This document shows positions 1-64,000 of a stretch of 64,000 nucleotides of DNA, piece by piece. The notes below the pieces were generated by a model. It did no database searches. It was not told the DNA's origin and saw nothing but the letters and a program-made list of their open reading frames with translations. The position numbers and the translations under genes were made by a program. This DNA is from a candidate division WOR-3 bacterium. GTDB taxonomy: Bacteria; Hydrothermota; Tepidihabitantia; SM23-42; JAOAFX01. Every line of letters starts with the position of its first letter. Position 1 is the stretch's first letter. The stretch spans positions 62,001 through 126,000 of the forward strand of contig JBDRVV010000002.1 of NCBI GenBank assembly GCA_039802005.1. The letters run 5' to 3'.

Positions 1-729
1 GCAAAAGAACCGTATGATTATCTTGTTGAATTCTGCAAATTTGGTAATCGGACAATTGGAACCGAAGGGCATAGAAATGCCTTCAATTATATAATAAAGA
101 ATCTTAAAAACCCTGAGATAGATTCTTTCTTTATTGATGGCGTCTGGCTTTACAATATTTATCAGAAATTTCCGGGGAATGAACCACTAATTGGTATTGG
201 CACACACTGGGACTCAGACCGGAATTGCCCTGGTGCCAACGATGGAGGCTCAACTGTAGCACTACTCTTAAAACTTGCTGATACCCTCTCAAAAAATCCT
301 GCTGATATGAATATACATATTCTATTTTTTGACGGTGAAGATGTAGAAAAGGCTGAACTTTATGGCTCAACCCATTTTGCTGCAAAATGTCTTGATCATT
401 ATTCTTTCATATTGATTGTTGATATGGTAGGGGATAAAAATTTACAGATTTATAAAGAAGGTAATTCTACAAAATTCTTTCCTGCACTTGTTGACTCAAT
501 CTGGGAGATAGGAATGATTGAGGCGCCAGGTGTTTTTATTCCGACAATTAAATATTTTATCATTGATGACCATATGCCTTTGATAAAATATGGTATAAGG
601 GCAATTGATATCATAGATTTTGATTATCCCTACTGGGACACACCCTTTGATACAATTGACAAATGCAGTAAAGAAAGTTTAGATAAAATGTATAAATTTT
701 TATTACGGATAGTTTATCCAGGATATTGA
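1..729 (+). CDS. M28 family peptidase / glutaminyl-peptide cyclotransferase-like (5' partial)
   Basis: The reading frame is open from the first base, so the N-terminus lies outside the window; 242 codons are visible. The metal-site motifs of the M28/glutaminyl cyclase fold appear in order: THWDSD (visible residues 68-73), GANDGGS (78-84), FFDGED (109-114), a VDMVGD segment and IIDDHMPL near the C-terminus. The spacing and the DDHMPL ... YPYWDTPFDT tail resemble animal and bacterial glutaminyl cyclases more than aminopeptidases. These enzymes bind zinc and either release N-terminal residues or cyclise N-terminal Gln; which one applies here cannot be told. Its stop overlaps the next start by one base (TGATG), so the two genes are translationally coupled. 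Signal peptide not assessable. Confidence 0.85.
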   Translation, partial: AKEPYDYLVEFCKFGNRTIGTEGHRNAFNYIIKNLKNPEIDSFFIDGVWLYNIYQKFPGNEPLIGIGTHWDSDRNCPGANDGGSTVALLLKLADTLSKNPADMNIHILFFDGEDVEKAELYGSTHFAAKCLDHYSFILIVDMVGDKNLQIYKEGNSTKFFPALVDSIWEIGMIEAPGVFIPTIKYFIIDDHMPLIKYGIRAIDIIDFDYPYWDTPFDTIDKCSKESLDKMYKFLLRIVYPGY

Positions 730-1046
730 TGAATCGTAAAGAAATCATCATTCTATCTGTTTTGATTTCTCTTCTTTTAATAATAAATATCTTAAATTAT
801 GCAGTATGGAAATTCAACAAAAAAAGTTATGCTTTAATCATAGAAGAAGAGATGCGACAAATTTCAATCAACCTCGCCAGCGAAGAACAACTTGTAATGT
901 TGCCTGGAATTGGTCCGGCATTAGCCCAAAGAATAGTTGAATTTCGCGAAAATAATGGTGAATTCAAAAAAATTGAAGATATAAAAAAAGTAAAGGGAGT
1001 CGGAGAAAAATTATTTGAAAAAATTAAATCCTATATAAAACTATAA
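729..1046 (+). CDS. ComEA-like helix-hairpin-helix protein
   Basis: A 105-residue protein with an N-terminal membrane segment (about residues 7-25) followed by two helix-hairpin-helix motifs. The first contains MLPGIGPALAQRIVEFR and the second IKKVKGVGEKLFEKI. This is the DNA-binding module of ComEA, the periplasmic DNA receptor for natural transformation; stand-alone short versions are common and are usually membrane-anchored with the HhH outside. The ATG at 729 overlaps the upstream stop. A TTG one codon earlier is also possible. A role in DNA uptake is inference, although a ComM/YifB-family gene also lies in this window (39652). No ComEC or pilus genes are seen nearby. Confidence 0.85.
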   Translation: MNRKEIIILSVLISLLLIINILNYAVWKFNKKSYALIIEEEMRQISINLASEEQLVMLPGIGPALAQRIVEFRENNGEFKKIEDIKKVKGVGEKLFEKIKSYIKL

Positions 1047-1064
1047 ATAGGGTTTTTTCAATAA

Positions 1065-1092
1065 TTGACAAATAATTTTATTGGATTATCAT
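1065..1092 (+). promoter_or_regulatory. Promoter of the ABC permease pair; predicts a leaderless GTG start
   Basis: TTGACA at 1065-1070, a 16-bp spacer and TATCAT at 1087-1092. The GTG at 1098 follows the -10 box by 5 bases, the same geometry as nine other sites in the window. The in-frame TTG at 1065, which could be mistaken for a start codon, is the -35 box. Confidence 0.65.
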
Positions 1093-1097
1093 TACCT

Positions 1098-2030
1098 GTG
1101 AATAAAAGAAAAGATAAAGTGGCTTATCTATTTCTGCTACCTGCATTACTAATAATTTGTATTTTCAGGTTTTATCCGATAATCCAGGCTATCGGTATGA
1201 GCTTATATAACTGGTCTATCGCGGGGCCACTGAAGTTCATATGGTTCAAAAATTATTACAAACTTTTCATAGATCCAAAATTTTATCAATCACTCATAAA
1301 TACCTTCTGGTATGTTTTAGGGGTGGTCCCGCTAACAATTATTCTCTCTATAGTTATTGCGTATCTTCTGAATCAAAAAATTAAAGGACAGGGAATATAC
1401 AGGACGCTCTATTATCTACCGGTTGTTACATCCATCGTTGCAATAAGTGTGGTCTGGCGCTGGATATTTAATCCCGACCGTGGAATATTGAATGCATTAT
1501 TCAACTTGCTCGGTATCGCAGGTGTAAAATGGCTGAATGATTCAAGGGGAATTTTTGAAATAATCTTACATACTGACATTTCTGGTTTTTTTGCGGGACC
1601 TTCTATCGCACTCTGCTCATTAATGATAATGGCTATATGGCATAATATTGGATATTGTATCATTATCTGCCTTGCCGGACTTCAGAACATTCCTGCCCAG
1701 TATTATGAAGCGGCAAAAATAGATGGGGCAAGAGGTTGGGAGTTATTCTGGAATATCACAATTCCAATACTTTCACCAACAATATTTTATCTGCTGTTAA
1801 CGCAATCAATCATTGCTTTTAATACATTCACCCCGGTTTATGTAATGACACAACCACCGGGTGGACCACTGGGGACAACAAGCCTGGTTGTATATTATTT
1901 ATATGAACAATCCTTCAGGTTATGGAATCTTGGATATGCAAACGCCATTGCCTTTGTTGTCTTCGTTATTATCTTCGCCCTGACAAAACTCCAGCAAAAA
2001 TTTTTAGAACAAAAGGTTTATTATGAATAA
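1098..2030 (+). CDS. ABC transporter permease, MalF/UgpA type
   Basis: About 310 residues with six predicted membrane segments and the EAA loop (YYEAAKIDGARGWELFWN), the site that contacts the ATPase in importers of the carbohydrate-uptake-1 family. The GTG start at 1098 (MNKRKDKVAYLFLLPALL after initiation) is chosen because a consensus promoter ends 5 bases upstream and because this is where homologues typically begin. The gene overlaps the following permease by 8 bases, the usual MalF-MalG arrangement. No substrate-binding protein or ATPase gene is adjacent, so the substrate cannot be predicted and the partners must lie elsewhere. Confidence 0.9.
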   Translation: MNKRKDKVAYLFLLPALLIICIFRFYPIIQAIGMSLYNWSIAGPLKFIWFKNYYKLFIDPKFYQSLINTFWYVLGVVPLTIILSIVIAYLLNQKIKGQGIYRTLYYLPVVTSIVAISVVWRWIFNPDRGILNALFNLLGIAGVKWLNDSRGIFEIILHTDISGFFAGPSIALCSLMIMAIWHNIGYCIIICLAGLQNIPAQYYEAAKIDGARGWELFWNITIPILSPTIFYLLLTQSIIAFNTFTPVYVMTQPPGGPLGTTSLVVYYLYEQSFRLWNLGYANAIAFVVFVIIFALTKLQQKFLEQKVYYE

Positions 2031-2832
2031 AAAGTTCATTCATTTGTTATTAATATTGGGAACGATATGGATGATTTTGCCATTTTTCTGGATGGTCTCT
2101 ACTTCTTTAAAAACTCAGGATGAGGCATTACAATTTCCACCTACACTCATTCCTGAAAAACTTATGTTCAGCAATTTCATTGAAGCGTTCAAACAGGTTG
2201 ATTTTACAAGGTATTTTATAAATACGCTGATCATGACCACGGGTTCGGTTCTTCTTGTATATTTTACAACCATTCTCTCTGCCTATGCCTTTGCCCGATT
2301 AAATTTCTTGGGTAGAGAACTTCTCTTCACTCTGTTTCTTGCGATGATGATGGTCCCGATGCCTGTATATCTTGCCCCCTCCTATGTAATACTCAGTAAA
2401 TTTCGATTCATCGATACATTCTGGGCGCTAATAATCCCATGGGGAGTAAATATATTTGCAATATTCCTTTTAAGACAACATTTTAAAACCCTGCCCCAGG
2501 AACTTTTTGATGCTGCAAAAATGGATGGATTGAATCACTGGCAGATCATAAAATATATTGTCATACCATTATCCAAACCAGTGCTTATAACTATAGGTAT
2601 TTTTGAAATAATAACAAACTGGAATTCTTTCCTCTGGCCCCTTATTGTAACACATTCGGATTCTATGCGCACAATTCAAACTGGTCTCGCCTATTTTGCG
2701 CAGGCTGAATCAACAAACTATCCCCTACTCTGCGCGGCATCTACATTCACCACCATTCCCCTGATAATTCTTTATTTCTTTGTGCAACGTCAGATTATGG
2801 AATCTTATGCCCGAAGCGGATTAAAGGAATAA
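2023..2832 (+). CDS. ABC transporter permease, MalG/UgpE type
   Basis: A 269-residue inner-membrane protein with a typical MalG N-terminus (membrane segment, then MVSTSLKTQDEALQFPP) and the EAA loop ELFDAAKMDGLNHWQIIKYI. It pairs with the upstream MalF-type permease, which it overlaps by 8 bases, to form the channel of a carbohydrate-type importer. Such permeases normally need an extracytoplasmic binding protein and a MalK/MsmX-type ATPase; neither is encoded in the window. A shared ATPase elsewhere in the genome is likely, since this is common for the family. Substrate unknown. Confidence 0.9.
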   Translation: MNKKFIHLLLILGTIWMILPFFWMVSTSLKTQDEALQFPPTLIPEKLMFSNFIEAFKQVDFTRYFINTLIMTTGSVLLVYFTTILSAYAFARLNFLGRELLFTLFLAMMMVPMPVYLAPSYVILSKFRFIDTFWALIIPWGVNIFAIFLLRQHFKTLPQELFDAAKMDGLNHWQIIKYIVIPLSKPVLITIGIFEIITNWNSFLWPLIVTHSDSMRTIQTGLAYFAQAESTNYPLLCAASTFTTIPLIILYFFVQRQIMESYARSGLKE

Positions 2833-2835
2833 AAA

Positions 2836-3048
2836 ATGAAAATAATAGGAGAAAATGATGTAGAGTGGTACTCAGGGAAAAATGCCCGAACTTTTCCCAG
2901 GCGTGTAAATGTAGATGGAACCTGGCGGGAAGTATTAAGTTTTGAGAAACAGATCTTAGAGGAATTCCCATCCCGTAATAGATACACAATATTTTTGTGC
3001 CATATTGGAGATAATGAAATAGTAAAAGTAAAAATCTTTGGCTGTTGA
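2836..3048 (+). CDS. Small hypothetical protein
   Basis: A 70-residue ORF directly behind the permease genes, three bases after their stop, with an AAGGA ribosome site about seven bases upstream of the ATG. The product is soluble and has no signal peptide or obvious motif. It contains WYSGKNARTFPRRV and VDGTWREVLSFEKQ stretches that look like a small beta-barrel fold. I do not recognise the family. The position suggests cotranscription with the transporter genes. The TGA stop lies inside the -35 box of the tRNA promoter, an example of how tightly the region is packed. Confidence 0.6.
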   Translation: MKIIGENDVEWYSGKNARTFPRRVNVDGTWREVLSFEKQILEEFPSRNRYTIFLCHIGDNEIVKVKIFGC

Positions 3049-3072
3049 CTTTTATTAAAATTTAGATAAAAT
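3045..3072 (+). promoter_or_regulatory. tRNA-Val promoter
   Basis: TTGACT at 3045-3050, a 16-bp spacer and TAAAAT at 3067-3072, ending 19 bases before the mature tRNA 5' end. It overlaps the stop codon of the preceding small gene. Confidence 0.6.
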
Positions 3073-3091
3073 ATAACTTATGCAAAGCAAA

Positions 3092-3167
3092 GGGCGGTTA
3101 GCTCAGTCCTGGTTAGAGCGTCTGCTTGACATGCAGGAGGCCACCCGTTCAAGTCGGGTACCGCCCA
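3092..3167 (+). tRNA. tRNA-Val (GAC anticodon)
   Basis: A full cloverleaf can be drawn by eye. The acceptor arms GGGCGGT and ACCGCCC pair over 7 bp. The D arm is GCTC/GAGC, the anticodon loop TTGACAT carries GAC, and the T arm is ACCCG-TTCAAGT-CGGGT. The discriminator base is A, and CCA is not encoded (TAT follows), so it must be added post-transcriptionally. GAC reads valine codons GUC and GUU. Confidence 0.95.
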
Positions 3168-3177
3168 TATTTATGTT

Positions 3178-3201
3178 AAATGCCAAATTCCAAATGCCAA
3201 A
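3178..3201 (+). repeat. Short direct repeat downstream of the tRNA
   Basis: AAATGCCAAA occurs at 3178-3187 and 3192-3201, separated by 4 bases, in the 100-bp gap between the tRNA and the next gene. It has no clear function and looks like low-complexity intergenic sequence. Confidence 0.4.
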
Positions 3202-3267
3202 AAACAAAGTAATGTTTAAAATTGACAGCAAGTGGAATTTGGAGCAAGGGAGCGTGAGGTAAGCCAG

Positions 3268-3972
3268 ATGGAAGAGGTCCTGGAAAGACTTATTAAGATA
3301 AAGGACCTTGATGAGGACATTAAAAAGAATGAAATTTCTTTGAAAAATATCCCGGAAAAGATTGCCGCACTTCAGAAGGAAATTGAAAAGAAAAACAATC
3401 AGTTAAATCAGGCGAAGAACCGATTAATAGAAATAAAAAAATCTTACAAACTAAAAGAGGGGGATATCGCCGAGAATGAAACAAAAGTCAGTAAATTAAA
3501 TCAGCAAATCCACACGGTAAAAACAAATGAAGAATACAGGGCGATTTTAAAAGAGATTGAATATCTTAAAAATGCTCGTATGTCAATAGAAGAAGAAATG
3601 ATAAATCTCCTTGAAGAAGAAGAAAAAATAAAAAGTACAATCGGAAATCTTGAGAAAGAAACAAAAGAATTTGTGGAAAAAAAGAATCGGGAGATTCAAG
3701 AATTGGAAAAACAAAAAAATCAGATCATTGATGAACAGGATAAAAAGAAATTTATGTTTCAGGACGAAATAAAAAAATTGCCTGATGACATAAGAAAAAT
3801 TTATGAAAGAATTAAAAAAGCAAGGGAAAAGGCAATTTGTGTCGTCACCGATGAGGGAATATGCACAGGGTGTTATTCAAATATCACACCCCAGACCCTC
3901 AATGAGTTGAAAAAAAAGGACAAATTCATTCTTTGCGATTCCTGCGGCAGAATACTTATTTATGAATCTTGA
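3268..3972 (+). CDS. Coiled-coil protein with C-terminal C4 zinc ribbon
   Basis: About 234 residues. Roughly the first 185 are charged heptad-like sequence (Lys/Glu-rich, long coiled coil). The C-terminus has a C4 zinc ribbon: CTGC and then CDSC about 20 residues later, ending GRILIYES. This matches the zf-RING_7/DR0291-like family. The ATG at 3268 has GAGG about nine bases upstream and gives a start homologues would use; an ATG at 3232 is in frame but has no ribosome site. The stop overlaps the next gene by 11 bases. Neighbourhood with an RNase H gene is conserved in other bacteria (for example Rv2229c-Rv2228c in mycobacteria). Molecular role not established. Confidence 0.85.
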   Translation: MEEVLERLIKIKDLDEDIKKNEISLKNIPEKIAALQKEIEKKNNQLNQAKNRLIEIKKSYKLKEGDIAENETKVSKLNQQIHTVKTNEEYRAILKEIEYLKNARMSIEEEMINLLEEEEKIKSTIGNLEKETKEFVEKKNREIQELEKQKNQIIDEQDKKKFMFQDEIKKLPDDIRKIYERIKKAREKAICVVTDEGICTGCYSNITPQTLNELKKKDKFILCDSCGRILIYES

Positions 3973-4399
3973 TGGTGTGGTTGCCTACATTGATGGTGCA
4001 TCCAGTGGGAATCCCGGACCTTCAGCTATTGGGATTGTAATATTTGATAAACACAATTCAGAAAAACCACTTGCAGAAATTTCTCGATATATTGGTATTA
4101 CCACAAATAATGTAGCAGAATATGAAGCGCTTATACATGCATTAAAATGGCTATCGGATAATAAGTTTTTAAATGCTGAGATATACATGGACTCTGAACT
4201 CGTTTATAAACAACTTATGGGCAATTATCGGATAAAAACACCGCATATAAAAATCTTGGCAGACCGTGTGCGAAAATTGCTAAATAAGTTTGAAAAAATT
4301 GATTTAAAAATGATTCCCCGCGAAAGAAACCGTTTAGCCAATCGGCTTGCACAAAGCATTGTCAAAAATATAAAGAAGAAAAAAGAGAAAGATTCTTAA
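3962..4399 (+). CDS. RNase HI-like protein with altered fourth catalytic position
   Basis: A 145-residue RNase H fold. The first three acidic catalytic positions are visible: Asp11 (YIDGASSGNPGP), Glu53 (NNVAEYEALIHAL) and Asp77 (YMDSELVYKQL). At the fourth position, where RNase HI enzymes have Asp in an A-D-x-L-A motif, this protein reads LANRLA with Asn127. The family removes RNA from RNA-DNA hybrids, for example R-loops and Okazaki primers. Loss of the fourth carboxylate usually weakens rather than abolishes activity. It overlaps the zinc-ribbon gene by 11 bases and is followed two bases later by trkH, so an operon is likely. Confidence 0.85.
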   Translation: MNLDGVVAYIDGASSGNPGPSAIGIVIFDKHNSEKPLAEISRYIGITTNNVAEYEALIHALKWLSDNKFLNAEIYMDSELVYKQLMGNYRIKTPHIKILADRVRKLLNKFEKIDLKMIPRERNRLANRLAQSIVKNIKKKKEKDS

Positions 4400-4401
4400 A
4401 A

Positions 4402-5751
4402 ATGAATCAAAAAAAAGAAATAAATCCGGCAAGAATTTTGATTTTCGGATATGTCAGCATTATAATTATTGGTGCAATATTGCTCTCTTTACCTTTCTCA
4501 ACGACTAACGGCATTTCTTTTATAGATGCAATATTTACATCAACCTCGGCTTTATGCGTTACTGGATTGATCGTTAAAAATACTGCAATGGATTTTACCC
4601 TGTTCGGTAAATGTATAATACTTCTCTTAATACAGATTGGTGGTTTGGGATATATGACTCTATCCACATCTTTTTTTTTCTTTTTGGGGAAAAAAATTTC
4701 TTTGCGCGATCGTATGTTATTCAAAGAATCAGTTAATATCCTCAGTTATGATAATTTAATGCGGTTTGCCTGGAGAATTTTTAGAATTACATTTGTTGTG
4801 GAAATGATTGGGGCTATATTGTTTTATTTCAGTTTTGTAAAAAAATTCAGCCCACCGATTGCAGCCGGACACGCAATTTTTCATTCAATATCAGCGTTCT
4901 GCAATGCGGGATTTTCTACATTTTCTGAGAATCTAACACTCTTCGCAAATTTCTGGAATGTCCCTTTGATCGCCTCAGTATTGATAATCACCGGGGGCAT
5001 TGGATTCATTGTGATATCAGATATTTATTATGTTTTAATAAAGAAACAAAGAAAAGAACTCTCACTCCATTCTAAGATAGTTTTAAAAACAACCATAATC
5101 TTATTGGTTGTAGGAACTCTCTTTATATTGTTTTATGAAGGACAAAGAAGTCTCGTTAATTATTCCCTGCCTATGAAAATAATTCATTCTTTCTTCCAGT
5201 CTGTCACACCAAGGACCGCTGGTTTTAATACCGTAGATATCTCTTCATTCTCTACCGCAACAATATTTTTGTTAATCGTGCTTATGTTTATCGGCGCCTC
5301 ACCGGGTGGAACCGGAGGAGGTGTAAAAACTTCAACCTTCGCCCTTATGTTAATCTGGATTAAAGAACTTCTTTTTGGTAGATATAAAAATGATGTTACA
5401 ACAATGAAAAAAAGAATTCCCCAGGAGCAGGCAATGCGTTCTTTTTTACTCATATCCCTGTCAGTATTTTTGATTTTGATTTCATTCTTTCTAATCTTGT
5501 TATTTGACCGTGCCCAACCATTAAAATTATTATTTGAAATTTTCTCGGCTTTCGGAACAGTCGGGCTATCACTTGGCTCAAACCTAAATCCATATTGTAA
5601 TTATGTAGGTGAATTCTCATTATTTAGTAAATTGATAATCATATTATTGATGTTGATTGGAAGGGTAGGAACTTTAACCCTGGGAAGTGCCTTAATTAGA
5701 CCCCGTAATTTTGATTTTTCCTATCCTGAAGAATCAATCGTTGTAGGATAA
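4402..5751 (+). CDS. trkH: TrkH/KtrB potassium uptake channel subunit
   Basis: A 449-residue membrane protein with the four pore-loop repeats of the Trk/Ktr superfamily. The selectivity-filter glycines are visible in ALCVTGLIV, FCNAGFSTF, RTAGFNTVD and FGTVGLSLG. A GGTGGGVKTST cytoplasmic loop is also typical. It conducts K+ (or Na+-coupled K+) into the cell when assembled with a TrkA/KtrA ring. The gene starts 2 bases after the RNase H stop, and trkA follows after a 150-bp gap with its own promoter, so channel and regulator can be transcribed separately. The length fits KtrB better than E. coli TrkH (483 residues). Confidence 0.95.
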   Translation: MNQKKEINPARILIFGYVSIIIIGAILLSLPFSTTNGISFIDAIFTSTSALCVTGLIVKNTAMDFTLFGKCIILLLIQIGGLGYMTLSTSFFFFLGKKISLRDRMLFKESVNILSYDNLMRFAWRIFRITFVVEMIGAILFYFSFVKKFSPPIAAGHAIFHSISAFCNAGFSTFSENLTLFANFWNVPLIASVLIITGGIGFIVISDIYYVLIKKQRKELSLHSKIVLKTTIILLVVGTLFILFYEGQRSLVNYSLPMKIIHSFFQSVTPRTAGFNTVDISSFSTATIFLLIVLMFIGASPGGTGGGVKTSTFALMLIWIKELLFGRYKNDVTTMKKRIPQEQAMRSFLLISLSVFLILISFFLILLFDRAQPLKLLFEIFSAFGTVGLSLGSNLNPYCNYVGEFSLFSKLIIILLMLIGRVGTLTLGSALIRPRNFDFSYPEESIVVG

Positions 5752-5767
5752 TTCTTTAACAACAATA

Positions 5768-5795
5768 TTGACATTTAGCCCTAAATATATATAAT
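5768..5795 (+). promoter_or_regulatory. trkA promoter
   Basis: TTGACA 5768-5773, 16-bp spacer, TATAAT 5790-5795: a perfect consensus. It predicts a leader of about 100 nt before the trkA ATG. The leader contains a strong inverted repeat, so post-initiation control is possible. Confidence 0.75.
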
Positions 5796-5832
5796 ATTAT
5801 ATGCTAAGCCGGATAAAAAATTTCTATGTAAA

Positions 5833-5863
5833 GCGGGTTTTTTTATTACTTATAAAAACCCGC
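5833..5863 (+). terminator. Hairpin in the trkA leader
   Basis: A perfect 10-bp inverted repeat (GCGGGTTTTT / AAAAACCCGC) with an 11-nt loop, followed a few bases later by TTATCTTTTTTC. It has the form of an intrinsic terminator, and lies between the trkA promoter and the trkA start, so it could act as an attenuator. Alternatively it could end transcripts reading through from trkH. Confidence 0.5.
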
Positions 5864-5902
5864 AATTATCTTTTTTCAAAGTTTTCTAAATAAGGACAAA
5901 TT

Positions 5903-6589
5903 ATGAAACAATTCGTTGTTATAGGTCTTGGTAGATTTGGTTCAAGTATTGCCCGGGCACTCGCGGAAAAAAATTTTGAGGTCCTTGCAATGGACCGCAA
6001 TGAAGAAAGGGTTAAAGAAATTGAGGGGACTGTTTCCCAGGCAGTAGTTGTTGATGCTACTGATGAGAAGGCATTAAAAGAATTAGGTATTAAAGAATTT
6101 GATACTGCAATTGTAAGCATCGGCGAAAATATTGAAGACAGCATTATGGTTACACTTTTATTAAAGGAATTCGGTGTGAAACAGGTGATTGTTAAGGCAC
6201 ATAATGAACTACACGCCAAGATTCTCGAAAAAGTCGGTGCCGACAGAATAATCTTTCCTGAAAAAGAAATGGGTGAAAAATTGGCAGAAAGTCTTGCCAG
6301 TCCCAAAATTTTTGATTATATTGAATTATCTACTGAATATGGCATACTTGAAATAATTGCACCAAAAAAATTTTGCGATAAAACCTTGAGTGAATTGAAG
6401 CTTAGAGAAAAATTTGGAATCAGTGTAATGGCTATAAAAAGAAAGATGCCTTATACCAAACCCGATGGTTCACCTGATTTTAAAGAAGAAATAATCATAG
6501 GTCCAGGGGGTTCAGATGAAGTACTACAGGGTGATATTCTTGTTTTGTTGGGAAAATACAAAGATTTAAATCGTATTGAAAAATTATGA
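5903..6589 (+). CDS. trkA: TrkA/KtrA potassium uptake regulatory protein
   Basis: A 228-residue protein with an N-terminal RCK Rossmann domain (VIGLGRFGSSIARALAEKNFEVLAMD, glycine-rich nucleotide site and an acidic residue after beta-2) and a C-terminal RCK_C domain from about residue 140. These proteins form an octameric cytoplasmic ring under the TrkH/KtrB channel and gate it in response to nucleotides, and often c-di-AMP. Length matches KtrA (about 220) rather than the double-length E. coli TrkA. AAGGA lies upstream of the ATG. The stop overlaps the next gene by 4 bases (ATGA). Confidence 0.95.
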   Translation: MKQFVVIGLGRFGSSIARALAEKNFEVLAMDRNEERVKEIEGTVSQAVVVDATDEKALKELGIKEFDTAIVSIGENIEDSIMVTLLLKEFGVKQVIVKAHNELHAKILEKVGADRIIFPEKEMGEKLAESLASPKIFDYIELSTEYGILEIIAPKKFCDKTLSELKLREKFGISVMAIKRKMPYTKPDGSPDFKEEIIIGPGGSDEVLQGDILVLLGKYKDLNRIEKL

Positions 6590-6843
6590 ACAACGATTTT
6601 CAGGACTTACTGGAACTTTCGGAATTCTATATATTAAGCCAGAAATATGAAGAGGCAATAAAAATTCTAAAAAAGGCACAAAAAATTAATAATCGTGAAC
6701 CTAAACTTTATTATAATTTTGGCATCGCCTACGAGGCGCTGAATGACCGAGATAAAGCAATAAATTCTTTTCGTCAGGCACTTTCTTTGGACCCAGATTT
6801 TCAATCCGCCCAGGAACATCTTAACAAATTAATTAAAGGATGA
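6586..6843 (+). CDS. Small TPR protein
   Basis: An 85-residue protein made of two tetratricopeptide repeats; the second is clear (PKLYYNFGIAYEALNDRDKAINSFRQALSLDP contains the canonical G-Y-A ... A-F pattern). TPR units form a helical groove for protein-protein contact. It overlaps trkA by 4 bases and is directly followed by the amidohydrolase start, so all three are cotranscribed. No signal peptide is seen. Partner unknown. Confidence 0.8.
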   Translation: MNNDFQDLLELSEFYILSQKYEEAIKILKKAQKINNREPKLYYNFGIAYEALNDRDKAINSFRQALSLDPDFQSAQEHLNKLIKG

Positions 6844-8349
6844 ATGTCTTTCATTCTCCTGAAAAATTGTAATTTTGTTAATTTAAAGAAAAATAAAGTT
6901 AATAAATGCGACATTCTGATCACTAATGGTCGCATTTCAAAAATAATTTCTAATCCAACTGATGCAGAAAAATTGGATAAATTCCTGCATCGCAATTTTG
7001 TTGACTTTAAAATTTTCGATATTAAAAATAATTATCTAATATCAGGATTCGCGGACTCACACACCCATCTTCTTGCCCATGGTATAGAACTCCAGCGGGT
7101 GGATTTGAGTAAATGTTTTTCGCTTGATGAGTGTATTGAAAAATTGAAAATGGAGAAAGAAAGGGAGATTATCTTTGGGGTTAACTGGGATGAATCACTC
7201 TGGAAAAAGGGTAAAAAGAATGAATTAAACCGGAAGATACTGGATAAGATTTCAAAAAATAAACCAGTGGTTATGCGGCGGGTTTGCGGGCATTTTGCAG
7301 TTTGCAACACAAGGGCGCTTGATTTCATTTCTAAAGAATGGAAAATCGTGGATAGAGAAAACGGCTGGCTCTATGAAGATGCTGCGCTATATCTCAACAG
7401 GATATTCAAACCCAATTTTGAAATGTATAAAAAGGGACTTGAGCTGGCAACACGGCATGCCCTCTCATTGGGAATTACATCAATCCATGAGATTACCGAT
7501 ATAAATGGATTCAAAATATATCAGTTGTTAAAAAAACAAATAAAATTGCGTGTTGCATTATATATTACAACTGACATTTTGCCACTAATTGGCATGGGCA
7601 TTCAATCCAATTTCGGAAACGACTTTTTAAAATTTTCCGGGCTAAAGATATTTATGGATGGTTCAATTGGTGCCCAGACCGCAGCAATCAGAACACCTTA
7701 TAAGAATTCAAGAAACCGAGGAAAAATTCTCGTTTCTGAGAAAAATTTATTAAACCTGGTCCGAATGGCAGAAAGTAATTCAATTCAGTTAATGATACAT
7801 TCAATTGGTGACCGTTCAACAGATCTGGTTTTAAAAGTTTTCAAACAGATAGGGATTAGAAAAAATCAACTCCGTCATAGATTGGAACATATTGAGATAC
7901 TTCACTCAAAACAGATAAAGGAAATAAGCAAATTAAATTTAATTGCCTCAATGCAACCAAATTTTTTACGCTGGCAATTTCCCGATAATATGTATGAAAA
8001 AGCTCTTGGTTTAAGGTTTAAAGGTATGAATTGCTTTAAAAAGATAAAAAAAGCAGGGATAAAATTGATTTTTGGTTCCGACTGTATGCCTTTAGGACCT
8101 CTATATGGTATCAAACTTGCGGTCAATCATCCATTTTATGAAAGCCGATTGTCACCCGCTGAGGCGATAACCCTGTATACTCAATCTCCGCCTTTTGCAA
8201 CTTTTGATGAGAATAATAAAGGTATGATTGAAGAGGGAAAATTTGCTGACATTGTAGTGCTTAATAAAAATCCATTAATCAAAGAAAATCTTGATGATAT
8301 AAAAATCTTAAAAGTTTTCGTTGATGGTTGTCTCGTTTATAAAAATTGA
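6844..8349 (+). CDS. Amidohydrolase, YtcJ/AepA-like
   Basis: A 501-residue metal-dependent hydrolase of the amidohydrolase superfamily (amidohydrolase family 3). The metal-binding HxH appears as GFADSHTHLLAHG at about residues 67-79. Later ligands lie in MIHSIGDRSTD and RLEHIEI, and the catalytic Asp in FGSDCMPLGPL near residue 420. The C-terminal strand KGMIEEGKFADIVVLNKNPL is typical of the small beta-sandwich domain. Family members hydrolyse amide or formamide bonds of small molecules; the substrate cannot be inferred. ATG follows the TPR gene stop with no gap. Cytoplasmic, with no signal peptide. Confidence 0.9.
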   Translation: MSFILLKNCNFVNLKKNKVNKCDILITNGRISKIISNPTDAEKLDKFLHRNFVDFKIFDIKNNYLISGFADSHTHLLAHGIELQRVDLSKCFSLDECIEKLKMEKEREIIFGVNWDESLWKKGKKNELNRKILDKISKNKPVVMRRVCGHFAVCNTRALDFISKEWKIVDRENGWLYEDAALYLNRIFKPNFEMYKKGLELATRHALSLGITSIHEITDINGFKIYQLLKKQIKLRVALYITTDILPLIGMGIQSNFGNDFLKFSGLKIFMDGSIGAQTAAIRTPYKNSRNRGKILVSEKNLLNLVRMAESNSIQLMIHSIGDRSTDLVLKVFKQIGIRKNQLRHRLEHIEILHSKQIKEISKLNLIASMQPNFLRWQFPDNMYEKALGLRFKGMNCFKKIKKAGIKLIFGSDCMPLGPLYGIKLAVNHPFYESRLSPAEAITLYTQSPPFATFDENNKGMIEEGKFADIVVLNKNPLIKENLDDIKILKVFVDGCLVYKN

Positions 8350-8373
8350 TAATAAAAACTTCCGTAGCATTTT

Positions 8374-9192
8374 ATGAGAAATTTTTTCTGGGTCTTCAAA
8401 GAAGCATATAATAAATTCAATATTGACCGCTGCCCATTGCTTGCTTCTGCACTTGTAAACGCATCCATATTCAGTCTCTTCCCTTTGATTCTCGGGATAC
8501 TATCATTTTCATTCTTTATTCTTGGTTCATCCCAGGGGATCATTGAAAAAATTCTTCCAATTTTAAAACAAATAATACCCATAGGCCTTGATGAAATAAT
8601 AAAAAACATTAAGGCAGTGAGGCAGACATCAATAATTGTTGCAATCATTGGTATGCTCGGCTTTTTATGGGGTTCAGCAAGTATATTCGGAGCGATTGAA
8701 TCAAGTTTGAACCTCATCTGGAAGGCAAAGAAAGACCGGCCCTTCTTTAAAAAAAGTTTGATCACCATGGCATGGGCTTTTATTATTTGGATATTATTAA
8801 TTGCTACGGTTGGTATTACATTCTGGGCGAGTGCTATTGGCTTAAGGGGAATCATTAAATTATTGCCACTTTTGAATATAATCATAAGCACAATAATTTT
8901 TGGACTCATTTATTGGTTTTTCCCAAATCGTAAAGTAAAATTTAAAGAAGCATATATCGGCGCAATATTTACAGGAATATCGTGGGAATTAGCCAAATTT
9001 CTATTTACCCTTTATATTACAAGGGTTGTGGACTATTCTAAAATATTCGGTTCACTTTCAGCAATAATATTACTGCTACTCTGGTTATATTATTCTGCCT
9101 TTATCTTTCTTTACGGCGCAGAAATAAGTTATGTATATGCCCGCCGAAAATTTTTAAGAAAAAGGGGCAAAATTCTTGACATTCGCAAATAA
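8374..9192 (+). CDS. YihY/BrkB family inner-membrane protein
   Basis: A 272-residue polytopic membrane protein with about six segments. It shows family hallmarks: an N-terminal NIDRCPLLASALVNASIFSLFPLILG, a central FLWGSASIFGAIESSLNLIW, and a C-terminal RVVDYSKIFGSLSAIILLLLWLYYSAFIFLYGAEISYVY (shown in pieces). The family (once misnamed RNase BN) has no firmly established function; roles in lipid or alginate transport have been proposed. It ends in a basic tail that overlaps the promoter of the next gene. No ribosome site is obvious before the ATG. Confidence 0.9.
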   Translation: MRNFFWVFKEAYNKFNIDRCPLLASALVNASIFSLFPLILGILSFSFFILGSSQGIIEKILPILKQIIPIGLDEIIKNIKAVRQTSIIVAIIGMLGFLWGSASIFGAIESSLNLIWKAKKDRPFFKKSLITMAWAFIIWILLIATVGITFWASAIGLRGIIKLLPLLNIIISTIIFGLIYWFFPNRKVKFKEAYIGAIFTGISWELAKFLFTLYITRVVDYSKIFGSLSAIILLLLWLYYSAFIFLYGAEISYVYARRKFLRKRGKILDIRK

Positions 9193-9203
9193 ATCTCTAT
9201 AAT
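9176..9203 (+). promoter_or_regulatory. Promoter of the glycosyltransferase fusion gene
   Basis: TTGACA 9176-9181, 16-bp spacer, TATAAT 9198-9203. It lies across the stop codon of the YihY gene. The ATG at 9212 is only 8 bases beyond the -10 box, so the transcript is predicted to be leaderless or nearly so. Confidence 0.75.
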
Positions 9204-9211
9204 TCATCAGA

Positions 9212-11257
9212 ATGGAAATTGAAGTTTCTATAGTCATCGTTAACTACAATGTCAAGCATTTCCTTGAACAGTGCCTTATGGCAGTAGAAAAGGCAAGGCA
9301 TAATCTTAATATTGAAATTATTGTTGTGGACAACGCATCCGTTGATGGCAGCCAGTCAATGATAAAGAAAAAATTTCCAGGTGTAATACTTATTGAGAAC
9401 CAGAAAAATTTAGGATTTGCAAAGGCGAATAATCAGGCATTAAAAATTGCCCGAGGTAAGTATATCCTTATATTAAATCCTGATACCCTTATTCAGGAAG
9501 ATACCCTAATAAATTTAAAAAACTTTCTTGATGAACATCCTGAAGCAGGTGCAGTGGGTTGCAAATTGATAAATCCTGACGGTTCTTTTCAGGTAGCAAG
9601 TAGAAGAAGCATTCCCACACCCTGGGTTGCATTTACCAAGATTGTTGGTTTGAGCAAAATTTTCCCCAAGAGCAAAACCTTTGGTAGTTATAATCTAACA
9701 TATATTTCGCCGGATATAGAATCTGAAGTGGATGTCCTTTCGGGTTCTTTAATGCTGGTGCGTAATGAAATACTAAGAAAAGTCGGGTATTTTGATGAAG
9801 ATTATTTTATGTATGGCGAGGATATTGACCTTTGTTATAAAATTAAAAAAGCAGGAAGTAAAATTTACTACACACCGAAGACAAAAGCAATCCATTATAA
9901 AGGTGAAAGCACAAAGAAGGGCGAATTTTCTTATATCACAAATTTCTATTCCGCAATGTTAATCTTCATTGATAAGCACTTTAAAGACCATTATTCTCTG
10001 CTTGTCAAATCTATTTTAAAAACTGGGATTTACTTGAGAGCATATATCGCGTTTCTCACTTCCTTTTTTAGAAGTATTGCTTCACCATTGATTGATCTCC
10101 TCTTAATTATAGTAAGCATTTTTGTTGCAATCAAGATATGGCTTCCCCATTATGCACTGATTAGATTTCGCATCATATACCCGGTCTACACGTTTATCTG
10201 GTTCGCAAGTATTTATCTTTCAGGTGCATATCATACCAAGGGTAGATACCACATAAAACCAATCATTGGTGGTGCCCTCGTAGGTTTTTTATTAAATTCA
10301 ACATTTACGTATTTTTTTAAACAATTTGCCTACTCAAGGGTTGTAATTCTCATTGCCTTTGTTCTTATTATTATAATCTTAAGCATATGGAGATTGGTCT
10401 ATCGCTGGATTGGTCCGCATGCAATCAAACACCCCTTATCAAAACTCAGAAGGACAATCATTGTTGGTGCCGGAAAAGAAGGTTTGAGAATTTTAAAAAA
10501 ATTGAGGGCAAGACCTGACATACCATACGAAATTTGTGGATTTGTTGACTTTGATGAAAAAAATGTAGGCAAAGAAATTGATGGCGCTGAGGTTCTCTCA
10601 ACAATTGAACACATTAAGGAAGTAATTAAAATCCAGAAAATTGACGACGTAATCTTCTCCAGTGACCGTTTGAGCAATAAACAAATCCTTGAAACAATCT
10701 CTTATGCAAGTGGCACAGGAGTTAATTTCCGTATCGTTCCAAACGAACTTGAGTATATCATTGCAAAATCTTCTGTGGATGAAATAGATTCCCTGCCTTT
10801 ATTGGATTTTGTAAGTTCATATGACCCGATAGATTTAATCGTCAAGCGCGGATTTGATTTAATCATTTCGGTTTTAGTCATTATCTTATCTTTGCCGTTT
10901 TTTTTAATTAACCTGCTTATTGGTGCCAGAATTAAAGAGAAAAAAATTTATACCGAAGGTGGTGGAATAGGAGTAATCTATATCTTTGAAAAGGGAATCC
11001 CATTTTTAAAATATCTTCCCAGCTATCTTTCTGTTTTAAAAGGAACAATAAGTCTTGTTGGTGCCGAGATAATGGAAATAGATAAAACAAAAGAAAAACC
11101 TGTATACAAACCTGGTCTCACAGGTTTTGTCCAGATTAAAATGCGTGAAAAAAATAAACAGTTAGGAGTACAGGAACGGGATTACTACAATCTGTATTAT
11201 CTTAAAAACCGCTCTCTCGTCACCGACCTACAAATTCTTATCAGGTCAATTTTTTAA
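9212..11257 (+). CDS. GT2 glycosyltransferase fused to a decayed polyprenyl-phosphate sugar-phosphate transferase
   Basis: A 681-residue fusion. Residues 1 to about 270 are a GT2 rhamnosyltransferase-like domain (SIVIVNYNVKHFLEQCL, VVDNASVDGSQ, LNPDTLI, YFMYGEDIDLCYKI). Then come membrane segments (about 285-400), a nucleotide-binding-like CoA_binding domain (IIVGAGKEGLRILKKL), and a WbaP-type bacterial sugar transferase domain from about 550 (VKRGFDLIISVLVIILSLPF). In that last domain the usual LDELPQ is replaced by FLKYLPSY and the PRP motif by AEI, and the KFRSM segment is absent. The catalytic Asp-Glu dyad therefore seems lost, although GLTGFVQI and YYLKNRSLVTDLQIL persist. It probably builds surface glycans; the C-terminal half may serve as an anchor or lipid-binding scaffold. 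Confidence 0.85.
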   Translation: MEIEVSIVIVNYNVKHFLEQCLMAVEKARHNLNIEIIVVDNASVDGSQSMIKKKFPGVILIENQKNLGFAKANNQALKIARGKYILILNPDTLIQEDTLINLKNFLDEHPEAGAVGCKLINPDGSFQVASRRSIPTPWVAFTKIVGLSKIFPKSKTFGSYNLTYISPDIESEVDVLSGSLMLVRNEILRKVGYFDEDYFMYGEDIDLCYKIKKAGSKIYYTPKTKAIHYKGESTKKGEFSYITNFYSAMLIFIDKHFKDHYSLLVKSILKTGIYLRAYIAFLTSFFRSIASPLIDLLLIIVSIFVAIKIWLPHYALIRFRIIYPVYTFIWFASIYLSGAYHTKGRYHIKPIIGGALVGFLLNSTFTYFFKQFAYSRVVILIAFVLIIIILSIWRLVYRWIGPHAIKHPLSKLRRTIIVGAGKEGLRILKKLRARPDIPYEICGFVDFDEKNVGKEIDGAEVLSTIEHIKEVIKIQKIDDVIFSSDRLSNKQILETISYASGTGVNFRIVPNELEYIIAKSSVDEIDSLPLLDFVSSYDPIDLIVKRGFDLIISVLVIILSLPFFLINLLIGARIKEKKIYTEGGGIGVIYIFEKGIPFLKYLPSYLSVLKGTISLVGAEIMEIDKTKEKPVYKPGLTGFVQIKMREKNKQLGVQERDYYNLYYLKNRSLVTDLQILIRSIF

Positions 11258-11266
11258 TCTACTATA

Positions 11267-11734
11267 TTATTTTTCCGGTGGCGGAGGATGTCTTCGCCAT
11301 CTTATCTCTCTTATTAAATCCCTAATTTCTTTTTCAAATTCCTCCTGAAATATTATAAATTTTGCTTGCTGCTCCGGAGTCAATATTTGCTTTATTTCTT
11401 CTAATTCCTTCAACTGAGATTCAAATCTTTTTTTCTGTAATTCTTGAAGTCTATTAAGGGTTTTTACTATTTCCTGCTCTTTTGCCTTCTCGTCTAAAAG
11501 TTCTTTCAATTTTTGAATAATCTCCATTCTCTGTTTGTGGAATTCCTGTTCGTTTTTTCTCATTTCCTTTAATCTTGGGAAAAGTTTTGTTATTTGTTCT
11601 TCAGAAAGGTCAAGTTCTTCAGTCAATTTATATACCCTGACCTTCTCAATTATTTCCCTCGGATCTTTTTCTTCAGATTTTCCCTGGGCAAAAATGAAAA
11701 GCAATGGCAAAAAGAAAATAATAAATTTCTTCAT
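11267..11734 (-). CDS. Spy/CpxP-like periplasmic protein
   Basis: A 155-residue protein with a signal peptide (MKKFIIFFLPLLFIFAQG) followed by a wholly helical, charged region with two LTxxQ-type motifs (DLSEEQITKLFP and LTPEQQAKFIIF). This is the pattern of the Spy/CpxP/zinc-resistance-associated family of periplasmic chaperones and stress sensors. It ends in a proline-rich RRHPPPPEK. It is the last gene of a sigma factor/anti-sigma factor operon, after GGGGGT ribosome-site sequence, which supports a role in sensing envelope stress. CpxP-like proteins beside ECF pairs often act as accessory sensors. Confidence 0.75.
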   Translation of the reverse strand: MKKFIIFFLPLLFIFAQGKSEEKDPREIIEKVRVYKLTEELDLSEEQITKLFPRLKEMRKNEQEFHKQRMEIIQKLKELLDEKAKEQEIVKTLNRLQELQKKRFESQLKELEEIKQILTPEQQAKFIIFQEEFEKEIRDLIREIRWRRHPPPPEK

Positions 11735-11758
11735 ATTACCCCCTTGTATAGATTCAAC

Positions 11759-12301
11759 TTAAAGATATTGTTCGCCAAACTTATTATACAGAATTTTAAT
11801 AAATTCTTCTTTCTCATTTTGGTCCATTTCCATCAACGCCTGCGTAGGTTCAATTCCCAGATATTCTTCAATAACATTAAATTGATTTATTAAATCATCA
11901 TCAACAACCCTTTCCAGTAAAAGGCTGTTTAAATTTTCATCCTGAAACAGATTTGTAACAGATACAGGTATTTCAATTGATTGTTCTTTCTTTAAGTTGA
12001 ACAGAATCAAGAAAATGACCAGACCAAATACCGGTGCCAGTATACCCAAAAACTTCCAGGCAGATCTCTTTAAAGTAATCTTCTCTCTACGAATATTTTC
12101 CTTTATCCTTTTAAAGAATTCATTTTCAGGCAAAGGGATTTCGTCTTTATCAATCAATTCATATAATTTTCTATATTCAGATAACTCCCGACGACATTCT
12201 TCACATCCACCAAGATGTTCCTCGAACAAAAGCCTCTGTTCCGGCGTCATCAATCCTTCTATATATTCCAGTATCAAAATTTTATTCTTACATTCCTTCA
12301 T
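11759..12301 (-). CDS. Anti-sigma factor with zinc-binding ZAS domain
   Basis: A 180-residue single-pass membrane protein. The N-terminal cytoplasmic domain carries the zinc anti-sigma motif H29-x3-C33-x2-C36 (EEHLGGCEECRREL). A membrane segment follows at about residues 84-103 (FLGILAPVFGLVIFLILF), then a short extracytoplasmic acidic domain. Such proteins hold their ECF sigma factor at the membrane until a signal causes release. It overlaps the sigma factor gene by 4 bases. The outer domain is not one I recognise. Confidence 0.9.
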   Translation of the reverse strand: MKECKNKILILEYIEGLMTPEQRLLFEEHLGGCEECRRELSEYRKLYELIDKDEIPLPENEFFKRIKENIRREKITLKRSAWKFLGILAPVFGLVIFLILFNLKKEQSIEIPVSVTNLFQDENLNSLLLERVVDDDLINQFNVIEEYLGIEPTQALMEMDQNEKEEFIKILYNKFGEQYL

Positions 12302-12810
12302 AAATAGTCCTTTAATAGAGACCTTAGTCTTTTAATTGCCTGAAAATGGTTTGCCTTTGCTGCACCTGTTGATATTTTCATGATCTCGCCAATTTCTTCA
12401 AAAGTATATCCTTCAAAGTGCCTGAGAATAAAAGCCGTTTTCTGCCTTTCGGGTAACCTTGCAATTGCATCTTCAATTGCCTTTTTCAAGATTAGATTCC
12501 TTTCAGCCGGATTGGATATTGAACCATCAAGTTCTGTTGTCTTATGTAATTTCCGTTTAAATGAGATACAGGTATTGACTGTAATACGATAAACCCAGGT
12601 GAAAAATTTGCATTTTTCATTAAATTCTTTAAGGTTGTTATAAATCTTGATAAATATTTCCTGGGTGAGTTCCTTTGCATCGTCTTCATTCCTAACAAAC
12701 CGATAGCAGATTGAATATATCGGTTGTTGATATTTTTCAAATAGTGCATCAAAAGCAGTCTCATCTCCACTCTTATATCTTTTAACAAGTGATGAATCCT
12801 CATCATTCAT
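12298..12810 (-). CDS. ECF-family RNA polymerase sigma factor
   Basis: A 170-residue sigma-70 family protein consisting only of region 2 (ALFEKYQQPIYSICYRFV, then DAKELTQEIFIKIYNNL and FTWVYRITVNTC) and region 4 (RLPERQKTAFILRHFEGYT, then FEEIGEIMKISTGAAKA), as expected for ECF sigma factors. It directs polymerase to stress-response promoters and is presumably restrained by the downstream anti-sigma factor, with which it overlaps by 4 bases. No consensus TTGACA/TATAAT promoter is visible upstream, which fits self-regulation. A CGTC at 12819-12822 (minus strand) is a weak candidate -10 element. Confidence 0.92.
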   Translation of the reverse strand: MNDEDSSLVKRYKSGDETAFDALFEKYQQPIYSICYRFVRNEDDAKELTQEIFIKIYNNLKEFNEKCKFFTWVYRITVNTCISFKRKLHKTTELDGSISNPAERNLILKKAIEDAIARLPERQKTAFILRHFEGYTFEEIGEIMKISTGAAKANHFQAIKRLRSLLKDYL

Positions 12811-12848
12811 TTTATTTTGACGCAGGTTTGTGGCTGATTGGTTTAATC

Positions 12849-12902
12849 AATAATTAGATTAACAGTAGCAATGATTGAATTTTTCTATAAAATCTAATTA
12901 TT
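12849..12902. repeat. Long AT-rich inverted repeat between the rubredoxin and sigma genes
   Basis: Perfect 12-bp arms AATAATTAGATT (12849-12860) and AATCTAATTATT (12891-12902) around a 30-nt loop. It lies just past the rubredoxin stop, on the minus strand, and upstream of the sigma factor gene. It may be a weak transcription end or an operator. There is no T-tract. Confidence 0.5.
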
Positions 12903-12911
12903 AGTCTTAAA

Positions 12912-13085
12912 TTAATATTCCTCCTCGGTATAAGGTTCAAATTGCTCTTTCTCTGCACCACATTCAGGGCAGACCCAATCATCGGGCAATTGTTCAAAGA
13001 GCGTTCCGGGTTCAATCCCGTTATCGGGATCCCCGTATTCTGGGTCATAAATATAACCACAGATAGTGCATTGCCATTTGCCCAT
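12912..13085 (-). CDS. Rubredoxin
   Basis: A 57-residue protein with the two rubredoxin knuckles, CTICGY (Cys6, Cys9) and CPECGA (Cys39, Cys42 region), plus conserved YDPEYGDP and LPDDWVCP segments. It binds a single Fe(Cys)4 centre and carries electrons in the cytoplasm, typically in oxygen and peroxide detoxification of anaerobes. This supports an anaerobic or microaerophilic lifestyle, though no rubrerythrin or flavodiiron gene is next to it. A strong AAGGAGG ribosome site precedes the ATG, and a consensus promoter lies at 13110-13137. Confidence 0.97.
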
Positions 13086-13109
13086 TATACCTCCTTTAAA
13101 AGCATTTTT

Positions 13110-13137
13110 ATTATATTTAAGAATTCAATTCTGTCAA
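13110..13137 (-). promoter_or_regulatory. Rubredoxin promoter
   Basis: On the minus strand: TTGACA (13137-13132), 16-bp spacer, TATAAT (13115-13110), followed by a leader of about 18-25 nt holding an AAGGAGG ribosome site. Confidence 0.7.
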
Positions 13138-13155
13138 TAAAAATAATAAATCTTT

Positions 13156-13485
13156 TTACTTGTGCTGAGGGCATATAATAGTTCCATTTTCGGAATTATA
13201 TATATATCGCTGTCCGGTCACTGGACAATATGTTTCCTGTAAAGGAATATCTTGCAATTCATCAAGACTCTGTGGATATTTACCATTCTCTGCGTAATAC
13301 AATTGGATTGCGTTTTCAATCTTTTTTATCTGTGTCTGACATTGTAAAATATGTGCCCGCTCAGGTGGTGATACAGCATGCTGTGTCTCTATGGTCCCGC
13401 GTGTATAAACTGTTCCTGCCTTATAAACCAATATCCCCACAATAAAAAGACCAATTACAAGACCAATCAGTGTATATGGCTTCAT
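13156..13485 (-). CDS. Pilin/pseudopilin-like small membrane protein
   Basis: A 109-residue protein with one N-terminal membrane segment (LIGLVIGLFIVGILVY) and a soluble part with the type IV pilin/GspG-like pattern IENAIQLYYAENGKYPQSLDEL. It ends with two cysteines (ETYCPVTGQ and GTIICPQHK). The hydrophobic segment lacks a recognisable prepilin peptidase site (G followed by F/M-T-L-x-E), so it may be a pilin-like anchor protein and not a processed pilin. It is monocistronic, with a promoter at 13491-13518 that predicts a leaderless message. Confidence 0.65.
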   Translation of the reverse strand: MKPYTLIGLVIGLFIVGILVYKAGTVYTRGTIETQHAVSPPERAHILQCQTQIKKIENAIQLYYAENGKYPQSLDELQDIPLQETYCPVTGQRYIYNSENGTIICPQHK

Positions 13486-13490
13486 ACTCT

Positions 13491-13518
13491 ATTATAAATA
13501 ATCCATATAGAATGTCAA
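13491..13518 (-). promoter_or_regulatory. Promoter of the pilin-like gene (leaderless)
   Basis: Minus strand: TTGACA (13518-13513), 16-bp spacer, TATAAT (13496-13491), then AGAGT and ATG. Only 5 bases separate the -10 box from the start codon. Confidence 0.75.
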
Positions 13519-13566
13519 CCATTGAAAATAAATCCGCTAAGTATTCAGCAAAAGCATAACCAATCT

Positions 13567-13594
13567 TTGTGCATTATGAACAAATTTTGTGCAC
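13567..13594. promoter_or_regulatory. Possible activator sites upstream of the first sigma-54 promoter
   Basis: Two TTGTGCA direct repeats about 20 bp apart (near 13568-13574 and 13588-13594), roughly two helical turns, centred about 65 bp upstream of the -12 element. Placement fits an enhancer-binding protein, but the motif is short. Confidence 0.35.
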
Positions 13595-13631
13595 CATCAT
13601 ATAAAAACCCTTTAAATTTCATAAGTTTTTC

Positions 13632-13648
13632 CTGGCACAGAATTTGCA
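13632..13648 (+). promoter_or_regulatory. Sigma-54 promoter for the 13672-16104 genes
   Basis: CTGGCACAGAATTTGCA matches the sigma-54 consensus TGGCAC-N5-TTGCA. The -24 GG (13634-13635) and -12 GC (13646-13647) are separated by exactly 10 bases. Transcription would start near 13659, giving a 12-nt leader that includes the GAGG ribosome site before the ATG at 13672. Confidence 0.8.
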
Positions 13649-13671
13649 TATTATATGGTTAGAGGTGCAAA

Positions 13672-14442
13672 ATGAAAAGAATAAAAAATCTCTTCCAATT
13701 GATTTTAGTCTCAACCGGATTACTCTTATCGCCCTGCTGTTATGAAGAAGCCGACCATGAACCGCCCGCAGTCCCCAGGGGTTTGACATCGATAACCGGT
13801 GACGAAGAAGTTATGCTCACCTGGTATCAAAATAACGAACCAGACCTTGCCGGATATAGAATCTATCGTGGTCCAGCACCCGAAGGGCCATATTACCTTA
13901 TTGGTGAAACGAATCTTGATTATTTCCTTGATTGTGGCCTAATAAATGGACAAACCTATTTTTATGCAATATCTGCCTTTGATATCCACAATAACGAGAG
14001 CGAACTCTCTTACGAACTTGTATTTGATACACCAAGACCCGAAGGTTTCAATCAGAAGTTATTTGATTTCACGGTCTATCCTGAATATGCGGGCTGGGAT
14101 TTCAGCAATTACACGGTTGTGCCCTATAATCATCCGTATTGTGATTTTTACTTTGGCTATGATGAATATCTTGGCTCATATTATTTTTATATCCGGAGGC
14201 CTGGTGGACTTATCCAGGATATGGGGTATACTGCTTCATTTGATGAAATTGGGTATGCACCTGACGATGGCTGGTCTCCAACAGGAATTGTTGAAGCCAT
14301 TGTAGGACATACCTATGTTATCTGGACCTGGGATAACCACTTTGCAAAAATAAGGGTTGCATCATTAAAACCTGGTTATGTGATATTTGACTGGGCATAC
14401 CAGGTTGACCCTGGCAACCCTGAACTGGTGAGGAAAAAATGA
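13672..14442 (+). CDS. Exported fibronectin type III protein, possibly a lipoprotein
   Basis: A 256-residue protein. The N-terminal signal ends in LLLSPCC, a possible though imperfect lipobox (Pro at -1). A fibronectin type III domain occupies about residues 33-125 (PPAVPRGLTSITGDEEVMLTW ... GYRIYRGPAPEGPY ... YFYAISAFDIHNNES). The C-terminal half is rich in Tyr, Trp and Asp (YAGWDFSNYT, IWTWDNHFAKIRV) and is unrecognised; the VIWTWDNHFAKIRV section suggests a beta-sandwich. It is the first gene after the sigma-54 promoter and is followed by three more exported proteins. Likely cell-surface or periplasmic; function unknown. Confidence 0.75.
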   Translation: MKRIKNLFQLILVSTGLLLSPCCYEEADHEPPAVPRGLTSITGDEEVMLTWYQNNEPDLAGYRIYRGPAPEGPYYLIGETNLDYFLDCGLINGQTYFYAISAFDIHNNESELSYELVFDTPRPEGFNQKLFDFTVYPEYAGWDFSNYTVVPYNHPYCDFYFGYDEYLGSYYFYIRRPGGLIQDMGYTASFDEIGYAPDDGWSPTGIVEAIVGHTYVIWTWDNHFAKIRVASLKPGYVIFDWAYQVDPGNPELVRKK

Positions 14443-14519
14443 AATTTATTCAGCGTGAGTCTGCTTTGCAATCCACGGTTATTCGCGGATTGCGAAGCGA
14501 TAATAGAAAGGAGGTTAAA

Positions 14520-15458
14520 ATGAAACGCTTGATTTTACTTACCCTTGCCACATTGCCGCTCTTTGCCTTCACCGTAAATTTTGTTTATTGCGACTATGAT
14601 GATGACGATGGATACTGGTGTGATGAATACTGGGGGCCAGATCCTGAATGGTGTGATGGATACTGGGTATATTATCCACACGGTTATTACTGTGTGTATT
14701 ATGTCTGGTACCATCCCTGGTGGTGGGATTGGTATTGGTGGCATTGTCACTGGTGCCATTACTTTGACTGGCATTTCTTCCGTGCCGGATTCTATGTGGT
14801 ATGGTATGAGGACGGTTACTGGTGGTGGAGACCGAGATATGGAAGATGGGTAAGGTATAAACTACCTTATGGTTATGCTGAATTTAGACACAAGGCAAGG
14901 TCATACGGAGTAAATCTACCTGATAAACCACCAAGAGAAATTAATCTTCCTTATAATGAAAAAGAAGTCATAAGGTTGACAAAGGAAAAAGATCCGCAAT
15001 TATATGCCCGTATAGAGAAAGAACATAAAACAGGAAATCTTGAAAAAATCAGGAAAGATTATGAGAACAAAGTGAAAAGAGAGATCGCAGTTAAGAACGA
15101 AGAATATAAAAAGACAAGAACTCAGTCCCCCTATGACCAAAATGAGAGATATAATAAAGACGAAACAGATAGAATTATCAATAGAAAAAGCGATGAAAGA
15201 TACAATCAGCAAAAATCAGAAGAACGCGAACCGCGAATCATAAAAAAACCAAGAAGCATCTCTGATGAATCAAACATACCTGAAGAAAGAAATCAGAACA
15301 GAAATACAATAAAACCGCCTAAATCAAACAACATTGATCATAGAGACGAATATAATGATTCGAACCCGAAAAATCCAAAAACACCAATAAGGAATCTGCC
15401 ACCAACAAACCCCGATAATGAGAAAAGAAATGTTAAAAAAATGGGATGGAAAAAGTAA
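14520..15458 (+). CDS. Exported protein with an extreme Trp/Tyr/His/Cys-rich domain
   Basis: About 312 residues. The ATG at 14520 has a strong AAGGAGG site; an upstream in-frame ATG at 14439 overlaps the previous stop and has none. After a signal peptide (LILLTLATLPLFAFTVNFVYC) comes roughly 85 residues containing about 18 Trp, many Tyr and His and six Cys (for example WCDEYWGPDPEWCDGYW and HPWWWDWYWWHCHWCHY). A basic Asn/Lys/Glu-rich, probably disordered tail of about 190 residues follows. I recognise no family. His/Cys/Trp content could bind metal or polysaccharide or form a surface adhesive, but this is inference. It is in the sigma-54 operon. Confidence 0.8.
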   Translation: MKRLILLTLATLPLFAFTVNFVYCDYDDDDGYWCDEYWGPDPEWCDGYWVYYPHGYYCVYYVWYHPWWWDWYWWHCHWCHYFDWHFFRAGFYVVWYEDGYWWWRPRYGRWVRYKLPYGYAEFRHKARSYGVNLPDKPPREINLPYNEKEVIRLTKEKDPQLYARIEKEHKTGNLEKIRKDYENKVKREIAVKNEEYKKTRTQSPYDQNERYNKDETDRIINRKSDERYNQQKSEEREPRIIKKPRSISDESNIPEERNQNRNTIKPPKSNNIDHRDEYNDSNPKNPKTPIRNLPPTNPDNEKRNVKKMGWKK

Positions 15459-15468
15459 GGAGATAAAA

Positions 15469-16104
15469 ATGTTGACTGCGATCTTTTCTCTGATAATCAC
15501 ATTGGGAACACAATTTGATATTACAAATCAAATTAATATTGACATTTGGCTGGACAGAGATGATTACACATTTTATCCCGGTGATAGACTGAAAATATTT
15601 TTCAAGACGGATACGGACTGTTATGTAGCGGTCTATGATATTGATGTTGGGGGAAGGGAAAATCTTCTCTTCCCCCCGCAAGGGGAAAATGGACATGTCA
15701 AGAAAGAACGCATTTATGAATTACCACCGCCGGATGCTGATTTTGATTATGAAATAACCGGTCCTGAAGGGATTGAACGGATAATTATTCTCGCTTCAAA
15801 AAATAAATTACCAGTCTTAAGCGATACCCTTGAGGTATTCAAAAAAGAAATAGAATTATCAATTGAAGAACCTGAGCCGGCAAAATTGAGAATAATATCA
15901 ACACCGCCAAAATGTAAGATATACATAAAAGAAGTGATGTCAGGTAAAAGGGTATATATCGGTAAGACTCCACGCACGATAGTCTTGAAACCCGGTGAAT
16001 ATATCGTGGAGATAAAAAAATTTGGTTATCAGACAATAAAAAGAAGGATCTTGCTTGAACCTGATGAAAAAAGAAGGGTCTATGTGCGTCTATTGCCCTG
16101 GTAA
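15469..16104 (+). CDS. DUF4384 and PEGA domain exported protein
   Basis: About 211 residues from the ATG at 15469 (AAGGAGA site just upstream; an in-frame ATG at 15418 lies inside the previous gene). A signal peptide is followed by a DUF4384-type beta domain (YTFYPGDRLKIFFKTDTDC, YVAVYDIDVGGRENLLFP) at about residues 25-120. A PEGA domain follows at about 140-205 (LRIISTPPKCKIYIK ... YIGKTPRTIVLKPGEYIVEIKKFGYQ). PEGA domains occur in surface-layer-like and envelope proteins. The gene is 10 bases after the Trp-rich protein gene and probably belongs to the same envelope structure. Confidence 0.85.
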   Translation: MLTAIFSLIITLGTQFDITNQINIDIWLDRDDYTFYPGDRLKIFFKTDTDCYVAVYDIDVGGRENLLFPPQGENGHVKKERIYELPPPDADFDYEITGPEGIERIIILASKNKLPVLSDTLEVFKKEIELSIEEPEPAKLRIISTPPKCKIYIKEVMSGKRVYIGKTPRTIVLKPGEYIVEIKKFGYQTIKRRILLEPDEKRRVYVRLLPW

Positions 16105-16106
16105 AC

Positions 16107-16134
16107 TTGACAAACAATTTTATTTATATATAAT
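16107..16134 (+). promoter_or_regulatory. Promoter of the small exported protein gene
   Basis: TTGACA 16107-16112, 16-bp spacer, TATAAT 16129-16134, then a short leader with AAGGAG before the ATG at 16150. It gives this gene sigma-70 type expression separate from the upstream sigma-54 operon. Confidence 0.75.
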
Positions 16135-16149
16135 TTAAGGAGTGAAAAA

Positions 16150-16485
16150 ATGGATAAAATAATCTTAACAATATTATTATTCTTTGCTCTTACCTGGGCA
16201 GTCCAACCCGTTTCAAAAACGGATAAAGTTAATAAGGAACCTGTTAGTAACATCCAAATCCACGATAACGAAGAAAATCAAGAAGATACAAAGCCTATAC
16301 AAATAAAAGATAGGGAACCAAAAGATTCAAAGAATGACCATTTTATTGATGTTGATTCAAACAATGTTAATGACCAGCGCGAAGATGACCTTTTGAAGAT
16401 TAAACAATTGAAGACAAAATTTAAAGACTTATTCAAAAAAGATACAGAAAACCAGCCTAAAAAACCAAGCAGGCGAAAAAAATAA
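16150..16485 (+). CDS. Small exported charged protein
   Basis: A 111-residue protein with a signal peptide (MDKIILTILLFFALTWAVQP) and a mature part that is very hydrophilic: Asp, Asn, Lys and Glu rich, ending in basic PKKPSRRKK. It is probably disordered outside the inner membrane. I recognise no family. The composition resembles the tail of the Trp-rich protein two genes upstream, suggesting a shared location. It has its own promoter and ribosome site. It ends 6 bases before the convergent DUF3108-like gene, with no visible terminator between. Confidence 0.6.
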   Translation: MDKIILTILLFFALTWAVQPVSKTDKVNKEPVSNIQIHDNEENQEDTKPIQIKDREPKDSKNDHFIDVDSNNVNDQREDDLLKIKQLKTKFKDLFKKDTENQPKKPSRRKK

Positions 16486-16490
16486 AACTT

Positions 16491-17135
16491 CTATCTATAT
16501 TCTTTTAGAACTATACTATTTTTGCCGGATGAATCAGTGTACTTCACAAAACGATGTGGATATGATTTTTCAATATGAAAATAGAATTTCATCTTTGTAA
16601 ACACAACTCTTGGTATCATCATAATCTTCCAGCAATCAAATGTGCCGGCAGGCACACTGACGATATCTTCACCGATAACTTCTAAATCAGCATTTATTAT
16701 CATAAATTCCGGCACATTCAATCTTATCCTTTTTTTAAAATCCCTCTGATATTTAAAACCCCTCAATACAAAATCAAGGGTATGACGGTCATAAATCGGA
16801 TTTTTTTCATCATAATGATTCTTTCTACCCTGATAGTTCACTTCAAAAAGATGGTTCTTTTTAACACTTAACTCCCATCTTCCTCTTATAATCTTATTCA
16901 AATAAAGTGTCTGGAGATTAATCGTATCAAGGATTGCCTCCACTATACGGTCTGACTTGTAAATTACATTATAACCAACAGTATCCTTTTTTAGTATAAC
17001 TTCAATCATTCCAATCTTTCCTTTATCATTTGTTTCATAAACAATATACTCACTATCAGGCAATACGGATTGAGTGTGCGTTGAATCATAGAATGATAGA
17101 AAAATAAAGCTTACAATAATAGCAAGATTCACCAT
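16491..17135 (-). CDS. DUF3108-like exported protein
   Basis: A 214-residue protein with a signal peptide (MVNLAIIVSFIFLSFYDSTHT) and a beta-strand-rich body. The segments VILKKDTVGYNVIYKSDR, NYQGRKNHYDEKNPIYDRHTL and EDIVSVPAGTFDCWKIMMIP are typical of DUF3108 and related outer-membrane-associated beta-barrel-like proteins of unknown function. It is the last gene of the minus-strand cluster that begins with glmS, 22 bases after the HAD gene. No ribosome site is obvious. Confidence 0.6.
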   Translation of the reverse strand: MVNLAIIVSFIFLSFYDSTHTQSVLPDSEYIVYETNDKGKIGMIEVILKKDTVGYNVIYKSDRIVEAILDTINLQTLYLNKIIRGRWELSVKKNHLFEVNYQGRKNHYDEKNPIYDRHTLDFVLRGFKYQRDFKKRIRLNVPEFMIINADLEVIGEDIVSVPAGTFDCWKIMMIPRVVFTKMKFYFHIEKSYPHRFVKYTDSSGKNSIVLKEYR

Positions 17136-17157
17136 GCAATTAAATGGTAGTAAGTAG

Positions 17158-17853
17158 TTAACCCCTTTTATCTTTTTCGATTATATTTTCAATAATATCA
17201 AGCAATTGTATTATATCATCAATCTCATAATCCGCACCCGAATTCTTGGTGCCAAATGTATCACCATACCTGGCAAAGACTGTTTTCATTCCAAGAACCT
17301 TTGCACCGACAATATCTCTTTCTGCCCAGTCTCCCACCATTATCGCTTCGTCAGGTTTTAAATTTAATCTTTCAAGGGCTATTTTGAATGGCGCGGGGTC
17401 GGGCTTTCTTTTATAAGTATCTTCAAAGGTCACAACGAGGTCAAAAAGATGGTGCAAATTTAATTGACATAATCTAAGCCAGGCTTGCAATTTAGGCGCA
17501 TCGGTAACGACGGCAAGTCTCAGTCCCCTTTTTATCAATTCAATGAGCGTAATATAGACATGGGGATAAAGGACGAGCGTTGCTTCCCTTGCCCGACGAT
17601 AACCAACAATCCCGGCGGCATGAATCCTCGGTTCAATATAGCCAAACTCACGGGTCAGAAATTTATCAAATACGGTCTGGTCTTCGATACCGACCTCTTT
17701 ATATATCTCAAATATTTTTTGTTTGGCGATATTTTTATCCATCTTCAATCCTGCATCAATCATCGCGCTTACTGCAGAATCAACCGCTGCTTCCTTCATC
17801 GCAATAAAATCAACAAGGGTATTATCAAGGTCAAAAATAACACCTTTTATCAT
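17158..17853 (-). CDS. HAD-superfamily hydrolase (phosphatase)
   Basis: A 231-residue HAD protein. Motif I is FDLDNTLVDF (nucleophile Asp and general-acid Asp). Motif II is VVTDAPK, motif III the Lys in KRKPDPAPFKIAL, and motif IV MVGDWAERDIVGAK. A helical C1 cap sits between motifs I and II, as in the Gph/YjjG-like phosphatases. The ATG at 17853 overlaps the galT-like stop in an ATGA arrangement, which is preferred to a GTG two codons earlier. The tight coupling suggests it dephosphorylates a sugar or nucleotide from the same pathway; substrate unproven. Confidence 0.9.
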   Translation of the reverse strand: MIKGVIFDLDNTLVDFIAMKEAAVDSAVSAMIDAGLKMDKNIAKQKIFEIYKEVGIEDQTVFDKFLTREFGYIEPRIHAAGIVGYRRAREATLVLYPHVYITLIELIKRGLRLAVVTDAPKLQAWLRLCQLNLHHLFDLVVTFEDTYKRKPDPAPFKIALERLNLKPDEAIMVGDWAERDIVGAKVLGMKTVFARYGDTFGTKNSGADYEIDDIIQLLDIIENIIEKDKRG

Positions 17854-18860
17854 AGACACGACCTTATAACCCGCGCGGATTTTTCAGGGCTATACCGATT
17901 GATATAAAAACCCGTACCCAGTTCAAAGCCAGTAGTTCTGAATATCCGTGGAATTATTTCTATATGCCAGTGATAATCCTGTTCTATCGTCTTCCAGTAA
18001 TCAGGCCTGGGCAGGAGATTTGGACTATCCATAAGAACAAGATTATATGGTGGATCGTTAAACCCATTACGAATTGCTGTAAATATCTTCTTCACAACAT
18101 AAGCCAGTTCACTCAATTCTGATTTGTCTATTAACTTGAATGAAAATTTATGATTCTTTGGTATAACCATAACCTCACCCGGAAACCTTGAGGCATAAGG
18201 TGTAAAGACAGCGAATTTCTCAGTCTGGAATATTAGCCTCTCACCCATTTCTATTTCCTGCTGTATAATATCACAGAATAGACAGCGTTCTTTATAACGA
18301 TAATATTCGTATGCACCGTTTAGTTTCTGTTTCACACGATTAGGTGTCGCAGGCAGGGCAATCAGGTCTGAATGGATGTGGCTGATAGTGGTTGAACCCG
18401 CGAGCCGTCCATAATTTTTAAAAATCAAGACATATCTTATTCTTTTATCTTTATGAAGGTCATCAATGCGAAAACGATATGTATCAAGGATTAATGCAAT
18501 CTGTCCTTCCTCAAGGTCGGCAATATTTGTGACATGCCTTGGAGATTCAATAATCACTTCGTTTGCACCAGTTCCCGTCACCATATCATAAACACCGACA
18601 CCAAATTTTTCCAGTTCACCTTCAACCCTTAAAATGGGATTGATATTGGGAACTACCCTGACCTTCCATCCCGGTGAATTAGGCTGTGAGCCATCTCTTA
18701 TTGCATATATTTCCTTGGGTGTATTCAACTCGTTACCTTCGCAGAATGGGCATGGACCGTCAGGGAATGGAATATCGGCTGAAACCGCTGGAATTTCATT
18801 GTTTTCTGTATCAATAATTACCCAGGTGTCGGTCACGATATCCCTTCTTACCTCAGACAT
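17850..18860 (-). CDS. galT: Galactose-1-phosphate uridylyltransferase-like (HIT superfamily)
   Basis: A 336-residue GalT family protein. It has zinc-site cysteines in CPFCEGNE and LFCDII, a KVRVVPN segment, and the active-site region STTISHIHSDLIALP. In classical GalT the motif is HPHSQ, with the second His becoming uridylylated and Gln binding the phosphate. Here it is HIHSD, so the nucleophile His is kept but Gln is replaced by Asp. This raises the chance that the true substrate is another nucleotide sugar (for example ADP-glucose phosphorylase activity). The ATG at 18860 has AGGAGG four bases upstream. The HAD gene follows with 4-base overlap. Confidence 0.8.
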   Translation of the reverse strand: MSEVRRDIVTDTWVIIDTENNEIPAVSADIPFPDGPCPFCEGNELNTPKEIYAIRDGSQPNSPGWKVRVVPNINPILRVEGELEKFGVGVYDMVTGTGANEVIIESPRHVTNIADLEEGQIALILDTYRFRIDDLHKDKRIRYVLIFKNYGRLAGSTTISHIHSDLIALPATPNRVKQKLNGAYEYYRYKERCLFCDIIQQEIEMGERLIFQTEKFAVFTPYASRFPGEVMVIPKNHKFSFKLIDKSELSELAYVVKKIFTAIRNGFNDPPYNLVLMDSPNLLPRPDYWKTIEQDYHWHIEIIPRIFRTTGFELGTGFYINRYSPEKSARVIRSCL

Positions 18861-18907
18861 CAAACCTCCTTTGCTTATGTCAAAAATTCATATCTAAACT
18901 GAAGAAT

Positions 18908-19564
18908 TCACCATATGTTTCTTTTAATCTTGTTTGCAAACATATGCGCGTATCTTATCGGCTCAGGTATTCGGAATCGCGTAGTATGAATTACATACTT
19001 AATACAATCTGAGAAATTAACTTTATTACCAGGAGAAACGAAAATTGGTTTTACATAGTCACGGGTTCTCAAAACAGCACCAATCTTTTTTCCTTCAAAC
19101 TTGATTGGTTTCCATGCCCCTCTTTTCTTTTCCGGCATCTCAAATTCACCACATAAGTATGACTTTGCGCAGCCGATTGTAGGCTTATCTAAAATCACCC
19201 CCAGGTGTGTTGCAATGCCACATTTTCGTGGATGGGCAATTCCCTGACCATCCACAAATATTAAATCTGGTTCTTTATTCAATTTTTTATAAGCCTTTAA
19301 TATCACCGGCAACTCCCTGAAGGCAAGAAAAGTCGGAAGATATGGAAAAGTTTCTTTTTTTATCGCCCATGCTACATTGATAAGTTCTAATGAAGAATAA
19401 GAAAATAAAGCTATTGCAGCGATCAGTACTTGTTCCTTCACTCCAACGTCAACACCGGCGACCGTATCTGGCTTTTTGCATTTAATCAATCTCACCTTAT
19501 TGCTGATCTCGTTCTGAATATTTATCAATTTATCAAGTCTGAATTGATTACTCAACCGTAACAC
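18908..19564 (-). CDS. nfi: Endonuclease V (deoxyinosine 3' endonuclease)
   Basis: About 219 residues with the catalytic motifs of endonuclease V: Asp in VAGVDVG, the Tyr/Glu of FPYLPTFLAFRELP, Asp in FVDGQGIAHPRKCGIA, and the later GAVLRTR. The enzyme cleaves DNA next to hypoxanthine and repairs deaminated adenine. The start is uncertain. The longest frame reaches 19627, deep inside glmS; a GTG at 19564 or TTG at 19555, overlapping the glmS stop by 7-17 bases, places the first catalytic Asp at the position usual for the family. It is probably cotranscribed with glmS. Confidence 0.88.
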   Translation of the reverse strand: MLRLSNQFRLDKLINIQNEISNKVRLIKCKKPDTVAGVDVGVKEQVLIAAIALFSYSSLELINVAWAIKKETFPYLPTFLAFRELPVILKAYKKLNKEPDLIFVDGQGIAHPRKCGIATHLGVILDKPTIGCAKSYLCGEFEMPEKKRGAWKPIKFEGKKIGAVLRTRDYVKPIFVSPGNKVNFSDCIKYVIHTTRFRIPEPIRYAHMFANKIKRNIW

Positions 19565-21374
19565 TCTTGGCGAGATTTCTCGGACGGTCAACATCAAGAC
19601 CTTTAAAGGTGGCGATAAAATAAGCAAGGAGTTGTAATGGTATTACTGATAGAATCGGTGAGACAAATTCAATGCACTCAGGAATTTCAATAATGTATTT
19701 GCTTATCGGACCTGTTGATTGATCTCCCTGGGTCACAACACTTATAACCTGCCCTTTACGGGCAATAACTTCTTGGATATTGCTTAACATTTTTTCATAA
19801 ACACTTGATTTAGGATTTATACAAACAACCGGCATATGTTCATCAATCAAGGCAATCGGTCCATGTTTCATCTCACCCGCTGCATATCCGGTAGCGTGAA
19901 TATAGGAAATTTCTTTTAATTTAAGTGCACCTTCAAGTGCCGTTGGATAATTAATCCCCCGGCCTAAAAATAAAAAGTCACGAGCATTATAATAATTCAA
20001 TGCAATCTTTCTTATCTGCTCCTGTTTTGCCAATATCTCTTCAATCTGCTGTGGTATTTTTTTTATCTCGTTTATGTGATAAATAACATCGCTATCGTTC
20101 AAAAATCCTCTAAGTCTTCCCAGATAAAGACTGAATAGATATAAATTCAACAATTGGGCAGTATATGCCTTTGTTGAAGCAACACCAATCTCGGGTCCCG
20201 CCATAATCGCTATATTTCCATCCGACTCTTTATAAATACTTGAATGGGCAACATTGACAAGTGAAAGCACCTTTAAAAATCTTGCCTTTGCCTCTCTCAA
20301 ACCAGCGATTGTATCGGCAGTCTCACCGGACTGACTTATTGCCATTACCATTGTATCACCATCAAGGACCATATCGCGATAGCGGAATTCACTGGAAATA
20401 TCAACCTCGGTGCTGATGCGGGCGAATCTCTCAATCAGGTATTTCCCCACTACGCCGGCATGCCAGGATGTTCCGCAAGCCTGGATATAAATTCGGGAGA
20501 TATTTAAAAAATCCTTATCAGTAAAATTAATTTCTTTTCCGAGATTAATACGGTTATCTACGATACGCTCTTTGATAATATTTGAAAGAACCCAAGGCTG
20601 TTCAAATATTTCTTTGAGCATAAAATGCGGATAATTGCCTTTTTCAATATCTTTAACCCTGATTGTAATCTTCCTGGGTTGAATTGCGATCTCTTCCCCA
20701 TTGAAAGTTTTTATCTTATAATTCTTTGACGATACCATTGCTATTGTATCATTGGGAAGATCGATTATTTTATCAAATATTGCTATGACACCTGAAACAT
20801 CACTTGCCAGTGCTGCTTCGTTTTCATTGATACTCAAAACAAGCGGTGCATCATGCCTTGCACACACGATATGATCTGGCTCCCTTGTGTAAATTACCGC
20901 AAAGGCAAAATTCCCTTTTAATTTTGGCACTGTCTGAAAGACAGCGTCAAATAAATTTGTTTTTAAATTTTCTTCAATGAGATGGACTATCACCTCAGAG
21001 TCTGTATAGGAACGGAATATATGACCTTTCTTTTCAAGTTCCTCTTTTAATAAAAGGTAGTTTTCTATTATTCCATTGACAACAAGGGCAATCTCTTCAT
21101 TGCAATCGACCAAAGGATGGGTATTCTCCTCATGGGGGCTTCCATGCGTTGCCCAGCGTGTATGTCCGATTCCAATGCTACCGCTAATCGGTGTTCTTTT
21201 TAATAACTCCTGCAATTCACTCAATTTCCCAGGGACCTTGCGAATTAGCAATTCGTCATTATTTATGACGGCAATACCACTTGAATCATAACCCCGATAT
21301 TCAAGACGCCAGAGGCCACCCAGAAGCACGCTGGTAATATCTCGGGGACCAATATATCCTACAATTCCACACAT
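19548..21374 (-). CDS. glmS: Glutamine-fructose-6-phosphate aminotransferase
   Basis: A 608-residue enzyme starting MCGIVGYIG, where Cys2 is the catalytic nucleophile of the glutaminase domain (residues 1 to about 240). Two SIS sugar-isomerase domains follow (CGTSWHAGVVGKYLIE; AISQSGETADTIAGLREAK; LGRGINYPTALEGALKLKE). The C-terminus DVDRPRNLAKSVTVE is canonical. It makes glucosamine-6-phosphate, the entry to peptidoglycan and LPS precursors. It has a leaderless-type promoter at 21383-21410, so no room exists for a glmS ribozyme upstream. It leads a minus-strand cluster with nfi, galT-like and HAD genes. Confidence 0.98.
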   Translation of the reverse strand: MCGIVGYIGPRDITSVLLGGLWRLEYRGYDSSGIAVINNDELLIRKVPGKLSELQELLKRTPISGSIGIGHTRWATHGSPHEENTHPLVDCNEEIALVVNGIIENYLLLKEELEKKGHIFRSYTDSEVIVHLIEENLKTNLFDAVFQTVPKLKGNFAFAVIYTREPDHIVCARHDAPLVLSINENEAALASDVSGVIAIFDKIIDLPNDTIAMVSSKNYKIKTFNGEEIAIQPRKITIRVKDIEKGNYPHFMLKEIFEQPWVLSNIIKERIVDNRINLGKEINFTDKDFLNISRIYIQACGTSWHAGVVGKYLIERFARISTEVDISSEFRYRDMVLDGDTMVMAISQSGETADTIAGLREAKARFLKVLSLVNVAHSSIYKESDGNIAIMAGPEIGVASTKAYTAQLLNLYLFSLYLGRLRGFLNDSDVIYHINEIKKIPQQIEEILAKQEQIRKIALNYYNARDFLFLGRGINYPTALEGALKLKEISYIHATGYAAGEMKHGPIALIDEHMPVVCINPKSSVYEKMLSNIQEVIARKGQVISVVTQGDQSTGPISKYIIEIPECIEFVSPILSVIPLQLLAYFIATFKGLDVDRPRNLAKSVTVE

Positions 21375-21382
21375 TATACTTG

Positions 21383-21410
21383 ATTATATAAAAATTTTCT
21401 AAGATGTCAA
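21383..21410 (-). promoter_or_regulatory. glmS promoter (leaderless)
   Basis: Minus strand: TTGACA (21410-21405), 16-bp spacer, TATAAT (21388-21383), then 8 bases to the ATG at 21374. No ribosome site is present between them. Confidence 0.8.
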
Positions 21411-21416
21411 GGAGTT

Positions 21417-23441
21417 CTAATCTTTTTCTTCGACACTGATCAATCTTAAAGTCCCAGTAAAATCTCTTGCATCAATTTCTCTAAGTTTTAGACATCCTAT
21501 AAATTCAAGAAATCCTGGAATATCAAGATTCAAAATATGGTCTTCAATTTGCAATTCATTTGGCAGATCATAAAAGAATGCCCCGCTACCCAGCGCATCT
21601 TCAAACCTTGCAATATTATTAGCAATAACCTTTTTTATGGAAACCAGCGTAGGCATCGGGAATCTATCATCAGGCATCTGAAAATTTTGCAGGGTGAGTA
21701 TCTTCCCTTCTATATCAACCGCATCAATGCCCTCTTCATATAAAGATTCAGCAATGATGAAACCATAAAGTGAACCAAAAAGATGGAAGATATGCGTATT
21801 CTTACCATCATAAAAAAAAGGAATCTCTTCTGGCAGCAGTGTGGGGAAAAACCTGTTTTTCAATATTGTGGATAAAAGATAATTATAATTCCCTGCGCCC
21901 TTGCCTTCAAAGATCTTTGAAAACTCCGGACCTTCACCAATACAACGCGCATAAACCTTCTTTTCTTTTTCCAATACCTGGACCTTTTGCCAACATTTTC
22001 CCCCGAGAATAAATTTTTCAAGGAGATAAAAAATTCTTCCGATTAAAACACCTGAACTAATCTCATAAACATCATATTCACCAAATGATTTCTCCGCGAT
22101 ATTTGAATGTATCTTCCCATAGGCAATCTTATTCTCAATCTTATCAGTCAGATAATATATACCCGGTCTCATTTCTTTTATTATCCCTTCGCTCAACAAT
22201 TTTTTAAATACATCCTTTATAATCGCTTCAGGATATAGCGATTGGAAAATTTGATAAATACTTTTTAAAGTAGTCCCTATCCTTCGTCTTTGATAAAGAT
22301 ATGAGTAGATTTGCTGTGGAATTACCGACAATGATGCTTGATATCTCTTTTCATATAATTCACCGATTCTGGCACAATCAAAAAATGTTTCAAATAGAAT
22401 TTTCTCCCAGTTGTTTGCATATACGCCAATGGCAAATAGTTTATCGGTCCTCCGATTTCCCCTGCCGATTCTCTGCAGTAGTGAAGAAATATTATAAGGT
22501 GGACGGTAAAGAATTATTGCGTCAACATCTCCAATATCAATGCCCAATTCAAGTGTTGATGTAGCAAGGAGTATTGCCCGGTCCGATTGATTCATAAATT
22601 TCTCTACCTCTTCCCTTTTTGAACGGGGAAGACTGGCATGGTGAACAAATACCCGGTCTTCAAATGGTGGGATTCTGAATTTTTGAGAAAAACTCTCAGC
22701 AAAACTACGGGCATTGAAGAATGCAAGGATTTTTTTTATCTGTCTCACCTGTGCTATTTTAAAAATCTCCTTTATAAAATTCTTTGCCGGTATCAAAATA
22801 TATTCAATCTCCCGCGGTGATTTTAAAAAACATACTTTTGAATTGTCAAAATATCTATCACCAATATTTAAATCATCAATCGTTGCCGAAAGCGCGCAAT
22901 ACTGAAGATTACTGTTGATTTTCTGGAGAATCTTTCGCAATCTATTCAAAAGAATTCTCAACTGGTCACCACGCGGGGTATTATCAAGCAAATGGATCTC
23001 ATCAAGAACTGCAGCAAAAAGATTCATAAATATCATGGGTTCCCTTGACAAAAGTGAATCAAAGGATTCAGGTGTTGTCAAAAGTACATTGGGTAAATGT
23101 TTTTTTTCAATAACCGGATGGTCTCCAGTCTTTCTGCCGATTGTAAGATTCAAAGAAGTTATCGGCTCTTCAAGCCGACGGAATAAATCATTGACAAGTG
23201 CCCGGGTCGGTGTAATGTATAAAACTTTGAGTCCTTTAAGTTCGCCTTTGAGTAAATTTTCAATAATCGGGGCAATGACAGCCTCGGTCTTACCTGTTGC
23301 AGCAGGTGAAATCACAACAACATTTTCTTTATTTAATATATAGGGAATTGTAATCTCCTGAATTTGCGTAAAACAACCAAATCTGCTAAAAAAAGGACCC
23401 CAGGTACGTTTCAGTTCCTGTTTTATCTCCATGGATTCCAT
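21417..23441 (-). CDS. DEAD/DEAH-box helicase, Lhr/YprA-like
   Basis: A 674-residue superfamily 2 helicase. Visible motifs in order: Q-like FTQIQEITIPYIL, motif I SPAATGKTEA, Ia YITPTRALVNDL, II LDEIHLLD (DEIH box), III CALSAT, IV/V LLATSTLELGIDIGDVDAII, and VI QRIGRGNRRTDK. The SF2 core with a winged-helix stretch after it (about residues 390-460) resembles the N-terminal half of Lhr helicases. Classical Lhr-core (about 900 residues) and full Lhr (about 1500) are longer, so this is a compact variant. It probably acts in DNA repair. It sits 16 bases behind a secreted protein gene. Confidence 0.85.
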   Translation of the reverse strand: MESMEIKQELKRTWGPFFSRFGCFTQIQEITIPYILNKENVVVISPAATGKTEAVIAPIIENLLKGELKGLKVLYITPTRALVNDLFRRLEEPITSLNLTIGRKTGDHPVIEKKHLPNVLLTTPESFDSLLSREPMIFMNLFAAVLDEIHLLDNTPRGDQLRILLNRLRKILQKINSNLQYCALSATIDDLNIGDRYFDNSKVCFLKSPREIEYILIPAKNFIKEIFKIAQVRQIKKILAFFNARSFAESFSQKFRIPPFEDRVFVHHASLPRSKREEVEKFMNQSDRAILLATSTLELGIDIGDVDAIILYRPPYNISSLLQRIGRGNRRTDKLFAIGVYANNWEKILFETFFDCARIGELYEKRYQASLSVIPQQIYSYLYQRRRIGTTLKSIYQIFQSLYPEAIIKDVFKKLLSEGIIKEMRPGIYYLTDKIENKIAYGKIHSNIAEKSFGEYDVYEISSGVLIGRIFYLLEKFILGGKCWQKVQVLEKEKKVYARCIGEGPEFSKIFEGKGAGNYNYLLSTILKNRFFPTLLPEEIPFFYDGKNTHIFHLFGSLYGFIIAESLYEEGIDAVDIEGKILTLQNFQMPDDRFPMPTLVSIKKVIANNIARFEDALGSGAFFYDLPNELQIEDHILNLDIPGFLEFIGCLKLREIDARDFTGTLRLISVEEKD

Positions 23442-23457
23442 TAATCTTTGTAAAATT

Positions 23458-24549
23458 TTACTTTATAAGAATAAATTTCATCAATTTCTTTTCACCAGGG
23501 AGTTTCAAAAAATAAACACCATTCTTTAAATCCGACACATCAATTTCATTTTCTGTGTTTTCTCCTATCTTTACCAATCTTCCCATTATATTGTAAATCA
23601 ATATCTTATCTGGATTTTTTTTGAAAAAAATATTCAATCTGCCTTTTGTAATCAAGGATTGAACTTTTGCTTTTAATGAATTATCTACAATCTTTTCTTC
23701 AACAACGACGAGTGGACCAAAAAAAACTGTTCCTGTAGAACCATTTTCCCCATTACCATATCCACCATAGCCACCTGCGCCCCCGCTTACCGAAAGGCTC
23801 AAATGATTTGTATCAAGGATTGCAAAAAACCCCTTGATCCTGCCACCACCGCCACCTCCGCCGCCACCACCATCAGCATTACCTCCAGCACCACCACTTG
23901 CCAGCACTGAAGAGTATCTGATTCTCAACGTATCTGCCTGCATTTTAATACCGCCACCAGAACCACCACCACCTGCCTCATAGCCTCCATCATAGCCATA
24001 TAGCCCAAGGGATAAAATCTGTGAACTATCAATGATCATCCTTTGTCCTTTAAGATAGATTAATGCACCACCATTACCACCAAATCCATCAACCAGACCA
24101 AGCCTTCCCGCCCCACCTCCGGAACCCATATTGATTACTGTATCACTCAGATTACCATAAGGAGACCCGCCTGCACCTGGGTCAAGATCACCACCATCTC
24201 CTCCTGCACCACCATAAGCACCGCCGCCTCCTCCGCCACCTGTTCCGGCATATCCACATCCCGGTCCATAACCATCAGGATGGGTATTCGTGCCACCAGA
24301 ATATCCCTTGCCCGAACCATCAATCATTGAATTATGGATGTAAATAAACGGAGCCTGCAAAATTACCCTGCCGGTTGAATCAATACCATTCCACTGCTGG
24401 ACCTTTAGTTTTGCATTATTTACAAGATGAACCTTCCGATTATATTGATGATAACCACAAATTACCAGACTGTCATTCACAACAAGTAAGCTGTCGGAAT
24501 CCTCGTATATATAACTGAAAAACAAAAACACATTTATAAATATCAACAT
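23458..24549 (-). CDS. Glycine-rich secreted protein with type IX sorting tail
   Basis: About 363 residues from the ATG at 24549, chosen because GGAGG lies 5 bases upstream (an in-frame ATG at 24582 has none). A signal peptide (MLIFINVFLFFSYIY) leads into a domain with parallel-beta-helix-like features and long polyglycine runs (GTGGGGGGGAYGGAGGDGG and a second run of about ten Gly). A C-terminal sorting domain follows (about 75 residues), ending ENEIDVSDLKNGVYFLKLP and FILIK. The tail should direct export by the type IX system and attachment to the surface. The glycine content is encoded mainly by GGT/GGA with long GGN runs. Function unknown. Confidence 0.85.
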   Translation of the reverse strand: MLIFINVFLFFSYIYEDSDSLLVVNDSLVICGYHQYNRKVHLVNNAKLKVQQWNGIDSTGRVILQAPFIYIHNSMIDGSGKGYSGGTNTHPDGYGPGCGYAGTGGGGGGGAYGGAGGDGGDLDPGAGGSPYGNLSDTVINMGSGGGAGRLGLVDGFGGNGGALIYLKGQRMIIDSSQILSLGLYGYDGGYEAGGGGSGGGIKMQADTLRIRYSSVLASGGAGGNADGGGGGGGGGGRIKGFFAILDTNHLSLSVSGGAGGYGGYGNGENGSTGTVFFGPLVVVEEKIVDNSLKAKVQSLITKGRLNIFFKKNPDKILIYNIMGRLVKIGENTENEIDVSDLKNGVYFLKLPGEKKLMKFILIK

Positions 24550-24564
24550 TTTTACCTCCAAGAA

Positions 24565-24592
24565 ATTATATAGAAAAAGCAATCAATGTCAA
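24565..24592 (-). promoter_or_regulatory. Promoter of the glycine-rich protein gene
   Basis: Minus strand: TTGACA (24592-24587), 16-bp spacer, TATAAT (24570-24565). A 15-base interval with GGAGG follows before the ATG at 24549, so this one has a short leader. Confidence 0.75.
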
Positions 24593-24665
24593 TAATTTTA
24601 TTCTCTCTATGTATAACTCAATCTGCATTCCAAATGGTCAAAATAGTTTGCGACAACACAAAATT

Positions 24666-24754
24666 GTGTAAAAATTTTGGACACATAATTTTTATAAAGT
24701 CTCGTAATTTCATAAGATTTAAGGAATTCTGAAAAGTGTAAAACATTTGGACAC
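24666..24754. promoter_or_regulatory. Two 19-bp near-identical sites upstream of the second sigma-54 promoter
   Basis: GTGTAAAAATTTTGGACAC at 24666-24684 and GTGTAAAACATTTGGACAC at 24736-24754, differing at two positions and spaced 70 bp start to start. Each is an imperfect palindrome with GTGT/ACAC ends. They lie about 75 and 145 bp upstream of the -12 GC, the normal range for enhancer-binding activators of sigma-54 promoters. Confidence 0.65.
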
Positions 24755-24803
24755 TTTTGCATACATCACTGGCTAAAAATCTTTGAAATTGCAAAACATT
24801 TTT

Positions 24804-24820
24804 CTGGCACGAAATTTGCA
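24804..24820 (+). promoter_or_regulatory. Second sigma-54 promoter
   Basis: CTGGCACGAAATTTGCA: the -24 GG is at 24806-24807 and the -12 GC at 24818-24819, 10 bases apart, an almost exact consensus. Transcription would begin near 24831. The nearest clear downstream gene starts at 25407, so the product may be a non-coding or leader RNA, a small peptide, or a long leader for the 25407 gene. Confidence 0.8.
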
Positions 24821-24920
24821 TATATATAAACTGGGTAGCTATATGAAGTGCTGGGCAAATAATACCCTTGACTACAACAAAATCCAGATTATAATTTATT
24901 ATAGGCTGGGTGTAAGAATC

Positions 24921-24950
24921 TTATCTTATCTTATCTTATCTTATCTTATC
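24921..24950 (+). repeat. Pentanucleotide tandem repeat (TTATC x 6)
   Basis: Six exact TTATC units, extended on both sides by partial units. They sit between GGGTGTAAGA (24908-24917) and the partly complementary TCTTACAACCC (24949-24959), so the array lies within a potential hairpin. A 5-bp unit in a transcribed region would shift reading frame with each change in copy number. Confidence 0.85.
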
Positions 24951-25189
24951 TTACAACCCGGTGTAATAAAAGCTTTCTAAAAGATTTTAATCTTGATTTT
25001 AACAAAGATTCTTTTGGCTTCTTCTTTGCGGAGTTTGCGAGATTTGTTTAAAATTGCTCCGCAACCGGAACTGTAGGGCAAGGCTTTCTTCAAGAACCGA
25101 TGGTTCTTTCAGAACCAGAGGTTAGCCTTGCGAGGAGCCTGGTGGCACCGGAGCAGAAAAACATAGTGCCGAGAAAATTTCTGGTAGCC

Positions 25190-25205
25190 GCAGGCTTCAG
25201 CCTGC
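25190..25205. repeat. Short palindrome
   Basis: GCAGGCTTCAGCCTGC: 7-bp arms around a TC/CA turn. It is one of a set of similar hairpins in this region (others at 25242-25259 and 25270-25285), resembling REP-type repeats. Confidence 0.6.
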
Positions 25206-25217
25206 GCATGGTCTTTT

Positions 25218-25327
25218 CCATAGGAATGAAATAATTGTAGGGCAAACCTTTAGGTTTGCGCTTTAAATTGTCGAGCAAGCTCGACCACTACAAATGTTTG
25301 AAATGTAGTGGCAGAGTTTACTTTGCA
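25218..25327. repeat. 110-bp dispersed palindromic repeat, copy 1
   Basis: Nearly identical to 34457-34566. It contains three hairpins in tandem: GCAAACCTTTAGGTTTGC (25242-25259), GTCGAGCAAGCTCGAC (25270-25285) and CCACTACA/TGTAGTGG arms (25285-25311). There is no ORF and no flanking target duplication that I can see. It has the form of a REP/BIME-like or MITE-like element. Confidence 0.8.
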
Positions 25328-25406
25328 AAATCCGCGGAAACCTGTATCACTATCCGCGTGATTCTGTGTTGTTTCAGCCTTCGGGCTGAATAAAATGGAG
25401 GAAAAA

Positions 25407-27029
25407 ATGAAAATAATAATAACTACTTTTTTAATAGTAGTCAGTTTGGCATTTACAGGGCCTTTGTGGTACGCAAAATATAATGGTCCTTCAGGTGGAT
25501 ATGCCTCCATATTGGATATAGTCATTGACAATGATCGCAATGTCTACGTCACGGGAATTGCAAATTCCAACAATGATGATGGTGATATCATAACAATAAA
25601 ATACAATGCACAGGGTGACGCACTCTGGAGTAGACTAACGGATTGCTATTATAAAGATATTGCCTACTCCATCTGCATAGATGAATACGGCTACAGTTAT
25701 GTTGCAGGATTCACATATGATGGCACATACTACCGTTTAGCTGTGATAAAGTATAATCCTGACGGAACGATTAATTGCATCAACGCAGACAATGTTCAAA
25801 ATGCATTCTATATGAACAGTTACACAATTAAACTGGATAGTCAGAGAAACGTTTATGTCGCAACTATGTATGGAACCGATGCCTGGTTAGTGACCTTTGA
25901 TAATAACCTTAACTACCGAGGCAGTCTTTTAATTGATTATGGTGATCTGGATTGCTTTAATGATATGGTAATTACCTCTGATGATAAAATAATCGTAACG
26001 GGCAGGGTCGAAACACCCCTTGGTTCTCCAGAACAGACTGATAAGGATATGTTTATTGGCAAATATATATTCAATGAGGGAACTGGACTTTTTGAAGAAA
26101 TATGGCATTATGTCTCATTTCCTCAGGCTGAATATTCAATTGAAAAGGGGCACAAAGTAAAATTGGATAATGCGGGTAATGTTTATGTCGCTGGAACTAC
26201 ACAAACGGGTAGTTCTCAAGGATATCAACATTACTGTCTGTGGAAATTTAATGCTGATGGTAATCTACAATGGATGTTCAATTACAATGACCCCCAGGGC
26301 AATAGTTCCTCGCCTTGCGATTTAGCAGTCCATCCAGTGACAGGCATCTCATATATGACTGGATGGCGTGCACTCAACACCAATGATGTGGAAATTATGA
26401 CAATGGCTATAGACGCGGATATGAATTTGCTCTGGCGGGATAACTGGAACTACGGTTCATTATACGATGAGGGACACGCGATAGCCATATCTAACTATAG
26501 CGTCTATGTAAGCGGTATGGTAAGTTCTCCCGGAAACAATGATATGGTAACAATGTGTTACAGACTAAGTACTGGCGAGCGAAAATGGATTGAAATCTAT
26601 CGGTATTCAACCTCAAGCAAAGAAATTGCCTGGTGTAATGCTGTGAAACAGAACGGTAATTATGCTTATATCGTATCAGCCGGGCAACTTCAGAATCCTG
26701 ATTATGCACTGACTGTAATGTATAAGGTGCTTGATAATAACAGTGATAATCCAGCAGGTCATGAAGAGCCGATGTTTTACACCCAGATATATCCCCAGCC
26801 GTGCCACGACATAATGAAAATCACATTGAGTTCTCCAGCGGAACAATGGGCATCTGTAAGTCTTTATGATGCAACTGGTAGAAAAATCACTGACCTTTAC
26901 AACGATTTTGCCAAAACCGGTCTGAATAAAATAGTTTACAATCCAGATAATTTGTGCAATGGTGTCTACTTCGTGCGGTTTGATGTTGGCGGTATAACTA
27001 AGACGGAAAAGGTGGTTCTGCAGCGATAA
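25407..27029 (+). CDS. Secreted beta-propeller-like protein with type IX sorting tail
   Basis: About 540 residues. The ATG at 25407 is preferred because a GGAGG lies just upstream, inside the longer frame from 25395. A signal peptide (IIITTFLIVVSLAFTGP) precedes repeated segments of the SBBP/two-bladed type (DNDRNVYVTGIAN, DEYGYSYVAGFTYDG, DNAGNVYVAGTTQTG, SNYSVYVSGMVSSPG), predicting a beta-propeller of about 430 residues. The last 80 residues are a sorting domain ending CNGVYFVRFDVGG and KVVLQR. It is presumably exported and surface-anchored; ligand unknown. A hairpin follows the stop, and the next gene has its own promoter. Confidence 0.88.
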   Translation: MKIIITTFLIVVSLAFTGPLWYAKYNGPSGGYASILDIVIDNDRNVYVTGIANSNNDDGDIITIKYNAQGDALWSRLTDCYYKDIAYSICIDEYGYSYVAGFTYDGTYYRLAVIKYNPDGTINCINADNVQNAFYMNSYTIKLDSQRNVYVATMYGTDAWLVTFDNNLNYRGSLLIDYGDLDCFNDMVITSDDKIIVTGRVETPLGSPEQTDKDMFIGKYIFNEGTGLFEEIWHYVSFPQAEYSIEKGHKVKLDNAGNVYVAGTTQTGSSQGYQHYCLWKFNADGNLQWMFNYNDPQGNSSSPCDLAVHPVTGISYMTGWRALNTNDVEIMTMAIDADMNLLWRDNWNYGSLYDEGHAIAISNYSVYVSGMVSSPGNNDMVTMCYRLSTGERKWIEIYRYSTSSKEIAWCNAVKQNGNYAYIVSAGQLQNPDYALTVMYKVLDNNSDNPAGHEEPMFYTQIYPQPCHDIMKITLSSPAEQWASVSLYDATGRKITDLYNDFAKTGLNKIVYNPDNLCNGVYFVRFDVGGITKTEKVVLQR

Positions 27030-27035
27030 TTAAAG

Positions 27036-27067
27036 ATGGGCAGAGGATAAATTTCTCCTCTGCCCAT
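27036..27067 (+). terminator. Hairpin after the 25407 gene
   Basis: Perfect 12-bp arms ATGGGCAGAGGA (27036-27047) and TCCTCTGCCCAT (27056-27067). There is no T-run, so efficiency is uncertain. The last base overlaps the -35 box of the next promoter. Confidence 0.6.
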
Positions 27068-27094
27068 TGACAGCTGTGTAAATATTTTTATAAT
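27067..27094 (+). promoter_or_regulatory. Promoter of the LVIVD-repeat gene (leaderless)
   Basis: TTGACA 27067-27072, 16-bp spacer, TATAAT 27089-27094, then 8 bases to the ATG at 27103. Confidence 0.75.
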
Positions 27095-27102
27095 TTAAGA
27101 AA

Positions 27103-29361
27103 ATGAAAAGACGGCAAAGATACGGTCATTCCGAAAAACGACTACAGTTTCTGTTCACTGTAGTATTTATCGTATTAATACTATCAAGTCCTTCTTATGC
27201 CCAGGATTCATTAAATGTCAGGTGGATAAATGCTTGTTTTGGCAATAGTGCCCGTGATGTGACATACAGCGAAATCGAAAATAATAAATACACGTTTGTG
27301 TCTTTACATGGTAGTATACTTATTCTAAATGTGAATGATCCTTCTCATCCCCAAAAAATTAAAGAAATTGGACATCCGGGAGAAGGATGGCTAAATCCAC
27401 TCCAAGGATGCGGGATAGCGGTATATGATACGCTCTTTCTAATTGCGTGTGGTCATTATGGATTATGGATATACAATATTGCGGTTCCATCTAATCCAGT
27501 AAGACTTTCAACCTGCAAAACACCCCGCGCCAGTAATGTTGCGGTTTCCGGGAATTACGCTTATGTGGCAGACGCCGAGAGTGGTTTGATTATTATTGAC
27601 ATTTCAGATCTGACATCTCCTCAGATAATAAGCAATTTTTATATACCGCCCCCTGGAGGTGTTGATGTTGTAGTTTCAGATACAATTGCTTATGTTGCTG
27701 GTGATGAAGTATGGATAATCAATATCTCCAATCCGTACCAGCCAGCACTTATAAGTATATGGAATCCCCATAATCTTTTGGAGGCAGTAACACAGATTGA
27801 TAAGGAAGGTAATTTCCTTTATGTTACCGAAACAGGTATTTCGGTCTGTGGTTTCTGGATAATTGATGTGAGCAATCCCAGCAATCCAATTTCAGCGGAC
27901 AGTATTCGTGTAGGCTGGGCAAGATATATAGATGCAAGCGGACAATATGCCTATTGCACAGCAGGTGTCGGCCTTATGATATTAAACATTTCCAACCCCT
28001 ACAATTCATATCCAATTGTGACTCTTAACATCGGCGAAGACGGCCAGGGTCTTTGCAGTGCAGGAAATTATGTATATGTTGCCGCTATGGATAGCACATT
28101 AATCGTTGATGCCTCAAACCCTGCAAATCCAACTATTATAGGTGTATATTCCCATTTTAAAAATTGTCCAAGATATATTGTTGTTGCTAATAATTATGGG
28201 TATGTAAGTATGGGTGTAGATGGTTTAAGAATAATAGATATTTCCGATCCTTATCATCTAACCGAAATCGGTTACTGTGATACCCCGGGTGCAGCAGCAG
28301 GTATTGCATTGTCAGACAGTTATGCGTATATCGCTGATGGTGATTCTGGTCTAAGAGTTATTGACATTACAAACCCCTATTCACCTTACGAAATAGGAAA
28401 CTTAATTTTACCTAACTATTCTTTTAAAAATATTGTAATAGACGGCACTTACGCATATATTGCTTCAGGAATTAAAGGATTGACTATTGTGGATATTTCA
28501 AATCCATCATCACCGTTTTTCGTAAGTTCATTATCACCTTCTGGTGGTTATATTAATGCAACTAATATAGTCAAGTATAGAAATTACATTTATCTGCTAT
28601 GCGCGGCGGGTGGTGTTAGGATAATTGATGTCTCAAATCCATACCATCCTTTTGGAATAGGACGATTCAAGGATGGTTGTAGTGGTGGTACTGGATTTAA
28701 CGGTGATTACGCACTTGTAACAGGATGTGGCCCAATCTATTCGGTTGATATTGATGACCCATCATCACTGGTTCCAGTAGATTCATTGAGCACGTACTAC
28801 AATATAGGTATGGGGGATGTAAAATTAATGTTGCATTATGCGGTTGCCGGTGGTGACGGTATTCCATTGTACATAGTGGACTTTGCCGACCCCTTCAATA
28901 TAGTACTTTCAGGTTATTACTACTGGAATCATCACATCTCTGAGGCATCATTCATTAGCATTGCACTTAAAGACAATTCCATTTTCATAACTACTGATTA
29001 CGGTTTGCAGATATTCCAATTTTATGGTGCGACAGGGATTGCGGAATCTTTAAAAATTCCCAAAACAAATACATCTTTCACTCTAAATGCCGAACCAAAT
29101 CCTTTTATAAATAATGTTAAAATAAACTGGCAAATCCCATCAGATATGCATTTCGGAGACCGCTTTGCTCAAATTATGATTTTTGATGTTCTTGGCAGGG
29201 TCGTTAAGACATACTCCATTGATAAAATAAACCATAATGAAAATTATGTTATCTGGGATAGTTCAGATAACAGTAATCATAGGCTGCCGCCGGGTGTCTA
29301 TTTCTGTTGTTTTAGCATGAATAATCATTCTGTAACTAAAAAAATAATTTTACTGAAGTAA
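27103..29361 (+). CDS. Secreted LVIVD-repeat beta-propeller protein with type IX sorting tail
   Basis: A 752-residue protein. A signal peptide (FLFTVVFIVLILSSPSYAQ) is followed by about a dozen LVIVD repeats, each like YAYVADAESGLIIIDISDLTSP, with recurring YIADGDSGLRVIDITNP and IASGIKGLTIVDISNP. These form a large beta-propeller on the cell surface. The C-terminal 80 residues are a sorting domain (AEPNPFINNVKINWQIP ... LPPGVYFCCFSMNN ... IILLK). It has a leaderless-type promoter, and its stop overlaps the next ATG by one base (TAATG), so the next surface protein is cotranslated. Ligand and function unknown. Confidence 0.92.
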   Translation: MKRRQRYGHSEKRLQFLFTVVFIVLILSSPSYAQDSLNVRWINACFGNSARDVTYSEIENNKYTFVSLHGSILILNVNDPSHPQKIKEIGHPGEGWLNPLQGCGIAVYDTLFLIACGHYGLWIYNIAVPSNPVRLSTCKTPRASNVAVSGNYAYVADAESGLIIIDISDLTSPQIISNFYIPPPGGVDVVVSDTIAYVAGDEVWIINISNPYQPALISIWNPHNLLEAVTQIDKEGNFLYVTETGISVCGFWIIDVSNPSNPISADSIRVGWARYIDASGQYAYCTAGVGLMILNISNPYNSYPIVTLNIGEDGQGLCSAGNYVYVAAMDSTLIVDASNPANPTIIGVYSHFKNCPRYIVVANNYGYVSMGVDGLRIIDISDPYHLTEIGYCDTPGAAAGIALSDSYAYIADGDSGLRVIDITNPYSPYEIGNLILPNYSFKNIVIDGTYAYIASGIKGLTIVDISNPSSPFFVSSLSPSGGYINATNIVKYRNYIYLLCAAGGVRIIDVSNPYHPFGIGRFKDGCSGGTGFNGDYALVTGCGPIYSVDIDDPSSLVPVDSLSTYYNIGMGDVKLMLHYAVAGGDGIPLYIVDFADPFNIVLSGYYYWNHHISEASFISIALKDNSIFITTDYGLQIFQFYGATGIAESLKIPKTNTSFTLNAEPNPFINNVKINWQIPSDMHFGDRFAQIMIFDVLGRVVKTYSIDKINHNENYVIWDSSDNSNHRLPPGVYFCCFSMNNHSVTKKIILLK

Positions 29362-31625
29362 TGATTAATATTGTATTTGCCTTTTTCATCTTCAACCCCG
29401 ATAATTTCGGAAATAATAAAATTCAAAGCTATTGTGATACAGTAATTCTTCAATCTTTTCAATCTTATTACCATTGTCTCTCGGACTCTCTTTTCTGGGA
29501 TTTTGAGAGTTCTAATGGTGGATTTATTGCTCATGGTTTCAGCCCTTACCCCGGTGGATGGGTCTGGGATAGTTTTATGCCCTGGACACAACCCCATTCT
29601 GGACATAAGGCATGGTTTATGACTTCTGATTGGTTCTGGGGGTTATATGAAGATAATTGCAGTTGGATATTGGAATCGCCAGTCATTGTCCTTAACTCAG
29701 CAGGTGCCTGCACCCTTTCATTCTATCACTGGTATAATATTGAATGGTGGTTTGATGGAGGTAATCTTAAAATTTCAACTGATTATGGTGCAACCTGGGC
29801 AATAATTTATCCGCTTGAGCCAGATAGTTATCCCTGTCCTTCTGCACACAACGGCAATTTTGGCATTCCCAACGAACCCTGCTTCAGTGGCGATTCATCA
29901 AATTTAGGGTGGCATCTGGCAAAGTTTTTATTAGATAATTATGCAGGAAAAATTGTCATTTTGCGCTGGCATTTTGGTTCAGACCCTGCTGATGTCCGTC
30001 CAGGTTGGTATATTGATGATGTAAAAATCACGAATGCCACAGGTATAACAAGAGATGTGGGAACTTCAAGTATTTTAAGACCTGTGATTAATGTCATACC
30101 AAATGTCATCTTATATCCTTTAGCCTCTTATCAAAACTACGGAATAGATAATGCGAATTTTAAAGCCTTTTTCCAGATCGACTCGCTCAACACAACTATT
30201 TATATTGACAGCATCAACATCTCGCTACCACCACAGGCTGAAACTATTTTAACCTTCAATCCCTGGCGTACTGGTAATAATTCAGGTATAACTTATGGGG
30301 TTTCTGCGTATGTAAAATTTTTTGGTGACCAGTATCCCTTAAATGATACAGTAAAAATGTTTACACAGACTTCACAACAATTCTGGGAAGTACTTTTAAA
30401 GCCCTTCCCCCTACCCAGTTCCGGACATTCACTTGCGGCACACAGTGATACATCATTTATGGTATTTGGCATCCATATCCCCGGACAATACCTGGATACT
30501 ACTTTGGTATATATCACCAGCAGAGAAACATGGCATGGCGGACCCAAAAATCCTTTTGGTCCAGGTTCCTACGGGACGGTGAATTTTGTAAATGGGAAAT
30601 TCTATCGCATCGGTGGCACCAATGATTTTCCCAATCCTTTAAATCGGGTTGATATTTATGACCCGGTATCAAATCTCTGGACTTCGGGGTCTCCTGCACC
30701 GGTTGGTCTAATTGACCAGACAAGCGGGGTATATAAAGATTCTCTAATCTATATTTTTGGTAACGGCAACTGGGGTTATCCGACGAGCAACGAGGTTTTT
30801 ATATATGATACCTATCATGACATTTGGTTATCAGCAAATCCATTCCCGGGTACAGGGCGTGGTACTTGTGCGGGTGGAATTATTGATTCGTTTATTATCA
30901 TTGCTGGCGGTTTCAAGACTGGCGGTGTATTCTGTAGTGATTATATAGTGGGCAAGATAAGTAGCACAAATCCGACTTTAATTACCTGGGGACAGTGGCA
31001 AGCAATTCCGGGTATGGATAGTGGTAGATGCCGCATTCCCTATACAATTGATAATTTAAATAAAGAATTGTGGCTTCTGGGTGGGAAATTGGCAAATGCT
31101 CTGGAAACTGGAGAAGTCTGGTCATACAATCCTTATACAAATATCTGGACAAATTGGCAGATGCAGAAACCAAACCCTGTTTGTAATGTAGGTTCAGTTG
31201 TCGTGGCGAAAACATGTTATGGAAATCGTGGTATTTTTATTCCCAGTGGTTATCATACGAATACCTACGTCAGAGAACATGAACTTTTACACTTAAGAAA
31301 CCAAGGAGCAGAGGAACAAAAGTCCTTCGAGATGTATACAAAATGTGCGTATTTACAATGTCTGCCCAACCCTGCACGTAAATTTCTTAAAGTAAAATAC
31401 CAGACTACAAACAAACAGGATATTCAGATAAAAGTGTTTGATGCCAGTGGCAGATTTGTAAAAATGATTGTTAACCGTAAAGGTGAAATTCCCGGAGAAA
31501 AAATAGCATATTGGAATTTATGCGACGAAAACGGAAAAACCATTCCAGCAGGTGTATATTTCATCCATTTAGAAACATCTGATGGAAATATGCTCTTGAG
31601 AAAAAAGGTTATAAAACTAAAATAA
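29361..31625 (+). CDS. Secreted Kelch-repeat protein with MAM/immune-inhibitor-A-like domain and type IX sorting tail
   Basis: A 754-residue protein with a short hydrophobic N-terminus. About residues 50-230 form a jelly-roll domain resembling the C-terminal part of M6 peptidases/MAM domains (SWILESPVIVLNSAGACTLSFYH; GWYIDDVKITNATG). Residues 340-620 contain Kelch-like blades (GKFYRIGGTNDFPNP, VYKDSLIYIFGNGNWG, DSFIIIAGGFKTGG, KELWLLGGKLAN). A sorting tail ends AGVYFIHLETSDGN and KVIKLK. No peptidase HExxH is present, so it is not a protease. It is coupled to the previous gene and probably forms part of the same set of surface propellers. Confidence 0.88.
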   Translation: MINIVFAFFIFNPDNFGNNKIQSYCDTVILQSFQSYYHCLSDSLFWDFESSNGGFIAHGFSPYPGGWVWDSFMPWTQPHSGHKAWFMTSDWFWGLYEDNCSWILESPVIVLNSAGACTLSFYHWYNIEWWFDGGNLKISTDYGATWAIIYPLEPDSYPCPSAHNGNFGIPNEPCFSGDSSNLGWHLAKFLLDNYAGKIVILRWHFGSDPADVRPGWYIDDVKITNATGITRDVGTSSILRPVINVIPNVILYPLASYQNYGIDNANFKAFFQIDSLNTTIYIDSINISLPPQAETILTFNPWRTGNNSGITYGVSAYVKFFGDQYPLNDTVKMFTQTSQQFWEVLLKPFPLPSSGHSLAAHSDTSFMVFGIHIPGQYLDTTLVYITSRETWHGGPKNPFGPGSYGTVNFVNGKFYRIGGTNDFPNPLNRVDIYDPVSNLWTSGSPAPVGLIDQTSGVYKDSLIYIFGNGNWGYPTSNEVFIYDTYHDIWLSANPFPGTGRGTCAGGIIDSFIIIAGGFKTGGVFCSDYIVGKISSTNPTLITWGQWQAIPGMDSGRCRIPYTIDNLNKELWLLGGKLANALETGEVWSYNPYTNIWTNWQMQKPNPVCNVGSVVVAKTCYGNRGIFIPSGYHTNTYVREHELLHLRNQGAEEQKSFEMYTKCAYLQCLPNPARKFLKVKYQTTNKQDIQIKVFDASGRFVKMIVNRKGEIPGEKIAYWNLCDENGKTIPAGVYFIHLETSDGNMLLRKKVIKLK

Positions 31626-31630
31626 AAATC

Positions 31631-31720
31631 ATGAGCAATGGTATTTCTGATGGCGTTTACTTTATTCGCATGAAGACTGATGATTATCAAGCAGTGGAGA
31701 AATTGATTGTAAGGAGGTAG
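31631..31720 (+). pseudogene. Orphan type IX sorting tail fragment
   Basis: A 29-codon in-frame remnant, MSNGISDGVYFIRMKTDD then YQAVEKLIVRR, which is exactly the end of a sorting domain (G-V-Y-F-I ... K-L-I-V-R-R). It lacks the rest of the domain and any ribosome site. It follows directly on the Kelch gene and is probably the decayed tail of a deleted or recombined surface protein gene. A hairpin follows at 31729. Confidence 0.7.
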
Positions 31721-31728
31721 AGAGCGCA

Positions 31729-31759
31729 GCGGGGGTGGCCAAAAATTGACCATCCCCGC
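31729..31759 (+). terminator. GC-rich hairpin before the FG-GAP gene
   Basis: Arms GCGGGGGTGG and CCATCCCCGC (10 bp with one G.T) around an 11-nt loop. No T-tract follows, so it may be weak. Confidence 0.45.
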
Positions 31760-31774
31760 AAAGAAAATGTGATT

Positions 31775-34198
31775 ATGCAGAATAAACTAAAATTACCCTT
31801 AATCCATCGTTTACAAAGAAACAGGCGCTTTTCTCTTACTTCTTATATAATCCCCCTTTATCCGCTTTTTGTAATCCCCCTATTTCCCCATTTAGAAAAG
31901 GGGGATGAAGGGAGATTTGATAGAATTTTTAACAAAGTCAAAATTATATTGTTTTCTCTACTCATATCTGCCCTCTGCTTTGGCACAAGATTCCAGACGA
32001 TATGGGAGAAGATGGAGTTCCCTGCGGATACTACATTGCCGCCGTTTGTCTATGGTATGAGATGTTGTGGAGTCGGGGATGTAAATGGTGATGGATATGA
32101 CGATTTTTTGGTAAATAGGTCATCAGGAAACTATTATTATGAGCAAGATACTACGCTTGGTGAACATGTATTTCTACATTATGGCAGAAAATTTTTGAGT
32201 AGTGAACCCGATTTAATATTTTTTCATCATCATATAAACGGGGGAATCTACTATTATTCCGACGGTTTCGGCAATTTGGTAATCAACGGCCTTGGCGATG
32301 TGAATGGTGATGGATTTGATGATTTTGCTATTGTCGCCTGGAATGCTATTACCGATACGATGCCCTGGGGCGATATTGCGCAAGGCGGGAAGATTTATAT
32401 TTATTTCGGTTCTCCATCTCCAGACACTATTCCCGAAATGATTGTAACAGGACATCTCATTTATAACCCACCCTTCTGGGTAGGTGACAGAAATCCGTCG
32501 GCAGTTTGTGGCTCTGATGTAAACGGAGATGGCTACAAAGATATTGTTATCGGATTTGCTGAATATTCGTCCTCCTGGAACTGGTATGACCGGTGTCGGG
32601 GACGGGTGTATATCTATTATGGCGGACCGCTATTGGACACAATCCCGGATGTCATTATCAATGGTGGTAATTACTGGATGCCTTTTCCTGCCCGCTATGA
32701 GCAACTTGGCTTTGCCATTGATAACCTTGGTGATGTCAATGGCGATGGTTATGAAGATATAATCGTGGGTGCACCGAATAATATGGAGCATGGGCAGGTG
32801 TTGGGCGCTGCAGGCAAGGCTTATGTATTCCTTGGTGGTAATCCGATGGATACGCTGCCGGACTGGTGGTATTATGGCACACGGGACTTGCAGAACTTTG
32901 GTATGGTCGTCTCCAACGCCGGTGATTTCAATGGTGATGGGTATAACGATTTTATGGTCGGTGATTTCTTCTATCCTGAACCTGGTAGTTCCATTGGCAG
33001 GGTTTTACTCTTTTATGGTGGCCCAGAACTGGACACCTTTCCTGACTGGCACATAGAAGGAATCCCATTCATTACCCATGATTTAGGCAATTCGCTTGAT
33101 TGTATTGGTGATTATAATGGCGATGGATATGATGACATTGTTGTGGGTAATTATTCCTATGAAGGGGCAATGAACGATTGTTTCACAGGACGGATATTAT
33201 TATATCTTGGTGGTCCATCACCTGATACGATTCCTGATGCAGTTTATGTCGGTAAGGTATATTATGAGGATGGGGTTGGTGGGGTTTGCAATGCTGGGGA
33301 TGTGAATGGGGATGGCATTAACGAAGTCATCTATCGTCTTGATTATGCAGGTGCCTGGGGTTGTGTCAGGGTAGCCAAAATCACCGAAGCCGGACTGCCT
33401 GATTCTATCACCTGCAAAGGTGGTGATAAATATATTCTAATTAAATGGCACGGCAAATTTGAAGAAAATACCAGTCATTATCAGATACTAAAAAATACCC
33501 AACCCGATACCACAGGCTGGCATCAATTACAGACTATTAATCCCAAAAACCCACCGTTTTATAATATCCTTGATACCGCAGTTGAATTTTCTAATACCTA
33601 TTATTACTGGGTCAGGGTTTATGATAACTGGGGCAAGTTTGACCATCATGGACCATTTTCTGCCCAACCTTCACCGATAACAATTGCACAATTCAGTGGT
33701 TATCAGGACTTTGGTGGCTTTGTAAACTTAAAATGGCAGATTTCAGGTGGTGATATTACGGGCTTCAATCTCTATCGTGAGGTAAATAACACAAAAGAAA
33801 AGATTGCGACATTAGGTCCTGAGAGAAATAGTTATAGCGATGTAACAAACGAAAAAGATATTCAATATTATCTTGGGATTGTGCAGAGTTCAAAAGAGGA
33901 AAGAATGATTGGACCGTTAGTGCCATCAGGGATAATTACGATTATGCCCAATCCATTTCGTAATAGTGTTAAACTTGGGCTTCGTGCGGGTAAGTATGGT
34001 AGATATAGTCTGGAAGTTTATAATGTATTAGGGCAGAGAGTCAGGACTATTTTCAATGAAGAGAAGCAGGCAGGATATTATGAGGTTATCTGGGATGGTA
34101 AGGATGATTTGAATCGTCGGTTGCCTGCAGGTGTGTATTTCATAACCTACCAGATGGGCACCTCAAAGGCAACTGTTAAGGTGGTGATGTTGAGATAA
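31775..34198 (+). CDS. Secreted FG-GAP repeat protein with type IX sorting tail
   Basis: About 807 residues. The body has seven or so FG-GAP/dockerin-like calcium-binding blades (GVGDVNGDGYDDF, GLGDVNGDGFDDFAIV, GSDVNGDGYKDIVIG, NLGDVNGDGYEDIIVG, NAGDFNGDGYNDFMVG), predicting an integrin-alpha-type propeller. A fibronectin-like region (about 560-690) and a sorting tail (LPAGVYFITYQMGTS ... VVMLR) follow. The N-terminus is odd. Before the true signal peptide (IILFSLLISALCFG, near residue 59) the frame runs through the inverted repeat at 31874-31906, with no clean ribosome site. The true start may be an alternative codon near 31942. Confidence 0.85.
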   Translation: MQNKLKLPLIHRLQRNRRFSLTSYIIPLYPLFVIPLFPHLEKGDEGRFDRIFNKVKIILFSLLISALCFGTRFQTIWEKMEFPADTTLPPFVYGMRCCGVGDVNGDGYDDFLVNRSSGNYYYEQDTTLGEHVFLHYGRKFLSSEPDLIFFHHHINGGIYYYSDGFGNLVINGLGDVNGDGFDDFAIVAWNAITDTMPWGDIAQGGKIYIYFGSPSPDTIPEMIVTGHLIYNPPFWVGDRNPSAVCGSDVNGDGYKDIVIGFAEYSSSWNWYDRCRGRVYIYYGGPLLDTIPDVIINGGNYWMPFPARYEQLGFAIDNLGDVNGDGYEDIIVGAPNNMEHGQVLGAAGKAYVFLGGNPMDTLPDWWYYGTRDLQNFGMVVSNAGDFNGDGYNDFMVGDFFYPEPGSSIGRVLLFYGGPELDTFPDWHIEGIPFITHDLGNSLDCIGDYNGDGYDDIVVGNYSYEGAMNDCFTGRILLYLGGPSPDTIPDAVYVGKVYYEDGVGGVCNAGDVNGDGINEVIYRLDYAGAWGCVRVAKITEAGLPDSITCKGGDKYILIKWHGKFEENTSHYQILKNTQPDTTGWHQLQTINPKNPPFYNILDTAVEFSNTYYYWVRVYDNWGKFDHHGPFSAQPSPITIAQFSGYQDFGGFVNLKWQISGGDITGFNLYREVNNTKEKIATLGPERNSYSDVTNEKDIQYYLGIVQSSKEERMIGPLVPSGIITIMPNPFRNSVKLGLRAGKYGRYSLEVYNVLGQRVRTIFNEEKQAGYYEVIWDGKDDLNRRLPAGVYFITYQMGTSKATVKVVMLR
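31874..31906. repeat. Inverted repeat inside the 5' end of the FG-GAP frame
   Basis: ATCCCCCT (31874-31881) and AGGGGGAT (31899-31906), with another AATCCCCCTTT at 31849-31859. The C-rich/G-rich composition is unlike the surrounding coding sequence and looks like an inserted intergenic repeat. Confidence 0.55.
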
Positions 34199-34214
34199 GG
34201 AGTAAATTTGACCT

Positions 34215-34252
34215 AAAATGTTTACGCCTTAACTCAAAGGCGGACATTTTTT
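34215..34252 (+). terminator. Terminator after the FG-GAP gene
   Basis: AAAATGTTTACGCC and GGCGGACATTTTTT form an interrupted stem (CGCC/GGCG and AAAATGT/ACATTTT) ending in a T-run. It lies 17 bases after the stop codon. Confidence 0.6.
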
Positions 34253-34738
34253 GTGGAGTTAATCTGTAAGGATTTTATACCGGTAAATCCAGGTTGGATA
34301 AATTTTAAGTTCTCTTCTAAACTGATAACAAGGTGTGTTAACGCTTGCTGAAAACCCTTTACAAGTGGTGTGTATTTTGTAAAATTGTTTGTTAATGAAA
34401 AGCTGATAACGAAGAAATGTGTTATTTTAAGGGATTAAAGAGCACTAAATCCCCCTCCATAGGAATGGAATAGTCGTAGGGCAAACCTTTAGGTTTGCGC
34501 TTTAAATTGTCGAGCAAGCTCGACCACTACAAATGTTTGAAATGTGGTGGCAGATTTTACTCTGCAGGACTGTAGAGCAAACCCTCAGAGCCTGCCCTGA
34601 ATTTATTTTAAGGTTTGTGACATTGTTGTTGCGACTGAAAGTCGCTCCGTGGCGCCGATGTTTTAACTAAGGCTGCAGCGGTGCGATTAAAGGTGGGCGC
34701 AAAGGAATAAAATTTTGACCGCCAAACACATTTTTTCC
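34253..34738. other. Gene-free region upstream of recF
   Basis: About 490 bases with no supported gene. It contains repeated motifs GTGTGTTAAC and GTGTGTATTT, the second copy of the 110-bp repeat, and short palindromic remnants near 34640-34700 (GGCTGCAGC). The recF promoter follows directly. Nothing recognisable as a replication origin (clustered DnaA boxes) was seen despite recF and gyrB downstream. Confidence 0.5.
34457..34566. repeat. 110-bp dispersed palindromic repeat, copy 2
   Basis: Matches 25218-25327 in the same orientation with only a handful of differences, including all three hairpins. The second copy is followed by an imperfect GTAGAGCAAACC, suggesting partial duplication of the first hairpin unit. 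Confidence 0.8.
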
Positions 34739-34766
34739 TTGACTTTCGTATTAATATGTATATAAT
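34739..34766 (+). promoter_or_regulatory. recF operon promoter (leaderless)
   Basis: TTGACT 34739-34744, 16-bp spacer, TATAAT 34761-34766, then 6 bases to the ATG at 34773. Confidence 0.8.
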
Positions 34767-34772
34767 ATTGTA

Positions 34773-35816
34773 ATGGTACTACAGACAATTATATACGAAG
34801 GATTTCGCAACTTGAAGGATGGTGAAATATCGTTTTGTGAAGACTTAAATATCATCACCGGTGAGAATGGTGCGGGTAAGACAAATCTTCTTGAAGCAAT
34901 CTTTTTTTCAGCCTATGGCACTTCATTTAGAACAAATGATGATAGGAATATGGTGAAGTTTAATGAATCATATATGAGAGTAACGAGCGTCTCCAATGAA
35001 ATGAACGCAAGTATTTTTTATAATGGAACAAAAAAATTCACTGTAAACGGTAACGAAAAGGAACGCCTGAGTGATTATGTTGGCTGGCTGCCGGTAGTTA
35101 TTATGTCTTTAAATGATATCTGGATAATAAAGGGATCGCCAGCCAAGAGAAGAAGTTTTTTAGACTGGTTATTGATAAAATTGCACCCGGTATATGGTGC
35201 AAATCTTAATGAATATAAAAAGATCTTGCGCCAGCGCAATCTCATTCTTCAACAGGGTAATCTTGATATATCGCTTTTGGATGTGTATAATGAACGATTT
35301 ATCCACTGGGCAAATTTGATATATGCAGAACGAAAAAAAATCCTGCCTGTTTTTAAAGAGGTCCTTGAAATAAAGGCTAAAGAAATTGGACTTAATAATA
35401 TTTCATTTGAATACCTCAGCCCCTGCCCTGATATGGAGTTGACCCTTGAAGCATTAAAAAAGGTTGAATCAATGGAATTTAATAGAGCAGAGACACTTTT
35501 GGGACCTCATCGTGATGATTTTACGATAAAAATAAATGGGTATCCGGTGAAAGAATTTTCATCAGAAGGGGAAACAAGAATCATTGCATTACTTCTGAAA
35601 CTGATTGAAAGGGAAATCATAAAACAAAAGATAAACGAGGAACCGATATTACTCCTTGACGAAGTAATGATTGAACTTGACCGGTTCCATAGAAAACAAT
35701 TTTTTGAAATGCTGAAGGGACAGATCTTTTATGCAACGGTCAATGGACTGGAAGACATAAATAAACATAATAAAAAGGTATTAATTATTAAGCGGGGCTA
35801 TATTGCGTTATCCTGA
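34773..35816 (+). CDS. recF: DNA replication and repair protein RecF
   Basis: A 347-residue SMC-like ATPase. The Walker A GENGAGKTNLLEAIF is at about residues 30-44. The signature region is seen as EFSSEGETRIIALLLKLIE (a variant of the usual S-G-G/Q-x motif), with Walker B ILLLDEVMIELD near residue 293. The segment LLGPHRDDFTIKING is characteristic of RecF. It loads RecA at gapped DNA with RecO and RecR. The start has a -10 box 6 bases upstream and no ribosome site. The dciA-like gene overlaps its end by 14 bases, then gyrB follows, a common replication-gene order although dnaA and dnaN are not here. Confidence 0.96.
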   Translation: MVLQTIIYEGFRNLKDGEISFCEDLNIITGENGAGKTNLLEAIFFSAYGTSFRTNDDRNMVKFNESYMRVTSVSNEMNASIFYNGTKKFTVNGNEKERLSDYVGWLPVVIMSLNDIWIIKGSPAKRRSFLDWLLIKLHPVYGANLNEYKKILRQRNLILQQGNLDISLLDVYNERFIHWANLIYAERKKILPVFKEVLEIKAKEIGLNNISFEYLSPCPDMELTLEALKKVESMEFNRAETLLGPHRDDFTIKINGYPVKEFSSEGETRIIALLLKLIEREIIKQKINEEPILLLDEVMIELDRFHRKQFFEMLKGQIFYATVNGLEDINKHNKKVLIIKRGYIALS

Positions 35817-36108
35817 GAAAATAAATAAAATATTGCCCAGGGTGATAAAATCAATGAATTTAGAAGAAAAATTTAAAGAAATAGAAATGGTCAAACACTG
35901 GGAAAATATCGTCGGTGAAAAGATTGCCCAGCATGCAAGGGCGATAAACATAAATGAATCAAACCTCTATGTTGTCGTTGATAATCCTGTATGGCAGGCA
36001 CAACTGTTTCTTTTAAAAAACAAAATTTTAAAGAAGTTTAATGAGTTAGGCGCAAATCTTAAAGATATTAAATTTATTATTAGAAAAGGAGGCTCTTTTA
36101 AGGAGTAA
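35803..36108 (+). CDS. dciA: DciA-like protein (DUF721)
   Basis: A 101-residue basic protein with the DUF721 pattern HWENIVGEKIAQHARAI, LYVVVDNPVWQAQLFLLKNKILKKFN. DciA loads the replicative helicase DnaB in bacteria that lack DnaC, and it is normally encoded next to recF or gyrB, as here. The TTG start at 35803 overlaps recF; the downstream MNLEEKF ATG would remove part of the domain. A helicase-loading role is family knowledge, not shown by sequence here. Confidence 0.85.
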   Translation: MRYPEKINKILPRVIKSMNLEEKFKEIEMVKHWENIVGEKIAQHARAININESNLYVVVDNPVWQAQLFLLKNKILKKFNELGANLKDIKFIIRKGGSFKE

Positions 36109-36110
36109 TT

Positions 36111-38027
36111 ATGGATGAAGAAAAAATGAAGAATAAAGTTGAAGATAGATATGATGCATCGCAGATTCAGATATTAAAAGGTCTTGAGGCAGTCCGTCGC
36201 AGGCCAGCAATGTATATCGGTGATGTAGGTATCAGAGGTCTGCATCACCTTATATTTGAAGTCGTTGACAATAGTGTTGATGAGGCACTTGCCGGACATT
36301 GTGACCATATCAGGGTGACGATTGATAAAGATATTGTTGAGGTTGAAGATAATGGCAGGGGTATTCCCACTGATATGCATCCAACACAGAAAAAATCTGC
36401 GCTTGAGGTCGTTATGACAATGCTCCATGCCGGAGGAAAATTTGACGATAAAGTCTACCGGATAAGCGGTGGTTTGCACGGAGTTGGTGTTTCCGCGGTG
36501 AATGCACTCTGCGAATTTCTTGAAGCAGAGGTATATCGTGATGGTAAGATATATTTTCAAAGATATAAAAAAGGTGAACCTGAAGAGCCAGTAAAAGTAA
36601 TAGGAAAGGCAAAGAAAAGAGGTACCAAGATAAGATTTAAACCGGATAAAGACATATTCCGAAAAGTTGAATTTAACAAAGAAATTGTAGCACAACGACT
36701 AAGAGAAATTGCATTTTTAAATAAAGGACTAAAGATTGACTTTGAAGATTTAAAATCAGGCACAAAAGAAAGATTCTATTCAACCGAAGGTGTGCTTGAC
36801 CTTGTCAAATATCTTGATTCGGGCAGGCAAAGACTACACAAACCATTCTATGTCCACGATACCCAGAATGGCATTGAGATTGAAATCGCAATGGAATATA
36901 ATGATTCATATCTTGAAAATATATTCACATTTGCCAACACAATAAATACCCATGAGGGCGGAACACATCTTATAGGATTCAAATCAGCATTAACGAGAAC
37001 CCTCAATGAATACGCAAGAAAACACAATCAACTGAAAGAGGACCTTGCTTTTACCGGAGAAGATACCCGGGAAGGGCTCACTGCCGTTGTATCTATAAAG
37101 ATAAAAGAACCGCAATTTGAAGGACAGACCAAAACAAAATTAGGTAACCCTGAAGCAAAGGGTGCTGTTGAATCCTTGATGAACGAAAAATTTTATGCCT
37201 TCCTTGAAGAAAACCCAAGGATTGCAAATGTGATTGTTAATAAAGTCCTGACCGCAGCCAAATCCCGTGAAGCAGCAAGAAAGGCAAGAGAACTAACCCG
37301 AAGAAAATCGCTGATTGATAGCGAATTCCTGCCGGGCAAGCTCGCGGATTGCTCCAGTGAGAATCCGGATGAGGCTGAAATATTTGTTGTTGAGGGAGAT
37401 TCCGCAGGAGGTAGTGCCAAGCAAGGAAGGGATAGAAGATTCCAGGCGATACTACCTTTAAGGGGTAAAATTATCAATGTGGAGAAAAGCGGGTTAAACA
37501 AAATTCTCAGCAACGAAGAGATAAGGACATTGATTTCTGCGATTGGCTGTGGTATCGGTGAGGATGACTTTGATATTTCTAAATTGCGATATAAAAAGAT
37601 TGTGATTATGACCGATGCCGATGTTGATGGCGCGCATATAAGAACTCTTCTTCTTACCTTCTTTTTCAGATTTATGAGGGAATTGATTGATGCCGGAGTT
37701 ATCTATATTGCCCAACCACCACTATATCGCATCCGTTACGATAAAAAAGAGGAATATTTGTACTCTGACGAAGAACTACAAAAATTCTTAAAAAAACACT
37801 CTGGGGAAAAATATGACATTCAGCGTTATAAAGGTCTTGGCGAAATGAATCCTGAGCAGCTCTGGAAGACAACGATGGACCCCGAGAAAAGAATTTTAAA
37901 AAAGGTAACGATGGAGGATGCAGCAGAGGCAGATAGGTTATTTTCAATACTTATGGGCGACGAAGTAGAACCCAGAAGAAAATTCATTGAAGAAAATGCA
38001 AAATTTGTTGAAAATCTTGATATTTAA
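36111..38027 (+). CDS. gyrB: DNA gyrase subunit B
   Basis: A 638-residue type IIA topoisomerase ATPase subunit. GHKL ATPase motifs are VVDNSVDEALAGHCDHI, VEDNGRGIPTDMHP and RISGGLHGVGVSAVNALCEFLEA (listed in parts). The transducer domain follows, then the TOPRIM domain with EGDSAGGSAKQGRDRRFQAI and the DADVDGAHIRTLLLTFFFR metal site. The C-terminus ENAKFVENLDI is canonical. With GyrA it introduces negative supercoils. Length is that of short GyrB enzymes without the extra proteobacterial insert. It has an AGGAG site and is 2 bases after dciA. Confidence 0.98.
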   Translation: MDEEKMKNKVEDRYDASQIQILKGLEAVRRRPAMYIGDVGIRGLHHLIFEVVDNSVDEALAGHCDHIRVTIDKDIVEVEDNGRGIPTDMHPTQKKSALEVVMTMLHAGGKFDDKVYRISGGLHGVGVSAVNALCEFLEAEVYRDGKIYFQRYKKGEPEEPVKVIGKAKKRGTKIRFKPDKDIFRKVEFNKEIVAQRLREIAFLNKGLKIDFEDLKSGTKERFYSTEGVLDLVKYLDSGRQRLHKPFYVHDTQNGIEIEIAMEYNDSYLENIFTFANTINTHEGGTHLIGFKSALTRTLNEYARKHNQLKEDLAFTGEDTREGLTAVVSIKIKEPQFEGQTKTKLGNPEAKGAVESLMNEKFYAFLEENPRIANVIVNKVLTAAKSREAARKARELTRRKSLIDSEFLPGKLADCSSENPDEAEIFVVEGDSAGGSAKQGRDRRFQAILPLRGKIINVEKSGLNKILSNEEIRTLISAIGCGIGEDDFDISKLRYKKIVIMTDADVDGAHIRTLLLTFFFRFMRELIDAGVIYIAQPPLYRIRYDKKEEYLYSDEELQKFLKKHSGEKYDIQRYKGLGEMNPEQLWKTTMDPEKRILKKVTMEDAAEADRLFSILMGDEVEPRRKFIEENAKFVENLDI

Positions 38028-38036
38028 GGAGGATTA

Positions 38037-39104
38037 ATGAATCACTTACAGAATCTGAAAGAACTTTCAGAGGCATTTGGTATCTCAGGTTATGAAGATG
38101 ATATTGTTGAGATACTGAAGGGAAAATTTGCAAAGTATGCAAGGGTTTTAAGAGACCGCATTGGTAGTGTAATTGCTCAGAAGAACGGAACGAATGATAG
38201 TCCAAAGATTATGTTCGCAGCACATATGGATGAAATTGGATTTATGGTTAAAGAAATCACAAAAGAAGGTTTCATAAAATTCTTGCCGATTGGTGGCTGG
38301 TGGGACGGCAATCTTCCTGGAATGCGCGTACGGGTTAAAAACAAAAAGGGTGAGCTCATTCCCGGGGTTATTGGATTGAAGCCTATCCACGAACTTTCTC
38401 CTGAAGAGAGAAAAAAACTTCCTGAAATAGACCATATGTATATTGATGTGGGGGCAACTAAAAATTTTCAAGTTACAGAAAAACTCGGAATAAAACCGGG
38501 AGACCCCATTATGCCTGTAGGTCCCTTTGAACAGATGGCGAACGGGGACCTATTGCTTGCCAAGGCATGGGACGACAGGGTCGGTTGTGCATTGCTGGTT
38601 GATATGCTACAGGAATTATCCGCAATTGAACATCCCAATACTGCCTATCTCGTGGGTACTGTCCAGGAAGAAGTTGGATTGAGGGGTGCCAAAACATCTG
38701 CTTCCTTAATACAGCCCGATTTTGCATTTGCACTTGATGTTAGTATCTGCCGCGATACCCCTGGGAATGGTGCTGATGCAAATGAAAAACTTGGCGCTGG
38801 TGTAGCAATTCTTATTTATGATCGGACAATGATACCACACAAAAATTTAAGGGATTTTGTAATAGAACTTGCAGAAACCAATAACATTCCGTATCATCTA
38901 ACATCAATCAAGGGGGGATATGATACGGGCGCTATTCACCTCACAAATTTTGGCGTACCCAGTCTGGCATTGGGTATTCCAACGAGGTATGTCCACTCCG
39001 CCTCAAGTATCATATCTTATGAAGATTACGAGAATCTTTTGAAGTTAACGATACTCATTGTTAAAAATTTAAACCGTGAGGTGATGGAACAAATTTTAAA
39101 ATAG
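38037..39104 (+). CDS. M42 family aminopeptidase
   Basis: A 355-residue dinuclear metal peptidase. Metal ligands are visible in FAAHMDEIGFMV (His, first metal), KAWDDRVGCALLVDM (bridging Asp), VQEEVGLRGA (catalytic Glu and Glu ligand) and FALDVSI (Asp), with the final His near HLTNFGVPSLALGIPTRYVHS. M42 enzymes (TET, FrvX, glutamyl aminopeptidase) form large tetrahedral dodecamers that degrade peptides in the cytoplasm. An AAGGAGG site precedes the ATG 10 bases after gyrB, so it is the fourth gene of the recF operon. Confidence 0.95.
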   Translation: MNHLQNLKELSEAFGISGYEDDIVEILKGKFAKYARVLRDRIGSVIAQKNGTNDSPKIMFAAHMDEIGFMVKEITKEGFIKFLPIGGWWDGNLPGMRVRVKNKKGELIPGVIGLKPIHELSPEERKKLPEIDHMYIDVGATKNFQVTEKLGIKPGDPIMPVGPFEQMANGDLLLAKAWDDRVGCALLVDMLQELSAIEHPNTAYLVGTVQEEVGLRGAKTSASLIQPDFAFALDVSICRDTPGNGADANEKLGAGVAILIYDRTMIPHKNLRDFVIELAETNNIPYHLTSIKGGYDTGAIHLTNFGVPSLALGIPTRYVHSASSIISYEDYENLLKLTILIVKNLNREVMEQILK

Positions 39105-39112
39105 GAGGAACA

Positions 39113-39604
39113 ATGTCAAAACGTGTAATAAAACCCGGAGCAATCTACTACATCTGGACCACAACCAAGGACTGTATTGAAATATTCAATGACCCTCACT
39201 GGGCAAGATTCCTTTTATTATCCATTGGCTACCATCGCTATATGCTGAATTACAAAATCTATGGCTATCTAATAATGCCCGAATCGTTTTATGTTATAAT
39301 ACAACCCGGGAAAATGTTTACTGTTTCAAAAATAATGAAATTGATTAAGGGAAACTTCGCAAGAAAATATAATGAAGTAAAAAAAAGAGAAGGTACGGTC
39401 TGGTCACAAAGTTTTGATGCGGAGCTTGTTGAAAATATGGCACAGTTAAAGGAACATCTTGATTACATCCACATGCAGCCGGTCAACCGCGGGCTTGCCA
39501 AAGATCCCGGGGAATATGAATTTTCAAGTTACAACAACTATTCTCGTGCCCGTCGAACCACTATTCAACTGGTGATAGACTCATTACCCGAAGATTTTAA
39601 ATGA
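39113..39604 (+). CDS. Degenerate REP-associated tyrosine transposase (RAYT) homologue
   Basis: A 163-residue protein of the IS200/REP-associated (Y1) transposase family. It is recognisable from YYIWTTTKDCIEIFNDPHWARFLLL, YKIYGYLIMP, KLIKGNFARKYNE and DYIHMQPVNRGLAKDPGEYEFSSY. The catalytic HUH motif, normally MPNHFHLLI, reads MPESFYVII, so both histidines are lost. The gene is intact, has a clean AGGAGG site and is embedded 9 bases after the M42 gene. Together these suggest a retained, domesticated protein and not a recent insertion. The window contains REP-like palindromes that a relative could act on. Confidence 0.8.
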   Translation: MSKRVIKPGAIYYIWTTTKDCIEIFNDPHWARFLLLSIGYHRYMLNYKIYGYLIMPESFYVIIQPGKMFTVSKIMKLIKGNFARKYNEVKKREGTVWSQSFDAELVENMAQLKEHLDYIHMQPVNRGLAKDPGEYEFSSYNNYSRARRTTIQLVIDSLPEDFK

Positions 39605-39618
39605 ACTGACACAAATAA

Positions 39619-39646
39619 TTGACACAATTTGCTTTTTAATTATAAT
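39619..39646 (+). promoter_or_regulatory. YifB/ComM promoter (leaderless)
   Basis: TTGACA 39619-39624, 16-bp spacer, TATAAT 39641-39646, then 5 bases to the ATG at 39652. Confidence 0.8.
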
Positions 39647-39651
39647 CAATT

Positions 39652-41196
39652 ATGCTTTCCCGAGTTCTATCCTGTGCTACTTTTGGCATTGAAGGATATT
39701 TAGTAAATGTAGAAGTAGACCTTTCGGGTGGTCTTCCGGCATTTACTACAGTGGGGCTTCCGGACAATGCGGTAAAGGAATCTAAAGACCGTGTATATGC
39801 TGCGATAAAGAATGCAGGTTTCCGTTTTCCCTCAAAAAGAATCACAGTAAATTTAGCACCTGCTGATATAAAAAAAGAAGGTTCAAGTTTTGACTTACCA
39901 ATTGCCATAGGTATTCTTGCAGCATCACAAACTGTTCGCACGGGCAGTCTTGATCGCTATGCGATTCTTGGTGAATTATCGCTTGACGGTTCATTAAGGC
40001 CGATAAAGGGTGCAATATCAATCTCGCTCGCTGCCCGGGCAAACAAACTTGATGGTTTGATTCTACCATCAGCAAATGCAAAAGAGGCTGCGATAGTTGA
40101 AGACATAAATGTCTATGGTTTTGATAACCTGATTGAAGTTGTAGCATTTTTGAATGGTGAAATACAGGTAAATCCCGTAAGCGTTGACCGAGAAGGCATA
40201 TTCAAATCAGCCTCTAAATACCCTATTGACTTTGCCGAAGTAAAAGGGCAGTATCATGCAAAGAGGGCATTGGAAATTGCTGCGGCTGGTGGTCATAATA
40301 TATTGATGATCGGACCACCCGGCACAGGAAAAACGATGCTCGCACGCAGGCTTGTTACAATACTTCCACCAATGACCCTGCAGGAAGCACTTGAAACAAC
40401 AAAGATTCATTCAGTTGCCGGAATCCTTCCGCCGGGCGAATCACTTATTGGCACAAGGCCATTTCGCTCACCCCACCACACAATCTCTGACGCCGGGATA
40501 ATTGGTGGTGGCCATATCCCAAAACCCGGCGAGGTTTCGCTGGCGCACAATGGGGTATTATTCCTTGACGAGTTGCCCGAATTTCATAAAAATGTCCTTG
40601 AAGTCTTACGCCAGCCCCTTGAGGATGGTTCGGTTACGATCGGCAGGGCAAAAGTTACCCTCACTTATCCTGCCCGTTTTATGCTCGCCGCGGCAATGAA
40701 TCCATGCCCCTGTGGGTATTTTACTGACCCATATCATGAATGCAGATGCACACCAGTTCAAATCCAGCATTATCGGGCAAAGATCTCAGGACCACTACTT
40801 GACCGCATTGATATACATATTGAGGTTCCCGGGCTTAAATACGATGAGCTCAAATCAGCCCAACCCGGAGAATCGTCCGAAGAGATAAAGAAAAGGGTAA
40901 CAAGGGCAAGAGAAATTCAATTAAATAGATTCAAAGATACAAAAAGAAAGATATTCTGCAACGCCCATATGGAAACAAAGGACATAAGAAAATACTGTAC
41001 AATAGACGAAGAATCGCAAAATCTCCTTAAAACTGCGATAGAAAAATTTGGACTCTCTGCCCGTGCCTATGATAAAATATTAAAGGTCGCAAGAACCATA
41101 GCCGACCTGGAATCGAGTGATGTTATAAAAGTTCAGCATATTGCTGAAGCAATACAATACAGGAGTCTTGATAAAGATGTCTGGCAAAAATTATAA
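39652..41196 (+). CDS. YifB/ComM-family magnesium-chelatase-like AAA+ ATPase
   Basis: A 514-residue protein. An N-terminal Lon-protease-like domain (residues 1 to about 190; [31 protein letters not shown], given in parts, typical of ComM) precedes the AAA+ domain. Walker A is [16 protein letters not shown] at about residue 222, Walker [11 protein letters not shown], with zinc-like cysteines [15 protein letters not shown]. The C-terminal helices carry [18 protein letters not shown] and [21 protein letters not shown]. ComM is a branch-migration helicase for natural transformation in gamma-proteobacteria. With ComEA-like 729-1046, competence is possible. The leaderless-type start has no ribosome site. 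Confidence 0.95.
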
Positions 41197-42601
41197 ATTA
41201 ACATTAAAAAAATTGGCGAAACAAATAATTGGTCTTAATGAAGAGGTTGTGCTTCTGGATGGCTCAAAAAGAAGATATATAAATTTTGATAATGCCGCGA
41301 GCACACCTGCACTACTACCCGTTCAGAAAAAAATCGGCGAATTTTTAAAATGGTATTCAAATGTCCATCGTGGTACTGGATTCAAATCACAACTCTCTTC
41401 ATGGGTCTTTGAAGAAGCAAGGAATATAATTGCAGATTTTGTCAAAGCCGATGACAATTGCTGTGTAATATTCTGTAAAAATACAACCGAGGCAATAAAT
41501 AAACTTTCCAGCAGGTTCCAATGTCCTGCCTTGGATAAAGAAAAACCTATCGTCCTTACTACAATTATGGAGCACCACTCAAACGAATTGCCCTGGCGTA
41601 AAGTTGCACAGGTGGTTCACATTGAACTAAATCCTGATGGAACAATAAACAAAAATGATTTTTATGAAAAATTAAAAAAATATGCTGGTAGAATACAACT
41701 CGTTGCGATAAGTGGGGCATCAAATGTTACCGGCTATATAAATCCGATATATGAATTTGCCCGCCTGACACATGAAGTTGGTGCCCAGATTGCAGTTGAT
41801 GCCGCACAACTTGCACCTCATAGGCCAATAGATATGAAACCTAAAAACGACCCTGAACATATTGATTATCTGTCTTTCTCCGCCCACAAAATGTATGCAC
41901 CTTATGGGATAGGTGTCCTCGTCGGTGATAAATCCGCATTTCTGTATGGCACACCTGATGATGTAGGTGGAGGAACTGCGGATATTGTAGACTTGGAGAG
42001 TGCCTACTGGAAAGACTTGCCCGAAAGAGAAGAAGCTGGAACCCCTGATATAATCGGTGTCGTTGCCCTTGCCGAGGTTATCAGACTGATTAATAAGGTG
42101 GGGTTTGACGAGATAATTAAACACGAAACCAAACTCACTGCCTATGCCCTTAAAGAACTGAACAAAATTCCAGAAATAATCATTTATGGTGACCGAGACC
42201 CGAAAAATGCACATAACCGACTGGGGGTCATCTCTTTTAACATCAAGGGAATGCACCATGCACTCGTCTCTGCAATCTTAAGTTATGAAGGTGGCATTGG
42301 GGTTCGTAATGGTTGTTTCTGTGCCCACCCCTATGTAAAGTGCCTGCTCGGTGTTACACAGGAAGAAGCAAAAAAGATTGAAAAAATGATTATAAATAGG
42401 GACCGTTCTGAAATACCGGGTGCGGTGAGAATAAGCTTTGGAATTTATAATACGAAAAAAGAGATTGATTTTCTAATAGAAATGCTGCAAAAGATTGTAA
42501 GAAAAGAATACAGAGGCAAATATCTTTTGGACAAAGAACGGGGCGAATACTATCCCGAAAACTTCAAATTTAATTTCTCAGAATTTTTTGATTTTGATTA
42601 A
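41177..42601 (+). CDS. Class V aminotransferase / cysteine desulfurase-like protein
   Basis: A 474-residue PLP enzyme of the SufS/CsdA-type class V fold. The Schiff-base lysine is in [19 protein letters not shown]. Other landmarks are [47 protein letters not shown] and the C-terminal [16 protein letters not shown] with a cysteine at the usual active-site loop. Known close families include cysteine desulfurase and related desulfurylases. It is longer than IscS/SufS (about 400). The ATG at 41177, with AGGAG upstream, overlaps YifB by 20 bases; the in-frame codons before it lie inside YifB. A sulfur source role is inferred, not shown. Confidence 0.85.
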
Positions 42602-42613
42602 AGATTGAAATAG

Positions 42614-42656
42614 AAAGGGGGGTTCTGATCCGAAATCAGAACCCCTTTATTTTTTA
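42614..42656. terminator. Bidirectional terminator
   Basis: A stem with arms GGGGTTCTGAT and ATCAGAACCCC plus AAA/TTT extension, 5-nt loop, followed by TATTTTTTATTC on the plus strand. It ends the plus-strand operon; the complementary A-run gives a partial U-tract for the opposite strand too. Confidence 0.85.
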
Positions 42657-42662
42657 TTCTTC

Positions 42663-44981
42663 TTATTTCACCAGAACAATCTTTTGCTTTTTTATACCGT
42701 CAGGCAAGTTAAAGAATAGATAATAGATCCCCTGGGGCATTTTTGCCATTGAAATTGACTCTCTATGTTCACCTTTTGCGTAGAATTTTTCATTGGTATA
42801 AACGCAGGCACCTAAAATATTATAGATTTTGATCTCTACCTTGCCTGATTTATTAAGATTTAGTGCATAATCAACACAATTATGTGTCAAAATAGACGTA
42901 TTGAAGAGATTTTTCACCTTTATTTCCGAAGGTCCTGTATTCTCAGCAATTCCGATCTGGAGGTTTGAAACATCACCGGTAATCACAAGTGCGTAAGGTT
43001 GCCTTGCTCCAGTCGGCACATTTCTGCCCACAACCCAGGCAGTCCAGACACCGGTAGCGGGTGAATTAAGCCGGAAATTCTCTTCAACATTTAAGGTATC
43101 CCGGCTTCCGCCCGTTGCCGACTGGCCACCAGAATAGACATTGCCCCAGTAATATGTCCCTGAAGGACTTCTTACCCTGAGGTCAAGGTTATTTACAATG
43201 GCACGTGCGGCACTTGTGTTTCCGGCGCTATCAGTCCAGCACAGAGTTACTCTCAAAGGAACGGAAGAACTATTGACTTGCCATTGATAGACGACACTAT
43301 CACCTGTATCAAGACCCCCTGATGCAGAATCATGGAGAAGCAATTTTTTTGATTCGCCAGTGAAGTATAATACGCTATCAAGGTCAATTCTACCCCAGCC
43401 GATATTGTAATTCGGAACTGTGTAACCGGAAATATTATTATCTGCTGATATTACCGCCATCGCCTTCAAGAGTGCAGCCGATGGATTGGCAATTGCATTA
43501 CCAGGCACTTCGGAACCGGTTGGATAAAAACCACGGTTAAGATATTCTCTTATCAAACCGACCGCGCCACAGGCAGATGGTGATGCCATGCTCGTTCCTG
43601 ACATCTGCCAGTAACTACTACTGGAACCTGATGTTCCACCACTTGCCGAATACAAACCAGGATCTCCTGTGGTATTCAATCCACCAGGTGCCATTACTGT
43701 TGGTTTATAACGATTATCATCTGTTGGTCCTCTTGAGGAATAAGATGCTATCGTCGTCGGAGAAACCCTGCCAACTGCGCCGATTGTCAATGCATTTTTA
43801 GCGTTCCCAGGGCTACCTGTGGTATTTGCACCCGAACCAGAATTTCCTGCTGAAATGACCAACAAACAGGTTTTTCTACGCCACATAAACTGATCTGCCT
43901 GTGCATCATAACTATAGTAAGCACCACCTGTAGAGGCACCCCAGGAATTAGATACAACCCGAGCACCATAGGCATAACTTGTATCCCAGAGTTGGTTTAA
44001 ATCCGACCAGATGCTTAAGCCACCCGAATATCCAATATCGCAAAAAGAAAGTTTCGCGAGTTTAGCGATACCGTCATAGATGGATGTACCACCATTATAT
44101 GAGTCATCTCCACATACTGTGCAGCCGGTGTGTGAACCATGCCAGTAGTTTGATGACTCATCGCCAAATGTCGCAGAACTTCCACCTCGACTGTAATTTA
44201 CAATCTTTCTATGGCTTGGGTAGCTTCCCCAGGTTGTTATCGGATATGTTGAATGATAGAATGCCCAATGGGCAGTCGTAATACCGGAGTCGGTTGTACC
44301 AAGTATCTGCCCCTGTCCTTTGATACCCTTTGCCCAGATTGTCGTGTCTCCAACCGAACCACACTGAACAATACGTGTTGAATTATTGTTATGCAACTGA
44401 ATCTCAGGCCGTGGTTCGATCCAGTAAACTCCTTTAATATTTGCTATAGTCTCTACCTGGTTAGCACCTATTTCAGCAACAATCAGTTTACTTACAACTT
44501 CCGATATATCAAGAATCCGTGCTCCAGTGTTATTAATTCTTGCGGCTATTTCGGTCAGGTCTTCGGTATCAAAGACCATAATTGTTACCTTCTGTAAACC
44601 AGTAATAACGCGCAAATCAGGATGTATCTTATAAGCAGGATGCCACAAACCTATCCAGTTGATAAATGACTTCTGATTTATCATTTGCTTCTGAATCTTA
44701 TCCATACGCACAATATATGCATAATCAGGGAGATAACCTATTACCTGTGCACCGATATTTTTCAACTCTTGTTTCCATTCTTTTAAGATCGGACCTTTAA
44801 ATTGAATAATATAGTAGTTCCAATCCTCTTCCTGTGCGATAAGATTATTGGCTATTATTGGTTCACCATTCCTCGGGTCAAACTGATATGTCTTCAAACA
44901 AATCATCTGACCCCGAACCAACACTACAGAAAACAAAACCATCAACACTATAAAGTGTTTATTGCTTTTTAATAACACCAT
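42663..44981 (-). CDS. Secreted subtilisin-like serine protease (S8) with type IX sorting tail
   Basis: A 772-residue protein. A signal peptide (VLMVLFSVVLVRGQ) is followed by an N-terminal propeptide-like region and an S8 catalytic domain: Asp in LGTTDSGITTAHWAF, His in SSNYWHGSHTGCTVCGDDS, the Asn oxyanion in VISAGNSGSGANTTG, and Ser in MSGTSMASPSACGAVGLI. A beta-sandwich P-domain-like section then comes (about 540-670). A sorting tail follows, IGIAENTGPSEIKVKNLFN to PQGIYYLFFNLPDG and KIVLVK. It is likely exported, and degrades proteins at the surface. Ribosome site AAAGGAG. The TGCTVCGDD near the His is unusual, with two Cys that might form a disulfide. Confidence 0.93.
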   Translation of the reverse strand: MVLLKSNKHFIVLMVLFSVVLVRGQMICLKTYQFDPRNGEPIIANNLIAQEEDWNYYIIQFKGPILKEWKQELKNIGAQVIGYLPDYAYIVRMDKIQKQMINQKSFINWIGLWHPAYKIHPDLRVITGLQKVTIMVFDTEDLTEIAARINNTGARILDISEVVSKLIVAEIGANQVETIANIKGVYWIEPRPEIQLHNNNSTRIVQCGSVGDTTIWAKGIKGQGQILGTTDSGITTAHWAFYHSTYPITTWGSYPSHRKIVNYSRGGSSATFGDESSNYWHGSHTGCTVCGDDSYNGGTSIYDGIAKLAKLSFCDIGYSGGLSIWSDLNQLWDTSYAYGARVVSNSWGASTGGAYYSYDAQADQFMWRRKTCLLVISAGNSGSGANTTGSPGNAKNALTIGAVGRVSPTTIASYSSRGPTDDNRYKPTVMAPGGLNTTGDPGLYSASGGTSGSSSSYWQMSGTSMASPSACGAVGLIREYLNRGFYPTGSEVPGNAIANPSAALLKAMAVISADNNISGYTVPNYNIGWGRIDLDSVLYFTGESKKLLLHDSASGGLDTGDSVVYQWQVNSSSVPLRVTLCWTDSAGNTSAARAIVNNLDLRVRSPSGTYYWGNVYSGGQSATGGSRDTLNVEENFRLNSPATGVWTAWVVGRNVPTGARQPYALVITGDVSNLQIGIAENTGPSEIKVKNLFNTSILTHNCVDYALNLNKSGKVEIKIYNILGACVYTNEKFYAKGEHRESISMAKMPQGIYYLFFNLPDGIKKQKIVLVK

Positions 44982-45041
44982 TATATTCTCCTTTCGCTAT
45001 TTTGAAACAACAAAAAAATATTTCGTTTTGGCACCTCCTTT

Positions 45042-45059
45042 CAAAGACTTGGGTCTTTG
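45042..45059 (-). promoter_or_regulatory. Leader hairpin of the subtilisin-like gene
   Basis: Inverted repeat CAAAGAC-TTGG-GTCTTTG in the leader of the 42663-44981 gene, followed on the minus strand by a second AAAGGAGG-like sequence with no start codon. It may influence translation, but this is untested. Confidence 0.4.
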
Positions 45060-45088
45060 TTATTATGGGAAAAAATTTATGCTGACAA

Positions 45089-45117
45089 AGTATATCCATT
45101 TCTTTGCAACAAGTCAA
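45089..45117 (-). promoter_or_regulatory. Promoter of the subtilisin-like gene
   Basis: Minus strand: TTGACT (45117-45112), 17-bp spacer, TATACT (45094-45089). It gives a leader of about 100 nt with a hairpin. This is the only promoter in the set with a 17-bp spacer. Confidence 0.6.
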
Positions 45118-45152
45118 GGACAAAAATGCAGTTCAGATTTCTTAGAATACTT

Positions 45153-46754
45153 TTATTTTATAATCACTAATTTTTCGGACTTAACCCTTTTTCCGCAGTG
45201 ATAAATTTCTACGAAATAAATGCCTGGTGTATTTAGTTCAACATTCTTTTTAGTTTGCTGTAGTATTAATCTTCCGGAGATATCAAAAATCTTTATTTTA
45301 AAATTTAAAAGATTTGTTTTTATCGAAAAATTTCCTTTGCTCGGGTTTGGAAATTCAAAGAATATTGATTCATCATTGTTATTTTCAGCCACACATTGGC
45401 TCATTGTATTTAAGAACAGAAAATTTCCCCTGGTCTGGTGCCAGTTGGTAACAAGCAAATCAAGATTCTTTGAATATGTATAATCAACCCATATAGTTTC
45501 TGGTTGAGTAATGATATTTGCAATTGATACCCAGCCATCAGTATATGAAAAGCAATATTGGTTTCTGTTCAAATCACCACTTGCTCTTCTCACCCTTGTG
45601 ATATTCTTTATCCATCGTTTATTGAGATAAAAAACCCGTTTTGCAGGTGTAACAATATGCGGTTCATTTGTGATTGATACAGGTTGTGTATTATCAACAT
45701 CACCAAAAATAATATTTTCACAAACAAGTTGATAAGGATTTGATGGACTCCATTGCCAGGATGGAGTCTGGGGAAATGTTCCATTTGTATTTTCAAAGAC
45801 CTTTACCGATTCCCACCAGCCACCAGCGGCAAGGTCTAAATCATTATCTTGATCAACATCACCTAATGCAACACAGGAATAATATGTGAGATTCTGGCTT
45901 GTCCAAGCAGGGGTAGTTGATAGGTTTGAACCATTGTTTAGGTATAGTTGAACATTGCTCTGACCCCCGAGTTGCCCATTATTGGCACAGACCATATCAA
46001 GGTCACCATCATTATCAACATCGCCGAATGCAAGTTTCAAAGTATTCAAGGAATTTGCTGACTGCCAGTAAGGTGTTGATTCCAGCATTCCATTGGTATT
46101 GCGGTATATCAAATTTGGTCCGAGCTCTGCCACAAGACCGAGGTCTAAATCACCGTCATTGTCAATATCAACCCAGGAAACATCATAAAAATAGGAAGCG
46201 ATATTTGACTGCCAGACAGGGAGTGTATCTAAAATTCCATTATTATTTAAATACACCTTCGCCTTCTGGGCACTATCACCATAAGACTCACCACAGGCAA
46301 CAGCAAGGTCTAAATCACCATCTCCATCCATATCTCCAAACGCACAGGAAAATGAATTATCAAGGTCATGGGGCCTCCAGGAAGAAATTGATTGAAAAGT
46401 TCCCGATTGATTATAATAGAATTTGTCATATTGCGGGGTATAAGGATCGCCATAATTTGCCACAACAAGATCAGGATAACCATCATAATTTATATCTCCC
46501 AAACTGATATGTGCATTATATCCCACATCTGAAGACTGCCATCCTGCAACATGCTGGAGTGTATCATTATAATTATAGTTCACTTTATTTCTATTCTGTG
46601 CCATATCATTACCATTGCCACTAACAAAATCAATATCACCATCAAGGTCAACATCAACCAATGCACCGCCCGTTGAATAGTCTGTATCCGTTGATTCCCA
46701 GTTTGGTTGATTTGGATAGGGAATGATTGATAGGATAAAAATCACAAAAAACAT
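45153..46754 (-). CDS. Secreted FG-GAP/VCBS repeat protein with type IX sorting tail
   Basis: A 533-residue protein with a signal peptide (MFFVIFILSIIPY) and FG-GAP/VCBS blades with calcium-binding loops: DVDLDGDIDFVSGNG, DINYDGYPDLVVAN, DMDGDGDLDLAVAC, DIDNDGDLDLGLVA, DVDNDGDLDMVCAN and DVDQDNDLDLAAGG. This should fold as a beta-propeller. A sorting tail (GNFSIKTNLLNFKIKIFDISG ... TPGIYFVEIYHCGK ... LVIIK) ends it. It has AAGGAGG before the ATG and only a poor promoter match upstream. The D-x-D-x-D-G-D loops strongly suggest calcium dependence. Similar in type to the 31775-34198 protein but shorter. Confidence 0.9.
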   Translation of the reverse strand: MFFVIFILSIIPYPNQPNWESTDTDYSTGGALVDVDLDGDIDFVSGNGNDMAQNRNKVNYNYNDTLQHVAGWQSSDVGYNAHISLGDINYDGYPDLVVANYGDPYTPQYDKFYYNQSGTFQSISSWRPHDLDNSFSCAFGDMDGDGDLDLAVACGESYGDSAQKAKVYLNNNGILDTLPVWQSNIASYFYDVSWVDIDNDGDLDLGLVAELGPNLIYRNTNGMLESTPYWQSANSLNTLKLAFGDVDNDGDLDMVCANNGQLGGQSNVQLYLNNGSNLSTTPAWTSQNLTYYSCVALGDVDQDNDLDLAAGGWWESVKVFENTNGTFPQTPSWQWSPSNPYQLVCENIIFGDVDNTQPVSITNEPHIVTPAKRVFYLNKRWIKNITRVRRASGDLNRNQYCFSYTDGWVSIANIITQPETIWVDYTYSKNLDLLVTNWHQTRGNFLFLNTMSQCVAENNNDESIFFEFPNPSKGNFSIKTNLLNFKIKIFDISGRLILQQTKKNVELNTPGIYFVEIYHCGKRVKSEKLVIIK

Positions 46755-46984
46755 TTATACCTCCTTGAATGTATAAAATAAAAGGGTAGAATGGCTCAAA
46801 AAACTATAAAGGGATAAATTGTTTGTAGATTTTAGTTGAGAAATGAAATAGGATTTAGTTATTAGGTTTAGTGAACAACAAACGATAACCAATGGACCAA
46901 TCCCATTTCCAAACCAAAACCCAAGCCATTTATCATATCTTGCCATCTTTGTCCTCTTATCCCCTTTCGCATCGCCAAAAATTT

Positions 46985-48274
46985 CTATGGATAAATCTTT
47001 TCCAGCATCCTTGGAAATGGAATTGTTTCCCTCACATGAGGAATCTTACAAATCCAGGCAACGGTTCTTTCCACACCAAGTCCAAACCCACTATGGGGAC
47101 AGGTTCCGAATTTTCGTAAATCAAGATACCATTTATATGCCTCTTCTGGAAGATTATTTTCTTTTATACGCCTGAGCAGAGTTTCGTAATCATCCTCTCG
47201 TTGACCACCACCAATTATCTCACCATAGCCCTCAGGTGCAAGCATATCAACACTTAGAGAAAGTGACTCGTCTTTTGGGTCGCGTTTCATATAGAATGCC
47301 TTACACTGAGCAGGATAGTGATGGACGAGAACAGGTCTATCAAAACTTTCGCTGATCAAAGTCTCCTCTGGTGCACCAAAATCATCCCCATATTTAAAAT
47401 TGGGGTCCTTTTTATGTATTAAATCAACTGCTTCTTTATAGGTAATCTTCGGAAAAGGCTTCTTTATATTTTCAAGTTTTGCCATATCCCTTTCTAAGAT
47501 TCTTAGTTCTTCTTTTCGTGTCTCCAGAACACGCTCAACAATATATACTACAAAATCCTCTTCCAATTCCATCAAGCCATCAAGTTCCAAATATGCAACT
47601 TCTGGTTCAACCATCCAGAATTCAGTTAGATGTCTACGGGTCTTTGATTTTTCAGCGCGGAATGTGGGTCCGAAACAATAAACTTTGCCCAGTGATGCCG
47701 CAGTGGCTTCGTTATATAACTGACCACTCTGGGTTAAATAAACAGTCTCTCCATAATAATCAACCGGGAATAATGTTGTCGTTCCTTCCACAGATGCGGG
47801 CGTAAGTATTGGTGTATCCGCATTGATAAAACCACGATTATCTAAAAAATCTCTTATCGCCTTTATTACCGTATGCCTGATTCTTAAAATTGCATGTTGT
47901 TTCCTTGAACGTATCCAGAGATGGCGAATGGGCAATAAGAATTCTACGGAATGAGATTTCGGTGTGATAGGATAATCCTCTGCAAGTTGGATAATCTGTA
48001 AATCTGTTGCTACAATCTCGTATCCACCAGGTGCCCTTTTATCCTGACGCACAAGCCCCTTAATAATAACTGAAGATTCCTGGGTAATTTTATCTGCTAC
48101 TTCAAAGATTTCAGGTTTTGCCTCATCCGCACTGATAACAGATTGGATGATCCCTGTGCCATCACGAATGAGCAAGAATCTTACCTTCCCTGAAGATCGC
48201 TTATTATATAACCATCCTTTTATTTCTACTTCCTTACCTTCGTATTTTCCAATTTGTTCAATATAGACCTGCAT
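46985..48274 (-). CDS. asnS: Asparaginyl-tRNA synthetase
   Basis: A 429-residue class IIb synthetase. An N-terminal OB-fold anticodon-binding domain ([28 protein letters not shown], in parts) is followed by class II motif 1 ([19 protein letters not shown]), motif 2 ([25 protein letters not shown] region) and motif 3 ([14 protein letters not shown]). The C-terminus [19 protein letters not shown] is typical of AsnRS, not AspRS. Charges tRNA-Asn directly, so this organism need not make Asn-tRNA by transamidation. The promoter at 48280-48307 predicts a leaderless message. Confidence 0.95.
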
Positions 48275-48279
48275 GAATT

Positions 48280-48307
48280 AATATATTCTATTTTTTGAGA
48301 AAGTCAA
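48280..48307 (-). promoter_or_regulatory. asnS promoter (leaderless)
   Basis: Minus strand: TTGACT (48307-48302), 16-bp spacer, TATATT (48285-48280), then 5 bases to the ATG at 48274. Confidence 0.75.
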
Positions 48308-48418
48308 TAATATTTTGTAAGGTGTATGTAAATGCCATTATTAACAAAAGTTGACACTTTTCTTTTTCTGACTCTGTTAATTTTGTTGACTTTTGAAAAA
48401 ATTATTTTAGACAAAATA

Positions 48419-48450
48419 AAAATAGCCCCGACAAGCGTCGGGGCTATTTT
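48419..48450. terminator. Terminator downstream of the cold-shock gene
   Basis: A perfect 14-bp stem: AAAATAGCCCCGAC and GTCGGGGCTATTTT with a 4-nt loop. On the minus strand it is followed by T-rich TTTATTTTGT, so it ends the cspA message. Confidence 0.9.
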
Positions 48451-48471
48451 GAACGTATCAACGATCACTCA

Positions 48472-48678
48472 TTACACACGTTCTATCTTTGTGGCTTTTG
48501 GTCCTTTCGGTGTGCTGGTGATTTCAAACTTCACCCTGTCACCTTCGGATAATGTGCGATAGCCTTCGCCCACTATTTCCTGAAAATGGGCGAACACATC
48601 ACCGGTTCCATCTTCTTTCTCAATGAAACCATAACCTTTACGGTTATCAAACCACTTTACTTTACCAAAGATAGGCAT
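48472..48678 (-). CDS. csp: Cold-shock domain protein
   Basis: A 68-residue nucleic-acid-binding protein. RNP1 (KGYGFI) and RNP2 (VFAHF) motifs are intact in [20 protein letters not shown] and [17 protein letters not shown]. It binds single-stranded RNA and DNA and acts as an RNA chaperone or transcription antiterminator. The ATG at 48678 is chosen because AAAGGAG lies just upstream; the in-frame ATG at 48693 does not. A leader of about 110 nt from the promoter at 48798-48825 resembles regulated cspA leaders, and a perfect terminator lies downstream. Confidence 0.96.
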
Positions 48679-48797
48679 TTTTACTCCTTTCAAGCTTCCT
48701 TCTGTTTGATTGGAGATTAACTCAATGAGTAACCGGCCAAAACCTGAATTACCATTTGTAATCTAACGCCAACCAACATTCAGTATGCCTGATTATA

Positions 48798-48825
48798 ATT
48801 ATATGTAAAAACCATTCGTTGTCAA
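48798..48825 (-). promoter_or_regulatory. Cold-shock gene promoter
   Basis: Minus strand: TTGACA (48825-48820), 16-bp spacer, TATAAT (48803-48798). It gives an untranslated leader of about 110 nt, long by this genome's habit. Confidence 0.75.
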
Positions 48826-48863
48826 CAGTATTGATTTCTCAATTAAATTTAACCAAAAACTAT

Positions 48864-48891
48864 TTGACTTTTAGGAAGGGATATATATAAT
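48864..48891 (+). promoter_or_regulatory. Promoter of the GT2-flippase-ugd-uxs operon (leaderless)
   Basis: TTGACT 48864-48869, 16-bp spacer, TATAAT 48886-48891, then 7 bases to the ATG at 48899. It diverges from the cold-shock promoter 39 bp away. Confidence 0.8.
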
Positions 48892-48898
48892 AAAATAT

Positions 48899-49804
48899 AT
48901 GAAAATTGGGATAATTGTTCCTGCCTATAACGAAGTTGAAAACATACCGCATCTCGTCTCAATGTTTGATGAATTCATCAAAAAACACAGAGATTATGAG
49001 GTCATTTTCATTGATGATGGCTCAACCGATTCTACCCAGAAAGTATTAGAAGAATACAAGAGAGATTATCTAAAAATAGCAAGGCATAAAAGAAATTTAG
49101 GTAAAACCCAAGCAATAATAACCGGGGCAAAAACAACCAATGCTGAGATTCTGGTGATTTATGATGCAGATATGCAGTTTGATATTTATGATGTGCCTAA
49201 ATTGGTAGATCTGATTTTAAACCAGAATGCAGATGTGGCTACCGGTTGGAAACAGGGAAAATATGAAAAGAAATTTGTCTCAAGTGTTTATAACTGGTGT
49301 GGGAGAAAACTATTCCATTTAAAAGTCCATGATATGAATGCAATAAAGGCATTCAGACGCGAAGTCATAGAAACAATTCCTATGCGCAAAGACTGGCACC
49401 GTTATATAGTTCCCCTGGCGAGTGAATATGGATTCGTCATTAAAGAAATCCCTGTGTCCTTAAAACCAAGGTTATATGGTGCACCGAAATATCAGAAAAA
49501 GGTAAGAATTATTATTGGATTTTTTGACCTTCTTGCAGTGAAATTCCAGTTAACATTTCTCCAGAAGCCTTTATTATATTTTGGAACTGCCGGAATGTTT
49601 CAAATACTCTTGGGAATTATAGTCGGTATCATTGCAATAATCCTTAGACTCTTAGGACATGGATTCAGACCTTTATTATATCTCGTCATACTCCTCATTG
49701 TCTCGGGAGTCCTGTTCTTTTCGTTAGGACTGATTGGTGAGTCAATAAGAGCGATAATTGACCGTTTAGAAAAGTTTGATTCCCTGAATAGAAATAAGAC
49801 TTAA
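48899..49804 (+). CDS. GT2 polyprenyl-phosphate sugar transferase-like
   Basis: A 301-residue GT-A glycosyltransferase of the DPM1/GtrB type. It has the IIVPAYNEVENIPHLV N-terminus, FIDDGSTDSTQKVLE, and the metal-binding motif IYDADMQFDIYDVPKL (DAD, about residues 92-94). The C-terminus has two membrane segments (about 230-292). Such enzymes move a sugar from a nucleotide sugar onto undecaprenyl or dolichyl phosphate. It heads an operon with a flippase-like protein, ugd and a UDP-sugar decarboxylase-like gene, so it probably builds lipid-linked sugar for glycan or lipid modification. Confidence 0.92.
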   Translation: MKIGIIVPAYNEVENIPHLVSMFDEFIKKHRDYEVIFIDDGSTDSTQKVLEEYKRDYLKIARHKRNLGKTQAIITGAKTTNAEILVIYDADMQFDIYDVPKLVDLILNQNADVATGWKQGKYEKKFVSSVYNWCGRKLFHLKVHDMNAIKAFRREVIETIPMRKDWHRYIVPLASEYGFVIKEIPVSLKPRLYGAPKYQKKVRIIIGFFDLLAVKFQLTFLQKPLLYFGTAGMFQILLGIIVGIIAIILRLLGHGFRPLLYLVILLIVSGVLFFSLGLIGESIRAIIDRLEKFDSLNRNKT

Positions 49805-50787
49805 TGAAAAAAGACTCAATAATGGAAGAAAAAAAGAAAAGTAAATTTACATTTCTCTGGTCAGTCTTAAGGATTTTAATAGGCATTGGACTAATCACAT
49901 TCTTGCTCATAAAACTTGATATTGAAAAAATTCTATTAAATTTAAAAAACCTTGAGATAAGATTTCTGGCTTATGCACTTATCCCCTACTTTTTTTTCAT
50001 TGTTGTTTCTGCCTGGCGCTGGCAGGTTCTGCTTGATTATAAAAAAATGAATATTCCGTTCAAAGATTCTCTACTGATATATTTTATTGCCCTCTTTTTT
50101 AATAACTTTCTGCCCACCACTGTTGGTGGGGATGTTATGAGGGTTGTTTACTCAATGAGGGAGAAAAAGACCGATGCCTTTGCGATTGTGATTGCCGATA
50201 GAATCCTTGGATTTATCGGTCTTTTTATCTTCGGATTATTCGCTGTAGTCTATCTCTATATTTTCCAGAAAAGAAGCGAATTTGTATCACTGATGATAAT
50301 CGGGCTCCTAACACTTCTATTTATCACATTTATACTCTTTTCGGAAAAGGTTTATTCGTTTATTCATCCAGTTATTGCTAAATTGAAATTTTTTCACATT
50401 GGTGAAAGGATAAACAATCTCCATAAAACAATGACCGAATTTGGTTCTGCCTGGGGTGTGATAATTCTTTGTATTATACAATCAATGATTATCCAGGCAC
50501 TCCTTGCCGTATCTCCTTATCTTGTTTTAAAGAGCATGGGTAATTACCAGGTCTCCATACTCCCTTTCTTTATATATCTGCCCATAATAAATGTCATTTC
50601 AATGATACCGATATCATTCAATGCCCTGGGTGTTCGGGAAAATGCCTATGTGATATTATTTCAACGCACCGGATTGAGTGGTGAAGTTTCTCTTACCGTC
50701 TCACTTGTTTCATTCTTTTTGACATTTTTATGGTCTCTGGTGGGTGGAATATTTTTTATTTTTTACAAAAAACCCTCAAATGTTTAG
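49804..50787 (+). CDS. UPF0104/lysylphosphatidylglycerol synthase transmembrane-domain protein
   Basis: A 327-residue polytopic membrane protein with family signatures SAWRWQVLL, FFNNFLPTTVGGDVMRVVYS and PISFNALGVRENAYVILFQRTGLS. It is related to the flippase half of MprF and to AglD-like proteins. In glycan operons it is thought to flip lipid-linked sugars. The ATG overlaps the GT2 stop by one base (TAATG), so the pair is cotranslated. No LPG synthase (aminoacyl transferase) domain is present. Confidence 0.88.
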   Translation: MKKDSIMEEKKKSKFTFLWSVLRILIGIGLITFLLIKLDIEKILLNLKNLEIRFLAYALIPYFFFIVVSAWRWQVLLDYKKMNIPFKDSLLIYFIALFFNNFLPTTVGGDVMRVVYSMREKKTDAFAIVIADRILGFIGLFIFGLFAVVYLYIFQKRSEFVSLMIIGLLTLLFITFILFSEKVYSFIHPVIAKLKFFHIGERINNLHKTMTEFGSAWGVIILCIIQSMIIQALLAVSPYLVLKSMGNYQVSILPFFIYLPIINVISMIPISFNALGVRENAYVILFQRTGLSGEVSLTVSLVSFFLTFLWSLVGGIFFIFYKKPSNV

Positions 50788-50829
50788 GAATTTTGATATT
50801 TTAGATATTTGTTTTCAAAAAGGAGGAAT

Positions 50830-52119
50830 ATGAAGGTTTGTATGATTGGCACTGGTTATGTAGGTTTAGTCTCAGGAACCTGTTTTGCAGAGATTGGACA
50901 TAATGTGGTCTGTGTTGATAATGACATAAAAAAGATTGAAATATTAAAGAATGGAAAGATCCCTATTTATGAGCCCGGACTTCTGGAGATGGTTAAAAAG
51001 AATGTCTCCGAAGGTAGATTAAAATTTACAACTTCAATTTCTGAAGGTGTTCGGGAGTCATTATTTATCTTTATTGCTGTGGGCACACCGCCAAAAGAGA
51101 ATGGAGAACCAGACCTTTCAAGCGTTGAAAAAGTAGCGAGTGAGATTGGTGAAGCCATGGAAGATTACAAAATTGTCGTGGAAAAAAGCACGGTCCCGGT
51201 CCAGACTGGAAAATGGATAAGAACGATTGTTGAAAGATTCAACAAAAGAAAGGTTGCATTTGATGTTGCATCCAATCCTGAATTCTTAAGAGAAGGTTCT
51301 GCCATACAGGATTTTCTCAAGCCCGACAGGGTTGTTCTCGGTGTTGAAAGCGAAAAGGCAAAAGAGCTATTACTGGAACTATATAAGCCGATTGATGCAC
51401 CAAAAATCATTACCGATTTGGCGAGTGCCGAATTAATAAAGCACGCCTCAAATTCCTTTTTATCAATGAAGATTTCATTCATCAATGCCCTTTCAATTAT
51501 CTGTGAATATTCAGGTGCGGATATTTTAAAGGTTGCAGAAGGTATTGGACTTGATAAAAGAATTGGCAGGGATTTTCTCAATGCTGGGGTGGGATTTGGT
51601 GGTTTTTGTTTTCCAAAAGACCTCAAGGCTTTTATCGGCATATCCCAGAAATTGGGTTATGATTTTAGATTATTAAAAGAAGTGGAAAGGATAAACGAAG
51701 AGCAGATGAAGAGGGTTGTCAAAAAACTTGAAGATTTATTATGGAACCTGAGGGATAAAAGGATTGGAATTCTTGGACTTTCATTTAAACCCAACACGGA
51801 TGATATGAGATTTGCACCATCAATTACAATAATAAATGAATTAAAGAAGGAAGGCGCGGTTGTAAAGGCTTACGATCCAGTCGCAATGGAGAGGGCAAAG
51901 GAATTAATGCCTGATATTGAATATTGTAAAGATGCATACGGCGTGGCTGAAAATGCAGATGGAGTGGTGCTGGTTACAGAATGGGACGAATTTAAGAATC
52001 TTGATTTAAAAAAATTGAAAGAAAAGATGCGTCAGCCGGTTTTCCTTGATGGCAGAAATATCTTTGACCCGCAGGAAATGAGAAAGATAGGTTTTATCTA
52101 TGCAGGAATAGGCAGATGA
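50830..52119 (+). CDS. ugd: UDP-glucose 6-dehydrogenase
   Basis: A 429-residue enzyme that oxidises UDP-glucose to UDP-glucuronate. It has the NAD Rossmann start KVCMIGTGYVGLVSGTCFAEIGH, the STVPVQTGKW and NPEFLREGSAIQDFLKPDRVVLG (in parts) segments, and the catalytic Cys in GVGFGGFCFPKDLKAF. The ATG at 50830 has AAGGAGG upstream and is better than an in-frame ATG at 50809. Length is typical. The 4-base overlap with the next gene links it to UDP-xylose formation. Confidence 0.97.
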   Translation: MKVCMIGTGYVGLVSGTCFAEIGHNVVCVDNDIKKIEILKNGKIPIYEPGLLEMVKKNVSEGRLKFTTSISEGVRESLFIFIAVGTPPKENGEPDLSSVEKVASEIGEAMEDYKIVVEKSTVPVQTGKWIRTIVERFNKRKVAFDVASNPEFLREGSAIQDFLKPDRVVLGVESEKAKELLLELYKPIDAPKIITDLASAELIKHASNSFLSMKISFINALSIICEYSGADILKVAEGIGLDKRIGRDFLNAGVGFGGFCFPKDLKAFIGISQKLGYDFRLLKEVERINEEQMKRVVKKLEDLLWNLRDKRIGILGLSFKPNTDDMRFAPSITIINELKKEGAVVKAYDPVAMERAKELMPDIEYCKDAYGVAENADGVVLVTEWDEFKNLDLKKLKEKMRQPVFLDGRNIFDPQEMRKIGFIYAGIGR

Positions 52120-53045
52120 GAGTAATAATTACTGGCGGTGCAGGTTTTATCGGTTCTCACCTTGTAGATTACTATTTAAATAAAGGAAACGAAGTAATCG
52201 CAGTTGATAATTTGATAACCGGCAAAGAAGAAAATATAAAACACAATTTCAAAAATAAAAAATTTCAGTTTCTAAAATGCGATATCTGCGATATGCCGAA
52301 GATAAATAAAGATATAGGACTTATACTCCACTTTGCCTCACCAGCAAGTCCATTTGACTATCTAAAATATCCAATAGAAACAATGAAAACGGCATCTGTT
52401 GGAACTATAAATATGCTTGAACTTGCTTTAAAGAAAAATGCCAAATTCTTCCTTGCCTCAACAAGTGAAGTCTATGGTGACCCATTAATCCATCCCCAGG
52501 TTGAAGAATACTGGGGAAATGTGAATCCCGTTGGAATAAGGTCTGTTTATGATGAAGGAAAGAGATTTGCTGAAGCGATAACTGTTGCCTATCATAGAAA
52601 GTTGAAATTAAAAATAAACATTGTGCGAATATTTAACACCTATGGAGAAAGAATGAGGCCTGGAGATGGCAGGGTGATTCCCACCTTTATTGAACAGGCT
52701 TTAAAGAACGAACCAATGACCATATTCGGAGATGGCAAACAGACGAGAAGTTTCTGCTACATAAGCGACCTCGTTAATGGAATTGTTAAACTTGCTGAGA
52801 GTGATTATCCAATGCCAGTCAATTTAGGTAATCCTAAGGAATTTACAATTTTGGAACTTGCTCAAAAAATAAAGAAATTGTGTAATAGTAAAAGTGAATT
52901 CATTTATAAACCACTACCAGAAGATGACCCTCATAGAAGAAATCCTGATATCACCAAAGCGAAAAAACTTCTAAATTGGAAACCAGTTGTGGAGCTTGAT
53001 GAAGGGCTTAGAAGAGTAATAGAGTGGTTCAAAGAAAAGATATAA
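52116..53045 (+). CDS. NAD-dependent sugar epimerase/decarboxylase, UDP-glucuronate decarboxylase-like
   Basis: A 309-residue short-chain dehydrogenase/reductase. It has the TGGAGFIGSHLVDYYL nucleotide site, FLASTSEVYGDP (catalytic Ser/Thr) and the SVYDEGKRFAE Tyr-x3-Lys motif. The FNTYGERMRPGDGRVIPTFI and FCYISDLVNGIVKLAES segments are close to UDP-xylose synthase (Uxs), a natural partner of Ugd. It overlaps ugd by 4 bases (ATGA). UDP-xylose would be the expected product; other epimerases of this family are not excluded. Confidence 0.88.
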   Translation: MRVIITGGAGFIGSHLVDYYLNKGNEVIAVDNLITGKEENIKHNFKNKKFQFLKCDICDMPKINKDIGLILHFASPASPFDYLKYPIETMKTASVGTINMLELALKKNAKFFLASTSEVYGDPLIHPQVEEYWGNVNPVGIRSVYDEGKRFAEAITVAYHRKLKLKINIVRIFNTYGERMRPGDGRVIPTFIEQALKNEPMTIFGDGKQTRSFCYISDLVNGIVKLAESDYPMPVNLGNPKEFTILELAQKIKKLCNSKSEFIYKPLPEDDPHRRNPDITKAKKLLNWKPVVELDEGLRRVIEWFKEKI

Positions 53046-53067
53046 ATTCTCACTTATAATGACAATA

Positions 53068-53095
53068 TTGACAGGAATATTTTTTAGAATATAAT
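53068..53095 (+). promoter_or_regulatory. Promoter of the substrate-binding/TonB fusion gene
   Basis: TTGACA 53068-53073, 16-bp spacer, TATAAT 53090-53095, with a leader of about 50 nt and a GGGGG ribosome site before the ATG at 53152. Confidence 0.75.
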
Positions 53096-53151
53096 GTATT
53101 TATATATGAGACCCTTAACTGGGTAAAAGATAAATTAAAAAAGGGGGTAAA

Positions 53152-55236
53152 ATGAAAAAATTATGGTTAATATTAATCGTCATTGGTCTGATTGTTTATT
53201 GTGCAAAAAAAGAAGAACCATTAAAGGGTGAGAAGGGTGGGACACTCGTCATCGGGACAACAGACATCCCTTCTGTTATTTCACCTCTACAACCCTCTGT
53301 TTTAGGTTCAAACGACATTCTTGAACTATTATTTATGAGACTCCACAGAATTGACCCGCATACTGGAAAGATGAAACCGGAATTGGCATCCTCATGGGAA
53401 TTTTCAGAGGATTTGACCTCTATTACTTATTATCTTAGAAAGGATATAAAATGGTGGGATGGAGAACCGGTGACTGCTGAAGATGTCCTTTACACCTATG
53501 AAAAGATGCAGGATCCAAAAACAAATTATCCCTTCATTGCCTCTCTAAAATATATCAAAAAAGCAGAACTGGTAGATAAGTATACTATAAAATTCACATT
53601 CACCCAGGTCTATGCAAATCTCCTTACTGATTCAGATATAATGCCTGTACCCAAACATATTTATGAAAAATTCGGTGCAGAATTTGGTAAAACAAAGATC
53701 GTGGGCAACGGACCTTATAAAGTAAAAGAATGGATCCCCAATGCAGGTTTAACACTCACCGCCAACGAAAATTACTATCGTGGCAGACCACCTCTTGATG
53801 AAATTGTAATTAAATTTTACAACAATGTAGAAACAATGATTACTGACTTTGAGCAAGGTAATATAGATCTCGCCCTCAATCTAACACCGTCTGACGCTAA
53901 AAAATTCTCCAACAATAAAAATATAAATATTTTTTCTAAACCAGGAAATAGTTACATTTATATCGGCTGGAATCTGGAAAATGAATTTCTGAAGGATAAA
54001 GAAATACGCAAGGCATTGACAATGGCTATAAATAAAACCCAGATACTGAATGATGTTTTATTAGGAATGGGGCAGGTTTCACTCGGACCATTACCACAAT
54101 CATCCTGGGCATTTAATGAGAATGTATCACCTGTAGAATTTAATCCTGCCAAGGCTAAAGATATTCTTTTAAATAAAGGCTTTGAAGATCGCAATCGCAA
54201 TAAAATACTTGATAAAAACGGAAAAGACATTACCCTGACCATTATCACCAATGTTGAAAATCCGGAAAGAGTTCAAATTCTAAATTTTGTTGCCAACTAT
54301 TTATCGCAACTTGGGATAAAAGTGAATGCGCAGACAATGGATGTGACTTCCTTCATTTCTGCACTCCTCAATCGTAAATATGATGGATTTATTATGGGTT
54401 GGAGTGTTGGTGATAAGATTGACCCAACATTATACTGGCATTCTGACCCCAACCGTGGAAAGTTTAATTTCGTGAATTATAGAAATCCAGCGGTAGATTC
54501 ACTTATAGATATCGGCACTCTAATGTTGGATAGAAGAAAAGCAAAAGAAATCTGGGGTGAATTCCAAAAGAGAGTTTATGAAGACCAACCCTATACCTTC
54601 CTTGTGGTTCCCAATGAAATCGCTGCAAATTATAAAAGAGTAAAAGGTACAGATGAAGGTATCGCACTCGCCAGTGCCTATACCTACTGGATACCTGAAG
54701 CAGAAAGAAGAGTCACAATCGCTGCCAAAGTTACACCGACGACAACACCGACCACACCTACACCCACAACTACTTCTACAATAACTCCTGTAACACCTAC
54801 TCCTGTAACACCTACTACTCCCACTCCTACCACCACCAAGAAAGAAGAAACCCCGAAACCAACACCTGCAGTTTCTCCGGAAAAACTCTTAGAAGCCGCT
54901 GCGGCTTCAAAAGAAACAACCGTGGTAGCCCCTCCTCCGCCACCGACAACACCACCAAAACCATCAGTAATAACAAGACCCGAGCCGATAAAAAAAGTTT
55001 TACCTAAATATCCTGATGCAGCAAGGGCAATAGGTGCTACTGGTAAGGTTGTAGTAAAAGTCGTTGTTGGTACAGATGGAAAAGTCAAATCGGCAACAAT
55101 CTTTTCCAGTTTTGGCAATCCCGCCTGTGAAGATGCAGCAATTGCGGCAGCAAAACAATGGGAATTCAAACCAGCGACCAAAGACGGTGAACCATTTGAG
55201 CAGAGCATCCAGATACCGTTTGACTTTAAACCATAG
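53152..55236 (+). CDS. Peptide-binding lipoprotein (SBP family 5) fused to a TonB C-terminal domain
   Basis: A 694-residue single ORF. Residues 1-17 form a lipoprotein signal (LIVIGLIVYC, Cys17). Residues about 25-522 are a complete family-5 oligopeptide/nickel-binding domain (RLHRIDPHTGKMKPELASSW; TYYLRKDIKWWDGEPVTAEDVLYTYE in parts; GNGPYKVKEW; DKEIRKALTMAINK; YDGFIMGWSVGDKIDP). A Thr/Pro-rich linker runs about 525-610. Residues about 610-694 are a TonB C-terminal domain (VLPKYPDAARAIGATGKVVV; ACEDAAIAAAKQWEFKPA). No ABC permease or ATPase is adjacent. Family 5 domains normally feed an ABC importer and TonB domains engage outer-membrane receptors, so this protein may couple the two; a TonB receptor is 3.5 kb downstream. 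Confidence 0.9.
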   Translation: MKKLWLILIVIGLIVYCAKKEEPLKGEKGGTLVIGTTDIPSVISPLQPSVLGSNDILELLFMRLHRIDPHTGKMKPELASSWEFSEDLTSITYYLRKDIKWWDGEPVTAEDVLYTYEKMQDPKTNYPFIASLKYIKKAELVDKYTIKFTFTQVYANLLTDSDIMPVPKHIYEKFGAEFGKTKIVGNGPYKVKEWIPNAGLTLTANENYYRGRPPLDEIVIKFYNNVETMITDFEQGNIDLALNLTPSDAKKFSNNKNINIFSKPGNSYIYIGWNLENEFLKDKEIRKALTMAINKTQILNDVLLGMGQVSLGPLPQSSWAFNENVSPVEFNPAKAKDILLNKGFEDRNRNKILDKNGKDITLTIITNVENPERVQILNFVANYLSQLGIKVNAQTMDVTSFISALLNRKYDGFIMGWSVGDKIDPTLYWHSDPNRGKFNFVNYRNPAVDSLIDIGTLMLDRRKAKEIWGEFQKRVYEDQPYTFLVVPNEIAANYKRVKGTDEGIALASAYTYWIPEAERRVTIAAKVTPTTTPTTPTPTTTSTITPVTPTPVTPTTPTPTTTKKEETPKPTPAVSPEKLLEAAAASKETTVVAPPPPPTTPPKPSVITRPEPIKKVLPKYPDAARAIGATGKVVVKVVVGTDGKVKSATIFSSFGNPACEDAAIAAAKQWEFKPATKDGEPFEQSIQIPFDFKP

Positions 55237-55253
55237 GAGTCTAAATTTAAGTC

Positions 55254-55281
55254 TTGACAATAGAAAGAATATAAATATAAT
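55254..55281 (+). promoter_or_regulatory. Promoter of the 55385 gene
   Basis: TTGACA 55254-55259, 16-bp spacer, TATAAT 55276-55281. The leader of about 100 nt has an ATG at 55300 with an AGGAAG site that opens a 44-codon frame overlapping the true start, and a GGGTT/AACCC hairpin; either may modulate translation. Confidence 0.7.
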
Positions 55282-55384
55282 ATACAATAGGAAGTGATAA
55301 TGAGTGCATGTTCGGTGAAGATAGGGTTTGGGTTTTCCAGTATCCCAACCCAAAGACTATGTGCTACTTTAAACAAGGGGGTAT

Positions 55385-56473
55385 ATGAAAAAATTAATCG
55401 TGATATTTTTTGTTTTCTTGATTGCCTTTGCTGAATGGCAGCAGCGTGAAGAGTTAACACTGCCAAAAGGAATTCAAATTACTGATGTCAAAGTTGACAT
55501 TGACGGCAGTGTATGGATTTTAACGAAATCTTCAATTTCACAGGTTGATTTCGCTAAGAAAAGTCTAAATCTTTTCTCTGAGATAAAAGAAGGCGAACTA
55601 TTAGCGGTTTGCAACGAATATTTTTATATAATTGACAACTTCCATAAGCTCTTAACTCTCTCATCAGAAGGTGAAGCATCCGCCTCTTCACTAAACTTAT
55701 TCAATCCCATTCAAATTGAAGCAGTGAAGGTGGGAAGAAAAAATATACTCGCCATTGCGGAACCCAATCGTATAATCTTTATTGATGGAAATGAAATAAT
55801 AAATAATCTAATTGCTAATGTTGAAAAATTTTCTGTTGTCACAAAGATTAATGAAAAAACCGAATTCGTCATTTACTCAATGCATAATAATCAGATTTAT
55901 ACCTGGACTGCGAGCGATTTAAAGAATACGACAGGATTCAAAAATCGGCTGTTTTATAGTGCATCTGAAAAAATCATTGATTTTACGACCGGGATTGACG
56001 GGAAAAATTACATTTTGTTTAAAGACTCAATATTAATTTTAAAACCCAATGGAGAACCTGAAGATAAAATTCTAATGGAAAATATTACTCCTGATTCAAA
56101 GATTTATGCATATCCTAATGATAATAGTTTGCTTTTATTTAATCCGAACGAAAAAATATTAAAAATTCTATCCCGTCCTAAACAACAGAAAAGTGAAATT
56201 ATGAGCTTAAATAAAAATCGACCGAATCCTGTTGACAATTATACTGAATTTGAATTTACCCTGAATGAACCAATGTATATCACATTTACAATTTATAACC
56301 TCATTGGGAAACCTGTTAAGGTGCTCGCAAGTGGTTTTTATAATAAAGGTACACATACCATACCCTGGCATGCAGATGATGAAAAGGGTGCACTCGTGCC
56401 CAATGGTGTATATTTTTACCGACTGGAAGCGAAAAAGGGTGTTTTGATAAAACAGTTGATTGTTTTAAGATAA
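55385..56473 (+). CDS. Secreted protein with type IX sorting tail
   Basis: A 362-residue protein with a signal peptide (MKKLIVIFFVFLIAFAEW) and an N-terminal region with beta-propeller-like blades (DIDGSVWILTKSSISQVDF; GIDGKNYILFKDSILILK). A C-terminal domain of about 80 residues has the FlgD-like/sorting pattern NRPNPVDNYTEFEFTLNEPMYITFTIYNLIGKPVK (in parts), VPNGVYFYRLEAKKG and LIVLR. It has an AAGGGGGT ribosome site. It is downstream of the peptide-binding/TonB fusion but has its own promoter. Function unknown; export to the surface by the type IX system is expected. Confidence 0.85.
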   Translation: MKKLIVIFFVFLIAFAEWQQREELTLPKGIQITDVKVDIDGSVWILTKSSISQVDFAKKSLNLFSEIKEGELLAVCNEYFYIIDNFHKLLTLSSEGEASASSLNLFNPIQIEAVKVGRKNILAIAEPNRIIFIDGNEIINNLIANVEKFSVVTKINEKTEFVIYSMHNNQIYTWTASDLKNTTGFKNRLFYSASEKIIDFTTGIDGKNYILFKDSILILKPNGEPEDKILMENITPDSKIYAYPNDNSLLLFNPNEKILKILSRPKQQKSEIMSLNKNRPNPVDNYTEFEFTLNEPMYITFTIYNLIGKPVKVLASGFYNKGTHTIPWHADDEKGALVPNGVYFYRLEAKKGVLIKQLIVLR

Positions 56474-56483
56474 AAATTTTTCT

Positions 56484-57206
56484 TTGGCGAACTTAAGCCG
56501 AATTATAAATCCTGCCCTCTCAAGCATCAATAAGGTAATCAAAAGATATAAAATTTTAGAAAAAAATTCTGGGTTAGTTGTTGGAGTTTCAGGTGGAAGT
56601 GATAGTCTTGTGCTTCTATACTTGCTCTGCGAATACAATGAAAAATTCAATCAAAACTACGAAATATATGCCTGTCATATTCGTCCCGACTTTCCTGATT
56701 GGAACACAGGATTCATTGAAAATTATTGTAAATGGTTGGAAATTCCCTGTAAGATTATAAACATCAAAATAGACAGCCGTTTGCAATCAGTTGAAAAAAA
56801 ATGTTTTTTTTGCTCAAGACAGCGGCGACGTAAACTCCTTGAATATGCCGAATCTTTAAATATCTTCAAAGTAGCACTTGCTCATCACCTTGAAGATGTT
56901 GTAGAAACCTTTCTTTTAAATGTTATTTATAATGGCGAGATATCTACCATTGTTCCTTCTCAATCAGTAATCCAGGGTCGCTTTTCATTTGTCAGACCAA
57001 TTTATTACCTTGATAAAAAAATTATTGACTCTATTGCTCGTGTATTAAATATCCCTGTAAACTTAAACAAATGTCCTTATTATCAAATTTCTAAAAGACA
57101 GAAAATCAGAAATTTCTTGAATGATATTTCAATTGAATATCCTGAAGTTTATAATAGTATATTCAATGGTATCATGAATATTAAAAGACCCTATCTGCCA
57201 GCTTAA
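56484..57206 (+). CDS. TtcA-like PP-loop ATPase (tRNA 2-thiolation family)
   Basis: A 240-residue N-type ATP pyrophosphatase with PP-loop SGGSDSLVLL (about residues 36-45), a central CFFCSRQRRR with CxxC cysteines and LAHHLEDVVETFLLNVIYNG, and a C-terminal CPYYQISKRQKIRNFL. This resembles TtcA, which thiolates C32 of tRNAs and uses an [4Fe-4S] cluster, though the protein is short (TtcA is about 310). The TTG start lies 10 bases after the upstream stop, and no ribosome site or TTGACA promoter is clear, so the start is uncertain. TilS-like function is less likely. Confidence 0.85.
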   Translation: MANLSRIINPALSSINKVIKRYKILEKNSGLVVGVSGGSDSLVLLYLLCEYNEKFNQNYEIYACHIRPDFPDWNTGFIENYCKWLEIPCKIINIKIDSRLQSVEKKCFFCSRQRRRKLLEYAESLNIFKVALAHHLEDVVETFLLNVIYNGEISTIVPSQSVIQGRFSFVRPIYYLDKKIIDSIARVLNIPVNLNKCPYYQISKRQKIRNFLNDISIEYPEVYNSIFNGIMNIKRPYLPA

Positions 57207-57222
57207 TTACTTCAACCAATTC

Positions 57223-58560
57223 TTAAAATCTGTATGTAACAAGAAAATTTTTAAACGGGATATTATTTTTGTAGCATAATCCAGCACCAATCAAATTTTC
57301 GGGATAGAAATTAAATTTTGAATGCTTGTCTGATTTGCCTGCCTTTATGAATGAGGCAGTGGCTAAAGTACCAATTATATCACCAGCAATGGCTCCTGTC
57401 CAGTAGACCTTTGGATTTTCATTGCCGGCAAGGAAAATCAATCCCGCACTTGCCAGTGAACCGGCGACGCCGCCTACTGCGATAATGTTTGCCTCGGATT
57501 CGCTGAAATCTTTGTTCTCTACAATCTTATATCCCAATATTGAACCAAGACCAAGTCCTGTAATACCGGCGGAAATATACATCTTACCAGAAACCCTGCC
57601 ATGGCCATCGTCAAAATATGACAAAAGCACAGGCAATGAAGCCGCACCAACAATTCCGCAATTTCCAAAAATCAAATAATCTCCATCCGCCAAATTAACT
57701 TTTCTCGTAACTTCGGAGCCTAAGAAAATTCCTGCACCAATACCGAAGATTGAACTTGCTAAATAATGCCTATGGTTAAATGTCGGGTCAGACCAGTTAT
57801 CAAACAGACTGATTAATCCTGCGCTACTGGCACCAACAAAATCACCGATAATCATAATTGTATTTCCCCTACCCATACTTAGATTAAACCTATTAACCGA
57901 TTGAAAACCTGTATATTCACCAACCACACTGCCCGCAAGCGTAAATAAGGCACCGGTCCCCTCCAAAACATTCATATCAGCGATTGATGCTAAGGCACCA
58001 GCGATATAAAGCCCATTATAACCACCATACATGAACATATTGGCATGTGCCTTTGAAACATTGCAATTTTTTGTTAAAAGCAACGGAATAACAAACCCCG
58101 CAGAACTTGATAACATATAAACAGCAACACCCACCCGACTGTTATCAGGATTTACTGCCATTACTGATAATGGTGCCTGGATACAATAGGCAAAGACAAA
58201 CGAACCCCCTAAAAACTCTCCGTAACCGGTGCGGTCTAAAATAACTGTTGGTATTTCTTTTTCCCGTAATGAGACAATCTCCTTCTGGATTTGTATAATC
58301 TGGTCTGCCTGAACATTTACTTTTTCGCGAATGATAATACCGTCTTTCTTAGAATATATCTCAATAATATAAGAAGAATCGGGTTGCAGAAATAATAATG
58401 CCTTTTGCAATGCAGGGTAATTTTTGAAAAATTCGAGTTTCTGGGCAAATACACTATCAATCTCATATATCTTTGCCTCAACATCAAATGGCACTTGTTT
58501 CTCATAAAAAGTTACATTTAAATCAACCTGCGTTAAGAAAAAGAGTACAATAAGTTCCAT
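57223..58560 (-). CDS. Hypothetical membrane protein
   Basis: A 445-residue protein. An N-terminal signal/membrane segment (LIVLFFLTQV) precedes a soluble part with an elongated PEGA/PorV-like character (YEKQVPFDVEAKIYEIDSVF; PDSSYIIEIYSKKDGIIIREKV). From about residue 120 a long hydrophobic, glycine- and alanine-rich region has many possible membrane or barrel segments (GYNGLYIAGALASIADMNV; SSIFGIGAGIFLGSEV; GVAGSLASAGLIFLAG). The ATG at 58560 has GAGG upstream, preferable to GTG at 58566. I recognise no family. It is monocistronic with its own promoter, and lies between the TtcA-like gene and the TonB receptor. Confidence 0.6.
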   Translation of the reverse strand: MELIVLFFLTQVDLNVTFYEKQVPFDVEAKIYEIDSVFAQKLEFFKNYPALQKALLFLQPDSSYIIEIYSKKDGIIIREKVNVQADQIIQIQKEIVSLREKEIPTVILDRTGYGEFLGGSFVFAYCIQAPLSVMAVNPDNSRVGVAVYMLSSSAGFVIPLLLTKNCNVSKAHANMFMYGGYNGLYIAGALASIADMNVLEGTGALFTLAGSVVGEYTGFQSVNRFNLSMGRGNTIMIIGDFVGASSAGLISLFDNWSDPTFNHRHYLASSIFGIGAGIFLGSEVTRKVNLADGDYLIFGNCGIVGAASLPVLLSYFDDGHGRVSGKMYISAGITGLGLGSILGYKIVENKDFSESEANIIAVGGVAGSLASAGLIFLAGNENPKVYWTGAIAGDIIGTLATASFIKAGKSDKHSKFNFYPENLIGAGLCYKNNIPFKNFLVTYRF

Positions 58561-58574
58561 ATTCACCTCATCTT

Positions 58575-58602
58575 ATTTTAACCATTATCGTGTTAATGTC
58601 AA
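58575..58602 (-). promoter_or_regulatory. Promoter of the hypothetical membrane protein gene
   Basis: Minus strand: TTGACA (58602-58597), 16-bp spacer, TAAAAT (58580-58575), with a short leader containing GAGG. Confidence 0.65.
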
Positions 58603-58689
58603 GCAATGCACAATCAATTTTCGTTCGGTATTGAATTAATTTTTTGTTTTTTGCAACAGAATTTTTCGTTTTTTCTTACTGCACTAATT

Positions 58690-61080
58690 TCAATAGAGTT
58701 CTAAACCTAACCCCAACCTGATGCGGAATGGATTCGCATAATGGAGTGGATTTGTAAAATAATCATACCTTGCCTTCAAATATTCATCGCGCATTTCCAC
58801 CGGTGTGATGAGTCCATCATGGTTATGGTCGCTTTGTGGAGAATAATATGAACTTGAAATTGAAAGCCAGCCAAACTGACCAATTGGTGGCTCAGGGTCT
58901 CCATGGTCATCCGGTTTTCCCGTGGTTGGATAAACATAAACAATCTGCTTTGTATTAAAAAGATTGTTTATCAGCAAGTTGAAAGACAAACAGACAGGGC
59001 CAATCTTAAATTTTTTTAGATATTTCATATCCACATTATTATTTGCCGGCATGCGCGCCGAATTTATATCACCAACGGGTCGTCCTCTTAAATCCTCTGG
59101 TGTATAAGGCAATCCCGAATAAAAAGAGTAGAAAAGAGAAAATGTAGAATTATTCAGAAGGGCATGGAAGTCCTTCGGAATATTAAAAATTAAAAAACTC
59201 TTTAAACTATGCCGGCAATCATAATTTAACGGATGATATTTCTTTTCATAATTGATTGGTTCACCAGTTATTGGGTCATTTCCTTCGTAGTAATAGTAAT
59301 AATAATTATAATCATAAACCGGCATCTGTTCGGTAAATTGGAGGTTATAACTCAATCCGATGGACAACCACTGACCGAATAATTTTTCAAGATTCATCTC
59401 CCATCCTTTGGCCTCTGCCTTATCTATGTAGGTAAATGTATATGTATATAAGTAGTTCCACGGATAATAATTATAATACTCCACTTTTTGAATGTACAAA
59501 TCAACCATATATTTTTGATAGAGGTTACTTGTTATCAATATATTGGATATAGGATTCAATCTGCAACCCATTTCAAAAATTCTTGTCTTTGCCGGTTCAC
59601 ACCTTCCGGTATATCCTGCGGGTTCATAATGGAATTCACCACCATTAAAGAAAATATCTAATTTTTTGGTTACCGGTAATACCAATCCTATTCTTGGTGA
59701 GATGAAGTTCTTTTTTAGTGTAAAAACAGTATCATCACCCGGCAACTCAAATTCCAAAGGTTGATAAAGCCCGTAATTAAAATGGCTATATCTTATTCCC
59801 GCACAAATACCAATCCTTTCTGTTATCCATTTATCTTCAAGATAGACTGATATTGCACTCGGGGTGCGTTCATAGTAATTCCATAAAGATTGGGTAAACC
59901 AGGGCAATGGATTACTGTAATAATTGAATTCATTCCAGGCAAAATCCATTCCCCATTTGATTTCATTTTGATTACCAGTAAAATATTTCATTTTTAAAAA
60001 TAATTGCTGAACCGTTGAATTACAATAACACCATGCAGGATAGTCGCCATAGGTGTAAAAAATTTCCCTAACACCATAGGGATTATAACGCAGCGATTTT
60101 TCACTGCGCTTATCCCCTTCTTGGTGATATTTTGTTAAACTATCGCGAATGACAACAGATGGAGATAGTTGATTATTCTTTAAATACGCGATAAGATGTT
60201 CTGCCTTCAGGCGATAATCATTATACCATTGATAACCATTATTCTCTTCCCATTCATAATCACGATTACCAAATACACTATCAACCATTGTTATGAGATA
60301 CTTTATTGATGATACCATTTTCTTACCCAGCAAGAAATCACCGGTAATAATTATTGATTTTCCCTTTTCCCGGACCATTGGTTTTTGCAGAAAATACTTA
60401 TAAGCATTGGCGCCAATGATATTGGGATGCCAGAGAATTCTCTGGTCACGGAATGTATAACCCTGCACAGAAAGACTATTGCCACCATTACCCGAATAGG
60501 TCAAACCAACCAAACCATTATAACAGTTACCGGATGAAAAAACCCGGTAAAATCCGGGTGATGATACATCGGTGTAGACCGCATTTCCAGAAAGGAAATA
60601 GCATAAGTTATCCTTTATCCTACCCTGACCATCTATACCATATTGGTTGTATCCAAAGTTCAGCCTTTCAAAAGGGACAAAATCATCCGTCAGATATTCT
60701 ACATTCATTGACTTTTTCTTTAATTTCTTCGTCTTAATATGTATAATCCCACCAAACCCAGCACCATATTCCGCAGAAAACCCCGATTTCTGGATTTCAA
60801 TCTTTTCAATCGCATTTAAATTTATATATTCAGGTTCGGCAAAGGAAACACCATCAAGATAATACGCAATTTCGCTCTCACCAATGCTTCCACGCAGATG
60901 GAAGGTTTTGTAATCTCGGTTCACACCCGGGACAAGCATCAAAAGTTCTCCAAGATTACTTACTGGTAGATTCTTAATTTGATCAGCATTAATCACATAC
61001 ACATTAGTGAAGACAGAGTCATAAGTGTTATATGGATTTTGGAAAAATAATATAATTACAGTAAAATAAGTGTAACCCAT
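58690..61080 (-). CDS. TonB-dependent outer-membrane receptor
   Basis: A 796-residue receptor. A signal peptide (MGYTYFTVIILFF) leads into a plug domain (VINADQIKNLPVSNLGELLMLVPG; FHLRGSIGESEIAYYLDGVSF; IEKIEIQKSGFSAEYGAGFGGIIHIKT) at about residues 30-135. An aromatic-rich 22-strand-type barrel follows, ending RIRLGLGLELY with a terminal aromatic residue. The ATG at 61080 has AAGGGAG upstream; the in-frame ATG at 61131 overlaps the -35 box. It takes up unknown large substrates when energised by TonB. No carboxypeptidase-like N-terminal domain or clear TonB box is seen. Confidence 0.88.
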   Translation of the reverse strand: MGYTYFTVIILFFQNPYNTYDSVFTNVYVINADQIKNLPVSNLGELLMLVPGVNRDYKTFHLRGSIGESEIAYYLDGVSFAEPEYINLNAIEKIEIQKSGFSAEYGAGFGGIIHIKTKKLKKKSMNVEYLTDDFVPFERLNFGYNQYGIDGQGRIKDNLCYFLSGNAVYTDVSSPGFYRVFSSGNCYNGLVGLTYSGNGGNSLSVQGYTFRDQRILWHPNIIGANAYKYFLQKPMVREKGKSIIITGDFLLGKKMVSSIKYLITMVDSVFGNRDYEWEENNGYQWYNDYRLKAEHLIAYLKNNQLSPSVVIRDSLTKYHQEGDKRSEKSLRYNPYGVREIFYTYGDYPAWCYCNSTVQQLFLKMKYFTGNQNEIKWGMDFAWNEFNYYSNPLPWFTQSLWNYYERTPSAISVYLEDKWITERIGICAGIRYSHFNYGLYQPLEFELPGDDTVFTLKKNFISPRIGLVLPVTKKLDIFFNGGEFHYEPAGYTGRCEPAKTRIFEMGCRLNPISNILITSNLYQKYMVDLYIQKVEYYNYYPWNYLYTYTFTYIDKAEAKGWEMNLEKLFGQWLSIGLSYNLQFTEQMPVYDYNYYYYYYEGNDPITGEPINYEKKYHPLNYDCRHSLKSFLIFNIPKDFHALLNNSTFSLFYSFYSGLPYTPEDLRGRPVGDINSARMPANNNVDMKYLKKFKIGPVCLSFNLLINNLFNTKQIVYVYPTTGKPDDHGDPEPPIGQFGWLSISSSYYSPQSDHNHDGLITPVEMRDEYLKARYDYFTNPLHYANPFRIRLGLGLELY

Positions 61081-61103
61081 AATACTCCCTTCTATACACA
61101 ATA

Positions 61104-61131
61104 AGTATACAAAAAATTTCTTTTCAGTCAA
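61104..61131 (-). promoter_or_regulatory. TonB receptor gene promoter
   Basis: Minus strand: TTGACT (61131-61126), 16-bp spacer, TATACT (61109-61104), with a leader of about 16 nt carrying AAGGGAG. Confidence 0.7.
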
Positions 61132-61212
61132 GCATGTATCCTGAGGTCAATCCTATTGAACAATTGTAGTAGAAAATGATATTACATATCCCTTATAGAT
61201 AGAGGATAGCAA

Positions 61213-61233
61213 GCCTCCCCCTTGAAGCGGGAG
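61213..61233. terminator. Hairpin between the divergent TonB receptor and 61299 genes
   Basis: CCTCCC and GGGAGG arms (6 bp) with a 9-nt loop, in an otherwise featureless 130-bp gap. There is no T-run. It may be a dispersed repeat. Confidence 0.45.
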
Positions 61234-61263
61234 GTAGTAGTAAGGACTCACGGTTTAAAACTG

Positions 61264-61291
61264 TTGACAAAATTGAATATGTAATTATAAT
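61264..61291 (+). promoter_or_regulatory. Promoter of the 61299 gene (leaderless)
   Basis: TTGACA 61264-61269, 16-bp spacer, TATAAT 61286-61291, then 7 bases to the ATG at 61299. Confidence 0.8.
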
Positions 61292-61298
61292 TATCAGT

Positions 61299-61880
61299 AT
61301 GATAATCTATTTACTTTTTGCTCAATTTCTCAATCCTTATATTTCGGCAAACATTCTTGCCACAGATGATTATACCGATGACTACTTTACTACAATTTAT
61401 CAGATTGGAATTGAAAATGATTTTTATAAAAAAACATTTGGCGGCGGGATTTATGTTGATTATTTTTATAAAAAAGATTATCCTTTTGCTGACCCTTACT
61501 TCATAAAATCAGGTATCCCTGTGGTAATCAATGCCGGTGGTGTAGGATTGCAAGTTAAATATTTTGGCATCGGTTATATTGAATTTGGAGTTAAATTTGG
61601 TTATTATATCGGTAATCTTTCATATCCCATTCTTGGAGATAGTGGTACTGTAATAAAAGTAGTAGATAAAAGAAATTCTTTGGGTATGAGTGTGGGGACC
61701 AATATAATGCATAATTTTGGCAGAATAAGGACGGGCATAAAATTCTGGATAAATTTTATCAATTTTGAGTCAATAGGTGAACGACCTCCCTGGCATTATA
61801 CATCTTCGCCTGAGTATGTTTCACTTAGTAGTGTTGGATTTGGTATTATTTTAGGACCAAATAAAAGGAATAAAGAATGA
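61299..61880 (+). CDS. Exported beta-barrel-like hypothetical protein
   Basis: A 193-residue protein with a signal-like N-terminus (MIIYLLFAQFLNPYISANIL) and a body with alternating hydrophobic and glycine/tyrosine residues (YTDDYFTTIYQIGIEND; GGGIYVDYFYK; GLQVKYFGIGYIEFGVKFGYYIGN). It is reminiscent of outer-membrane barrel or PorV/OmpA-like proteins, but too short and unassigned. It overlaps the next ORF by 4 bases, suggesting cotranscription with the DUF2330 gene. Family unknown. Confidence 0.6.
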   Translation: MIIYLLFAQFLNPYISANILATDDYTDDYFTTIYQIGIENDFYKKTFGGGIYVDYFYKKDYPFADPYFIKSGIPVVINAGGVGLQVKYFGIGYIEFGVKFGYYIGNLSYPILGDSGTVIKVVDKRNSLGMSVGTNIMHNFGRIRTGIKFWINFINFESIGERPPWHYTSSPEYVSLSSVGFGIILGPNKRNKE

Positions 61881-62875
61881 AGCAATTATTTTTAATATTG
61901 ATAATTTCAACCATTCTCTGGGCTGATGGGGGTATCATACCACCCATCAATAAAGAAATCTACGGGCAAGACCAGGTTGCAATAATAAAGGTTTTACCGG
62001 ATTCAGAAGAATTATCAATACTGGTTAAGGTTGCCTGGGCAACTGACTACAATGGCTTTGCCTGGGTTGTGCCTTTTCCATCCCTGCCTTCGGTAAGCGA
62101 AATAAATGATAGTCTATTCATAAATTTATCTATGCTCAGTTCAATTCAAAAAAATTACGGCGGATGCGGAGGTCCTTATTATGGCGAAGGTGGTTATTAT
62201 TATGGCGACGATTATTTCAAAATTATTGAATTCAAAACTATCGGTTTCTTACAGACGGTTTTGATACAGACTAACAATCCTGATACACTTGTAAACTGGC
62301 TTACAAACAACGGATATTCACTGCCCGATGGAATGCGCAATATGTTTCAGGATTATATAAATCGTAACTGGCAGTATTTCCTTATTGCCCGTGCTGATAC
62401 AAATTATAATTATTATGGGATTAATATCGGTGTTTGTTTTAAATTTGCCACGGACACAATTGTCTATCCGATGAAGATTTCTTCACTCACTTCCGCCAAT
62501 TACACGGCTCTTTATCTCTATGTAATTGGCCAACACAAAATGTTTTTTGATAATGCTGAACTTTTATATGCCAATAGAATTTCAAAGGATGAACTTGAAA
62601 ATATTGAAAAGGACTTTCCGGTGCTCTTTGATTATATCAAAGAAGGTGATTATATCACCAAACTCCGTCGGACCTATGATTATCCGAGTGCTATGAACTC
62701 AGATATCGTTATTTACCAATCACCTGACGACACTGAATTTAGAAAAGAAGAAAAGCCCTACTGGTATATGGGTTTTGCCAACAGTATATTTTTGCCGATG
62801 ATGGTCATACTTCTTTATATCGGCTATAAAAGAATAAGAAGAAAAACCGTCTACAAACAAAAACCCGCTCAATAA
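61877..62875 (+). CDS. DUF2330 family exported protein
   Basis: A 332-residue protein with a signal peptide (LFLILIISTILWADGG) followed directly by the DUF2330 pattern GGIIPP ... QVAIIKVLPDSEELSILVKV ... GFAWVVPFPSLP and a glycine/tyrosine-rich loop (YGGCGGPYYGEGGYYYGDDY). A C-terminal membrane segment (SIFLPMMVILLYIGY) then a basic tail RIRRK. The family has no established function. It is cotranslated with the 61299 gene (4-base overlap), and lipA follows 16 bases later. Confidence 0.85.
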   Translation: MKQLFLILIISTILWADGGIIPPINKEIYGQDQVAIIKVLPDSEELSILVKVAWATDYNGFAWVVPFPSLPSVSEINDSLFINLSMLSSIQKNYGGCGGPYYGEGGYYYGDDYFKIIEFKTIGFLQTVLIQTNNPDTLVNWLTNNGYSLPDGMRNMFQDYINRNWQYFLIARADTNYNYYGINIGVCFKFATDTIVYPMKISSLTSANYTALYLYVIGQHKMFFDNAELLYANRISKDELENIEKDFPVLFDYIKEGDYITKLRRTYDYPSAMNSDIVIYQSPDDTEFRKEEKPYWYMGFANSIFLPMMVILLYIGYKRIRRKTVYKQKPAQ

Positions 62876-62891
62876 ATCAAATACTTTAAAA

Positions 62892-63749
62892 ATGAACTTA
62901 CTTAAAAAACCCGACTGGTTAAAGGTCAAACTTCCTTCGGGTAATGAATTTAAAGAAGTTTTTGAAACCCTAAAAAAGTATAATCTTTCAACTGTCTGCC
63001 AGGAGGCACGTTGTCCCAATATTGGCGAATGCTGGGCAAAAAAGAGTGCAACAATTATGATTCTGGGAAAAATCTGCACCCGTGCCTGCAGATTCTGTGC
63101 AGTCACTACTGGTAATCCAAAAGGATATTTAGACCCTGCAGAACCGGAAAATGTTGCGGAGGTGATAAAAAAATTCGGGTTGCGTTATGTGGTAATAACT
63201 TCAGTTGACCGCGATGACCTTAAAGATTTAGGAAGCGGTCATTATGCCCGCACAATTGAAGCAACAAAAGAAAAAAATCCGGAAACCAAGGTTGAGGTGC
63301 TGATCCCGGATTTCAACTGCAAAGCAGAACTTTTGAAAAAAATAATTGACGCTAAACCATTCATCATTGGACACAATCTGGAGACTGTAAAAAGACTAAC
63401 ACCTTATGTAAGAGATAGACGATGTAGTTATGAAGGTTCATTGAATGTATTAAAGATAGTGAAAGACCTAAATTCTAAAGCAATTACCAAAAGCGGCTTC
63501 ATGCTTGGTCTGGGTGAAGAAGAAAATGAAATCATTGAAACACTAAGGGATTTAAAAAATGCCCAGGTTGATATCGTAACGATTGGGCAATATCTACAGC
63601 CCACGCGCCGGCACATTGCAGTCAAAAAATATTACACGCCCGCAGAATTCAGCAAATTTAAAAAAATCGGCGAAGAAATTGGAATAAAATATATGATCAG
63701 TGGGCCTCTTGTCCGCTCCTCATACCACGCCTCAGAAATAATTTTTTAA
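62892..63749 (+). CDS. lipA: Lipoyl synthase
   Basis: A 285-residue radical-SAM enzyme that inserts two sulfurs into octanoyl-protein to form lipoate. It has the auxiliary cluster cysteines CQEARCPNIGEC (Cx4Cx5C) and the radical-SAM site CTRACRFCAV (CxxxCxxC). The GYLDPAEPENVAE, ITSVDRDDLKDLGSGHYA and C-terminal GPLVRSSYHASEI segments are canonical, including the Ser of the RSSYHA that ligates the auxiliary cluster. Length matches the family. No clear ribosome site; it may be cotranscribed with the DUF2330 gene. Confidence 0.98.
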   Translation: MNLLKKPDWLKVKLPSGNEFKEVFETLKKYNLSTVCQEARCPNIGECWAKKSATIMILGKICTRACRFCAVTTGNPKGYLDPAEPENVAEVIKKFGLRYVVITSVDRDDLKDLGSGHYARTIEATKEKNPETKVEVLIPDFNCKAELLKKIIDAKPFIIGHNLETVKRLTPYVRDRRCSYEGSLNVLKIVKDLNSKAITKSGFMLGLGEEENEIIETLRDLKNAQVDIVTIGQYLQPTRRHIAVKKYYTPAEFSKFKKIGEEIGIKYMISGPLVRSSYHASEIIF

Positions 63750-63828
63750 ATAAATGAAATTAACGAATAAAATTATATTTTATTTTTATTAATACTAAGA
63801 TAGAATGGTATGGTTTATGAATAAAGAA

Positions 63829-64000
63829 TTAATTTCTTTGGGGAAATTTATCAATCTTGATTATTTCCGCAAGGATATGCGGTATTTCATTATTCTCATG
63901 GACTCCTGTAAAGTTCATTGCCTTAGGTCCAAAGGCAAACAGCGGAATCATCAAGGCAGTATGATCTGAACTCAACCAGCTGCATTTTATTTCATCACCC
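63829..64000 (-). CDS. Alkaline phosphatase family protein (C-terminal part)
   Basis: The last 56 codons of a minus-strand gene whose start is beyond the window edge. The tail SSDHTALMIPLFAFGPKA, MNFTGVHENNEIPHIL is the C-terminal metal-ligand region of PhoA-type alkaline phosphatases (the His in the S-D-H-T segment and F-x-G-V-H-x-N-x-E-I-P). No signal or catalytic Ser region is visible because of truncation. It converges with lipA; the 79-bp gap (63750-63828) is AT-rich without a hairpin. Confidence 0.8.
   Translation of the reverse strand, partial: GDEIKCSWLSSDHTALMIPLFAFGPKAMNFTGVHENNEIPHILAEIIKIDKFPQRN

Follow-up and report, generated by a model that had tools for sequence, protein, structure and literature searches.

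To our knowledge, the TonB C-terminal domain (TonB_C) is nearly always taken to mark the end of an energised transducer in the inner membrane, and proteins that carry it are labelled 'TonB' by automatic annotation. TonB combines a motor-binding transmembrane helix with a Pro-rich disordered linker and a C-terminal TonB_C (PF03544, TIGR01352). Family-5 solute-binding lipoproteins such as AppA, OppA, DppA and NikZ have a lipobox followed by an SBP_bac_5 domain. Domains of this family also serve outside ABC import, as in SgrR, where a family-5 binding protein is used as a sensor domain. TonB_C likewise occurs outside canonical TonB, since the outer-membrane receptor MxcH has a TonB_C-like N-terminus. 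The membrane helix of TonB needs an SHLS-type motif for the motor (PMC12204202), and right behind the helix lies a Pro-flanked strand, the D-box, for ExbD (PMC10907165). In the SusD-SusC and BtuG-BtuB systems, a ligand-binding lipoprotein cooperates with a TonB-dependent receptor (PMC10404256).

We analyzed a stretch of 64,000 nucleotides (hereafter the window) from a candidate division WOR-3 bacterium in which one gene joins a family-5 binding domain to TonB_C. This fusion shares with TonB its Pro-rich disordered linker and C-terminal TonB_C, but where TonB has the motor-binding helix, the SHLS motif and the membrane-proximal D-box, it bears a lipid anchor and a folded binding domain. It shares the lipobox and SBP_bac_5 with AppA, OppA, DppA and NikZ, but adds TonB_C, lies in an operon without an Opp/Dpp permease or ATPase and belongs to a genome without a detectable DppB-type permease. 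As in SgrR and in the sensors that we term MCP-SBP5, which the window genome also encodes, SBP_bac_5 is joined to a non-transport module; unlike the cytoplasmic MCP-SBP5 proteins, the fusion is exported and lipid-anchored, and its module is TonB_C. In MxcH the domain belongs to a receptor and in the fusion to a periplasmic binding protein, and whereas SusD and BtuG sit on the outside of their receptors, the TonB_C tail of the fusion implies contact from the periplasmic side. The openly accessible literature that we searched contained no paper that names SBP_bac_5 and TonB_C together or describes this architecture. Each domain is familiar; it is for their combination in one lipoprotein, kept across much of a phylum, that we found no earlier description there.

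A single reading frame joins a family-5 binding domain to TonB_C

The gene occupies positions 53152-55236 (+) of the window as one ORF of 694 aa without an internal stop, and comprises the following features:

53152-53202, + strand: lipoprotein signal peptide ending in the lipid-carrying Cys17 (codon 53200-53202)
53221-54726, + strand: family-5 solute-binding domain, residues ~24-525
54727-54966, + strand: Thr/Pro-rich disordered linker, residues ~526-605 (pLDDT < 50 over 531-572 and 587-604)
54877-54912, + strand: short conserved helix within the linker, PEKLLEAA motif, residues 576-587
54967-55233, + strand: TonB C-terminal domain, residues 606-694 (pLDDT ~90)

Two Pfam matches cleared the cut-off by a wide margin, SBP_bac_5 at residues 73-431 (E 9.8e-85) and TonB_C (PF03544) at residues 618-693 (E 4.1e-21). 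TIGR01352 also matched the C-terminus (E 2.4e-18), as did the NCBIfam model for MxcH (NF038079) at residues 610-693. An AlphaFold2 model built from a 39-row orthologue alignment (pLDDT 85.8), which supersedes a 22-row model with a pLDDT of 72, predicted order until approximately residue 525, disorder over 531-604 interrupted by a helix at 576-587, and order again over 606-694. The initial annotation had described one uninterrupted frame that joins a binding protein, a Thr/Pro-rich linker and TonB_C, and the ORF, the Pfam matches and the model all bear this out.

The binding domain of the model folds like AppA (1xoc, E 1.7e-46), its best structural match, and like NikZ (4oet, TM(target) 0.89); MppA, which binds murein tripeptide, matched as well, albeit not best. 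AppA holds a nonapeptide and NikZ a Ni-histidine complex, and the ligands of solved family-5 structures range from peptides and opines to nickel chelates, sugars and heme, which leaves the peptide ligand of the initial annotation as one candidate among several. The linker measures 65-108 residues in orthologues, is disordered with 15% Pro, and is long enough to span the periplasm. Its helix is recognizable in the orthologue alignment as PExLLEAA, with L580 invariant (39/39) and E577 present in 87%, while the rest of the linker is variable. The helix is likely a docking motif for some partner.

A lipid anchor takes the place of the TonB membrane helix

The lipoprotein signal reads MKKLWLILIVIGLIVY up to the cleavage site before the Cys, and its lipobox (LIVY before C) has an unusual Tyr at position -1, where 34 of 45 orthologues have S, G or A. 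The Cys itself is invariant (45/45), and the window genome encodes both lipoprotein signal peptidase (signal peptidase II) and LolA. Given that LolA is encoded and that Asp is absent from position +2 in all orthologues, both of which are weak rules, the anchor would be placed in the outer membrane, the inner membrane being less likely.

We also looked for the features by which TonB engages its motor. Apart from residue 2 in two of the 45 sequences, the signal helix contains no His, leaving it without an SHLS motif. By eye, there was no membrane-proximal D-box, and in the model the first strand of the binding domain begins at residue 31, and the folded domain starts within ~15 residues of the helix. 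The canonical TonBs of the same genome (L005/L006) possess a helix together with a D-box-like EIVTM segment. The proposal of the initial annotation that a lipid anchor replaces the N-terminal membrane helix of TonB is supported.

The fusion is conserved across the phylum

Our alignment comprised 45 orthologues, each a complete single ORF, drawn from many families of candidate division WOR-3. The single-ORF fusion was found in nearly every member of the order, in one genome of the same class (G027, family f3) and, elsewhere in the phylum, in families f11, f12, f16, f20, f21 and f28-f31. Both Pfam domains were present in all 10 of the divergent orthologues that were scanned. Distances for the binding domain and for TonB_C correlated across orthologues (Spearman 0.75). 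In a tree of 89 TonB_C columns, 19 of the 23 sampled fusion domains formed one clade (98/92), separate from transmembrane-anchored TonBs, while those of f20/f21 and G126 fell outside the main clade, without firm placement. Comparison of the window genome (G000; a draft of 2.54 Mb, 97.6% complete) with G001 gave a pN of 0.095 and a pS of 0.79 for the binding domain, and a pN of 0.049 and a pS of 0.70 for TonB_C. Both domains are under purifying selection, which is strongest on TonB_C.

Relatives do not divide the two domains between separate ORFs, as they would if a frameshift had joined two genes in the window; many families encode the fusion as a complete single ORF. G002 has the one split copy, which apparently lies on a contig with a coverage of 3.8 and most likely reflects a sequencing frameshift. 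Partial copies elsewhere stop at contig edges. Beyond this split copy nothing speaks for an artefact of assembly or frameshift, the chance of which is negligible, and we ruled it out since independent assemblies of 45 species, several of them single-contig, share the identical joint.

Among plasmid records, 3568 matched the binding domain, which stood alone there, and none covered 80% of the query. A single-protein scan of species genomes, which reaches close relatives only, returned three records, all from WOR-3. The same architecture may exist outside the phylum.

Family-5 domains in a genome without a detectable Opp/Dpp permease

The fusion has the domain, the fold and the export signal of a family-5 importer component; no Opp/Dpp-type permease was detected. 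The initial annotation had noted that no ABC permease is adjacent, which is correct, and none of the Opp/Dpp type was detectable elsewhere in the genome either. Six permease ORFs exceeded the PF00528 cut-off in the window genome; four of them form two Pst pairs and the other two a MalFG-like pair. The N-terminal domain of DppB-type permeases (PF19300) scored over the cut-off in none of the 27 genomes of the order, with 11 of 14 controls positive. Across the phylum it did so in 7 of 147 genomes, of which only G128 also encodes the fusion, on a different contig. These absences come from family-model searches of mostly draft genomes, several of them single-contig. We considered the permease pair at positions 1065-2832 of the window as a cognate importer and rejected it, as by sequence it is MalF/MalG-like and not Dpp-type. 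Family-5 ORFs of ~1050 aa, considered as possible fusions of binding protein and permease, proved to be soluble MCP-SBP5 proteins.

The remaining family-5 proteins detected in the window genome all belong to signalling loci or are chemoreceptor-like. One, on contig C21, encodes 1047 aa with MCPsignal and a C-terminal SBP_bac_5, lacks a transmembrane segment, and is directly followed by CheW, CheY, CheA and a CheC-like gene (whole locus L143:5819-11985). A similar MCP-like protein of 1070 aa lies on contig C16, and G130 (contig C331, L148) likewise encodes a soluble MCPsignal protein with a C-terminal family-5 domain, directly followed by CheW, CheY and CheA. In these chemoreceptor-like proteins the binding-protein domain apparently serves as a cytoplasmic sensor, and ORFs of ~1050-1140 aa with a family-5 domain recur across the phylum. 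On contig C8 (L145:9603-15723), two tandem lipoprotein-like family-5 proteins (498 and 491 aa), with no permease, immediately precede the genes of a HAMP histidine kinase, a response regulator and a GGDEF-like protein, and apparently feed this two-component system. Since the other family-5 domains of this genome are tied to signalling, the domain seems to have been released from import and put to other use in this lineage.

Genomic neighbourhood of the fusion

The following features surround the fusion gene in the window:

48899-49804, + strand: GT2 glycosyltransferase, first gene of the upstream envelope-glycan operon (Glycos_transf_2, E 4.2e-25; conserved upstream in the order)
49804-50787, + strand: flippase-like LPG_synthase_TM membrane protein, envelope-glycan operon (E 1.7e-42)
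50809-52119, + strand: UDP-glucose 6-dehydrogenase, envelope-glycan operon (Pfam)
52116-53045, + strand: NAD-dependent epimerase, UDP-glucuronate decarboxylase-like, envelope-glycan operon (Pfam and conserved neighbourhood)
53068-53095, + strand: sigma-70-type promoter TTGACA-N16-TATAAT (12/12 consensus), in the 106-bp gap before the fusion
58690-61131, - strand: TonB-dependent receptor with a plug domain (Plug, E 1.1e-12), 3.5 kb from the fusion

In most relatives the envelope-glycan operon ends with an MscS channel, which is absent in the window. The position of the fusion behind this operon is kept in families f1 and f2 only, with different neighbours in other families. Most orthologues in the order are likewise preceded by a 12/12 promoter site, at a distance of ~50-61 bp, a score that 0 of 100 shuffles reached; the site is predicted to give the fusion its own transcription unit. 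Because this consensus promoter is conserved in the order, the fusion is not simply a member of the envelope-glycan operon, and such membership, confined to f1 and f2, was rejected. The functional link between the fusion and the glycan operon is weak. Perfect TTGACA...TATAAT promoters are frequent in the window, with 13 in 64 kb compared to 0.18 expected, and include those at 5768-5795, 53068-53095, 55254-55281 and 61264-61291. Their spacer is always exactly 16 bp. The order shows the same pattern, with a 16-bp spacer in 26 of 27 such promoters from f2 loci; the other families of the phylum have hardly any.

The initial annotation had also hinted at the downstream receptor as a partner. The receptor is real and carries a plug domain, but it is not a conserved neighbour. 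Over 47 loci (772 kb) we found 4-5 plug proteins near the fusion, several of them non-independent, which is close to the ~2 that we estimated by chance from ~7 receptors per 2.5 Mb. The downstream receptor is common to the window genome and G002, of the same genus; G005 and G075 also have receptors close to the fusion, and G127 has a weak plug match nearby. The neighbouring receptor was therefore rejected as the partner, and because no receptor is constantly beside the fusion we name none. The window also encodes secreted proteins with T9SS/Por_Secre_tail- or FlgD_ig-like C-termini, assigned by eye only at 42663-44981 and 45153-46754, and from weak Pfam matches at 55385-56473.

The TonB system and other TonB_C lipoproteins

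Plug-domain TonB-dependent receptors were detected in all 147 genomes of the phylum, and in the window genome ExbB, ExbD and TonB genes adjoin a receptor on contig C26. This genome encodes seven TonB_C proteins, of which three, including the fusion, are lipoproteins without a membrane helix. The other two measure 330 aa (C1:92009; L146:5001-5993) and 256 aa (C16:10112; L144:9974-10744). Relatives likewise encode TonB_C lipoproteins that lack a transmembrane segment (L160, L169, L170 and L037, the last with two TonB_C domains). In L160, TonB_C starts ~25 residues past the Cys. Since this span is too short to cross the periplasm, it suggests that such proteins are outer-membrane lipoproteins whose TonB_C would be a local docking module. 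Together these proteins may represent a class of TonB_C lipoproteins in the phylum that are motor-free.

Interpretation of the fusion architecture

The architecture of the fusion is directly observed. As to its mechanism, we tentatively favor a lipid-anchored docking protein that works through TonB_C independently of the motor, and whose binding domain catches or senses a ligand delivered by a receptor. Anchored at the outer membrane, TonB_C would approach a receptor from the periplasm and pair with its Ton-box by strand addition, exerting no pull, and the tethered binding domain, held at the periplasmic mouth of the receptor, would capture or sense the delivered ligand. From there the bound ligand might pass to another importer, or a partner might read it out, perhaps by way of the linker helix, whose invariant Leu580 would offer a contact for that further partner. 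Since TonB_C is conserved and receptors occur in 147/147 genomes, ligand capture combined with receptor contact is the most economical reading. On a broader and still more tentative reading, the lipid-anchored TonB_C proteins as a class could be motor-free docking clips, with the fusion a receptor-docked catcher or sensor that replaces the ABC-linked binding protein in organisms without Opp/Dpp.

The main rival holds that the fusion is a sensor or regulator, in which ligand in the binding domain alters the access of TonB_C to receptors, as a decoy in competition with genuine TonB, or sends a signal via the linker helix, and which would tune receptor activity or the state of the envelope rather than move nutrients. 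This is unlikely, albeit compatible with the signalling context of the other family-5 proteins of the genome (two MCP-like, one of them Che-linked, and the tandem pair beside a histidine kinase), the missing import permease, the conserved linker helix and the separate promoter. No signalling gene lies beside the fusion, however, and conservation of TonB_C is expected equally of a decoy and of a tether. Less probable is a structural role: held by TonB_C to peptidoglycan or to a different envelope component, the protein would stabilise or position something within the cell wall, and its ligand might be a peptide or glycan of that wall. Such a role would suit the f1/f2 gene order behind a conserved envelope-glycan and MscS operon as well as the match to MppA, but the neighbours differ beyond f1/f2, the gene has its own consensus promoter in the order, and the full TonB_C profile is retained at the C-terminus.

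The fusion might instead be an ordinary binding protein of an unrecognised importer, whose permease is of a different type or only distantly related to Dpp, with an incidental TonB_C tail. Its binding-protein fold is typical and the permease absence is a negative from family models; against this, PF00528 yielded just the Pst and MalFG-like pairs in a genome that is 97.6% complete, and no part of the protein is more constrained than the supposedly incidental TonB_C, which is retained across the phylum. We therefore regard this explanation as improbable. More improbable still is a true TonB variant whose helix stays uncleaved and couples to ExbB/ExbD, pulling the receptor while the binding domain awaits the ligand. 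TonB_C is intact, ExbB and ExbD are encoded and the linker could span the periplasm, yet the lipid-carrying Cys is invariant, the SHLS histidine is missing, a binding domain within ~15 residues of the helix leaves no room for a Pro-flanked D-box (PMC10907165), and the canonical TonBs of the same genome do have a helix and the EIVTM segment. Coupling through an uncleaved helix was rejected on account of the missing motor motifs.

If the reading as a lipid-anchored, motor-independent docking protein is true, then recognition of the Ton-box would be usable for docking alone, without a motor. Diderms that lack peptide ABC importers would likewise gain a way to hand over or sense ligands on the inner side of their receptors.
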